DNA of 40,278 nucleotides. It comes from Vicinamibacteria bacterium. Its GTDB lineage: Bacteria > Acidobacteriota > Vicinamibacteria > Fen-336. This document shows positions 1-40,278 of the stretch, one piece after another; positions within the stretch are counted from its first letter, which is position 1; every line of letters begins with the position of its first letter. The notes beneath the pieces are model-generated. The model was not told where the DNA came from. It worked only from the letters and a program-made list of their open reading frames with translations, and searched no databases. The stretch is from the NCBI GenBank assembly GCA_023701125.1, contig JAMPXO010000036.1, forward strand, positions 1-40,278. Direction: 5' to 3'. The translations under genes and the position numbers were made by a program.

Positions 1-46
1 GCCCCCGCGGGACCGGCGCCGGGTTCATCCTGGCGCCGGCACCCGA
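1..46 (+). repeat. Partial copy (E0) of the dispersed two-hairpin element, cut by the window edge
   Basis: This stretch holds the second half of the repeat described at 50-133. It starts at the GCCCCC arm of hairpin 1 and runs to the terminal ACCCGA. It lies exactly 87 bp upstream of the matching part of the next copy, so the two are in tandem. Its hairpin 2 has an 11-nt left arm at 15-24 and flanking bases, a TTCAT loop and an 11-nt right arm, paired throughout apart from one G-T wobble. The left half of the copy lies outside the window. Confidence 0.75.
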
Positions 47-49
47 CGC

Positions 50-133
50 GGGGTGCGGGGGCGGAGCCGGGTCCGTTTGCGGCGTGAGCCCCCGCGGGAC
101 CGGGGCCGGGTTCATCCCGGCGCCGGAACCCGA
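50..133 (+). repeat. Dispersed two-hairpin element, copy E1
   Basis: This is an 84-bp copy of a repeat also found at 12286-12368 and 27303-27388. Hairpin 1 is closed by GGGGGC (57-62) and GCCCCC (88-93). Hairpin 2 has arms at 100-110 and 116-126 around a TTCAT loop, and the copy ends AACCCGA (127-133). This copy is intergenic, tandem to the copy at the left edge, and ends 7 bp before the putative -10 box of the zinc-ribbon gene. The other full copies lie inside coding sequence. Boundaries are set by where similarity between copies ends, so they are accurate to a few bases. Confidence 0.8.
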
Positions 134-139
134 TGGGCG

Positions 140-145
140 GATAAT
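140..145 (+). promoter_or_regulatory. -10 box GATAAT of the zinc-ribbon gene (leaderless candidate)
   Basis: GATAAT lies 7 nt before the GTG at 153. This spacing puts the transcription start at or next to the start codon and supports choosing the GTG over the ATG at 84, which lies inside the repeat. No convincing -35 box is visible. Confidence 0.45.
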
Positions 146-152
146 CGCCGCC

Positions 153-551
153 GTGAAACCGCAGGTCGTCCACTGCCCGAACTGCTCGGCCCCGCTCCAC
201 GTCGCGATGGGCGAGACCGAGGTGCTCTGCGACTACTGTGCGTCGAAGCTGCGCTTCGTGCCCGGCCACACCGAGCTCGAGGTCGTGCGCACCCGCGAGG
301 AGATGAAGCGCCGCGAGCGGGTCGACGTGCAGAAGGCGCTGCTCGAGAAGCAGCTCAAGCAGGAAGAGCTGGCGCGCTGGCGGCAGACCGCGGCCCACGT
401 CGCGATCCAGGCGATGCCGGTGGTCGGCCAGGCCGTGGGCAAGGCCGCGTTCCGCGCCGCGGTGTCGCGCGCGGGCGGCGCCGGCTGCGGCTGTACGACC
501 TCGCTGCTGGCCCTCGGCGGCCTGCTCGCGGGCCTGCTCGCGCTGCTCTAG
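153..551 (+). CDS. Small zinc-ribbon protein with C-terminal membrane segment
   Basis: A 132-residue protein of unknown role. It opens with a zinc ribbon formed by C8-x2-C11 and C26-x2-C29 (CPNC and CDYC), likely binding one structural zinc. A charged, probably helical stretch follows (about residues 45-80). The last 20 residues are hydrophobic and rich in Leu, Gly and Ala, consistent with one membrane helix, so the protein may be a tail-anchored cytoplasmic ribbon. I chose GTG at 153 because a GATAAT box lies 7 nt upstream; the longer reading from ATG 84 would translate part of the repeat. Its TAG stop shares the four bases CTAG with the TAG stop of the convergent DDAH-like gene. No specific function can be assigned. 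Confidence 0.75.
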   Translation: MKPQVVHCPNCSAPLHVAMGETEVLCDYCASKLRFVPGHTELEVVRTREEMKRRERVDVQKALLEKQLKQEELARWRQTAAHVAIQAMPVVGQAVGKAAFRAAVSRAGGAGCGCTTSLLALGGLLAGLLALL

Positions 552-1321
552 CTCGCGAGGCGCAGGACCAGCGAGCAGCAGGTGACGCCGCCTTCGGCCT
601 TGCCGACCTCCGTGACGTCGACGGGCAGGACCGTGCGGCCGAGGGCCCGCACCCGCTCCGCGGTGCGCACGAACGCGGCGGGCAGGATCACCCGGTCGCC
701 GATCGCCAGCGCGTTGGCCGCGTGCGGCTCGGCGGGATCGACGTGGACCACCGTCTCCGCGCCGAACAGCGTCGTGTCCACCCACGCCGGGTTGGCCAGC
801 AGCGCGCCGTCGCCGAGCGACGTGACGGCCGACTTGAGGTGCAGGGCGCCGGAGACGGGCACGCCGCGCACCGCGTAGCCGAACGGGGCCAGCCACTCGC
901 CGAGCTGGGCGACGGCCGGGGCGTTGGATCGGCTCGACAGGCCGACGAACACGTTGCGGCCCAGCACCAGGACGTCGCCGCCGTCGAGCGTGCCGGGCGG
1001 CGCGACGAAGCGCAGCGGACGCAGCGGCGCCAGTGCCGTTGCCACCGAGCGCGTCTCCGCGCGCCGCGAGTCGGCCCCCGGCCGGGTGATCACCGCCACC
1101 TCGTCGAGCACCAGCGCGGTGTCCTCGACGAAAACCGCGTCCGGCTGGTCGGGCAGCGGCGGCAGCGGCCGCACCTCGCAGCCGCAGGCGCGCAGCGCGT
1201 CTTCGTAGGCGGCGTGCTGGACGCGGGCCGTCGCGACGTCGATCGGCTCGCGGGCGAGATGAGTCAGCTCGCACTCGGCGAAACGATCGGAGACGCCCCG
1301 GGTGAAGGCCACGAGCTTCAT
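548..1321 (-). CDS. DDAH-type arginine/dimethylarginine amidinohydrolase
   Basis: A 257-residue member of the amidinotransferase/arginine deiminase superfamily. The closest match in layout is N(G),N(G)-dimethylarginine dimethylaminohydrolase, which hydrolyses methylated arginines to citrulline and methylamines. The visible catalytic set fits: the Glu-Asp pair at 66-67 (VEDTAL), LDGGD at 112-116, His161 (HLKSAV) and Cys249 near the C-terminus (GGVTCCSL). The His and Cys positions nearly coincide with those of Pseudomonas DDAH, and length is normal. The ATG at 1321 has a TAGACT box 7 nt upstream, so it probably has its own promoter despite lying only 10 bp after the sulfotransferase gene. Arginine deiminase-like activity on another guanidino compound is possible. 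Confidence 0.85.
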   Translation of the reverse strand: MKLVAFTRGVSDRFAECELTHLAREPIDVATARVQHAAYEDALRACGCEVRPLPPLPDQPDAVFVEDTALVLDEVAVITRPGADSRRAETRSVATALAPLRPLRFVAPPGTLDGGDVLVLGRNVFVGLSSRSNAPAVAQLGEWLAPFGYAVRGVPVSGALHLKSAVTSLGDGALLANPAWVDTTLFGAETVVHVDPAEPHAANALAIGDRVILPAAFVRTAERVRALGRTVLPVDVTEVGKAEGGVTCCSLVLRLAS

Positions 1322-1328
1322 GGCCACG

Positions 1329-1334
1329 AGTCTA
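1329..1334 (-). promoter_or_regulatory. -10 box TAGACT of the DDAH-like gene
   Basis: Read on the minus strand, TAGACT ends 7 nt before the ATG at 1321. Its first three bases are also the TAG stop codon of the upstream sulfotransferase gene. There is no Shine-Dalgarno sequence in the 7 nt, which fits leaderless start. Confidence 0.5.
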
Positions 1335-2030
1335 AGGTCGAGTCCCCGGGACCGGCATCGCGGCCTGCGTGTCGCCGGCGGCCGTCTCGCGCGCCAGCAG
1401 CCGCTGGTACCGGGTCCAGCGGGTCGACGCCAGCAGCAGCTCGTGGGTGGCGGGGCGGATCTCGCCGGTCCGGAGGTAGTGCTCGTAGCCGAGGTTCTGA
1501 CCCACGTTGACACGCGCCTCCGGGGAGTAGGCGTGGTCGAGGCGGCCGAGGAACCGCGCGAAGGAGGCGTCGGTGAACACGGCGACGTGGTGGATCGACT
1601 CCCAGTAGTCGGGCAGGTCCACGTTGCGGCGCGGCGGGAAGGGCAGTCTGTCGTCGAAGGCGCGGGCGAGGTGCTGGTCCAGCGACGACGACAAGGCCGC
1701 GAGCCAGCCGCGCTTGCGGGCGTAGTGATAATGCGAGCACCACTGGTCGCCCGGATGGCGGGCGAAGGTGAAAGTGGTCCAGCCGTCCTCCACGAAGCGC
1801 GCGAGCACGGCGGCCGGCCAGTTGCCGACGTGGTTGTGCACGTAGGCCCGGCGGCCGGCGCCGCGCCGGATGTCGTCGAGCTCGTCGGGCGTGTAGTCGC
1901 GCCCGAGCCGGGTCCACGAGTTGTGGAACTCGTAGCCGCGCAGCCGCAGCACGTGGTCGTGGAGATAGCGCTCGACGTAGCTCCCGGCGGACTTCATCAG
2001 GTGGACGAAGACGAGCCGCTCCAGGGTCAT
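1332..2030 (-). CDS. Sulfotransferase family protein
   Basis: A 232-residue cytoplasmic enzyme predicted to move sulfate from PAPS to a carbohydrate or glycolipid. The N-terminal 5'-phosphosulfate loop is visible as FVHLMKSAGSYV (residues 8-19), and the 3'-phosphate motif as FARHPGDQWCSHYHY near residue 90. It is homologous over its whole length to the C-terminal third of the fused glycosyltransferase-sulfotransferase at 5020-7722; both share YVHNH, RHPGDQ and a DW or DY-TxEEL segment. It is divergent from the GT4 gene at 2182, with 151 bp between them. A stand-alone sulfotransferase beside a stand-alone GT4, both resembling parts of one fusion protein, suggests they act on the same glycan. 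Confidence 0.82.
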   Translation of the reverse strand: MTLERLVFVHLMKSAGSYVERYLHDHVLRLRGYEFHNSWTRLGRDYTPDELDDIRRGAGRRAYVHNHVGNWPAAVLARFVEDGWTTFTFARHPGDQWCSHYHYARKRGWLAALSSSLDQHLARAFDDRLPFPPRRNVDLPDYWESIHHVAVFTDASFARFLGRLDHAYSPEARVNVGQNLGYEHYLRTGEIRPATHELLLASTRWTRYQRLLARETAAGDTQAAMPVPGTRP

Positions 2031-2181
2031 CGCGAGCCGGCGCGCGCGACGGGTGTCGCGGCCCCCACGATCGCCCCGTCGCGATCCGTTTGCACGCCGA
2101 TCAGGATCGACCTCCGCCGTTCACACGATCGTATAGTCGGGCCGTGAGTATCACCCGAAGGTCGGCGGGAGCGAAGGTGCC
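2031..2181. promoter_or_regulatory. Divergent promoter region between sulfotransferase and GT4 genes
   Basis: The plus strand carries TATAGT at 2132-2137. The minus strand carries TATACGAT over the same bases (2128-2135), so the two divergent promoters appear to overlap. The plus-strand box would start transcription at about 2144, exactly at a GTG that opens a 13-codon reading frame. The transcript toward the sulfotransferase would have a leader of about 90 nt. No clear -35 boxes were recognised. Confidence 0.45.
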
Positions 2182-2185
2182 TTGA
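2144..2185 (+). CDS. Possible 13-residue leader peptide overlapping the GT4 start
   Basis: A GTG at 2144, 6 nt after the TATAGT box, opens a frame of 13 codons (MSITRRSAGAKVP). Its TGA overlaps the TTG start of the GT4 gene as TTGA. The same TTGA overlap links the two genes at 35704-35707. If translated, it would couple GT4 translation to a leaderless leader peptide. Nothing but position supports expression. Confidence 0.25.
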   Translation: MSITRRSAGAKVP

Positions 2186-3864
2186 GGGCGTCGTGGACGC
2201 TGCTGCGGTGGTTGCGGCGCGGGACACCGGCACCCGGCGTGAGGGACCGGCTCGCTTCCGCCGCGTTGCGCTTCGTGCGCTGGCGGGACCGGGCGCAGCC
2301 GCGAGGCGACGCGGGCCCGGCGCGATGGCGAGGCGAGATCGAGCGCGCAGCGCTGCACGGCCGGCTCCTGGTGCTGGAGGGCTGGGCCCTGCATTCGTCC
2401 GGCGCGCCGGATCACGTGGAGGTGCGCTGGGCGGAGCGCGAGCTCGGACGCGCGCGGCTGGGCCTGCCGCGGCCGATCGTCGCGCTCAAGGATCGCCACG
2501 CGGAGGCCGCCGTCTCGGGCTACGAGTTGCTCTCGTCGATCGATGCCCCGCCGGAGGCGGTCCTGACGGTGATCGCGACAGCGCCCGACGGCAGCCGGAA
2601 AGCATGGCGGTGCCCGGTCGCGCGACACGCCGCCGACCACGAGGAGGCGCCCCCCGCCCCGACGGCTCCCGATCCCCGTGGTGCGCCGCGGCCGCCGATC
2701 GGGCAGCCGCTGCGCGTGCTCGTGGTCACCCACGACCTGGGCCCGGGCGGCGCCCAGTTCTATCTCCGCGACCTGCTCGCCGGCCTGCGCCGGCGCACCG
2801 GATGGCGGGTCCACGTCGTGGCGCCGCGCGACGGCTGCACGCGGGGAGACCTGGAGTCAGCCGGCGTGCACGTCACGGTCTTCGGCGACTATCCGTTCGC
2901 CGATCTCGGCGAGTACGACCGCGCGGCGCGTCGCCTCGGCGCACTGGTCGCCGCCGAGCAGCCCGACCTGCTGCTGGCCAACACGATGGGGGCGTTCCTC
3001 GGCGTCGACGTCGCTGCCGCGTGCGGCGTGCCGAGCGCCTGGGCGATCCACGAGAGCTTCGCCCCGGACGTGTTCTGGAGGGTCGCCTTCGGTTCCGGCC
3101 TGCATCCGCGGGTCCGAAGCCGCGGGGAGCGTGCGCTCGCCGCGGCGACGAAGGCTGTGTTCGTCGCCGCGTCCACGCGTGCGCTTTACGCCCCTGCGGT
3201 GGGGCCGGAACGTGCGGTCGTGCTTCGCTACGGCGTCGAAGTGCCGCCCGCGGAGGTGCGGCCCGACCCCGCGGCTCGGGCCCGCCTCGGCATCGCGCCC
3301 GAGCGCGTGGTGTTGCTCTGCATGGCGACCATCGAGCCGCGCAAGGCGCAGGTACTGCTCGTCCGCGCCTTCGCCCGCCTCGCGGCGCGCCATCCGCAGG
3401 CCGACCTCGTGCTGGTGGGGGACCGGCCGCGACTCTACTCCGAGGCCGTCCACCTGCTGATCGCGCGGCTGGGTCTGGAGGGCCGGGTGCGGGTCGTGCC
3501 GCTGACGCCCGAGGTCGACACCTGGTTCCGCGGTGCCGACGTGCTGGTCAACGCGTCCGACGTCGAGTCGCTGCCGCGCTGCATACTGGAGGCGCTCGCG
3601 CACCGGCTGTTCGTCGTTTCCACCTCGGTGTTCGGCGTGCCCGAGCTGTTGACCGACCTCGACGCGGCCTGCCTCGTGCGCGAGAACGACGTGAGCGCCC
3701 TGGGAGCGGGGCTGGAGCGGGCGCTGGCCCTCGATCCCGGCACGCGACAGGCCCTCGCGGCGCGAGCGGCCCCCGCCCTGGACGCGCTACCTGCAGGCGC
3801 GGACCTCGACGGTTGGCAGGCCCTGCTCGAGTCGATCGCGCACGGCCCGTCGTCCGTCGCCTGA
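2182..3864 (+). CDS. GT4 glycosyltransferase with N-terminal beta-sandwich domain
   Basis: A 560-residue protein. Residues about 50-146 form an accessory domain with the pattern EGWAL, then LGRARLGLPRP, then VSGYELL; a homologous domain precedes the GT4 part of the protein at 5020-7722. A proline-rich linker (155-175) leads to a GT-B fold enzyme of family GT4 (about 177-550): the donor-loop motif LGPGGAQF at 186-193, IEPRKAQ near 385, and the E-x7-E pair Glu462/Glu470 in ESLPRCILE that binds the nucleotide sugar. The start is TTG at 2182, with GGAG upstream and TTGA overlap with a tiny frame. It probably adds a hexose to a surface polysaccharide; the sugar cannot be read from sequence. Confidence 0.85.
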   Translation: MRASWTLLRWLRRGTPAPGVRDRLASAALRFVRWRDRAQPRGDAGPARWRGEIERAALHGRLLVLEGWALHSSGAPDHVEVRWAERELGRARLGLPRPIVALKDRHAEAAVSGYELLSSIDAPPEAVLTVIATAPDGSRKAWRCPVARHAADHEEAPPAPTAPDPRGAPRPPIGQPLRVLVVTHDLGPGGAQFYLRDLLAGLRRRTGWRVHVVAPRDGCTRGDLESAGVHVTVFGDYPFADLGEYDRAARRLGALVAAEQPDLLLANTMGAFLGVDVAAACGVPSAWAIHESFAPDVFWRVAFGSGLHPRVRSRGERALAAATKAVFVAASTRALYAPAVGPERAVVLRYGVEVPPAEVRPDPAARARLGIAPERVVLLCMATIEPRKAQVLLVRAFARLAARHPQADLVLVGDRPRLYSEAVHLLIARLGLEGRVRVVPLTPEVDTWFRGADVLVNASDVESLPRCILEALAHRLFVVSTSVFGVPELLTDLDAACLVRENDVSALGAGLERALALDPGTRQALAARAAPALDALPAGADLDGWQALLESIAHGPSSVA

Positions 3865-3880
3865 GGCGGGCGGCCTCAGG
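3860..3880. terminator. Bidirectional hairpin built from the two stop codons
   Basis: CCTGAGGC (3860-3867) and GCCTCAGG (3873-3880) pair perfectly over 8 bp around a GGGCG loop. One arm contains the TGA of the plus-strand GT4 gene and the other contains the TGA of the minus-strand GT2 gene. It probably ends both convergent transcripts. There is no T-tract. Confidence 0.55.
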
Positions 3881-4985
3881 GGGCTTCAGTCGCCGCTTCG
3901 GCCGCGCCCGGGGAAGGGCGGATGCCCAGGCGTCGCCACAGCCGTTCCGCGGCCAGGCGGGGGTCGGCCGCGAGGCTCAACGTCAACTCGCCGAGGCCCG
4001 CGGCGGGGCGGTGGTCCGCGAACGCACGCTTGGCCCGGATCCAGTGGTCGCGGGCCCGTGCCATGCGGCGCTCGAAAGGCGCGAGCGCCAGGTCGGTCGC
4101 GCGCGAGAGCAGTTCTTCGGTCTCGGCGTGGCGTTCCGGGCCGGCGAGCGCGAGCGTCTCGGCCCAGGTCAGGTAGTGCTTCAGCACGCACTCCCGAAGC
4201 AGGGTCTCGGGCAGCCCCGTGGCCCGCAGCGCGCTCGCGATCGCGACGTCGCCGGTCTCGAGTTCGGCCTCGCCGCGTCCCCGGCGCTGCGCGCTGATCC
4301 GGGCCGCGAACGACTTCAGGGCCTGGTCCTCGAGCCGTCGGAGGCTGAGCTGATCCGAGTGGAGGCGGTAGCGCACGACGACCCTGTTCAGGTTGGCGAG
4401 CGCGCCGAGCTCGCTCATCCGCAGCCACAGGTCGTAGTCCTCGGCCGGCGAATAGCCCTCGCGGTATCCGCCCGCCCGCAGGAAGGCCTCGCGGCGGAAG
4501 AAGGTTGCCGAGTGGGCGAAGGAGTTCCGTTCGCGGAGCGCGCGGCGGATCTCGTCGTCCGCGGTCGGGTACCCGAACCGGCCGAGGCGGCGGCCCTGGC
4601 TGTCGATCATCTCGATGGCGCCCCCGACCAGCACGACCTGGGGCCGGGACGCCATGTACTGCAGTTGGTCGACCAGGCGCGAGGGACTGCAGACGTCGTC
4701 CGCGTCGAGGCGCGCGACGTACTCGGAGCGCGCGGCATGACAGGCTTCGTTGAGTCCGGCCACGGGCCCCGAGCGGCCCCGCGGCAGCAGCCGCAGGCGC
4801 GAGTCGCGGGCTCGCTGTCGCTCCAGGATCTCGGGCGTCGAATCGCTCGATCCGTCGTCGACGACGAGCACTTCGATGTCGTCGAGCAGCTGCGCGCGCA
4901 GGCTCTCCAGTGCCTCGTGGAGATGCGCCTCGCCGTCGCGCACGACCATCACGATCGACACCGCCGGGAGGGAGCCCCGCCTCAT
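3876..4985 (-). CDS. GT2 family glycosyltransferase
   Basis: A 369-residue GT-A fold enzyme of family GT2. It begins SIVMVVRDGEAHLHEAL (residues 10-26), carries VVDDGSSDST (41-50), the metal-binding D-x-D at Asp94/Asp96 in RLDADD, and the acceptor-side motif AEDYDLWLR at 181-189. These are diagnostic of inverting GT2 transferases acting on polysaccharide or lipid-linked oligosaccharide. The C-terminal 130 residues are helical and contain no membrane segment. It lies 34 bp downstream of the fused GT4-sulfotransferase gene on the same strand, so the two are probably cotranscribed. The ATG at 4985 overlaps the TGA of a 13-codon frame that itself starts on the stop of the upstream gene. Confidence 0.87.
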   Translation of the reverse strand: MRRGSLPAVSIVMVVRDGEAHLHEALESLRAQLLDDIEVLVVDDGSSDSTPEILERQRARDSRLRLLPRGRSGPVAGLNEACHAARSEYVARLDADDVCSPSRLVDQLQYMASRPQVVLVGGAIEMIDSQGRRLGRFGYPTADDEIRRALRERNSFAHSATFFRREAFLRAGGYREGYSPAEDYDLWLRMSELGALANLNRVVVRYRLHSDQLSLRRLEDQALKSFAARISAQRRGRGEAELETGDVAIASALRATGLPETLLRECVLKHYLTWAETLALAGPERHAETEELLSRATDLALAPFERRMARARDHWIRAKRAFADHRPAAGLGELTLSLAADPRLAAERLWRRLGIRPSPGAAEAATEAP

Positions 4986-5023
4986 GGGGCGCTCTCGCCC
5001 TGGGCCGGAGCGGCCAGATTCAT
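4982..5023 (-). CDS. Possible 13-residue coupling peptide between GT4-sulfotransferase and GT2
   Basis: The ATG at 5023 overlaps the TGA of the 900-codon upstream gene (ATGA). Its own TGA overlaps the ATG of the GT2 gene (ATGA at 4982-4985). The encoded peptide is MNLAAPAQGESAP. The frame would allow ribosomes to pass from one gene to the next by two re-initiation steps. There is no other support for it as a real peptide. Confidence 0.2.
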   Translation of the reverse strand: MNLAAPAQGESAP

Positions 5024-7722
5024 GCGCGCAGCATATCCGCCGGCCGTGCACGCGCGACGGGGTCCGGACCGGGCGACCGATCCGTGATCTCGCGATAGCT
5101 TCGGTACAGGTGGTGGTCGAGAAGCAGTCTCTCGACCTCACGGGAGATGTCCCCCAGCGCGAGATGTCGAGCGAAGCCCTGACTGCCGCTGGCATTGAGA
5201 CGTTGGGTCGGCCGGTATTCGTGGCCGAGATAGTCGAGCAGGAACCGGCCGAACGTCTCGTCGCTGAGGTGGTCGCAGAAGTCCAGGCCGCCAGCCCAGG
5301 GGGACGGATCGAGTTCCGCCACGGCGGCCGACAGCATCTCCCCGCTGAGCGCCGCGCTCAGAAACTCATCCAGGGAGACCCGACCCAGCCACTCCCATTC
5401 CTGGGCGGTGAGAGAAGGGTCGAGACGACCCTCGCTGAGCTGCGCGCGACGCCAGAAAAAATAGGAGCACAACTGGTCGCCGGGGTGACGCACGAACGCG
5501 AAGGTGACCCATCCATCCCCCCGGAAGCGCTGCAGCGTTTCTCGCGTCCAGCGCGGGGCGTGGTTGTGAACGTAGGCCAGAGGGTCTCGGCGAGACCTGA
5601 TCTCCTCGAGTTCCTCAGCCGTCCAGTCCCGGTCAAGCCCCCACCCGCCGCTGTTGTAGATGGCATAGCCGGAGGGCCCCAGGACTCGGGTGCCGAGGTA
5701 GAAGTCCACGTAGGTGCCGCCCGTCCTCGGGAGATGGACGAAGGCCAGCTTTCGGGGGTGGACGCGGTCCGGTCGGCGCGAGCCGATGGTCTGCGATGGC
5801 GAACGGTCTCCGTCGCCGGCCCAGCCAGGGATCGACGAGACCAGGCCCACGAACTGACGGGCGTACTCCCCCGCGTCCATGGTCCTGGCACGCAATCGGC
5901 CTGCCTCAGCGACCCGGCGACGTTGGGTCGGGCTCATGTCGAGGACGCGCTCCAGGGTGCCGCGCAGCGACGCGATGTCATTGGGTTGGAACAGGAAGCC
6001 TTCTTCGCCGTCGCGGACGAGTTCCGGCACTCCGAAAACGTCGGCGGCGGCGACGCACACGCCGGAGGCCATCGCTTCGATCAGGCAGAACGGCAAGGCT
6101 TCGACATCCGAGGCCAGCACGACCAGGTCCGCGGCCGCGTACCAGTCGGCCACTTCATCTCCAAGGGGCCTGATCAGGACGCGATCCTGCATGGCGTTTC
6201 GTTCCAGGAACCCACGCAGGGCCAGGCTGAACTCGCCCTGCGGCGCGTGTTCGCCTACCAGGACCAGGCGGGCGTCGGGTTGGGATGCCATCAGGTCCCG
6301 AAATCCCAGCACCAGTCGCGTTTGGCCTTTTCGCGGCTCGATGGTGCCGACGGAGACAATGACGAAGGCAGTGGGCGGCAGCCCGAATCGAGCGCGCATG
6401 GCGTCGCGTCGGCCGCTGGGCGGTGTATCCCAGCGGGCGAGATCGATCCCATAGGGCAGCAAGGCCGATCGCGAAGGATCGATCCAGTCGTCGTAAAGGC
6501 GCTGGGTCGCCCGAGCCGGAAACACGCCGAGATTCACCTGGTCGAGCGCTCGCTCTGCTCGGGCCCGCACGGCATCGCTCAGCGTGTTGGGGAAGCCGAT
6601 CTTCCAGAAGAGTCGTGGCGAGAAGCTCTCGTGGATCATCCACGCGCTGGGAACACCGAGGCGGGCCGCCACCTCGACGCCCAGGAAGGCGTCCATCGTG
6701 TTGACCAGGACCAGGTCGACCTGGCCCGCTCGGCCCGTTTCGACGAACCTGCGAACCATGTACTCATGGGTTTGTGGCTCGGACTCGCCGTAGGAGGGCA
6801 CAACGCGCACGGCAATTCCCGCCCGCTCGAGGTCCTGTCGAAGGGCGCCATCGCGGGGAGTGACCACGGTTACGGCCCAGGACCAGTCCCGGACCAGGCG
6901 GCGGACCAACTCGACGAGATAGATCTGGGCGCCCCCAAGCCCGAGGCTGTGGGTAAATGCAAGAACACGCCGAGCCCGCCCCACCGGAGGCGCCGACGGG
7001 AGATAGCCCGCGGTTCTCGATCGGGCTGGCGGGTCGCCCGCGCGGATTGGGATGTCGAGCGATGGAAACGTGAACGTTTCGCCCGTCGTCGTGCTGACGA
7101 CGGCCTCGAAGCGGGCGACGCGTTCCTCAGAGCCCAGCCGTTCTCCCAGGTCGACATCGAGTTGAAATCCGGAGATGTGAGCGTCACGCTCCTCGAAGCT
7201 CCGCGCGATGTCGGGGCGGGCCATCCCGATCCGCGCGGTCCCCAGGGGGCGCCCGTTGAGCGCGAGTGCGACCCTCGAAACGGCGTCCTCTCGGTGCAGG
7301 ACCCAGCCCGTGACGGTGTGCGGCGCCCGCGCAGCTTCGATTGGAGTATCGAAGGCGCCTCGCCAGGTCCACCGGGGCGACGCGGCGGCCCGCTCCCAGC
7401 GCTCCGCTCCGCTGAGCAGGGCTTTCCACCGGCGGAGCCGCGCTCGCACCGGGGCCGGTATGAAGCGCCTGAGGGAGGCGCGGGCAGGCGGGGCGGGGGG
7501 CGCGGGTGGAGCGGGCGGAGCCTCGGGCAGCACGGGCGGCGCCTCGGGAAGCGCCTGAAGCGGACGGATCTCGAGGTCGGCCAATCGATGGCGAAGCGCC
7601 TCCATTTCGAGGCCGAGTTCCTCGGCGGTGGCGCGGGTGTTCCTCAGCTCCGCCGCAAGGTCAAAGGCCCGACGCAGGACCGGCAGGACCTGCCCGTTCG
7701 CTTCAGGACCTCGACCTGGCAT
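5020..7722 (-). CDS. Fused GT4 glycosyltransferase-sulfotransferase
   Basis: A 900-residue protein with five parts in order. Residues 12-55 are a probable coiled coil. Residues 57-80 are a Pro/Ala-rich linker with repeated APP units. Residues about 115-226 are the accessory beta-sandwich domain, with TGWVLHRED, LGTARIGMARP and ISGFQLDV. Residues about 250-630 are a GT4 glycosyltransferase with LGLGGAQIY, IEPRKGQ and the E-x7-E pair Glu541/Glu549. Residues about 655-880 are a sulfotransferase with the PAPS loop FVHLPRTGGTYV (661-672) and FVRHPGDQLCSYFF near 743-756. It would transfer a sugar and then sulfate the product or its neighbour. Both halves resemble the separate proteins at 1332-2030 and 2182-3864. 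GT2 follows in the same operon. Confidence 0.87.
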   Translation of the reverse strand: MPGRGPEANGQVLPVLRRAFDLAAELRNTRATAEELGLEMEALRHRLADLEIRPLQALPEAPPVLPEAPPAPPAPPAPPARASLRRFIPAPVRARLRRWKALLSGAERWERAAASPRWTWRGAFDTPIEAARAPHTVTGWVLHREDAVSRVALALNGRPLGTARIGMARPDIARSFEERDAHISGFQLDVDLGERLGSEERVARFEAVVSTTTGETFTFPSLDIPIRAGDPPARSRTAGYLPSAPPVGRARRVLAFTHSLGLGGAQIYLVELVRRLVRDWSWAVTVVTPRDGALRQDLERAGIAVRVVPSYGESEPQTHEYMVRRFVETGRAGQVDLVLVNTMDAFLGVEVAARLGVPSAWMIHESFSPRLFWKIGFPNTLSDAVRARAERALDQVNLGVFPARATQRLYDDWIDPSRSALLPYGIDLARWDTPPSGRRDAMRARFGLPPTAFVIVSVGTIEPRKGQTRLVLGFRDLMASQPDARLVLVGEHAPQGEFSLALRGFLERNAMQDRVLIRPLGDEVADWYAAADLVVLASDVEALPFCLIEAMASGVCVAAADVFGVPELVRDGEEGFLFQPNDIASLRGTLERVLDMSPTQRRRVAEAGRLRARTMDAGEYARQFVGLVSSIPGWAGDGDRSPSQTIGSRRPDRVHPRKLAFVHLPRTGGTYVDFYLGTRVLGPSGYAIYNSGGWGLDRDWTAEELEEIRSRRDPLAYVHNHAPRWTRETLQRFRGDGWVTFAFVRHPGDQLCSYFFWRRAQLSEGRLDPSLTAQEWEWLGRVSLDEFLSAALSGEMLSAAVAELDPSPWAGGLDFCDHLSDETFGRFLLDYLGHEYRPTQRLNASGSQGFARHLALGDISREVERLLLDHHLYRSYREITDRSPGPDPVARARPADMLRA

Positions 7723-7882
7723 GTACGTTTCTCGGGGTTCACATGATCCGGATGGCGGTGACCAACGCTCTCATCGGTTGGGGATCGCGATAGGCTACCA
7801 CGCAGCGTCCGAGGCAGCGTCTCGTCGAGTGGTCGTCCTCAGGCAGGCTCGCCCGGACGCCAACGGGCAAGGTGAAGTCGAA
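7723..7882. promoter_or_regulatory. Divergent intergenic region upstream of GT4-sulfotransferase and methyltransferase
   Basis: The symmetric core TAGGCTA at 7791-7797 gives a TAGGCT box on the plus strand and a TAGCCT box on the minus strand. Both match the -10 pattern seen elsewhere in the window, which suggests overlapping divergent promoters with leaders of roughly 65-80 nt. No clear -35 boxes are visible, and I see no other gene or RNA here. Confidence 0.35.
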
Positions 7883-8770
7883 ATGACCGACCAGGAGAGA
7901 CCGCTGGATGACGAGGCCCTCCGGCAGGGACTCGTCGACCTCCACCCTTGGCACATGAAAGTCCAGGTGACTCCTGGCCTGTCCACGGAATGGGTGATGG
8001 GTCTCCCAAAGGAACAGTTGCCCCCGTGCGACCACACCCCGACTCGACCTTCCGACTCCGCGCCCTGGTTCAAGGCGGCGATGAAGGCGCTCTACCCGGA
8101 CGGCCTGGAAGGAAAGCGTGTCCTCGACTGTGCCTGCAACTGCGGCGGCTTCTGCTTCTGGGCCAAGGAGCTCGGCGCCGCCGAGACCTTTGGGTTCGAC
8201 GCGCGGGAGCATTGGATCCGGCAGGCCCGTTTCCTGAAACGTCATCGCCCGTGGGCGTCGGAGGGCATGCGCTTCGAGGTACTCGACCTTGGCGAGGTCC
8301 CGGCCCTGGGCCTTCGCCCCTTCGACATCACCATCTTCCGCGGGATCCTGTATCACCTGCCCGATCCGTGGGGCGGCCTGAAGATCGCGGCCGATCTCAC
8401 CGACGAGGTCCTGGTCCTCGGCACGGCGACCCTCTGGCTGTTCGACCCGGAACCAGGGCAAGGGCTGCTGATCGCGGGAAACGAGAACACGGCCAGCTAC
8501 CTGTCGGGAGTCGCGGGGCCGAACTGGCATCCCTCTGGCCCCAAGGTGCTCAAGCAGATGCTCAAGGCGCTGGGCTTCGTCGAGACACGCATCCTCATGG
8601 ACCGGCGACCGCCGTCGCCCCCCGACCCGCTTGCGCTTGCGGACCCGAAGCGCTGGCCGGAGGTCAGGCGAAAGCAGAAGGGGCGACTGACGATGATCGC
8701 CTCGAAGCTCGCCGGTCGACTGGCTCCGCTGAAGGATGCCGAGCCGTCCGAGTTTGTTCCGGAGGAATGA
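7883..8770 (+). CDS. Class I SAM-dependent methyltransferase, CmoB/DUF1698-like
   Basis: A 295-residue protein. The SAM-binding motif I is LDCACNCGGFCFWA (81-94), followed by the acidic motif II around FGFDARE (104-109). A post-I segment FDITIFRGILYHLPDPW (147-163) matches the CmoB-like/DUF1698 group, whose members modify tRNA wobble uridine or small molecules. The motif-I cysteines (DCACNCGG) are unusual. True CmoB proteins form an operon with cmoA, which is absent here. Location beside sulfotransferases and glycosyltransferases instead suggests methylation of a glycan, as often seen for such enzymes in polysaccharide clusters. I chose ATG 7883, though translation could begin further upstream in the same frame. 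Confidence 0.75.
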   Translation: MTDQERPLDDEALRQGLVDLHPWHMKVQVTPGLSTEWVMGLPKEQLPPCDHTPTRPSDSAPWFKAAMKALYPDGLEGKRVLDCACNCGGFCFWAKELGAAETFGFDAREHWIRQARFLKRHRPWASEGMRFEVLDLGEVPALGLRPFDITIFRGILYHLPDPWGGLKIAADLTDEVLVLGTATLWLFDPEPGQGLLIAGNENTASYLSGVAGPNWHPSGPKVLKQMLKALGFVETRILMDRRPPSPPDPLALADPKRWPEVRRKQKGRLTMIASKLAGRLAPLKDAEPSEFVPEE

Positions 8771-8804
8771 CCCGCCCCGACACCGCCGCGGTGGAGAGCG
8801 GGTC
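8769..8804. terminator. Hairpin between convergent methyltransferase and M14-like genes
   Basis: GACCCGC (8769-8775) pairs with GCGGGTC (8798-8804), and inside it CACCG (8781-8785) pairs with CGGTG (8789-8793). The structure begins at the stop codon of the plus-strand gene and ends one base before the stop codon of the minus-strand gene. It is a likely bidirectional terminator without a T-tract. Confidence 0.5.
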
Positions 8805-8805
8805 G

Positions 8806-9852
8806 CTAGGGCCGAGGTTCGCCGGGGAGCGGGGTGGCGACGAAGGCCAGCGGCTCGCCGGCCGTGACGGGCGGCGTGCCGACCACGTAGAGCAGCACGC
8901 CCGCGAACGGCGCTCGGACTTCTTCGAGCAGGTTGCCGAACGGGTCGGTGACGCGGCCCAGCGGCGTGCCAGCGGTGACCACGTCGCGCACCGCACGCTC
9001 CGCCTGCCACAGCCCGGTGTGTTTCGCGCGCACCACCTCGGCGGGCTCGAACCAGATCGGCTGCTCGATGCGGGCGCTGGGGCCGTCGAGGATGCCGAGG
9101 TGGGCGAGCAGGCTGCGCGCGCCGCGGAGGTGGGCCGCGACCAGTTCCTCGTCGCTGCGGCCCATCGCCCCCGACTCGACCGTGATCGCCGGCTTGCCGC
9201 GCAGCACCGCCGTGTTCGAGGTGTAGACGGACGCGCCCTTGTCCTTCGGCCGCTCGCGGTCGACGACCACGTGGTCGAAGCCCCAGGCCAGCACCATCTC
9301 GCGCGAGGCCGCGTCGACCGCGGGCTGGCCGCTCAACTGCCAGTACGAGTACGTGCGCAGGTCCTCGTTGCCGTCGCCGCCGTGGACGTCGACCACGTGG
9401 GTCGCGCGCTCGATCACCTCGGTCGTGATCGCGTGGGCGATGCGCTCGCTCTGGCTGCCGTCGAGGCGGCCCGGGTAGACGCGGTTCTGGTTCTTGCCGT
9501 CGGGCGAGTAGTAGATGCGGCGGCCGTAGAAGGCCGCCGGGGCGACCATGTGGACGAGGATCACCGAGCCCTTCATCCGCGCCGCGTCGAGCTGCGGCAG
9601 CAGCCGCTGCAGGGCGAGGATCGGCGGGTACTCGTAGCCGTGGGTGCCGGCGATCAGCGCCAGCACCGGCCCCGGCTGTGCGCCGTGGACGACGCTGACC
9701 GGCACCCGGGTGGCCTCGTCGACGCCCGCGGGGATCTCCAGCCAGCCCGAGACGCGCTGGCCGGGCGCGGCCGACAGCGCTCCCACCTTCAGGGGCTCGG
9801 CCGCCAGGGCGGGAACCGCCAGCAGCAGCGACAGCAGGATCAGGCGCGTCAT
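8806..9852 (-). CDS. Secreted succinylglutamate desuccinylase/aspartoacylase-like zinc hydrolase (M14 clan)
   Basis: A 348-residue protein with a signal peptide (MTRLILLSLLLAVPALAA). The zinc site is visible: His71-x2-Glu74 in GTHGYEYPP and His157 in VVDVHGGD. Substrate-binding residues NQNR-x-YPG lie near 121-128, and a conserved Glu in AITVESGAMG fits the general base. The C-terminal 80 residues resemble the beta domain of this family (RAPFAGVLLYV). Members cleave N-acyl amino acids or act as carboxypeptidases; this one acts outside the cytoplasm. Its ATG shares one base with the TGA of the ankyrin/PQQ gene (TGATG), so the two are translationally coupled and probably secreted together. The exact substrate is unknown. 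Confidence 0.83.
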   Translation of the reverse strand: MTRLILLSLLLAVPALAAEPLKVGALSAAPGQRVSGWLEIPAGVDEATRVPVSVVHGAQPGPVLALIAGTHGYEYPPILALQRLLPQLDAARMKGSVILVHMVAPAAFYGRRIYYSPDGKNQNRVYPGRLDGSQSERIAHAITTEVIERATHVVDVHGGDGNEDLRTYSYWQLSGQPAVDAASREMVLAWGFDHVVVDRERPKDKGASVYTSNTAVLRGKPAITVESGAMGRSDEELVAAHLRGARSLLAHLGILDGPSARIEQPIWFEPAEVVRAKHTGLWQAERAVRDVVTAGTPLGRVTDPFGNLLEEVRAPFAGVLLYVVGTPPVTAGEPLAFVATPLPGEPRP

Positions 9853-12053
9853 CACTTCCCTCCTTGCGCGAGCGCGGCGGCTTCCGTCAGCGCCACGACG
9901 TGGCCCAGCGTGCGCACGATCAGCAGTCCGTCGGAGGCCGCCGGGGTGGCCATCACGACCTCGTCCATCGTGTTCTTGTGCAGCAGCTCCGGGGTCGGGC
10001 CGGCCTTCAGCACGAACACGTCGCCCGTCTCGCTGGCGAGATAGAGCGCGCCGTCGGCGGCGATCGGCGAGGCCGAGAACGAGGTGCCGGCTTCGCCGAT
10101 CCGGGTCTGGTAGAGCGGGGTCCCGTCGTCGGCGCGATAGCAGCTCAGCACGCCGTTGTTGTTGAGCGTGTACAGGTGCCCGTCGTACAGCAGCGGGCTC
10201 GGGATGTAGGTGCCGCCGCGAGCGTGGCTCCAGGCGATGGCGGCGCTGCTGCGCACGCCGTCCGGCAGCGTCAGGTCGCCGCGGCTGCCCGCGCGGATCG
10301 CGTACACCGGGCGGATCGGCGGGTAGCCGGCGGTGACGTAGGCGACGCCGTCGCCGATGACCGGCGTCGCGACCACCACCTCGGAGTTGGGCCCGAGCGT
10401 CCACAACACGGCGCCGGTCTTCGGGTCGTAGCCGCGGATCGTGCGGCCGTTGGTGACCAGCTCCGCGCCTTGCGGGCCGCGCAGCACGCCCGGCGTGGCC
10501 CAGGTCGAGGTCTCGTCGCGAGCGACGCGCCACGCGAGGGCGCCGTCCTTCAGCGCGTACGCGGCCAGGAACGAGTCGGCGCGGCGGTCGCCCTGCACGA
10601 ACACCAGGCCGTCGTGGATCACGGGCGAGCTGGCGTGGCCCCACTCGGCGCTGCCGGACTGCGGGTCGTTGGCATCGAGCACGCCGACGTCCTGCTTCCA
10701 CAGCGGCGTGCCGTCGACCGCGAAGGCCGCCAGCGCTCCGACCGCGCCGAACAGCACCACGACGCGCTCGCCGTCGGTCGCGGGCGTGGCGTTGGCGAGG
10801 CTCGATTTCAGGTGGCGGCGGACCGTGGGCGCGCCGCGGAACACCTCGCGCTCCCACAGCAGCCGGCCGCTGGCGGCGTCGAAGGCGTGGAGCTTGAACA
10901 CGTGCTCGGACAGGTCGTCGACCGAGGTGCCGTCGCCGTAGAGGCCGGTGCGGAACGTCGCGTCGCCTTTCGCGCTCGTGGCGCTGGTGACGAACACCCG
11001 CCCGCCGTGGATCACGGGGCTGGACAGCGCGAGCCCGGGCAGCGGCGCCTTCCAGCGCACGCCGGCGCCGCTGGCGATGTTCCAGGTCCGCGGCACGCCC
11101 TGGCCGTCGGCGACGCCCGAGGCGCCGGGCCCGCGGAACTGCGGCCACGGCCGCGCCGGCCCGCGCTGGCGTGGGGCCGTCTCGGCTGCCGCGGCCGTCG
11201 CCAGCGCCTGCATCGGCCCGGCCGGCGGCCCCATGCGGGTCAGCACACCGGCCTCGTTGAGGAGGACGTACTCGACGGTGCCCGCGCGGCCACCGAACGC
11301 CAGCTCCGCGGAGCCGTCGGCGGTCTCGAACACGCGGTCGCCGACGGGGCGCAGCAGCAGCTCGGCCGCGCCTGGCCGGGCGAGGCGCAGCCCGGATTCG
11401 GCCACGGCCACGGTGGCCTGCCCGCCGCCGCGGACGTCGTAGGTGCCCGCCAGCTTCGCCAGCGCCTCGGCCCCGGTCGCGACGGCTGGGCGCGGCGTCC
11501 GCGGTGGTGTCGCCGCAGCGAGCCTGGCCGCGAACTCCGCCATCCCGCGACGTTCGGCCTCGGCCCTCGCGGCGAGCGCGTCGAGATGGGCGAGGTGTCC
11601 ACCCGCGAGCGCCGCCGCCAGCAACTCCTCGTCCTTCGTCTCCAGCGCGACCTCGATCGCGTCGGCCACGTCGCGAGCGCCGCGCGCGAGCAGCAGCAGC
11701 GCCAGCGCCCGGTGCTGGCCGCCGAGCGCCGCGGCGAGCGGGGTGACGCCGAAGAAGCGCTCACGAGAGTTCACGTCGGCCCCGCGCGCGAGCAGCAGTT
11801 GCACGACCTCCGCGTGGCCGCCCTCCGCCGCGAACTGCAGCGCGGTCTGGCCGTGACGCGCGGGCGCGTCGACCGGAGTGCCCGCGTCCAGCGACCGGCG
11901 CACGGCGGCGAGATCGCCGGTCCGCGCGGCCTCGCGCAGGGCCGCCCCGGGATCCGTCGAGGGCGTGGCGGCAGTGGCCTGGGCGAGAGCGGAGCCGGAG
12001 CCTGAGCCGACGAGCGCGCAGGCGAGGGCGAACGAGACGAAGGGGAGGCGCAT
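9852..12053 (-). CDS. Secreted ankyrin-repeat/PQQ-type beta-propeller fusion
   Basis: A 733-residue protein with a signal peptide ending near ALAQA (residue 25). Residues about 34-150 are ankyrin repeats, with GQTALQFAAEGGHAEVVQLL and a weaker following unit. Residues about 200-285 form a small beta domain (AGTYDV) like those seen with secreted peptidases. From 301 to the end is a PQQ-like beta-propeller, opening WPQFRGPGASGV and showing repeated SPVIHGGRVFV, TPVIGDGVAYV and SASPIAADGALYL blades. The propeller is probably a binding scaffold; enzyme activity is not implied. Ankyrin repeats fused to a periplasmic propeller are unusual. It has a TAGGAT box 5 nt before its ATG and is followed directly by the M14-like gene. 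Confidence 0.83.
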   Translation of the reverse strand: MRLPFVSFALACALVGSGSGSALAQATAATPSTDPGAALREAARTGDLAAVRRSLDAGTPVDAPARHGQTALQFAAEGGHAEVVQLLLARGADVNSRERFFGVTPLAAALGGQHRALALLLLARGARDVADAIEVALETKDEELLAAALAGGHLAHLDALAARAEAERRGMAEFAARLAAATPPRTPRPAVATGAEALAKLAGTYDVRGGGQATVAVAESGLRLARPGAAELLLRPVGDRVFETADGSAELAFGGRAGTVEYVLLNEAGVLTRMGPPAGPMQALATAAAAETAPRQRGPARPWPQFRGPGASGVADGQGVPRTWNIASGAGVRWKAPLPGLALSSPVIHGGRVFVTSATSAKGDATFRTGLYGDGTSVDDLSEHVFKLHAFDAASGRLLWEREVFRGAPTVRRHLKSSLANATPATDGERVVVLFGAVGALAAFAVDGTPLWKQDVGVLDANDPQSGSAEWGHASSPVIHDGLVFVQGDRRADSFLAAYALKDGALAWRVARDETSTWATPGVLRGPQGAELVTNGRTIRGYDPKTGAVLWTLGPNSEVVVATPVIGDGVAYVTAGYPPIRPVYAIRAGSRGDLTLPDGVRSSAAIAWSHARGGTYIPSPLLYDGHLYTLNNNGVLSCYRADDGTPLYQTRIGEAGTSFSASPIAADGALYLASETGDVFVLKAGPTPELLHKNTMDEVVMATPAASDGLLIVRTLGHVVALTEAAALAQGGK

Positions 12054-12058
12054 GCGGG

Positions 12059-12064
12059 ATCCTA
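12059..12064 (-). promoter_or_regulatory. -10 box TAGGAT of the ankyrin/PQQ gene
   Basis: TAGGAT on the minus strand ends 5 nt before the ATG at 12053. The short gap contains no Shine-Dalgarno sequence and suggests leaderless start. It is one of a series of similar boxes in the window. Confidence 0.45.
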
Positions 12065-12072
12065 CGCCTGCG

Positions 12073-12086
12073 GGCGGTCGACCGCC
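12073..12086. terminator. Palindrome between APC permease and ankyrin/PQQ genes
   Basis: GGCGGTC followed directly by GACCGCC is a perfect 14-bp palindrome. A second small inverted repeat (CGGGGT-ACCCCG) lies at about 12089-12102. They sit just after the APC permease stop on the minus strand and just before the promoter box of the next gene, which fits a terminator or a regulator-binding site. Confidence 0.35.
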
Positions 12087-12107
12087 GCCGGGGTGAACCC
12101 CGCCGGT

Positions 12108-13517
12108 CTACCGGGGGGCGGAGAGGCGGCGGGAGAGCGTGAACAGCGGCACGCCGGCGGCCATCACGGCCGCGCCCGCGAGTGCGACGCCGGGCTCGGT
12201 CCACAACACGCGCAGCGCGACCGCCAGCAGCACCAGCGTGAACAGACCCGGCAGCCACGGGTAGCCGGGCATGCGGAAACCGCCCGGGGGTTTGGGGGCG
12301 GAGGAGCTCCGTTCGCGACGTAGCCCCCATGGGACCGGTGGCGGGCTCTGCCCGACATCGGAACCCGACCTGCCCTCGCGGCGGCGCAGCACGAACAGCG
12401 TCGAGGCCACCGTCGCGATCGCCACCGCGTCCGAGAACATCACGTAATTGAGCAGCCGCGAGAACGAGCCCAGCAGCAGCGCGGGCCCCAGCATGGTGAG
12501 CGCGAAGAAGGCGAGCCCCGCCCGCTGCACCTCGGTGCCCGGGTCGACGCGCAGGAATACGGCCGGCAGCGCGCCGTCTTCGGCCATCGCGTAGTAGCTG
12601 CGGGGCACCTGCAGGATGGTGGCGTTCACGAAGCCGGCGGCGGAGAGGAAGATCGCGAGCGAAACGGCCGTCTCGCCCCACGGGCCCAGCGCGGCCTGCG
12701 CCAGGCTGGCCGCGACCAGCGGCGAGGCGGCGACGCCCGCGAGCCCGAGCGTGCGCTCGTAGGCGAAGTTGATGCCGACGTAGAGCGCGATCACGACCAG
12801 CATGCCGCCGGCGATGGCGCGCGGCAGGTTGCGCTCGGGCTGGCGGACGTCGCCGCCGAGGTTCATCGCTCCCTGGTAGCCGCCGCAGGTGTAGAAGACC
12901 GCCACCGCCGCCGAGGCGAAACCGCCGAAGGACGCGCCCGGCTCCGGGGTGTCGGTCGCGAGCGCCGGGGCGAGCAGGAAGGCCGCCGCGCCCAGTGCCA
13001 GGATCATCACGATCTTGCCGACCGAGAGCACGTTCTGGGTTCGCGCGCCGGTGCGGATGCCGAGCGCATTGGCGGCCAGCAGGGCCACCATCAGCGCCAT
13101 CGCCGACGCGAGCGTCGCGTTCCCCGTGCGGGCCTCCGCGGGCAGCAGCACCAGGTTCAGGTACTCGGCGCCGATGAAAGCGACGCCCGCGGCGCCCGCG
13201 CCCTGCAGCAGCGCTTGCGACCAGTTCAGCACGAACGCGAGCCGCGGGTGGTAGCAGTCGGCGACCACCCGGTAGTAGCCGCCCGCGCGCGGCAGCCGGG
13301 CCCCGATCTCGGCGAACGTGAACGCCCCGGCGAGGCTGACCAGGCCGCCCGCGATCCACACCGCGTGGAAGGCGAACACGGAGCCGGCTTCGGCCGCGAC
13401 CAGCGCCGGCGTGCGGAAGATGCCGATCCCGATCACCAGGCTGACGACCACCATCGCGGTGTCGAAGGCACCGAGCCGCGGCTGGATGGCCGTCGCCGCG
13501 GCGCGGGCCTCAGACAC
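12108..13517 (-). CDS. APC-family amino-acid permease with an in-frame repeat insertion
   Basis: A 469-residue membrane transporter of the amino acid-polyamine-organocation family. The first helix carries the expected VVSLVIGIGIFRTPALVA (25-42), and later helices follow the 12-helix pattern, including GGYQGAMNLGGDVRQPERNLPRAI (212-235), which is conserved in family members. Residues about 384-411 are abnormal: a Ser/Pro/Arg-rich stretch that interrupts the cytoplasmic loop between FVLRRR and FRMPGYPWLPGLF, which in homologs lie about 8 residues apart. This stretch is encoded by the repeat at 12286-12368, and the frame stays open. The GTG start at 13517 overlaps the aminotransferase stop by 8 bp, so the gene is third in an operon. 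Substrate is probably an amino acid. Confidence 0.88.
   Translation of the reverse strand: MSEARAAATAIQPRLGAFDTAMVVVSLVIGIGIFRTPALVAAEAGSVFAFHAVWIAGGLVSLAGAFTFAEIGARLPRAGGYYRVVADCYHPRLAFVLNWSQALLQGAGAAGVAFIGAEYLNLVLLPAEARTGNATLASAMALMVALLAANALGIRTGARTQNVLSVGKIVMILALGAAAFLLAPALATDTPEPGASFGGFASAAVAVFYTCGGYQGAMNLGGDVRQPERNLPRAIAGGMLVVIALYVGINFAYERTLGLAGVAASPLVAASLAQAALGPWGETAVSLAIFLSAAGFVNATILQVPRSYYAMAEDGALPAVFLRVDPGTEVQRAGLAFFALTMLGPALLLGSFSRLLNYVMFSDAVAIATVASTLFVLRRREGRSGSDVGQSPPPVPWGLRRERSSSAPKPPGGFRMPGYPWLPGLFTLVLLAVALRVLWTEPGVALAGAAVMAAGVPLFTLSRRLSAPR
12286..12368 (+). repeat. Dispersed two-hairpin element, copy E2, inside the APC permease gene
   Basis: An 83-bp copy. Hairpin 1 is closed by GGGGGC (12294-12299) and GCCCCC (12323-12328). 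Hairpin 2 has arms at 12335-12345 and 12351-12361 around a 5-nt loop, and the copy ends AACCCGA (12362-12368). It lies antisense to the host gene and encodes about residues 384-411. Reading on the coding strand begins TCG-GGT-TCC, a frame shifted by one base from that used by copy E3 in the cyclase gene. Confidence 0.8.
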
Positions 13518-14727
13518 CGAAAGCTTCGCGCAGCAGCGCCGCCAGCGCCCGGAACTGGGCGCGGTCGTTGTAGAGCTGGGCGGAGACCCGGCACAGGACC
13601 CCGCCCGGAGCGGACGGCCAGTCGTAGAACCAGCTCTGGATGCCGCGGTCGCGGACCCAGTGCATCAGCGCCTCGCCGGAGAGGCCGGCTGCGGGCGCGC
13701 CGGGGCGCGGCGCGGGCAGCGGGATCGAGGCCATCGAGCCGACCAGGTCGTCGGGGCAGGGCAGCGGCACGCCCAGCGCCTCGGCCACGATCGAGCGCGC
13801 CTCGAGCGCCAGCGCGTGGTTGCGGGCGCGCAGCGCGTCCCAGCCGCCCGGCAGCAGGCCGGCGAAGAAGCGGATCGCCGCCGGCACGGCCAGGAACGGC
13901 GTCGGGTCGGAGGTGCCGGTCCAGTCGAACTCCTCGCGGAAGCGCTGCCCGTCGTGGCCGGGGTCGTAGCCGTGGCTGATCGCGAGCGGGTGCACGTCGG
14001 CCTGGCGGTCGCGCCGCACGTGCAGGAACGCGGCGCCCTTCGGCGCGCACATCCACTTGTGGGCGTTGCCCGTGTAGTACGCGGCGCCCAGCGTCTCGAG
14101 GTCGACCGGGACCTGGCCCGGCGCGTGAGCGCCGTCGACCAGCGTCTCGACGCCGCGTGTTCGCAAGGACGCGACCAGGTCGACGAGCGGGAACAGCAGC
14201 GCGGTCGGGCTGGTCACGTGGTCGAGCAGGGCCAGCCGCGTGCGTGGCGTGACGGCGGCCATCACCGCCTGGTACACGTCGTCGCCGGAGCGCAGCGGGA
14301 ACGGCACGGTGGCGGTGACGACCTGCGCGCCGGTGCGCCGCGCCACGTACTCGAACGTCTTGCGGCAGGCGCCGTACGCGTGGTCGGTGACCAGCACCTC
14401 GTCGCCCTCGCGCAAGCTCAGCGAGCGGGCGATCGCGTTGACGCCGGCGGTCGCGTTGGGCACGAACGCGAGGTCCTCGTCGCGGGCGCCGACGAACGCG
14501 GCCAGCGCCCGGCGCGCCTCGGCCACGCGTTGCGGCCAGGTCCGCCACATGAAGTCCGTGGGCGCGCTCTCGAGTTCGGCCTGCAGCGCGTGCTGCGCCG
14601 CCAGCACCACGCTCGGGCAGGCGCCGAACGAGCCGTGGTTGAGGTGCAGCACGTCGGCGCGCAGGCCCCAGTGGGCTGCCAGGCCGTGGTGGTGCTTCTC
14701 CGTGGCGACCGCGCCCGCGCTCGTCAC
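13510..14727 (-). CDS. Class V aminotransferase, isopenicillin-N-epimerase-like
   Basis: A 405-residue PLP-dependent fold-type I enzyme. The start of the fold is HLNHGSFGACP (28-38), a hallmark of the isopenicillin-N-epimerase-like subgroup of class V aminotransferases. Asp198 in LVDGAHAPGQ contacts the PLP ring nitrogen, and Lys224 in GNAHKWMCAPKG is the Schiff-base lysine. The GTG start at 14727 overlaps the TGA of the upstream zinc-ribbon gene as GTGA; a longer reading from 14778 would add an Arg-rich tail with no support. Members act as epimerases, desulfurases or lyases on amino-acid derivatives. Placement before an amino-acid permease suggests uptake and conversion of one substrate. Exact reaction unknown. 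Confidence 0.85.
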   Translation of the reverse strand: MTSAGAVATEKHHHGLAAHWGLRADVLHLNHGSFGACPSVVLAAQHALQAELESAPTDFMWRTWPQRVAEARRALAAFVGARDEDLAFVPNATAGVNAIARSLSLREGDEVLVTDHAYGACRKTFEYVARRTGAQVVTATVPFPLRSGDDVYQAVMAAVTPRTRLALLDHVTSPTALLFPLVDLVASLRTRGVETLVDGAHAPGQVPVDLETLGAAYYTGNAHKWMCAPKGAAFLHVRRDRQADVHPLAISHGYDPGHDGQRFREEFDWTGTSDPTPFLAVPAAIRFFAGLLPGGWDALRARNHALALEARSIVAEALGVPLPCPDDLVGSMASIPLPAPRPGAPAAGLSGEALMHWVRDRGIQSWFYDWPSAPGGVLCRVSAQLYNDRAQFRALAALLREAFGV

Positions 14728-15224
14728 GCGCCGCCTTCCTCCTCGGGCGCGCCGAGGGCGAGGCCGCAGGCGGGACACTCGGCGTGCCCGCGCAGCGGCT
14801 CGTTGCAGGCCGGGCAGGTCGTGTACGCGCCGGCCTCGGGATCGAAGCCCTCGGGGTGGCCGTCGGGCACGTGCCCTTGCAGGTCCGGGACCGCGGGCAG
14901 CAGGTCGGCGAGCAACTCCCGCACCGACCCGAGCTCGGCGGCCGCGACGACGAGCGAAAACTCGTTGCCGTGGCGGTCGACCCGGGCCAGCACGTGATTG
15001 CCCGCGAGCCGCTCGATCAGCGGGTCGAGGTACAGCGCGCGGTCGACGCGCACGACCGTCGCCAGATCGCCTTCGAGCGCTTCCGGGCCATCGGCTTCGC
15101 CATCGTCGTGCGGCGGCGGCGCCGCGTCGTCGTGGGGGACCAGGGTTCCGCCGCAGTCCGAGCAGGTCTCGATGTCGGGGCGGAACTCCTCGCGGCAGGC
15201 GGGGCAGTAGTGGACGAGGGCCAT
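14724..15224 (-). CDS. Double zinc-ribbon protein with central DUF2007-like domain
   Basis: A 166-residue protein. The N-terminal ribbon uses C7, C10, C21 and C24 (YCPAC and CSDCGGTLV). The C-terminal ribbon uses C137, C140, C150 and C153 (TCPAC and CPACGLAL). Between them, residues about 52-112 form a small alpha/beta segment (VVRVDRALYLDPLIERLAG) that resembles the DUF2007/putative prokaryotic signal-transducing domain; this match is weak. The protein has an acidic linker and no signal peptide, so it is cytoplasmic. It is the first gene of an operon with the aminotransferase and permease, with a TAGCAT box 7 nt before its ATG. A regulatory or metal-handling role is possible but not shown. 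Confidence 0.75.
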   Translation of the reverse strand: MALVHYCPACREEFRPDIETCSDCGGTLVPHDDAAPPPHDDGEADGPEALEGDLATVVRVDRALYLDPLIERLAGNHVLARVDRHGNEFSLVVAAAELGSVRELLADLLPAVPDLQGHVPDGHPEGFDPEAGAYTTCPACNEPLRGHAECPACGLALGAPEEEGGA

Positions 15225-15271
15225 GGCGCGGATGCTACGCCAGCGCGGGCCGGGCTACGATCGTCGACCTG
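15225..15271. promoter_or_regulatory. Divergent leaderless promoter pair
   Basis: Only 47 bp separate two divergent start codons. The minus strand has TAGCAT at 15237-15232, 7 nt before the ATG at 15224. The plus strand has TACGAT at 15256-15261, 10 nt before the ATG at 15272. There is no room for leaders, so both transcripts must start at or very near their start codons. Neither start has a recognisable Shine-Dalgarno sequence. Confidence 0.55.
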
Positions 15272-16177
15272 ATGCCGCTCGACGCCGTCCGCCTGTCCTT
15301 CGACGAGAACGCCCAGCTCGGCTTGCAGGCGCTGCTGTTCGTGATCATGTTCGGCGTCGCCCTGGCGCTGCGGGTGGACGACTTCCGCAACGTCGCCCGC
15401 CACCCGTGGCGGGCCCTGCTCGGCGCCGCCGTGCAGGTCTTCGGGCTCTCGGCCCTCACTTTCGTGGTCGTCAGCGTGCTGGCGCCGACGCCGTCGATGG
15501 CGTTCGGCATGCTGGTGGTGGCCGCCTGTCCCGGCGGCAACTTCTCGAACTTCCTGAGCCAGTGGGCGCGCGGCGACGTCGCGCTGTCGGTCTCGCTGAC
15601 CGCGATCTCGAGCTTGCTGGCGACCGTGACCACGCCGCTCAACATCGTGTTCTGGGGCAGCCGCCATCCCGAGATCGCGCCGCTGCTGCACGCGCTCGGC
15701 ATCGACACCCGCGCCTTCCTGCTGCAGACCGCGCTGATGCTGGGCGTGCCGCTGGCCCTCGGCATGCTGGTCGCGGCCCGCTGGCCCGCGCTCGCCGCAC
15801 GGCTCCAGGCGCCCTGCCACCGGCTGGCGCTCGGCGGCCTGGTCGTGTTCCTGGCGGCCGCGCTCGGCGGCAACTGGCGCGAGTTGCGGGCCTGGGGGCC
15901 GGTGCTGATGCCGCCGGTGATCGCCCACAACGCGCTGGCCTTCGCGCTCGGCTGGCTGACGGCCACGCTGGGCCGCTTCCCGGAGCCCGCGCGGCGGGCG
16001 CTGACGATCGAGCTCGGCATCCAGAACGGGGGCCTCGGCCTGGTGATCGTGCTGACCCACTTCCCGACGCTGGGCGGCGCGGCGCTGGTGGCGGCGGCGT
16101 GGGGCTTCTGGAACGTGATGGCGGGCTCGCTGCTGGCGTGGCGCTGGTCGCGGTTGCCAGCGACCCCCGGGCAGTAG
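15272..16177 (+). CDS. BASS-family (bile acid:sodium symporter-like) transporter
   Basis: A 301-residue membrane protein with about nine or ten hydrophobic segments. The family signature CPGGNFSNFLSQWARGD (around residues 88-104) is present; it marks the sodium-binding crossover of BASS transporters. The second crossover appears as ELGIQNGGLGLVIV near 249-262. Bacterial members carry organic acids such as pyruvate, pantoate or bile acids with sodium; the cargo here cannot be told from sequence. The ATG at 15272 is preceded by TACGAT. A 9-bp hairpin (16184-16206) follows the stop and probably ends the transcript before rocD. Confidence 0.87.
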   Translation: MPLDAVRLSFDENAQLGLQALLFVIMFGVALALRVDDFRNVARHPWRALLGAAVQVFGLSALTFVVVSVLAPTPSMAFGMLVVAACPGGNFSNFLSQWARGDVALSVSLTAISSLLATVTTPLNIVFWGSRHPEIAPLLHALGIDTRAFLLQTALMLGVPLALGMLVAARWPALAARLQAPCHRLALGGLVVFLAAALGGNWRELRAWGPVLMPPVIAHNALAFALGWLTATLGRFPEPARRALTIELGIQNGGLGLVIVLTHFPTLGGAALVAAAWGFWNVMAGSLLAWRWSRLPATPGQ

Positions 16178-16183
16178 TCCAAT

Positions 16184-16206
16184 GAGGGGCCCCGCCAGGG
16201 CCTCTC
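16184..16206 (+). terminator. Hairpin after the BASS transporter gene
   Basis: GAGGGGCCC (16184-16192) pairs with GGGCCTCTC (16198-16206) over 9 bp with one G-U wobble, around a CGCCA loop. It starts 6 bp after the stop codon. No T-tract follows, so it could instead be the first structure of the rocD leader. Confidence 0.5.
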
Positions 16207-16212
16207 ACGGAC

Positions 16213-16260
16213 CCGACGCCCTCCCGCGACCGGGGCGTCGGCGCCACCCCACCGGTCGCG
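16213..16260 (+). promoter_or_regulatory. Structured leader upstream of rocD, possible H-type pseudoknot
   Basis: Stem 1 pairs CCGACGCC (16213-16220) with GGCGTCGG (16234-16241), 8 perfect pairs. Stem 2 pairs CGCGACCGG (16225-16233) with CCGGTCGCG (16252-16260), 9 perfect pairs. The left arm of stem 2 lies in the loop of stem 1, and its last base is adjacent to the right arm of stem 1. This is H-type pseudoknot topology with loops of 4, 0 and 10 nt. The structure ends 2 nt before AGGTG, the only Shine-Dalgarno-like sequence of rocD. The stems could also form as alternative hairpins. High G+C makes chance stems more likely. Confidence 0.45.
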
Positions 16261-16271
16261 CCAGGTGCAAC

Positions 16272-17495
16272 ATGACCCCCACGACGACGACCTCCACCCG
16301 CGCCCAGGCCCTGATCGACCAGGAGTCGCGCTTCGGCGCCCACAACTACCACCCGCTCGACGTCGTGATCGAGCGCGGCGAAGGCGTCTACCTGTGGGAC
16401 GTCGACGGCAAGCGCTACATGGACTTCCTGGCGGCCTACTCGGCCGTCAACCAGGGCCACAACCACCCGCGGATCGCCGCGGCGCTGGTCGCCCAGGCCG
16501 GCCGCCTCGCGCTGACCTCGCGCGCGTTCCGCAACGACCGCTTCCCGCCGCTGCTCGAGAAGCTGTGCACGCTGACCGGCTTCGACAAGGCGCTGCTGAT
16601 GAACAGCGGCGCCGAGGCCGTGGAGACGGCGCTGAAGGCGATGCGGAAGTGGGGCTACGACGTCAAGGGCATCCCCTATCCCGAGGCCGAGATCATCGTC
16701 TTCGACGGCAACTTCCACGGCCGCACGACGACGATCGTCGGCTTCTCGACCGACCCCGACAGCACCAGCCGCTTCGGCCCCTTCACGCCGGGCTTCAAGA
16801 TCGTGACCTACGGTGACCTCGAGGCCGTGCGTGCGGCGATCGGGCCTTCGACCTGCGCGGTGTTCGTCGAGCCGATCCAGGGCGAAGGCGGCGTCGTGAT
16901 CCCGCCCGCCGGCTTCCTGCCCGGCCTGCGCAAGCTGTGCGACGAGCACAAGATCCTGCTGGTGCTCGACGAGATCCAGTCGGGCCTCGGCCGCACGGGC
17001 AAGCTGTTCGCGTTCGAGCACGCCGGCATCCGGCCGGACGGCATCACCATCGGCAAGGCGCTCTCCGGCGGCTTCTACCCGGTGTCCGCGTTCCTCGCCA
17101 GCGACGCGGTGATGAACGTCTTCACGCCCGGCATCCACGGCTCGACCTACGGCGGCAACCCGCTGGCCTGCGCCGTGTCGTCCACGGCGCTCGACGTGCT
17201 GGTGGAGGAGAAGCTGGTGGAGCACGCCGCGGAGCTGGGCGTCCACCTGAAGGCGAGGCTGGAAGCGCTCGGCTCGTCGAAGGTGAAGGAGGTCCGCTGC
17301 CTCGGCCTGTGGGCGGGTGTCGAGCTGAAGCCGGAGGCGGGCGGGGCGCGCCCGTACTGCTACCAGCTCAAGGACCGCGGGCTGCTGTGCAAGGACACCC
17401 ACACCCACACGATCCGGCTGGCGCCGCCGCTCGTGATCACGAAGGAGCAGCTCGACTGGGCCGTCGACCAGTTGAAGGAAGTGCTGGCCGGCTGA
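16272..17495 (+). CDS. rocD: Ornithine aminotransferase
   Basis: A 407-residue class III PLP aminotransferase that converts ornithine and 2-oxoglutarate to glutamate semialdehyde and glutamate, linking arginine catabolism to proline and glutamate. Recognition rests on the near-full-length match to the ornithine-specific pattern: FGAHNYHPLDVVI (21-33), AYSAVNQGHNHPRI (55-68), NSGAEAVETA (111-120), GNFHGRTTT (146-154), EPIQGEGGVV (200-209), Asp233 in LDEIQSGLGRTG, Lys262 in GKALSGGFYP as the PLP lysine, and GSTYGGNPLA (290-299). Length is typical. The ATG at 16272 follows AGGTG, one of the few Shine-Dalgarno-like sites here, and a structured leader. The DDAH-like gene at 548-1321 could feed the same pathway. 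Confidence 0.95.
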   Translation: MTPTTTTSTRAQALIDQESRFGAHNYHPLDVVIERGEGVYLWDVDGKRYMDFLAAYSAVNQGHNHPRIAAALVAQAGRLALTSRAFRNDRFPPLLEKLCTLTGFDKALLMNSGAEAVETALKAMRKWGYDVKGIPYPEAEIIVFDGNFHGRTTTIVGFSTDPDSTSRFGPFTPGFKIVTYGDLEAVRAAIGPSTCAVFVEPIQGEGGVVIPPAGFLPGLRKLCDEHKILLVLDEIQSGLGRTGKLFAFEHAGIRPDGITIGKALSGGFYPVSAFLASDAVMNVFTPGIHGSTYGGNPLACAVSSTALDVLVEEKLVEHAAELGVHLKARLEALGSSKVKEVRCLGLWAGVELKPEAGGARPYCYQLKDRGLLCKDTHTHTIRLAPPLVITKEQLDWAVDQLKEVLAG

Positions 17496-17496
17496 T

Positions 17497-18711
17497 CTAA
17501 AGCTCGGCGACGCCGGCGATCAGCCGGTCCACCTCTTCTTCCGTGGTGTAGAGCGCGCAGCCCGCGCGCACGACGCCGTCGTCGCCGAAGCCCATCCGCG
17601 CGATCGCCGTGGTCGCGTAGAAGTCGCCGTTGGAGACGAACACCGCGCGCTGCGCGAGGTGGCGGGCGACGTCCAGCGAGGAGCGGCCCGCGACCGTGAA
17701 GGCGATCGTCGGCGTGCGCGGGCCGTCCGCAGGCAGGCCCAGCACCCGCACCTTGGGCAGCGCCGCGAGCCCGCCGTGGAGCCGGGCGACCAGCGTGCGG
17801 GCGCGGGCGTGCATCCAGGCGAAGGCGCGGTCCAGCGCCTCGCGGCGCGGGCCGGGGCCGCCGATCGAGGCGAGGAAGTCGATCGCGGCGCCGATGCCGG
17901 CGATGCCCTCGTGGTTCTGGGTGCCGGTCTCCAGCCGCTCCGGCGCCTCCGCGGGCGCGGGCCGCAGCTTCGGCACGTCGAGCTGCTCGATCAGCTCGCG
18001 GCGCGCCCACAGCAGGCCCGCGTGGGGGCCGTGGAACTTGTAGGACGAGCAGACCAGCAGGTCGGCGCCCAGGCGGCGGACGTCGACCCGCTCGTGGGCG
18101 GCGTAGTGGACCGCGTCGACGAAGAGCAGCGCGCCGCGGGCGTGGACGAGTGGCGCCGCGCGGGCGACGTCGTTGATCGTGCCGAACGCGTTCGAGGCCG
18201 CGCCCAGCGCGACCAGCCGCGTGTGCTTCGAGAGCGCCGCCTCGAATGCGCTCCAGTCGAGCTGGGCCGTCGCCGGGTCGAACCCGACGTGGCGCACGAC
18301 CAGGCCGCGCTCGCGCGCCAGGTCGAGCCACGGGTCGACGTTCGCGTGGTGGTCGAGGTCGGTGACGACCAGCTCGTCGCCCGCCGCGAAGCCGCGGCCG
18401 AGCGCGCGCGCGACGTGGAACGTCAGCGTCGTCATGTTGTTGCCGAACGCGACCTCGTCCGGCGCGCCGCCCAGGAAGTCGGCCGCCGCGGCCCGCGACG
18501 CCTGCAGGATCGCGTCGGTCTCCACGCTCGTCGGGTAGGCCCAGTGGGTGTTGGCGTTGTGCTCCGCCAGGTAGCGCGAGATCGCGTCGATCACGGCGTC
18601 GGGCACCTGGGTGCCGCCGGGGCCGTCGAAGTAGGCCACCGGGCGGCCGGCGTGGACGCGGCGCAGGGCGGGGAAGCGGGCGCGAAGGGCGTCGAGGTCG
18701 GGAGCGCTCAT
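17497..18711 (-). CDS. Class V aminotransferase, cysteine-desulfurase-like protein
   Basis: A 404-residue PLP enzyme of the cysteine desulfurase-like subgroup (similar to SufS/CsdA but in the branch often called cysteine desulfurase-like). Visible motifs are YFDGPGGTQVP (27-37), NNMTTLTFHVAR near 91-102, DLDHHANVDPW (118-128), Asp199-x2-His202 in FVDAVHYAAH and the PLP lysine Lys225 in CSSYKFHGPHAG. No obvious catalytic-loop Cys is present in the position that SufS uses, so sulfur mobilisation is uncertain and amino-acid lyase activity is possible. No suf or isc genes are nearby. The ATG at 18711 has a TAGCCT box 7 nt upstream; it ends 1 bp from the convergent rocD stop. Confidence 0.83.
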   Translation of the reverse strand: MSAPDLDALRARFPALRRVHAGRPVAYFDGPGGTQVPDAVIDAISRYLAEHNANTHWAYPTSVETDAILQASRAAAADFLGGAPDEVAFGNNMTTLTFHVARALGRGFAAGDELVVTDLDHHANVDPWLDLARERGLVVRHVGFDPATAQLDWSAFEAALSKHTRLVALGAASNAFGTINDVARAAPLVHARGALLFVDAVHYAAHERVDVRRLGADLLVCSSYKFHGPHAGLLWARRELIEQLDVPKLRPAPAEAPERLETGTQNHEGIAGIGAAIDFLASIGGPGPRREALDRAFAWMHARARTLVARLHGGLAALPKVRVLGLPADGPRTPTIAFTVAGRSSLDVARHLAQRAVFVSNGDFYATTAIARMGFGDDGVVRAGCALYTTEEEVDRLIAGVAEL

Positions 18712-18718
18712 GACGCAG

Positions 18719-18724
18719 AGGCTA
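18719..18724 (-). promoter_or_regulatory. -10 box TAGCCT of the cysteine-desulfurase-like gene
   Basis: TAGCCT on the minus strand ends 7 nt before the ATG at 18711, with no Shine-Dalgarno sequence between. It matches the spacing seen for three other genes in the window. Confidence 0.5.
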
Positions 18725-18746
18725 CACCCGGTCCGAAAACGCAAGA

Positions 18747-18771
18747 GGGCGGCCGCTGCGAGCGGCCGCCC
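18747..18771 (-). terminator. Terminator after the small secreted protein gene
   Basis: GGGCGGCCGC (18747-18756) and GCGGCCGCCC (18762-18771) form a perfect 10-bp stem with a 5-nt loop. On the minus strand it is followed by a T-rich run (TCTTGCGTTTT), so it fits an intrinsic terminator for the gene at 18793-19158. Confidence 0.75.
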
Positions 18772-18792
18772 CCCGGCGTCACGACAGGAAGG

Positions 18793-19158
18793 TTACTCGC
18801 CGGCCTGGCAGGCCAGCAGGTCCTTGCTCGTGATCTCCCAGGTCGCGGAGGCCTTGCACAGGTCCACGCCGGTCACCACGCACTCGTCTCCCTCTTCGTC
18901 GACCAGGCGGACGTCCCACTTGTTGCACGGGATGCCGGTGAGCGTGAAGCTCCCGCCCTTGCCGATCACCTTGTCGCCGAGCTGGTCCGGGCCCCAGTCC
19001 TCTTCCTCGTCCACCGGCGAGAGGTAGAACTCGTGGAGCTCCCAGTCCGACTTGTTGATGATCGTCACCTTGGCCGTCTTCTGCGCATAGGCCGCCACGC
19101 TGCCCGCGCCGACCGCCGCCACCACGAGGCCCGCGAGCACGACCCGCAAGAACCGCAT
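18793..19158 (-). CDS. Small secreted protein of unknown function
   Basis: A 121-residue protein with a signal peptide (residues 1-25, cleavage near AAYAQ). The mature part contains VTIINKSDWELHEFYLSP (31-48) and DWGPDQLGDKVIGKGGSF (54-71), a pattern of short secreted proteins from several phyla that I recognise only as uncharacterised. It looks like an all-beta fold. Four cysteines (78, 93, 101, 117) could make two disulfides, and acidic runs (VDEEEDW, DEEGDE) might bind calcium. The gene stands alone, with a TAGGCT box about 56 nt upstream, a hairpin in its leader, a GGGAGAG Shine-Dalgarno sequence and a strong terminator. That is the layout of a well-expressed single gene. Confidence 0.75.
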   Translation of the reverse strand: MRFLRVVLAGLVVAAVGAGSVAAYAQKTAKVTIINKSDWELHEFYLSPVDEEEDWGPDQLGDKVIGKGGSFTLTGIPCNKWDVRLVDEEGDECVVTGVDLCKASATWEITSKDLLACQAGE

Positions 19159-19179
19159 ATTCGTTTGTCTCTCCCATAG

Positions 19180-19203
19180 CTTCCGGCGGGAGGGGGCCGG
19201 AAG
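19180..19203 (-). promoter_or_regulatory. Hairpin in the leader of the small secreted protein mRNA
   Basis: CTTCCGGC (19180-19187) and GCCGGAAG (19196-19203) form a perfect 8-bp stem around an 8-nt loop that is pyrimidine-only in the transcript. The loop bases (CCCCTCCC) are complementary to the GGGAGAG ribosome-binding site downstream, so the hairpin could influence access to it. This is an inference. Confidence 0.4.
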
Positions 19204-19213
19204 AGTGGCGCGG

Positions 19214-19219
19214 AGCCTA
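19214..19219 (-). promoter_or_regulatory. -10 box TAGGCT of the small secreted protein gene
   Basis: TAGGCT on the minus strand lies about 55 nt before the ATG at 19158, giving a leader of about 48 nt that contains the hairpin at 19180-19203. No good -35 box is visible. Confidence 0.35.
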
Positions 19220-19325
19220 GCACCTTCCCGGGTTGGGCGTGTGTTCAGTGGTGTTTAGTGGGGATTAACGGCCTCCGCCGAGATGCGGCGAACTCGCGGA
19301 CCCGATTTCTCGTCTGCCCGTGTGC

Positions 19326-20204
19326 ATGCGGCTCCAGATCGAGGACGTGCACAAGGACTACGGACGCGGCGTCAAGGGCCTCGCGGGCATCTCGCTCGAC
19401 CTCGGTCCCGGCGTGCTGGGGCTGCTGGGCCCCAACGGCGCGGGCAAGTCGTCGCTGATGCGGATCCTGGCGACGATCACGAAGCCCAGCGCGGGGCGCG
19501 TGTTGTGGAACGGGGTCGACGTCGGGCGTGACCCCGACGCGCTGCGCGAGACCGTCGGCTATCTGCCGCAGGACTTCGGCGTCTACCCGAACCTGAACCC
19601 GGTCGAGTTCCTCGAGCTGGTCGCCGCCGCCAAGGGCCTGGCGGGCGGAGCCGCGCGGCGCCGGATCGACGCCCTGCTCGCGCTGGTCAACCTGCAGGAC
19701 GTGCGCAAGCGCGCGCTCGGCGGCTTCTCCGGCGGCATGCGCCAGCGGGTGGGCATCGCCCAGGCGCTGCTCAACGACCCGCGGCTGCTGATCGTCGACG
19801 AGCCGACCGCCGGCCTCGACCCGGAGGAACGGGTGCGCCTGCGCCACCTGCTCTCCGACCTGTCGGGCGAGCGGATCGTGATCCTCTCCACCCACATCGT
19901 GTCCGACGTCGAGGCGACGGCGACCCGCATCGCGCTGATCGCCGGTGGGCGCCTGCTGCAGGACGCGGCGCCCGAGCGGCTGCTCGCGCAGATGGCGGGC
20001 AAGGTCTGGGAGTGGGTGGTGCCGAGCGAGGCTCTCGTCGAGCTGAAGCAGCGTCACATCCTGAGCGGGGCAATCCGCCGCAGCGACGGCGTGGCGGTGC
20101 GGGTCGTCAGCGAGCACCCGCCGGCGCCCGATGCACGACCCGCCGAGCCCGGGCTCGAGGACGCCTACCTCCATCACGTCGGCGCCGCCCGCGCGGCCGC
20201 CTGA
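19326..20204 (+). CDS. ABC transporter ATP-binding protein
   Basis: A 292-residue nucleotide-binding protein of the ABC-2 (export or membrane-remodelling) type. The Walker A motif is GPNGAGKSS (38-46), the Q-loop lies in VGYLPQDFGVYPNL, the signature is FSGGMRQRVGIAQ, Walker B is LLIVDEPTAGLDP and the switch histidine is in ILSTHIVSD. The C-terminal 70 residues are the accessory segment common in ABC-2 systems. I chose the ATG at 19326; a GTG lies 6 bp upstream in frame. The permease gene begins 13 bp after the stop, so the two form one transporter. The likely substrate is not evident; the partner resembles permeases found beside M1-type peptidases. Confidence 0.9.
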   Translation: MRLQIEDVHKDYGRGVKGLAGISLDLGPGVLGLLGPNGAGKSSLMRILATITKPSAGRVLWNGVDVGRDPDALRETVGYLPQDFGVYPNLNPVEFLELVAAAKGLAGGAARRRIDALLALVNLQDVRKRALGGFSGGMRQRVGIAQALLNDPRLLIVDEPTAGLDPEERVRLRHLLSDLSGERIVILSTHIVSDVEATATRIALIAGGRLLQDAAPERLLAQMAGKVWEWVVPSEALVELKQRHILSGAIRRSDGVAVRVVSEHPPAPDARPAEPGLEDAYLHHVGAARAAA

Positions 20205-20217
20205 CCCGGCGTCCTCG

Positions 20218-21735
20218 ATGACACGCACGCTGCGCGCCGTGCTGGCCATCGCCCGCGCCGACCTGCGCGAGCGCACCCGGCAGTATCCGTTCCTGTGGGC
20301 GCTCGGCTTCGTCTGCTGGCTCGGCTGGCTGACCAGCGAGGGCACGCTGCGCGTCCAGCTCGGCGACTTCCGCGGTCGCCTCGACGCGGCCTGGATCGGC
20401 GGCAGCCTGGCCGTGACGGCCTCCAACCTGCTCGCCCTGGTCGGTTTCTGGCTGGTGCGCGGCACGATCGAGCGCGACCGTGTCACCGGCGTGGGACAGG
20501 TGCTGGCGACGACCCCGCTCACGCGCGGCGCCTACCTCGTCGGCAAGTGGCTCAGCCACGTCGCGTACTTCGGCCTGCTGCTGGCGCTGCTGGCGCTGGC
20601 GGCGGTGGCGATGACGCTGCGCAATGCCGAGGCCGGCGGGCTCGACCTGGTCGCGCTGTGGCTGCCGATGGCGCTGGTCGCGCTGCCGGCGCTGGCCTTC
20701 GTCGCGGGCCTCGTCGTCGCCTTCGAGGTGTTGCCCGGGCTGCGCGGCGGCTTTGGAAACGTGGCCTGGTTCTTCGCCTGGGGGATGCTGTCGGTGGCCT
20801 CGATGCAACTGGGGCCGGTGGCGGACTTCAGCGGCCTGGCGCTGACCCGCGACAGCATGCGGGCCGCGATCCGCGCGGAGCACGGTGTCGACGAGCCGAG
20901 CTTCACTCTCGGCGGCGGCCCGCGCCGCGCCACCCGCACCTTCGCCTACGGCGGCCTCGACTGGAGCGCGGAGCGCGTGGGCCTGCGGCTGTCGTGGATC
21001 GGCCTCGGCGCCCTCGTCGCGCTGGCGGCGACACCCTTCTTCGACCGCTTCGACCCCGCCCGCCGACGCTTCCGGGTGCGCGGCCCGGCGGCGGCCGGCG
21101 AGGGCGTGAGCGTTCCGGCCGTGGTGGTGGTGCGGTCCGCAGCCGAGGCCCACGACCTGCCACCGGCGACCCGGGGGTGGAGCGCGGGGCCGGCGCTGGT
21201 CCGATCCGAGCTGCTGCGGGTGCTGCGCGGGCGCCGCGCCTGGTGGTGGCTGGCCACGGCGGCGGTGTTCGTGGCTTCGTTCACGGGCGCCGATCCGCGT
21301 GGACCCGGTGCGCTCGCGCTGCTGTGGCCCGTGCTGGTGTGGTCGCGCCTCGGGGCTCCCGATGCGGCTGTCGAGCCGCTGCTCCGCGCCTGCCCGCACC
21401 CCGTGCTGCGCCCGCTGCTCGCGCGCTTCGTGGCCGGCGTGGTCGTCGGCCTTCCGTTCGTCGCCGCGCGCTCGCTCGGCTCGGGACCGGAGGGCTGGCT
21501 GGTCGCTGCGGCCACGCTTCTCTTCCCGCCGGCGCTGGCGGTGGCGCTGGGAGCGGTGGCCGGCTCGCCGAAAGCGTTCGAGGCGACGTGGACGGCACTC
21601 TGGTATCTCGCGCTGCAGACCCCGTCGCTCGACTTCCTGGGAGCCACGACCACCCCGAACCCGGGCCCGTTCCTGGCCGCGGTGCCCGTGCTGCTACTGC
21701 TCGCCGGCGCGGTCCGCGCCCGTCGCCAGGGCTGA
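20218..21735 (+). CDS. ABC-2 type transporter permease
   Basis: A 505-residue membrane protein, the partner of the ATPase just upstream. Hydrophobic segments are visible at about residues 28-45, 60-85, 115-142, 155-180 and 185-205. A periplasmic or cytoplasmic loop follows, and then a second hydrophobic block begins near residue 260 and continues through the C-terminal third. The N-terminal layout (Arg-rich helix, ADLRERTRQYPFL) is typical of ABC-2 permeases. Substrate cannot be predicted. The gene ends at a strong bidirectional hairpin. Confidence 0.85.
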   Translation: MTRTLRAVLAIARADLRERTRQYPFLWALGFVCWLGWLTSEGTLRVQLGDFRGRLDAAWIGGSLAVTASNLLALVGFWLVRGTIERDRVTGVGQVLATTPLTRGAYLVGKWLSHVAYFGLLLALLALAAVAMTLRNAEAGGLDLVALWLPMALVALPALAFVAGLVVAFEVLPGLRGGFGNVAWFFAWGMLSVASMQLGPVADFSGLALTRDSMRAAIRAEHGVDEPSFTLGGGPRRATRTFAYGGLDWSAERVGLRLSWIGLGALVALAATPFFDRFDPARRRFRVRGPAAAGEGVSVPAVVVVRSAAEAHDLPPATRGWSAGPALVRSELLRVLRGRRAWWWLATAAVFVASFTGADPRGPGALALLWPVLVWSRLGAPDAAVEPLLRACPHPVLRPLLARFVAGVVVGLPFVAARSLGSGPEGWLVAAATLLFPPALAVALGAVAGSPKAFEATWTALWYLALQTPSLDFLGATTTPNPGPFLAAVPVLLLLAGAVRARRQG

Positions 21736-21742
21736 ACGACGC

Positions 21743-21771
21743 GAGGGCGCCCGGCCGAGCCGGGCGCCCTC
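21743..21771. terminator. Bidirectional terminator between ABC permease and fasciclin genes
   Basis: GAGGGCGCCCGGC (21743-21755) and GCCGGGCGCCCTC (21759-21771) form a perfect 13-bp stem with a 3-nt loop, in the 42 bp between the two convergent stop codons. It is the longest perfect stem noted in the window. Confidence 0.75.
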
Positions 21772-21777
21772 GGGGAA

Positions 21778-22275
21778 CTACTTCTTCGGCATCAGCACGG
21801 CGTCGATCACGTGGATCACGCCGTTGCTGGTGGCGATGTCCGTCTTGACGACGGTCGCGTCGTCGACCTTGACGCCCGACGTCGTGTCGATCTTGACCGA
21901 GCCGCCCTGGACCGTCTTCGCCTCCTTGAGCTTGACGACGTCCGCGGCCATCACCTTGCCGGCGACCACGTGATAGGTGAGGACGGCGGTCAGCTTCGCC
22001 TTGTCCGTGAGCAGCGCGTCGAGGTCCGCCTTCGGGATCTTCGCGAACGCCTCGTCGGTCGGGGCGAACACGGTGAACGGGCCGGCGCCCTTCAGCGTCT
22101 CGACCAGGCCGGCGGCCTGCAGCGCCGTCGCGAGCGTCTTGAAGCTGCCGGCAGCGACGGCGGTGTCCACGATGTCCTTGGCGGCAGCGGCGGGCGCGGC
22201 GGGAGCCTGGGCGAGCGCGGGCACGGCCAGCGCGGCGGCCACGGCGGCGGCGACGAACGACTTGCGGAAGTTCAT
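21778..22275 (-). CDS. Secreted fasciclin-domain protein
   Basis: A 165-residue protein with a signal peptide ([24 protein letters not shown]). The rest is one fasciclin (FAS1, beta-Ig-H3) domain: [24 protein letters not shown] (34-57), the H1 motif [17 protein letters not shown] (64-80), the conserved YHVVAGKV (near 100-107) and the terminal [14 protein letters not shown]. Such domains mediate adhesion of cell-surface or matrix proteins. It has one of the best promoters in the window (TTGACG-N17-TAGCTT), a leader hairpin and a strong AAGGAGAG ribosome-binding site, so it is likely well expressed. Confidence 0.93.
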
Positions 22276-22303
22276 GGTCTCTCCTTGAGTGCGTTGGCGA
22301 TGG

Positions 22304-22320
22304 GGGCGCTCGCAGCGCCC
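22304..22320 (-). promoter_or_regulatory. Hairpin in the fasciclin gene leader
   Basis: GGGCGCT (22304-22310) and AGCGCCC (22314-22320) form a perfect 7-bp stem with a CGC loop, midway between the promoter and the ribosome-binding site of the fasciclin gene. It may stabilise the mRNA. Confidence 0.4.
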
Positions 22321-22330
22321 GACTCCCCGG

Positions 22331-22359
22331 AAGCTACGCAGGCCACTCGGGCACGTCAA
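22331..22359 (-). promoter_or_regulatory. Promoter of the fasciclin gene (TTGACG-N17-TAGCTT)
   Basis: On the minus strand the -35 box TTGACG (22359-22354) and the -10 box TAGCTT (22336-22331) are 17 bp apart, the optimal sigma-70 spacing. Transcription would start near 22324 and give a leader of about 49 nt. Confidence 0.7.
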
Positions 22360-22410
22360 GTATCTGAATAGCTTTTGACAAGAAGTGGTGGAGAGTGACA
22401 GCAACCGCTG

Positions 22411-22416
22411 TAGCAT
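22411..22416 (+). promoter_or_regulatory. -10 box TAGCAT of tyrS
   Basis: TAGCAT ends 9 nt before the tyrS ATG, so the leader would be 2 to 3 nt. The TTGACA at 22375-22380 is too far away (30 bp) to be its -35 box. Confidence 0.4.
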
Positions 22417-22425
22417 TCCCGCTCC

Positions 22426-23727
22426 ATGAGCGCCGAACTCCTGAAGGACCTCGAGGCCCGCGGCCTCGTCCACCGCAGCGCCGAGCCGTCCCACGCCGGC
22501 TGGCCCGGGCTCGCCGAACGGCTGGCCCAGGGCCCGGTCACCGTCTACATCGGCTTCGACCCGACCGCCGCCAGCCTCCACGTCGGCAGCCTGCTGCAGA
22601 TCCTCAACCTGGTGCGGATGCAGCGCGCGGGGCACCGCCCGATCGCGCTGGTCGGCGGCGGCACCGGCCTGATCGGCGACCCCAGCTTCAAGGCCAGCGA
22701 GCGGGCCATGCTCTCGCGCGAGCAGCTGGACGTGAACCTGGCCGGCATCCGCGGCCAGCTCGAGCGCTTCCTCGACTTCTCCGGCAGCAACGCCGCGCTG
22801 ATGCTCGACAACGCGGCCTGGCTCGGCGAGCTGCGGCTGCTCGACTTCCTGCGCGACGTCGGCAAGCACTTCTCGGTCAACCAGATGGTGTCGCGCGACG
22901 CGGTCAAGCTGCGGCTCGACGGCCGCGAGCACGGCATCAGCTACACCGAGTTCAGCTACGCGCTGCTGCAGGGCTACGACTTCCTGCACCTGTTCGACGC
23001 CCACGGCTGCGAGCTGCAGATGGGCGGCAGCGACCAGTGGGGCAATATCCTGGACGGCGTCGACCTGGTCCGCCGCCTGCGCGCGAAGCCGGCCTGGGGG
23101 CTGACCGCGCCGCTCGTCACCAAGAGCGACGGGGCCAAGTTCGGCAAGTCCGAGACCGGCAATGTCTGGCTCGACCCGACGCTGACCCGGCCCTTCGCCT
23201 TCTACCAGTTCTGGCTCAACACGGACGACGCAGACGTCGCGCGCTACCTGCGCTACTTCACGTTCCTGCCGCTGCCGCGGATCGCGGAGCTGGAAGCTGC
23301 GGCGCAGCAGGACCCGGCCCGGCGCGAGGCGCAGCGGGCGCTGGCGGTCGAGGTCACCCGCCTGGTCCACGGCGAGGGGGCGGTGGCCTCGGCGCAGCGG
23401 GCGTCGGCGGTGCTGTTCGAGGGCGCCGACCTGCGCACGCTGTCGGCCGACGAGTTGCAGGACGCCTTCGCCGAGGCGCCGCGCTCGACGCTGTCCAGGG
23501 ACGCGCTCGGCACGCCGCAGGCGCAGCTCGTCGCGGTGGTCGCGGGCGCCGGCCTCGAGCCCTCGAAGGGCCGCGCCCGGGCCGCCGTCGAGCAGGGTGC
23601 GATCGCGGTCAACGGCCAGGTCGAGAAGGCCGCCGACCGCGTGCTGGCGGCCGACGACCTGCTGCCGGGCGACTTCGTGGTGCTGCGCCGGGGCAAGAAG
23701 ACCTACCACGTCGTCGCCGTCGGGTAG
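22426..23727 (+). CDS. tyrS: Tyrosine--tRNA ligase
   Basis: A 433-residue class I aminoacyl-tRNA synthetase that charges tRNA-Tyr. The tyrosine pocket and HIGH-type motif appear as [17 protein letters not shown] (41-57), with [11 protein letters not shown] (near 77-87). The [16 protein letters not shown] and [10 protein letters not shown] segments are typical of TyrRS, and the KMSKS loop is KFGKSE. The C-terminal S4 RNA-binding domain begins near residue 365 and includes [20 protein letters not shown]. Length is normal for the bacterial enzyme. No T-box-like leader is present; the start codon sits 9 nt after a TAGCAT box. The TonB receptor gene follows at 73 bp with its own promoter box. Confidence 0.97.
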
Positions 23728-23784
23728 CTCTCCCCCCGAACCGCAAAAACTGGTCAAAAACTACTCAACACGCTCCGGCCGGGG

Positions 23785-23790
23785 TAGACT
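23785..23790 (+). promoter_or_regulatory. -10 box TAGACT of the TonB-dependent receptor gene
   Basis: TAGACT ends 10 nt before the ATG at 23801. The A-rich stretch GGTCAAAAACTACTCAA lies 20-35 bp upstream. No Shine-Dalgarno sequence is present in the short leader. Confidence 0.45.
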
Positions 23791-23800
23791 GACCTCTGCC

Positions 23801-26290
23801 ATGACGAAGCACTCCGCCGTGACCGACCGTCGCCCTGGCTTGCTCGCCGCCCTGCTGGCGCTGGCGACGTTGCCGCTCCTCGCCTTCGCCCAGTCGTCGG
23901 TCGAGGTGTCCGGCGCGGTGCGCGATGCCGTGACCGGCAAGGCGGTCGCCGGCGCCACCGTCTCGGCGGGCACGCGGATGAGCTCGACGGACGCGGCGGG
24001 TCGCTTCCGGCTCGACCTTCCGCAGGGCAACGTGCTGCTGATCGTGGAGGCCGACGGCTATCTCGTCGCCACCGCCGACGTGGCCGCCGGGCCGGGCGGC
24101 GCGCGAGTCGACGTGCTGCTCGAGGGCCGGCTGTTCGAAGAGGTCGACGTCACCGCCGAACTCGCACCCGAGGCCGAGCGCCCGGCGACGATCCCGGTCC
24201 GCCCCGCGGCGGTGCTGCAGGTCGCGGGCGGCGTGGACAACGTGTTCCGGGTGCTGCAGACGCTGCCCGGCGTCGCCGGCGCCGAGGAGTTCGGCAGCCG
24301 CCTCGCGGTCCGCGGCGGTGGCCCCGACCAGAACCTGACGGTGATGGACGGGGTCGAGATCCACAACCCCTACCGCCTGTTCGGCCTGGTCGCCGCCTTC
24401 AACCCCGAGACCGTCGAGGGCTTCGAGCTGACCGCCGGCGCGTTCTCCGCCCGCTACGGGGACCGGCTGTCCTCGCTGCTCGTGGTCGAGAACCGCAACG
24501 GCCGCCGCGAGAGCGGCCTGAACGGCTCCACGGCGCTGTCGGTGACGGACGCCAACGTGATCGTGGAGGGCCCGGTCGGCGCCGGGTCCTGGCTGGTCAC
24601 CGGCCGCCGCACCTATTACGACCTGGTCGCCGAGCGCTTCACCGAGTCCGACCTGCCCGGCTTCTCCGACCTGCAGGCGCGGGCCACGTTCGGCGACGCG
24701 ATCGGTCCGCGCCTGACCCTGTCGGGCCTGCTCAGCCGCGAAGACGCCGACGCCGACTTCGAGGGCGACACCGCTGGCGAAGAAGGCGCGTTCGTGGGCG
24801 AGACCCGCAACGAGCTGTTCTCCGCGACGCTCGACTTCACGCTCTCGCCGCGGGCGACCGGGCGCACACTCCTCGCGTACTACCGCAACGCCGAGCTGCT
24901 CGACGTCGATGCCCGTTTCCAGAGCGAGGTGCGGCGCTCCAACGCGCCCGACGGATCCGGCTTCGGCTTCGCTGACGTGGTCTTCGACCGCGAGCTGTCG
25001 GTCCGCGACGTCTCGCTGCGCCAGGACTTCGTGTGGCAGGCGGCCGACCGCCACCTGCTCGAGGCCGGCCTGGAGTATCACGCCCTCGACACCGTGCTCG
25101 CCTTCGCCAACGCGGGCGACACCAACCCGAACGAGGCCGTCGGCAGCAGCGTGCGCGGTGGCGCGGGCCTGCCCGACGCGCTCGACTCCGGAGCCGCCAG
25201 CGGCCGCGGTGGCGCCTGGGTCCAGGACCGCTGGGACGTCTCCGCGCGGCTGAACCTGACGGCCGGCCTGCGCGCTTCCTGGAGCAGCCTGGTCGGCGTG
25301 GCGGTCGAGCCGCGGTTGTCGGCGGTGGCGCGCCTGACGCCTCGCCTGCGCCTGCTCGGCGCCGCCGGGTACCACACCCAGAGCCCGGGCTACGAGAAGC
25401 TGATCCAGTCGGACGACCTGTTCGACCTCGGGGATGCCGACACGCTGGGCTTCGAGCGCTCGCTGCAGGGCGTGCTCGGCTTCGAGTGGGACCTGGCGCC
25501 GGGCTGGATGGTGCGGGTCGAGGGCTGGGCCAAGCGCTTCGACGACCTGCTGGTGGGCCAGCTGGAGACCGACGCGGAGGTCGCCGCGCGGCTCGCCGGC
25601 TACGACTTCCCGGCCGAGTACGCCTCCTCGCTGCCGAGCGAGCCACGCGTCACCAGCCGCCCGACCCAGGACGGCCGCGGTCGCGCGTGGGGCACGGACG
25701 TCTTCCTGTCGCGCCGCGCCGCCGCCGACGACAAGCTCTCGGGCTGGCTCGCCTACGGCTACGGCCACGCCGAGCGCGAGGCGTGGGGCCGCACGCTGCC
25801 GCTCGACTACGACCGCCGCCACTCGCTGAGCCTGGTCGCCAACTGGCGCCCGTCACGCACGATCGACGTCGGCGCGACCTTCCGCGTCGCCTCGGGATTC
25901 CCCTACACGCCGGTCACCGGCCTGCGCGTCGACGCGATGCCCGACGCGGCCGACGCCGACCGCGACGGCAACGTGGCGGAGCTGGTGCCGATGCGCGACA
26001 CGGCCGGGCGGCCGGTGTGGACCACCGACCTCGGCGGCATCGACAACCTCAACACCGCACAGCTGCCGACCTTCGCCCGCCTCGACCTGCGCCTGTCCTG
26101 GCGCCCGCGCGGCGAGCGGGGCCGCTGGCAGTTCTACCTCGACGTCATCAACGTGCTCAATCGCGACAACGCCGGCGAGCTGGAGCCGAGCCTCGTCTAC
26201 CAGCCCGGCGCCGACCGCCCGGCCGTGGTGCTGACCAACTCGCAGTCGATCCCGCTGCTGCCCAGCTTCGGCGTCCGCTTCCGGTTTTGA
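23801..26290 (+). CDS. TonB-dependent receptor with carboxypeptidase-regulatory-like domain
   Basis: An 829-residue outer-membrane protein. A signal peptide (residues 1-30) is followed by a carboxypeptidase-regulatory-like beta-sandwich (33-107: VSGAVRDAVTGKAVAGATV). A possible TonB box lies near 112-118 (FEEVDVTA). The plug (about 135-245) carries LAVRGGGPDQNLTVMDGVEIHNP, and the rest forms the 22-strand barrel, ending in Phe (VRFRF), the usual outer-membrane insertion signal. This architecture is abundant in Acidobacteriota and Bacteroidota, where it imports oligosaccharides, siderophores or peptides. No SusD-like partner is adjacent. ATG 23801 follows a TAGACT box. Substrate unknown. Confidence 0.92.
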   Translation: MTKHSAVTDRRPGLLAALLALATLPLLAFAQSSVEVSGAVRDAVTGKAVAGATVSAGTRMSSTDAAGRFRLDLPQGNVLLIVEADGYLVATADVAAGPGGARVDVLLEGRLFEEVDVTAELAPEAERPATIPVRPAAVLQVAGGVDNVFRVLQTLPGVAGAEEFGSRLAVRGGGPDQNLTVMDGVEIHNPYRLFGLVAAFNPETVEGFELTAGAFSARYGDRLSSLLVVENRNGRRESGLNGSTALSVTDANVIVEGPVGAGSWLVTGRRTYYDLVAERFTESDLPGFSDLQARATFGDAIGPRLTLSGLLSREDADADFEGDTAGEEGAFVGETRNELFSATLDFTLSPRATGRTLLAYYRNAELLDVDARFQSEVRRSNAPDGSGFGFADVVFDRELSVRDVSLRQDFVWQAADRHLLEAGLEYHALDTVLAFANAGDTNPNEAVGSSVRGGAGLPDALDSGAASGRGGAWVQDRWDVSARLNLTAGLRASWSSLVGVAVEPRLSAVARLTPRLRLLGAAGYHTQSPGYEKLIQSDDLFDLGDADTLGFERSLQGVLGFEWDLAPGWMVRVEGWAKRFDDLLVGQLETDAEVAARLAGYDFPAEYASSLPSEPRVTSRPTQDGRGRAWGTDVFLSRRAAADDKLSGWLAYGYGHAEREAWGRTLPLDYDRRHSLSLVANWRPSRTIDVGATFRVASGFPYTPVTGLRVDAMPDAADADRDGNVAELVPMRDTAGRPVWTTDLGGIDNLNTAQLPTFARLDLRLSWRPRGERGRWQFYLDVINVLNRDNAGELEPSLVYQPGADRPAVVLTNSQSIPLLPSFGVRFRF

Positions 26291-26293
26291 GCG

Positions 26294-26310
26294 TGGGGGC
26301 CCCGCCCCCA
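26294..26310. terminator. Bidirectional hairpin between TonB receptor and cyclase genes
   Basis: TGGGGGC (26294-26300) and GCCCCCA (26304-26310) form a perfect 7-bp stem with a CCC loop in the 25 bp between convergent stop codons. Confidence 0.5.
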
Positions 26311-26315
26311 GGCCA

Positions 26316-28889
26316 TCACTTCGCGGTCATCACCCAGGCGCCGTTCCAGTCCTCGGGCGGCGGCTGCTGGCGGAAGTGGCCGCAGCGGCTGCGGTACAGG
26401 CGCGAGGCCACGTCGCCGGGGTCCACGGCCAGCGTCTCGTCGAAGGCCCGCAGCGCGGTGGTCCACTCGCGGGCGCGGTAGGCCGCGAGGCCGCGGGCGA
26501 AGGCCTCCAGCTTGCGCGGCGACCGCGCCGGGTGGTCGCGGTCGAGGTGGTCCAGCACCTCGAACACGGCCACCGGCTGGCTCTTGCCCTTGACCACGAT
26601 CCGGTCCAGCTCGCGCAGCGTGTACGGCTGGCGCAACTCCGCCGCGGTCATCTCGCTGATCAGGATCTGGCTGCCGTAGGTCTTGTTGGCGCTCTCCAGC
26701 CGCGAGGCCAGGTTCACGCCGTCGCCGATCACGGTGTAGTCCATGCGCTTCGGCGAGCCGATGTTGCCGGACACCACGTCGTCGCTGTTGACGCCGACGC
26801 CCATCAGCACCGGCGGCAGCCCCAGCGCCTCGCGCGCGCCGTTGAACTCGCCCATCGCGGACAGCATGCCGATCGCCGCCTGCACCGCGCGGTCGGCGTC
26901 GTCGGCCGCGCCGAACGGCACGCCGAACACGGCCATGATCGCGTCGCCGATGTACTTGTCGAGCAGCCCGCCGCGCTCCAGGATCACGTCCGCCATCAGC
27001 GAGAAGTAGTCGTTGAGCAGGGTCACCGTCTCGTGCGCGCCGAGCGCCTCGGCGATCGAGGTGAAGCCGCGGATGTCGGTGAACAGCACGGTCGCGTGCA
27101 GCACCTTGCCGCCCAGCGCGTCTTCACCCTCCTCCAGCAGCTTGTCGACGACCTCCTTGGTCATGTAGCGGGCCATCGTCGTCTTGAGCCGCTTCTCCTG
27201 GGTCAGGTCCTCGATCATCAGCATGCAGCCGGGGCCGGACTGGCGGGCGTCGGGCAGCGGCACGACGGACAGGTTGACCGACAGCGCGTCTTCGCCTTCG
27301 GCGGGGGTCTGGGGGCGGAGGAGGCCGGAGTCGTCCGACGGAGCCCCCAGGGGACCAGTGTCGGATTCACTCCGGCACTGGAACCCGATGAACCCGGACG
27401 CGGTCCGACGCCGCGGCACCCACAGGTCGACTGCCATCGCCACGGATGGCTCGCCGGTCCGCCGCACCTCCACGATCGCCTCCGCCACCCACGCGTTGGC
27501 GCCGGTGAAGAAGTCGCTCGCGGAGCGCCCGACCGCCTGCCCGCTGTCGTCGAGCCGGAGCAGGCGCAGCGCGGCGGCGTTGACCTTGACGATGCCGTCC
27601 GCGGCGCCCAGCGTGATGACGCCGTTCGACATGCTCTCCAGCACGCTCTCGTTGTACTGGCTGACCCGGGTCACCTCGTCGAACAGCCGCGCGTTCTCCA
27701 TCGCCACCGCCGCCTGGCTGGAGAAGGCCTTCAGCCGCCGCTCGTCGATGAAGGTGAACGGCCCGCCGCGCTTGTTCAGCACCTGGGTGACCGCGATCGC
27801 GCGGCCCTGGCGGTCGAACACCGGCATGCACAGGATGGTGTGGGTGCGGTAGCCGGTCTTGCGGTCGACCTCCGGGTTGAAGCGCGCGTCCGCGTAGGCG
27901 TCGGGGATGTTGATCGTCGCCCCGGTCCGGAACACGTGGCCGGCGATGCCGAGCGAGGCGGGGAAGCGGATCTCGGAGACGCGGTCGCCCTGGGTGGCCA
28001 GCGCCCACAGTTCGTCCGTGCGCGGGTCGTGGACGAACAGCGTGGCGCGGTCGGCCTCCAGGATCAGCGACACCGTTTCCATGATCTTCAGCAGCAGCGG
28101 CTGCAACTGCAGCTCGCTGCCCAGCGCGGCGGTCACCTCCAGCATCTGCCGCTCCTCGGAGCGGGTGCGGGCGACCTCCTCGTGCAGCATCGCGTTGACG
28201 AGCGCCGCGGCCGCCTGCGAGTTGAGCGTCTCCAGCAGGCTCATGTCGCCGGTGGTGAAGGTGCCCTGGCGCTTGTTGAGGACCTGGGCGACGCCCACCA
28301 CGGCCGACTGGCCGTCGCGCAGGTGGCGGATCGGCATGCACAGCAGGCTGCGGGTGCGGAAGCCGGTGCTGCGGTCGATCTCGGGGTTGAAGCGCGGGTC
28401 GGCGTAGACGTCGTCGATCTGCACCGGGCGGCCGCTGCGGAACACGCTGCCGGCGATGCCCTGGCCGGCGGGGAAGCGCACCTCGCCGAGGCCCACCGCG
28501 GCCTTGGCGTACAGCTCGTCGGTGCGGGCGTCGTACAGGAAGATCGAGCAGCGCTCGGCGTCGAGGAAGGACGCCATCAGCTCGACCATCCGCTCCAGCA
28601 ACTCGTCGACGGACAGGCTGTCCGAGAGCCGGCTGGTGATCACCAGCAGCGCGGAGGTCTTGCGCAGCAGCTCGCCCAGCTTCGTGGTGAAGGCGTCGCC
28701 CTGGGCGGCGTCGAGCTTGGCCAGGATGCGCTGGATGTCGCCGGGGTCCAGCGAACGGGTGATCAGCTCGGTGACGATGTCGAGCACTGCCACCGTCTCG
28801 ACCAGGGCGTGCTGGTAGTTCTCGGGCAGCCCGGGGGCGTCGGGGGGAAGCGGGCCAGGTCCGCCGGGACCGCCGCGATCCAGGCTCAT
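26316..28889 (-). CDS. Adenylate cyclase with GAF-GAF-PAS sensor region and an in-frame repeat insertion
   Basis: An 857-residue soluble class III cyclase. Two GAF domains (about 85-235 and 250-405) share AGQGIAGSVF/ASLGIAGHVF cores. A PAS-like domain (410-565) is interrupted at about residues 501-530 by a Gly/Ser/Pro-rich stretch encoded by the repeat at 27303-27388. The catalytic domain (595-780) has metal-binding Asp605 (FTDIRGF) and Asp649 (KYIGDAIMAVFG). The substrate-selecting pair is Lys645 and Thr719 (DYTVIGDGVNLASR), which fits ATP rather than GTP. A short TPR-like tail follows (790-835). It starts 4 bp after the second kinase gene, so cAMP production and Ser/Thr phosphorylation are probably linked. 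The GAF domains may sense small ligands. Confidence 0.92.
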   Translation of the reverse strand: MSLDRGGPGGPGPLPPDAPGLPENYQHALVETVAVLDIVTELITRSLDPGDIQRILAKLDAAQGDAFTTKLGELLRKTSALLVITSRLSDSLSVDELLERMVELMASFLDAERCSIFLYDARTDELYAKAAVGLGEVRFPAGQGIAGSVFRSGRPVQIDDVYADPRFNPEIDRSTGFRTRSLLCMPIRHLRDGQSAVVGVAQVLNKRQGTFTTGDMSLLETLNSQAAAALVNAMLHEEVARTRSEERQMLEVTAALGSELQLQPLLLKIMETVSLILEADRATLFVHDPRTDELWALATQGDRVSEIRFPASLGIAGHVFRTGATINIPDAYADARFNPEVDRKTGYRTHTILCMPVFDRQGRAIAVTQVLNKRGGPFTFIDERRLKAFSSQAAVAMENARLFDEVTRVSQYNESVLESMSNGVITLGAADGIVKVNAAALRLLRLDDSGQAVGRSASDFFTGANAWVAEAIVEVRRTGEPSVAMAVDLWVPRRRTASGFIGFQCRSESDTGPLGAPSDDSGLLRPQTPAEGEDALSVNLSVVPLPDARQSGPGCMLMIEDLTQEKRLKTTMARYMTKEVVDKLLEEGEDALGGKVLHATVLFTDIRGFTSIAEALGAHETVTLLNDYFSLMADVILERGGLLDKYIGDAIMAVFGVPFGAADDADRAVQAAIGMLSAMGEFNGAREALGLPPVLMGVGVNSDDVVSGNIGSPKRMDYTVIGDGVNLASRLESANKTYGSQILISEMTAAELRQPYTLRELDRIVVKGKSQPVAVFEVLDHLDRDHPARSPRKLEAFARGLAAYRAREWTTALRAFDETLAVDPGDVASRLYRSRCGHFRQQPPPEDWNGAWVMTAK
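27303..27388 (+). repeat. Dispersed two-hairpin element, copy E3, inside the adenylate cyclase gene
   Basis: An 86-bp copy. Hairpin 1 is closed by GGGGGC (27311-27316) and GCCCCC (27343-27348). Hairpin 2 has arms at 27355-27365 and 27371-27381 around TTCAC, and the copy ends AACCCGA (27382-27388). Compared with E1, two pairs of hairpin 2 have changed on both sides (G-C to A-T). It is antisense to the cyclase gene, encodes about residues 501-530, and is read in a different frame from copy E2. Confidence 0.82.
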
Positions 28890-28893
28890 GTGC

Positions 28894-31107
28894 TCAGTCG
28901 GCCGCGTTGCTCGCGGGGTAGAGGCGCTCGAACTCGGGGTCGTCGTGGATCAGCGCCAGGTCGGGGTCGCGGCGCGCCCAGTCTGGGTCGCGGAAGCCGG
29001 CGTCCCACGCCTTCTGGATCGCCGCCAGCGCCTCGCCCTTCTTGCCGAGCTGGCAGAACACGCAGGCGGCGTTGTACAGCACGATCGCCTCGTTGGGCCG
29101 CAGCGAGATGGCGAGGCTGGCCTCGCGCAGGGCGGCGTCGACCATGCCCAGGCTTGCGTAGTCGCCGGCCAGCAGGGTGCGGGCGCGGGCATCCTCGGGC
29201 ACCAGCTTCAGGTGCGCCTCGAGAGCCTGGATCTCGCGCTGGCGCAGGCGCTCGAGAGCGTCCTTCTTGCCGAGCGCGCCGAGCGCGTTGGTGACCGGAA
29301 TGTAGACGTTGTAGTCGCCGCCGCTGGCCTCGAGGGCGGCGTCGGCCAGCCGCGCCACCTCGTGGTACTGGCCGGAGGCGAACAGGCCGCGCAGCAGCAG
29401 GTAGTAGGCGCCCTCGGTGTCGGCCTTGCGCTCGATCACCTGGCGCACGAGCGCCACGGCCTGCTCGTACTCGCCCCCGGCGTAGAGGATCCAGCCCTCG
29501 GCCACCAGCACCTCGGGCAGGTCGCGGCGGATCGAGCTGGCCTTCTTGGTCGCCTCCACCGCGCGCGTGATCCACTTCTCGTCGCGCTCGTAGTGGTAGT
29601 GGAACTGGGCGCAGGCGTTGGCGATCGCGGCGTGGGCCAGGGCGAACTGCGGGTCCAGCGAGACCGCGTTCTCGAACATCCGCAGCGCGAACTCCAGGTC
29701 CTGGCGCGTCAGCCGGCGGGCGAAGCTCTTGCCGCGCAGGTACAGGTCGTAGGCCTGCAGGCTCTCGGTCGCCTTGGAGCCGAGCGCTTCCTGCTCCTGC
29801 GGCGAGAGCTGGACGCGCAGGGCTTCGGCGATCTTGCGGGCGATCTCGTCCTGGACCTCGAACACGTCCGCCATCTCGCGGTCGTAGCGCTCGGACCAGA
29901 GCGGGAAGTCGGTCTGGGTGTCGACGAGCTGGGCGGTGATGCGCAGGCGCTGCCCGGCGCGACGCAGTGTCCCGGTCAGCACGCAGGAGGCCTTCAACTG
30001 CTGGCCGATCTGCACGGGCGTCACCGGCTTGTCGCGGTAGGCGAGCACCGTCGGCCGCGAGAAGATGCGCAGGCCCTTGATCTTGGACAGCTCGGTGATG
30101 ATCTCCTCGGTCACCCCGTCGCGCAGGTACTCGTCCTCCTTCACCCCCGAGAGGTTCTCGAAGTAGAGGACGGCGACCGAGCGCGGCGCCGCCTTGACCG
30201 AGCCGCTCCGCGCGTCGGCCGGCTCCGCCGTGCGCCGGCCGCCGGAGTCGGTGTCGCGCTTGAGGCGCAGCAGGTCGGTCTTCAGCTCCGTGGCGCTCTG
30301 GTAGCGGAGGTTGCGGTCCTTCTCCAGCGCCTTGCCCAGCATGCGGTCGAGCTCGGCGGGCAGCGCGGGGTTCGCCTGCGCGACCGGGGCGGGCTCGCGG
30401 TTGAGGATCGCGTCGAACACGACCGCCGAGGTTTCGCCCGGGAACGGCAGCACGCCGGTCGCCATCTGGTAGAGCACGGTGCCGAGCGAGAACAGGTCGG
30501 TGCGCGAGTCGGTGAGCTGGCCGCGGGCCTGCTCGGGCGACATGTAGTTGACCGTGCCCATCGTCGTGCCCACGTGGGTCAGATCGTGGGGGATCGCGGT
30601 GGGCGCCTCGGACTGCATGCCGCCCGGCGCCGGGGCGCGTTCGATCTTGGCCAGGCCGAAATCCAGCACCTTGACCTGGCCGCGCGGGGTGACGAACAGG
30701 TTGGCCGGCTTCAGGTCGCGGTGGACGATGCCCTTGGCGTGGGCCGACTCCAGCGCGTCCGCGATCTGGATGCCGAGGTCGAGCAGGGCTGCTATCTCGA
30801 TCGGCCCGCGGCGGATCTGGTCGCCGAGCGTCTCGCCCTCCAGCAGCTCCATGGCGATGAAGTGCTGGCCCTCGTGTTCGTCGATCTCGAACACCGTGCA
30901 GATGCCGGGGTGGTTCAGCGAGGAGGCCGCGCGCGCCTCGCGCTGGAAGCGCTCGAGCGAAGACTTGTCCTGCGCCATCTCGGCGGGCAGGAACTTGAGC
31001 GCGACCTGGCGGCCGAGCTTCTGGTCCTCGGCCTGGTACACGACGCCCATGCCGCCGCTGCCGAGCTTGGAGGTGATCTTGTAGTGGGACACGGCCTGGC
31101 CGATCAC
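28894..31107 (-). CDS. Ser/Thr protein kinase with TolB-like and TPR domains (second of a tandem pair)
   Basis: A 737-residue cytoplasmic Hanks-type kinase. The Gly-loop is [14 protein letters not shown] (15-28), the ATP lysine is Lys38 in VALKFLP, the catalytic loop is HRDLKPAN near 129-136 and the metal motif is DFGLAK. No membrane helix follows. Residues about 310-435 form the TolB-like domain found beside TPRs in CadC/adenylate cyclase-type regulators ([20 protein letters not shown], then [19 protein letters not shown]). The rest is TPR repeats. The GTG start at 31107 overlaps the stop of the first kinase as GTGA. The N-lobe is almost identical to the first kinase in both protein and DNA, but other parts have diverged. 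The cyclase gene follows at 4 bp. Confidence 0.92.
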
Positions 31108-33329
31108 GCGTGGCCGCCCTCGGCCGCGGCCGGGTAGAGCCGCTCGAACTCGGGCTCGCCGTGGAGGATCGCCAGGTCGGGATCGCGCCGCACCCAGTCC
31201 GCGTCGCGATTGCCGGCGTTCCACGAGCGGGCCAGGGCCGCCATCGCCTCCTGTCGCTTGCCCAGCGCGCAGAAGACACAGGCGGCGTTGTAGTGGACGT
31301 TGGCGTCGTTGGGCCGCAGCAGCATCGACAGCTCGGCTTCGCGGGTCGCGTCCTCGACCCGCCCGTCGTAGGCGTAGGTCGTCGCCAGCAGGCTGCGCGC
31401 GCGCGCGTCCTCCGGCACCAGCCGCAGGTGGGTCTCGAAGGCCTGGATCGCCCGCTGCCGCACGTTCTTGAGCTGGTCGTGCTTGCCGATCGCGCCCAGC
31501 GCGTTCTGGATCGGCACGAACACGTTGTAGTCGGCGCCGCAGGCCTCGATCGCCGACTCGGCGACGGCCGCGATCTCCTGGTAGCGACCCGACGAGAAGA
31601 GCAGGATCAGCAGCAGGTAGTAGGCGCTCTCGGTGTCGCGCTTGCGCTCCACGATCGGCCGCACGATCGTCAGCGCCTGCTCGTACTCGCCGCGGGCGTA
31701 GAGGATCCAGGCCTGCGCCAGCCGCGCCTCGGCCAGGTCGGGCTGCAGTGCCACCGCCCGCTCGAAGGCCTCGCCCGCGCGGGTGAGCCAGGCAGCCTCG
31801 CGTTCGAAGTTCTGGTGGTAGACGGCGCACACCGTCGCCGTCGCGGCGTAGGCGAGGGCGAAGCCGGGGTCGAGCGCCACCGCGTTGCCGAACAACTGCA
31901 GCGCGAACTCGAGGTCCTGCCGCACCTGGCGCCGGGCGTAACTGCGGCCGCGCAGGAACAGGTCGTAGGCCTGGGCGTTCTCCGTCGGCTTGGCGGCCAG
32001 CGCCTCCTGCTCCTGCGGCGACAGCGTGATGCGCAGCGCGGCCGCGATCTTGCGCGCGATCTCGTCCTGGACCTCGAACACGTCGGCCATCTCGCGGTCG
32101 TAGCGCTCCGACCAGAGCAGGGCGTCCGTCTCGACGTCGACGAGCTGGGCGCTGATCCGCAGCCGGTTGCCGCCGCGGCGGATGCTGCCCGCCAGCACGC
32201 ACGAGGCGCGCAACTGCTGGCCGACCTGGGCGGTGGCGACCGGCTTGTCGCGGAACGGCGACACCGCCTGCCGCGACAGCACCTTGAGGCCCTTGATCTT
32301 GGACAGCTCGGTGATGATGTCCTCGGTGACGCCGTCGCGCAGGTACTCGTCCTCCTTCACCCCCGAGAGGTTCTCGAAGTAGAGGACGGCGACCGACTGC
32401 TCGGCCGGCTTGTGGCTGCCGCTGCGCCCGTCCACGCTCTCCTCGGCCCGCCGGCTGCCCGAGTCGAGCTTGCGCTTGAGGCGCAGCAGGTCGGTCTTCA
32501 GCTCGGTGGCGCTCTGGTAGCGCAGCGTCCGGTCCTTCTCCAGCGCCTTGTCCAGCAGGCCCTGCAGCCCGGGCGGCAGCGAGGCGTTGAGCTGGGCGAC
32601 GGGCGGCGGCTCGTGGTTGAGGATCGCCGCGAAGACGACGGCCGAGGTCTCGCCGGGGAAGGGCCGGGCGCCGGTCGCCATCTCGTAGAGCAGGGTGCCG
32701 AGCGAGAACAGGTCGGTGCGGGCGTCGGTCAGTTGTCCGCGGGCCTGCTCGGGCGACATGTAGGAGACGGTGCCCAGCATCGTGCCGGCGGTGGTCAGCT
32801 CGTCCGGCTTGTGCTGGGTGGGCGCCTCGGACGGGCCGTTGACGGCCAGCGCCGCCTGGCGCTCGATCTTGGCCAGGCCGAAGTCGAGCAGCTTGGCCTG
32901 GCCGCGCGGCGTCACGAACACGTTGGCGGGCTTCAGGTCGCGGTGGACGATGCCCTTGGCGTGGGCCGACTCCAGCGCGTCCGCGATCTGGATGCCCAGC
33001 TCCAGCACCTGCTCGGCGTGCAGCGGCCCGCGCCGGATGCGCTCGCCGAGCGTCTCGCCCTCCAGCAGCTCCATCGCGATGAAGTGCTGGCCCTCGTGTT
33101 CGTCGATCTCGAACACCGTGCAGATGCCCGGATGGTTCAGCGAGGAGGCCGCCCGCGCCTCGCGCTGGAAGCGCTCGAGCGAGGACTTGTCCTGCGCCAT
33201 CTCGGCAGGCAGGAACTTGAGCGCGACCTGGCGGCCGAGCTTCTGGTCCTCGGCCTGGTACACGACGCCCATGCCGCCGCTGCCGAGCTTGGAGGTGATC
33301 TTGTAGTGGGAGACGGTCAGGCCAATCAT
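31104..33329 (-). CDS. Ser/Thr protein kinase with TolB-like and TPR domains (first of a tandem pair)
   Basis: A 741-residue Hanks-type kinase with the same layout as its neighbour: kinase domain (7-275) with Lys38, His129-Arg130-Asp131, Asp149-Phe150-Gly151 and the activation-segment SPEQARG (192-198); a TolB-like domain (about 311-440); and TPR repeats to residue 735, ending with the [17 protein letters not shown] motif that closes such TPR arrays. No transmembrane segment is visible, so it probably senses internal partners through the TPRs. It is the first gene of a kinase-kinase-cyclase operon. A TAGGAT box lies 23 nt before the ATG. The start codon lies in the loop of a small CCAAT/ATTGG inverted repeat (33322-33337). 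Confidence 0.93.
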
Positions 33330-33499
33330 TTTATTGGAGCAAGCCGGCGGCGATCCTAGCAGATCGGCCGGGCGCGCCCGCGCCGGGTGCCGGCGCCTTC
33401 AGGGCCGCTGGGCGGGCGGGGCGAGCGGGCTCCAGCTCATGCCGTCCGGCTCGCGGCCCGGGGTCGCCGTGGTCTCCCCTGTTCATTTTCGCGGCGCGG
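33330..33499 (-). promoter_or_regulatory. Promoter region of the kinase-kinase-cyclase operon
   Basis: A TAGGAT box at 33358-33353 would start transcription near 33346, giving a leader of about 17 nt. The CCAAT and ATTGG arms flanking the start codon make a 5-bp inverted repeat with ATG in its loop. The remaining 140 bp, up to the GT39-like stop, is G+C-rich with no gene recognised. Confidence 0.4.
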
Positions 33500-35707
33500 T
33501 CACGGGGCAGGGTGCGTCGGCGCCGGCGCTGCCCGCACGTCGAAGTCGTACACCCGCAGCCCGAGTTCGCGGCGGTCGCCGTTCTTCTGGCGGTCGTCCG
33601 GTCGGAACACCCGATCCACCTCGATCTCCACGTCCCGGAACGGGCTCGGGCCACCGGGCAGGTGCGCGGCCAACTCGAACCCGGGCTCGTCGGCGTGGAG
33701 TCTCGCGACCTCCTGACCGTCGACGATCAGGCGGACCAGGCCGCCAGCGCCGAGGTAACGCAGCGGCACGGTGCCCTCGACCCGGAGCCGCGCGCCCGCT
33801 TCGGGCACGTGCACCAGCGAGCGGGCGTGGCGCGAGGTCCATCGGAAGGCGCGACCAGCCTCGTCTCTCTCGGGGGCGTGCCATCCGCTGCCGTGAACGA
33901 AGCCGGCGTTGCCGCGCGAGGAGTAGTCGAGCCCGTGCAGCACCACGGTGGGCACGCTCCCGTTCGCACGAGGCTCCGGTTCGATCCTCAGCTCGGCGTA
34001 ACCCGGCGCTGTCGCGCGGCGCAGCGTGCGCCCGACGACGAACGGCTCGGTGCACGGCGCCGACTCGAGCCCGGTGCCTGCGAGTTCGAGGTGCACGGAG
34101 CAGTCGCCTGCGTCGTCGCCGGGCCGGCCTGCGATCAGCAGGAACGCGGGCTCGTCCAGTGCTCTCAGGTAGGCGACACGCTCGGGCGCCCGAGCGGCCT
34201 GTTCCGGGCGACCGGCTTCGAGCGAGAGCAGCCAGCCCGGGCCGGCGACCCAGGCCGGGGCCACGATGCGCACGAGCCTCGTGCCGAGTGGACGCGCCCC
34301 CGACATGAAGCGGTCGGCGCCGAGCGGCCAACGCCAGCGCCCCAGCACGCGCTGCGCCCTGGGGTCGATCGACGAAAGATCCGTGCGCTGGGTGTCGGCC
34401 AGGAACAGCACGTCCTGCCGTCCGCCCGCGAGCCAGTAGCGGAGCAGCCGGGGCGCACTGTCGTCCGGTCCCCCCGGCAGGCGTTCGATCGACGCTGGCG
34501 GGCCGTCCAGGTATCGCTCCAGCGTGTAGTGCGCGGCGATCAGATAACCCCGGCGTCCGCCGTCGTGGGCGAGCGGGTCGCTGGCCAGCGTCAGGGCGGC
34601 GTTCACCGCAGCTTCGGGTGGGCTCTCCACGCTCGCCAGCACGCTCAGCCCGGGCACGGTGACGAGCGCCCCAGCCAGGCCGAGCGGGACCACCAACGCC
34701 AGTTCACCGACGCGGGGCGCCTGGCGCCGGGTCCACGCGGCCAGCGGAGCCATGCCCGCTGCCGCGAGCAGGCACCCCAGCGGCACGTACGGCAGCGTGT
34801 AACGGATGGCCTCGACCTGCTGGAAGAGCGCGTGGGCCGCGAGGTAGGGACCGAAGCACAACAGCGCCAGCGCGAGGCCGCCGCGGTCCGTCCGCCACAG
34901 GTGTCGCGCCCCGAACAGGGACAACCCCAGCATCGCCGCACCGAGCGGCGGCGCGACCCACGGCCCCAGCAGCACGAGCGACGCCGCGCGGGCCGCCATG
35001 TTGAGGCTGAAGCGGGTGTGCACGGGCTCGATCGCGATCGCCATCGCCATCGTCTCGTGGAAGGCTGCGACGTACGGCACGGCACCACCGGACAGGGCGA
35101 ACATCGGGATCAGCCAGGCGATGACGCCGAGAGACAGCAGCGCCACGGCCCGCAGGCGTCGGCCGCGCCAAGCCGTCAGCAGCCACAGCGGCAGGGTCAG
35201 CGCCAGGCTCTGCAACCGCGCCCCGGCCGCGAGCCCGGCCAGCGCGGAGCCGCGGCCCAGCCCGTGGCCGTCGGCGACGGCGCCCAGCAGCACGGCCTGG
35301 GTCAGCAGCACGAAGAGCAGCCCGACGCTGTCGCTCAGCGGTCGCGCGCCGTTGAACCACACGACCGGGCAGGTGAACAACAGCACGCAGGCAGCCGCGG
35401 CCCGCGGCCGGTCCAGGCGCCGGAACACCACCCAGGCCGGGAACACGCACAGGGCCTGGGCCAGCGCGCTGAGCAACCCGAGCGTCGCCGCCGGGTCAGG
35501 GAAGGCGACGTGCACCAGGCGGGCCAGGGCCACGTAGACCGGGTAGCCCGGCGGGTGCGGGCGATGGGCGAGCGGGTCGTACTCGTGCAGCGCGAGGGCG
35601 AAGTTGACAGAGTCGTAGTCCTCGAGCGCCGGCGGCACGAACAGCGCCCGGCTCAGGAACACGAGCAGCGCCGCCACCGCGAGGCGGACCGGGAGCCGCA
35701 ACTTCAA
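33500..35707 (-). CDS. GT39/ArnT-like membrane glycosyltransferase with long C-terminal domain
   Basis: A 735-residue protein. Residues 8-355 contain about ten hydrophobic helices. The first outer loop carries an acidic motif (Glu29, Asp30, Asp32 in ALEDYDSVNFAL), as in GT-C enzymes that use a polyprenyl-phosphate sugar, and HRPHPPGYPVYVALAR (48-63) follows. This places it with GT39/GT83-type transferases. The last 380 residues are soluble; they contain beta-rich segments such as GYAELRIEPEP and DVEIEVDRVFRPDD and are probably outside the membrane. The TTG start at 35707 overlaps the GH31-like stop as TTGA, so the two are coupled. Donor and acceptor are unknown; a surface glycan or glycoprotein is likely. 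Confidence 0.8.
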   Translation of the reverse strand: MKLRLPVRLAVAALLVFLSRALFVPPALEDYDSVNFALALHEYDPLAHRPHPPGYPVYVALARLVHVAFPDPAATLGLLSALAQALCVFPAWVVFRRLDRPRAAAACVLLFTCPVVWFNGARPLSDSVGLLFVLLTQAVLLGAVADGHGLGRGSALAGLAAGARLQSLALTLPLWLLTAWRGRRLRAVALLSLGVIAWLIPMFALSGGAVPYVAAFHETMAMAIAIEPVHTRFSLNMAARAASLVLLGPWVAPPLGAAMLGLSLFGARHLWRTDRGGLALALLCFGPYLAAHALFQQVEAIRYTLPYVPLGCLLAAAGMAPLAAWTRRQAPRVGELALVVPLGLAGALVTVPGLSVLASVESPPEAAVNAALTLASDPLAHDGGRRGYLIAAHYTLERYLDGPPASIERLPGGPDDSAPRLLRYWLAGGRQDVLFLADTQRTDLSSIDPRAQRVLGRWRWPLGADRFMSGARPLGTRLVRIVAPAWVAGPGWLLSLEAGRPEQAARAPERVAYLRALDEPAFLLIAGRPGDDAGDCSVHLELAGTGLESAPCTEPFVVGRTLRRATAPGYAELRIEPEPRANGSVPTVVLHGLDYSSRGNAGFVHGSGWHAPERDEAGRAFRWTSRHARSLVHVPEAGARLRVEGTVPLRYLGAGGLVRLIVDGQEVARLHADEPGFELAAHLPGGPSPFRDVEIEVDRVFRPDDRQKNGDRRELGLRVYDFDVRAAPAPTHPAP

Positions 35708-37356
35708 GGCACTGGCACGGACTTGACGATCAGGCGACGTGCCGGCGCGTCGTAGTACCAGGCGCTGGTCCGCGAGCCGTTGACCGCGGCCTCCGACTCC
35801 GCGCGCGCGAGGTCGCCGCCCTGGTTGACGAGGACGCGGCCCGAGGCCTCGACCATCACCGAGCGCGGCTCCGTGTTCCAGCGCCCGACGCGGTACAGCA
35901 CCGGCTCGCCCGGCACGGGCTCGGCGCCGAGCGTCAGCGCCCCGCTGGACAGCCGCGAAGTGAAGGTGACCCAGCTGGCGGTGGCGGCCTCCCGGTAGCG
36001 GAACGTCGAGGTCCCGCTCGGGTAGACGAGGACGGTCAGCGAGCCGGCCGACTCGCGGGTGCCGTGGCCCGTGTGGTGACTCGTCACGTCCATCGGCACG
36101 ATCGCGCCCTGGCGCAGGAACACCGGCTCGCGGCCGAGCGGCACGGGCTCGTCGACGAGGGTGCCCGACACCAGACGCCCCTCGTTCCAGTAGTCGATCC
36201 AGCTTCCTCCGGGCAGGACCACGCTCATCGCCCGCGTGGACTCGGTCACGATCGGCGCGTAGAACTCGTTGCCCACCCGCAGCGAGTACTTCATCGCGCC
36301 GCGCCGCAGCACCGGCAGCGACGGCTGCTCGTGCATGCGGATCGCGTAGCTGTAGAAGAACGGGGCCAGCTCCTTGTGCAGCCACGCCCAGTAACGGTAG
36401 GTCGCGACCAGGTCGGGGCCGTACTCGGGCCGCCACGGGTCGGCGTTGGCGTACGGCGTGTGGGCCATCACCGGCTGCAGCGCGCCGAAGTGGAGGCGGC
36501 GGTAGTAGACCTCCTCCTCGGGGCGCCCGGGGTCGAGGTACGCGTAGCCGGTGAACTCGTTGAACGGCGCGGGCAGGTAGCGCGACTTGGCGATCACCCG
36601 GTCGATACCGGTGCGCAGGCCGGCGAAGTCGTACGAGAGGTCGCCGACGTAGGCGGCGTTGGCCCACTCGAGGCCGGCGTTGGTCGTCGACGGCTCGCGG
36701 TTCTGGAACGCCTTGGCGATCGTCTCCCAGTCGCCGGGCTGCACCGAGCGCATGAACTCGCCCGCGCGCTGCAACTCCTCGTCCGCGGAGCCGTCGTCGA
36801 GGTAGAAGCCGAGCAGGTTGCGGCCGAGCCGCGTCGACGCCCGCTGGTACTGCTCCGTCCCGTGGCAGCCGCCCCAGAAGTGGAGCAGCGCCCGCACGCG
36901 GCCGCGCGAGAGCTGCTGGATCAGCGAGTCGCCCAGCTTCCACGAACAGCAGTCGGGGCCGCTGCAGGAGTTGGTCGCGGACGAGTTGCGCGACGACCAG
37001 GCGTTGCCGTCGAAGAGATAGACCGCGACCGGGATGTCGAGTGCCTGCAGGCGCTCGAGCTGGCAGCCGGCTTCTTCGCCGAGGTTGCGTGCCGCGCCGC
37101 AACCGCAGGCGCCGTTGTCCGGGCAGCCGCTGCCCCACCACGGGCCGAACACCGCGGCCACGGTCGCGTGGGCGCGCACGCCCGCCGCGTCGGGCGGAAT
37201 CGGGTCCAGCGCCTCGTCGTCCGTCGGCGGGGCAGCTTCCGGCGCAGCGTCCTGCGACCCGCCGCACGCGCCGAGGAGCAGGCACGTCAGCAGCGTCGAC
37301 ACCAGGAGTCGAGCTGGAGAGCGGGGTGGTCGCCCGGCGGCGCGCGTGGCGTTCAT
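35704..37356 (-). CDS. GH31-like glycoside hydrolase lipoprotein
   Basis: A 550-residue lipoprotein: the lipobox LLGAC puts Cys31 at the mature N-terminus. The barrel resembles family GH31: GFYLDDGSADEE (183-194) lies where these enzymes have the nucleophile Asp, HTPYANADPWRPEY and YRYWAWLHKELAPFFYSYA (near 320-338) match the barrel end, and PGGSWIDYWNEG plus EPVFLRQGAIVPM (near 413-425) match the C-terminal beta domain. The N-terminal third is Cys-rich, suggesting disulfides. Conservation is partial, so activity could be alpha-glucosidase-like or altered. It has its own promoter (TTGACC-N17-TAGCGT) and is translationally coupled to the GT39-like gene, suggesting shared glycan processing. Confidence 0.72.
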   Translation of the reverse strand: MNATRAAGRPPRSPARLLVSTLLTCLLLGACGGSQDAAPEAAPPTDDEALDPIPPDAAGVRAHATVAAVFGPWWGSGCPDNGACGCGAARNLGEEAGCQLERLQALDIPVAVYLFDGNAWSSRNSSATNSCSGPDCCSWKLGDSLIQQLSRGRVRALLHFWGGCHGTEQYQRASTRLGRNLLGFYLDDGSADEELQRAGEFMRSVQPGDWETIAKAFQNREPSTTNAGLEWANAAYVGDLSYDFAGLRTGIDRVIAKSRYLPAPFNEFTGYAYLDPGRPEEEVYYRRLHFGALQPVMAHTPYANADPWRPEYGPDLVATYRYWAWLHKELAPFFYSYAIRMHEQPSLPVLRRGAMKYSLRVGNEFYAPIVTESTRAMSVVLPGGSWIDYWNEGRLVSGTLVDEPVPLGREPVFLRQGAIVPMDVTSHHTGHGTRESAGSLTVLVYPSGTSTFRYREAATASWVTFTSRLSSGALTLGAEPVPGEPVLYRVGRWNTEPRSVMVEASGRVLVNQGGDLARAESEAAVNGSRTSAWYYDAPARRLIVKSVPVP

Positions 37357-37370
37357 CGTATTGGACGCGC

Positions 37371-37399
37371 ACGCTAGCCGTGACCCCGCCCGCGGTCAA
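37371..37399 (-). promoter_or_regulatory. Promoter of the GH31-like gene (TTGACC-N17-TAGCGT)
   Basis: On the minus strand TTGACC (37399-37394) and TAGCGT (37376-37371) are 17 bp apart. The -35 box contains the TGA stop codon of the upstream ABC ATPase gene. The same segment holds an inverted repeat (AGCCG-TT-TGACC with GGTCA-CGGCT) that could end the upstream transcript or bind a regulator. Confidence 0.65.
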
Positions 37400-38055
37400 A
37401 CGGCTTCGGGGCGCGCACCGAGGGAGAGCGTCTGGCCCGCGCCCGGGAAGACGGCGGGCCCGTGCGCCGTCACCAGCACGGTCGGGTGGAAGTCCGCGGT
37501 CTCCTGCTCGATCAGTTGCCGCACCCGCGCGGCCGAGTCGGGGTCGAGGTGGGCGAGCGGCTCGTCGAGCAGCAGCAGCGCCGGCCGGGGTGCCAGCGCC
37601 CGCAGGAGGGCGACGCGGCGGGCCTCGCCGCCCGACAGGCCGTCGACCCGGCGGCGCTCATGGCCGGCGAGGCCCGCGGCGGCGAGCAGTTGCGCGACTC
37701 GCCGATCGCGCTCGACCCGCGGGGCGTCGAGGCCGTAGCCGATGTTCTCGGCCACCGTCAGGTGCGGCCACAGCGCCGCGGACTGGAACAGGAACCCGAG
37801 GCCGCGGGCGTGAGGCGGCAGCAGCACCCGGCGGGTCTCGCTGGCGCGCCGCCCGCAGATCTCGATGTGGCCCGCGTCCGGGACTTCGAGGCCGGCCACC
37901 AGCCGCAGCAACGTCGACTTGCCCGCGCCCGACGCGCCCGTCACCGCGCACCACTCGCCCGCCTCCAGGGCGAGGCTCACGCCGGCGAGCACGCTCCGCG
38001 CGCCGTAGCGCTTGTCGAGCGCCTCGATTCGCAGCTGCGGCCGTTCAGATCCCAC
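37396..38055 (-). CDS. ABC importer ATP-binding protein (iron/thiamine-type)
   Basis: A 219-residue ATPase of the binding-protein-dependent importer class. Walker A is GASGAGKST (40-48), the Q-loop is in GFLFQSAALWPHLTV, the signature is LSGGEARRVALLRAL and Walker B is LLLLDEPLAHLDP; the switch His is in VTAHGPAVF. It lacks the C-terminal regulatory domain seen in sugar and iron ATPases such as FbpC, so it resembles short ThiQ-like ATPases. The GTG start at 38055 overlaps the permease stop by 11 bp. With the permease and binding protein it makes a complete importer. Confidence 0.9.
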   Translation of the reverse strand: MGSERPQLRIEALDKRYGARSVLAGVSLALEAGEWCAVTGASGAGKSTLLRLVAGLEVPDAGHIEICGRRASETRRVLLPPHARGLGFLFQSAALWPHLTVAENIGYGLDAPRVERDRRVAQLLAAAGLAGHERRRVDGLSGGEARRVALLRALAPRPALLLLDEPLAHLDPDSAARVRQLIEQETADFHPTVLVTAHGPAVFPGAGQTLSLGARPEAV

Positions 38056-39547
38056 GAGTCACCCGGGCGAGGCGCGAGGCCAGCAGCGCGGCCGTGCCGA
38101 CCCCGCCCGCCAGCACGACGAGGGCGAGGCCGCCGACGGCGGGTGACGCGCCGTAGTGCAGGTAGGAATACAACCGCAGCGCCAGCGTGGACTGGCCGGG
38201 GGGCACGACCAGCAGCGTCGCCCCCAGCTCGCCGAGGCTCAGGGCGCCGACCACCAGCGCGGCGGCCAGCCAGCCGTCGCGCAGCAGCGCCACCTGCAGC
38301 CGCGCCCGCGCCCACGCCGTGCGGCCGAACACCGCCGTCGCCTCCAGCAGCTCGCGATCGAGGCCGGCGCGGAAGGCCAGCAGCACCACCACGCCGAGTG
38401 GACCGAAGCGCGCGAGCGACGCCAGCACCGGCATCCACAGCGAGCCGTAGACGGCGGCGGTCGACGCGTGGTTCCAGGTCGCGATCAGGCCGACGCCGAG
38501 GAGCGGCGGCGGCACCGCGAGCAGCAGCAGCAGCGCGGCCCAGCCGCGGGACCGCGGCCGCGAGCCCAGCCCGACGAGCAGGGCGAGGCCCGTCGAGAGC
38601 AGGGCGGCCCCGGTCACGACGACCGCCGACGTCACCAGATCCGCGCGGGCCTCGACCAGCGTGCGCCACAGTTGCGCCGGCGAGCCGACGCTGACCGCGA
38701 TCGCCAGCCCGAGCACGCCCAGTTGCAGGCCCAGCACCAACGCGAGTGCCGTCGACAGCGCGTGCGTCCCGGGGCCCGTGGGCAGCCACGGCCCGGCCGC
38801 GCCCGGCTCGCGTCGAGCGGCGGCGTGTCGCACCGCGACCGCAGCCCCCAGGCTGGCCACGGCGGCGAGCACCAGCAGCGGCAGCCCCAGCCACGCGGCC
38901 CGGGCGGCGCTGCCGCTGGCGCCGTACTCGCTCAGCACCTCGAGCGCGTACGGCGTGAGGCCGAACAGGGTCGGCACGCCGGGGTCGCCGAGGGCGAGCA
39001 GGAACACGACGCAGGCCGCCGCTACCAGCGAGGGCACGGCCAGCGGCAGCAGGATCCGCGTGATCGCCCGCCGCGGAGTGCCGAGGCAGAGCGCGGCCTC
39101 GACCGGGGCCGCCGGGATCGCCGCGAAGCCCGCGAGGGCGACGGCCGCGGCTAGCGGCAGGTAGGCCATCACCTGCACGAAACCGGCGAGCAGCGCGCTG
39201 CTGGTCGCGGTGGCGAGGCCGGGCAGCACGCGGCCCAGCGCGCTGGCGGCGGCCATCCAGGCCAGGGCGTGGAGGTAGGGCGGCAGCAGGATCGCGACCA
39301 GCGCGGCCGCGGCCAGCCGGCGCCCGCCGTCGACCCGCGACAACAGGCCTGCGAGGGCGGCGAGCGCCGTCGTCACGGCTGCCACGCCCGCGGCCGAGCG
39401 CGCGCTCTGCACGAGCAACCCGCCGCGCCGGGCGCCGAGCAGGGCCTCGCCCGGAACCTCCGGGTCGGTCGCGGCGAGCAGCAGCGCCGCGGCCAGTGGC
39501 GCCCCGAACGCGACCGCGAGCAGCAGGCCCGTTGCCAGCCGCCTCAC
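38045..39547 (-). CDS. ABC importer permease, two-domain FbpB/ThiP type
   Basis: A 500-residue inner-membrane protein with two homologous halves, each carrying about six helices and an EAA loop. The first EAA-like loop is EAALCLGTPRRAITRILLP and the second is EATAVFGRTAWARARLQVAL. This fused arrangement is typical of iron(III) (FbpB) and thiamine (ThiP) importers. The GTG start at 39547 overlaps the TGA of the binding-protein gene as GTGA. The substrate depends on the binding protein, whose N-terminal half is outside the window. Confidence 0.88.
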   Translation of the reverse strand: MRRLATGLLLAVAFGAPLAAALLLAATDPEVPGEALLGARRGGLLVQSARSAAGVAAVTTALAALAGLLSRVDGGRRLAAAALVAILLPPYLHALAWMAAASALGRVLPGLATATSSALLAGFVQVMAYLPLAAAVALAGFAAIPAAPVEAALCLGTPRRAITRILLPLAVPSLVAAACVVFLLALGDPGVPTLFGLTPYALEVLSEYGASGSAARAAWLGLPLLVLAAVASLGAAVAVRHAAARREPGAAGPWLPTGPGTHALSTALALVLGLQLGVLGLAIAVSVGSPAQLWRTLVEARADLVTSAVVVTGAALLSTGLALLVGLGSRPRSRGWAALLLLLAVPPPLLGVGLIATWNHASTAAVYGSLWMPVLASLARFGPLGVVVLLAFRAGLDRELLEATAVFGRTAWARARLQVALLRDGWLAAALVVGALSLGELGATLLVVPPGQSTLALRLYSYLHYGASPAVGGLALVVLAGGVGTAALLASRLARVTRGI

Positions 39548-40278
39548 CGCAGGAACAGCTCGCGCAGTTCGGCTCGCGAGCGCTCGAGGTGGCCCAGCAT
39601 CGCCGGCCACGGCGTGTCCATCAGCCGCGGCGGCGGCGCGTCCGCCGGCGTGACGAAGCCCTGGGCCGCGAGCTGCGCCAGCGTAGCCGCAGACAGCAGC
39701 TCCGCGGCGAGTCGCCGCGCGGCGTCCGGGTGGGGCCCGCCGGCGATCAGCGCCACGCTCATCGGGATCGCCAGCGTGCCGGCTTCGCCCTCGGCCTGGT
39801 CGGGGAGCACGACCCGCACCGGCGCCCCGCGCCGCAGCGCGCCAAGGGCGTCGTCGCTGTCGGTCAGCCCCCACCACAGCTCGCCGCTCGCCACCAGGTC
39901 GCGCACGGTCGCGTTGCCGTCGAGGATGCGCACGCCGCGGGCCTGCACGCGCGCGAAGAACGCGCGCCCGTCAGCCGGGCCGCGGGCCGCGTACAGCGCG
40001 GCGGCGTGGGTCGCCGTGGTGCCGAACAGCGGCCGCGCCAGGCCGACGCGCGACGCGGGCCAGCGCTCGTCCAGCAGGTCGTCGACCGAACGCGGAGAGT
40101 TCGTCTCCGAGACGTGGTCCATGTTGACGAGGATCACCCGCAGGCGGCCGCCGACGGCCGCCCATCGTTCGTAAGGGCGGACCGAGCGATCGCCGACCGC
40201 CGCAGGGAACGGTGCGAGCACGCCGGCGGCCTCGAGCCGCAGCGTCTGCAGGCACTCGGAGCTCCAGAACACGTCGGC
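39544..40278 (-). CDS. ABC importer periplasmic binding protein, partial (5' end beyond right edge)
   Basis: The 244 visible residues are the C-terminal part of an extracellular solute-binding protein of the iron/thiamine/putrescine type. They begin at ADVFWSSECLQT, near the start of the mature fold in FbpA/FutA-like proteins. Later segments include RPLFGTTATHAAALYAARG, ATVRDLVASGELWWGLTDSDDALGA and GTLAIPMSVALIAGGPHPDAARRLAAELLSA, which are typical of this family. The single Tyr cluster used by iron-binding members is not apparent in the visible part, so iron specificity is not shown. The gene continues past 40278; signal peptide and promoter are not visible. Confidence 0.85.
   Translation of the reverse strand, partial: ADVFWSSECLQTLRLEAAGVLAPFPAAVGDRSVRPYERWAAVGGRLRVILVNMDHVSETNSPRSVDDLLDERWPASRVGLARPLFGTTATHAAALYAARGPADGRAFFARVQARGVRILDGNATVRDLVASGELWWGLTDSDDALGALRRGAPVRVVLPDQAEGEAGTLAIPMSVALIAGGPHPDAARRLAAELLSAATLAQLAAQGFVTPADAPPPRLMDTPWPAMLGHLERSRAELRELFLR

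Follow-up and report, generated by a model that had tools for sequence, protein, structure and literature searches.

The window, which is the whole stretch of DNA analysed here, comprised one entire contig (C176, 40,278 bp) of a 254-contig assembly with a total length of 5.41 Mb. The genome to which it belongs (G000) is a third species of its genus beside the MAGs ACD1 and ACD2. The initial annotation had reported a two-hairpin repeat with full copies at 50-133, 12286-12368 and 27303-27388 and a partial copy at 1-46, and all four sequences were found as claimed. The limits of the inserted core were refined to GGGnnnGGGGGC...GGAACCC, and the 5 nt beside the cores (e.g. GACGG) look like a duplicated target. 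Since the partial copy is severed by the contig start, it was read as the remnant of a first tandem unit, with copy 1 as the second. The features of the window are as follows.

1-44, + strand: truncated copy, 3' hairpin only (model positions 39-84), 5' end missing at contig start
51-131, + strand: copy 1 core, 81 nt, intergenic, with GATGG on the right flank (132-136)
55-95, + strand: copy 1 hairpin 1, GCGGGGGC ... GCCCCCGC, from folding and covariation
96-131, + strand: copy 1 hairpin 2, GGGACC-stem-loop-GGAACCC, from folding and covariation
12108-13517, - strand: copy 2 host gene, amino-acid permease (PF13520), 469 aa
12288-12366, + strand: copy 2 core, 79 nt, antisense within the amino-acid permease gene, open frame
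12294-12299/12323-12328, + strand: copy 2 hairpin 1 arms; hairpin 2 at 12331-12366
26316-28889, - strand: copy 3 host gene, GAF-GAF-PAS-guanylate/adenylate cyclase (PF01590, PF00211), 857 aa
27305-27386, + strand: copy 3 core, 82 nt, antisense within the GAF-PAS-adenylate cyclase gene, open frame
27311-27316/27343-27348, + strand: copy 3 hairpin 1 arms; hairpin 2 at 27351-27386

Two of the three full copies in the window lay in frame within genes, a feature that the initial annotation had missed, as it had the 5-bp target duplication and the interchangeable second hairpin. Copy 2 is predicted to insert an extra loop in the amino-acid permease and copy 3 likewise in the GAF-PAS-adenylate cyclase, and copy 3 was missing from the G001 ortholog of the latter gene. 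A mechanically called ORF at 84-551 begins at a GTG within copy 1; its true start is probably further downstream, at a GTG near 153, and the element borders are probably an annotation trap.

The three full copies showed RNA folding-energy z scores of -2.7 to -3.0 on the + strand. Inspection by eye of hairpin 2 gave the same paired changes as previously described, with arm position 3/9 being A-T in copy 3 alone, position 5/7 reading C-G, mismatch, T-A and T-A across copies 0 to 3, and position 11/1 being A-T in copy 3 alone. In 150 aligned copies, 92.2% of the pair cells were standard pairs. The covariation test showed 91 double-changed cells compared to 26 ± 4 expected, and 11 pairs with double changes compared to 6.0 in the shuffles; neither value was reached in any of 500 shuffles, which ignore the relatedness of the copies. 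Shifting the pairing partner by one to three columns abolished the covariation. Mispairs on the + strand were G-U in 81 cells and A-C in 18, an excess that was given no weight since it stems mostly from one inherited site.

Many copies of hairpin 1 carried a second hairpin that was unrelated in sequence, e.g. GGGCCGAG...CTCGCCGCCC or GGAGCCC...GGGACTCC, and these alternative hairpins often retained the terminal stem and the 2-nt 3' bulge. Fifteen of them, chosen as they turned up, were folded; ten had a z score of about -2.5 or lower, and those of L199, L206 and L112b were unconvincing, being no better than shuffles. Because the second hairpin is swapped for unrelated ones of the same architecture, shape appears to be conserved more than sequence. 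The fold-keeping unrelated hairpins support structural conservation independently of the relatedness-blind shuffles and, together with the covariation, uphold the earlier claim that the paired changes indicate selection on, or spread through, a folded form. Copies consisting of the 3' part only also exist but are few. In addition, a long form was observed at L190, L193, L201, L202 and L204 (about 970-1150 in element orientation), where a hairpin of more than 100 nt (arms GGGGGCGGAG.../...CTCCGCCC around GGCTCGCGCCGGGAGTGAATCCCGGCGCTCGGGCC) takes the place of hairpin 1 and is followed by the usual second hairpin. The centre of the long form occurs 14 times in the genome.

The initial annotation had called for a genome-wide search with a covariance model, and such a model, built from 27 copies, recovered many more: at least 150 matches dispersed in the host genome, with a best E value of 1.4e-14. 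The pattern of the 3' part had 94 exact matches genome-wide compared to none in the reversed control, and the 5' hairpin motif GGGnnnGGGGGCGGAG had 251 in G000 compared to 3. Matches to the 5' motif in the three congeners numbered 251 (G000), 43 (G001) and 67 (G002), while the rest of the 149 related genomes were near their reversed controls. Covariance-model matches were confined to the three congeners among 60 genomes. An exact-pattern scan of GTDB genomes showed that, beyond G000, the element matched only in ACD1 and ACD2, whose records are MAGs labelled as Acidobacteria and Vicinamibacteria isolates, and in one contig taken as misbinned. The repeat family is restricted to one genus of Acidobacteriota, and some copies at different loci share 98-100% identity. 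A scan of plasmids and phages for the element produced no match. The matches on a viral contig (L046) and at L032 and L034 were rejected as they contained the pattern only and lacked the element. The 'Armatimonadetes' contig (L039, JACPDV010000187, 3464-3547) was also rejected as a case of horizontal transfer, as it shares 90% identity with locus L015 of G000 and probably is a congener's contig that was misbinned. It carries an element in the same region as L015 but in the opposite orientation, possibly an independent insertion into the same gap. An Rfam search produced no match at the gathering threshold in the window and none at E ≤ 1 in one array.

The core length was 76-84 nt, with 79 or 80 nt being the commonest and 81-82 nt less frequent. 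Insertion was lineage-specific; in 26 comparisons with the congeners, at about 82% DNA identity, the orthologous site was empty and no insertion was shared. Nine rows flagged as shared were excluded because their array flanks or projected overlaps of approximately 90 nt or more were matches to other copies, which was judged by gap values and not individually. Junctions were read by ungapped anchoring because gapped alignments of the empty sites blurred them. The cleanest junction (L067) showed GTCGG-core-GTCGG where the empty site has GTCGG just once, a net +84. For 83 insertions, the left and right flanks correlated at offset 5 only and identical flanking pentamers were found in 14 compared to 6.6 expected (p = 0.001). 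A perfect 5-bp duplication was present at one junction only, and many left pentamers differed from the right ones, owing to decay or to another mechanism. As several other empty sites yielded overlaps of 2, 4 or 8 nt, the length of the duplication is drawn from the statistics and the one perfect case. GACGG, GATGG and GTCGG were the commonest target pentamers, and a preference for a target of about GAYGG/GTCGG with a 5-bp duplication is supported. In several tandem arrays one odd pentamer (TATGG, GACAA, GGCTG or AGTGG) recurred between successive units, as would be expected if the spacer was copied along with the unit.

Genes were called by a simple caller that used a home-made codon model derived from the sequence of congeners, and a few of the intragenic calls were near gene ends. 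The codon model was seeded on codon-position GC; training on the longest ORFs was dropped because of contamination with antisense ORFs (GC3 of only 0.78). Out of 116 classifiable arrays, 45 (approximately 39%) were within predicted genes, 26 of them antisense and 19 sense. Orientation showed no bias with gene strand. The other 71 were intergenic; convergent genes flanked 24 of them and divergent genes 10, and a stop codon was typically present within 30 bp. Independently of the caller, 48 arrays were flanked on both sides by sequence coding on the same strand; 32 of them kept the frame, and 30 of these 32 had no in-frame stop. A length filter was also found: core length modulo three was 1, so that core + 5 is divisible by three, in 32 of 40 intragenic compared to 35 of 89 other cases (p = 2e-5), and the frame neutrality of core + 5 also fits a 5-bp duplication. 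Insertion frames were 12:1:4 in the sense orientation, compared to 10.4:0.6:6.0 predicted by the codon phases that GACGG and GTCGG occupy in genes, and 3:20:2 in the antisense orientation, compared to 4.6:19.3:1.1 expected on the same basis. The frame of the peptide is set by the codon position of the target pentamer, so selection for a particular peptide is not needed. Tandem pairs within predicted genes were observed at L051 (1076-1242), L122 (880-1046) and L119 (2501-2667). The pairs of L119 and L122 were in frame (period 84, i.e. 28 codons), and the pair of L051 was shifted and ended near the 3' end of the gene. Such pairs may represent in-frame copy-number variation.

Overall, the repeats are probably small, non-autonomous mobile folded elements that were moved in trans and then filtered by selection. 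The mobile unit would be the 76-84-nt core, folded into a pair of neighbouring hairpins, GGGnnnGGGGGC...GCCCCC and GGG-stem-loop-CCC. A putative trans-acting enzyme would insert it in either orientation at pentamers resembling GAYGG/GTCGG and duplicate 5 bp. The folded strand seems to matter more for recognition than the sequence does, given that unrelated hairpins of much the same shape stand in for hairpin 2, and recognition may take place on a single strand. Tandem arrays, whose units repeat every 84-87 bp or so, would arise later by unequal exchange, slippage or repeated insertion. Selection would then purge the harmful copies and leave intergenic survivors that mostly adjoin gene ends, together with intragenic survivors that are mostly stop-free, with core + 5 divisible by three, and that may contribute about 28 extra residues to the translated protein. 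It is also conceivable, at rather long odds, that two consecutive hairpins of exchangeable sequence define a structure-recognised transposition with 5-bp duplication at GAYGG/GTCGG that works without a Y1 transposase or a reverse transcriptase, and so a new class of folded-strand integration.

Searches for a mobilising enzyme showed no Y1_Tnp (PF01797) in G000, G001 and G002, whereas the same search was positive in five control genomes. RVT_1 was not found in G000 or G002 and had one broken match in G001 (L187-L189, G001:C12:262115-262766), which was matched in three pieces, one of them with two internal TGA codons, and is likely a broken gene. DDE_Tnp_1 (PF01609) was not found in the three congeners and the TnpB search also produced no match. 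The rve search matched a single fragment in G000, located at the end of a contig, and a single gene in G002, and neither locus carried a repeat copy by covariance model. The G000 fragment (L211, G000:C192:6-266) is the sole rve-domain integrase fragment in the host genome, is cut by the contig end and is a candidate multicopy IS. The absence of an enzyme is weak evidence since MAGs often lose multicopy genes.

The 5-bp duplication, the target preference and the complementary ends (GGGYTT/GGAACCC) would also be accounted for by a classical MITE, derived by deletion from a DDE insertion sequence and bounded by short inverted ends (GGGTT/AACCC). This reading is a tentative one, as the inverted ends extend over only some 5 bp and show no covariation, with GGGTGC 5' ends retaining AACCC, and no parent was found among the rve, DDE_Tnp_1, Y1, TnpB and RT searches, although a parent could belong to another enzyme family. 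An element of the REP/REPIN type, mobilised in single-stranded hairpin form by a RAYT or an IS200/IS605 (Y1) transposase, would share the hairpin fold conserved with compensatory changes, the 2-nt 3' bulge that several types have close to the base of hairpin 2, the high copy number and the positions adjoining gene ends, and REPs also occur inside ORFs (PMC3733652). It is nevertheless unlikely, in view of the missing Y1_Tnp in G000-G002 (with the same reservation about MAGs) and of an orientation that was unrelated to GC skew (p = 0.13). A 5-bp target duplication, as shown by the present element, is not expected from Y1 transposition. The constant GTAG tag was likewise absent, with the 3' side of hairpin 1 reading either GTAG or GGAG: T in 46 and G in 17 intergenic cases (n = 63), and T in 17 and G in 19 intragenic cases (n = 39).

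Retro-element-like spread, in which RNA hairpins would be reverse-transcribed and inserted, is consistent with the conserved folded strand, the 3'-only copies and the G-U over A-C excess, mostly from one inherited site, but the 3'-only copies are few and the lack of RVT_1 in G000 and G002, with only the broken match in G001, makes it very improbable. Strong hairpins close to gene 3' ends and the favoured convergent intergenic regions could instead point to a host-serving RNA element under selection (terminator, attenuator or mRNA stabiliser), with the copies in genes being incidental. This is improbable as well: none of the copies read had a T-run behind the hairpin, both orientations were found, about 39% of the sites were within genes and no orthologous copy was shared in the 26 congener comparisons. 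The orientations, the intragenic share and the unshared sites are what insertion tolerance predicts. Splicing of the intragenic copies, or their bypass by ribosomes as in mitochondrial byp elements, would leave them untranslated and would suit a two-hairpin fold tolerated within conserved genes, yet a skipped insert needs neither a length modulo three nor an open frame, and both are constrained here; this explanation is hardly credible. Small mobile folded elements moved in trans and filtered by selection were retained as the preferred reading.

Compared to known systems, the element resembles MITEs in having a target-site duplication, of 5 bp as judged from the statistics and one perfect junction. 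BOX elements of Streptococcus pneumoniae have a modular composition. By description, the likeness to BOX elements (PMC3049150), which are dispersed with tandem internal modules, is in modularity only; here the modules are swapped for structurally equivalent hairpins and copies occur in frame within genes. GTAG REPs and CGTC REPs are short high-copy hairpins, some of them intragenic and the CGTC type without a dedicated transposase (PMC3733652). REPs are, however, single hairpins of 20-40 bp with a fixed tetranucleotide (PMC3733652), whereas the unit described here measures approximately 80 nt, has its two hairpins in a set order and lacks a constant tag. Correia/NEMIS elements of Neisseria have two length forms, an ORF-compatible one of 107 bp in genes and another that is intergenic (PMC2229807), to which the 79/82-nt and 80-nt cores can be likened by description, but Correia elements have 24-bp terminal inverted repeats (PMC2229807).

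The closest behaviour is that of the RPEs, dispersed palindromic repeats located in frame in unrelated conserved genes and between genes (PMC2229807, PMC10969869, PMC3767692). The present element is also palindromic and in frame in many unrelated protein genes, with 45 of 116 arrays intragenic and frame-neutral length enriched. RPEs span 100-150 bp, carry 12-bp terminal inverted repeats and have an unknown target duplication (PMC2229807). In contrast, the element has a core of 76-84 nt in most copies, terminal complementarity of approximately 5 bp and a 5-bp duplication at GAYGG/GTCGG; it is G+C-rich, consists of two hairpins of which the second is exchangeable, and belongs to another phylum. 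The best reading is a new family with RPE-like behaviour, convergent with the Rickettsia RPEs and set apart from them by description.

The frame-phase prediction and the interchangeable hairpins are what the present family adds, the latter describing a small mobile unit that exchanges its second hairpin while its architecture persists. As no enzyme was found for the family, the mobilising enzyme is a concrete search target. Rickettsia is the best-known source of repeats lying in frame within genes, and opinion there is divided on whether such insertions are favoured by selection or tolerated; the Acidobacteriota case is an independent test of this question. Since the codon phase of the target predicts the frames and the length filter covers the rest, insertion preference and purifying selection suffice and a benefit from the peptide is unneeded.
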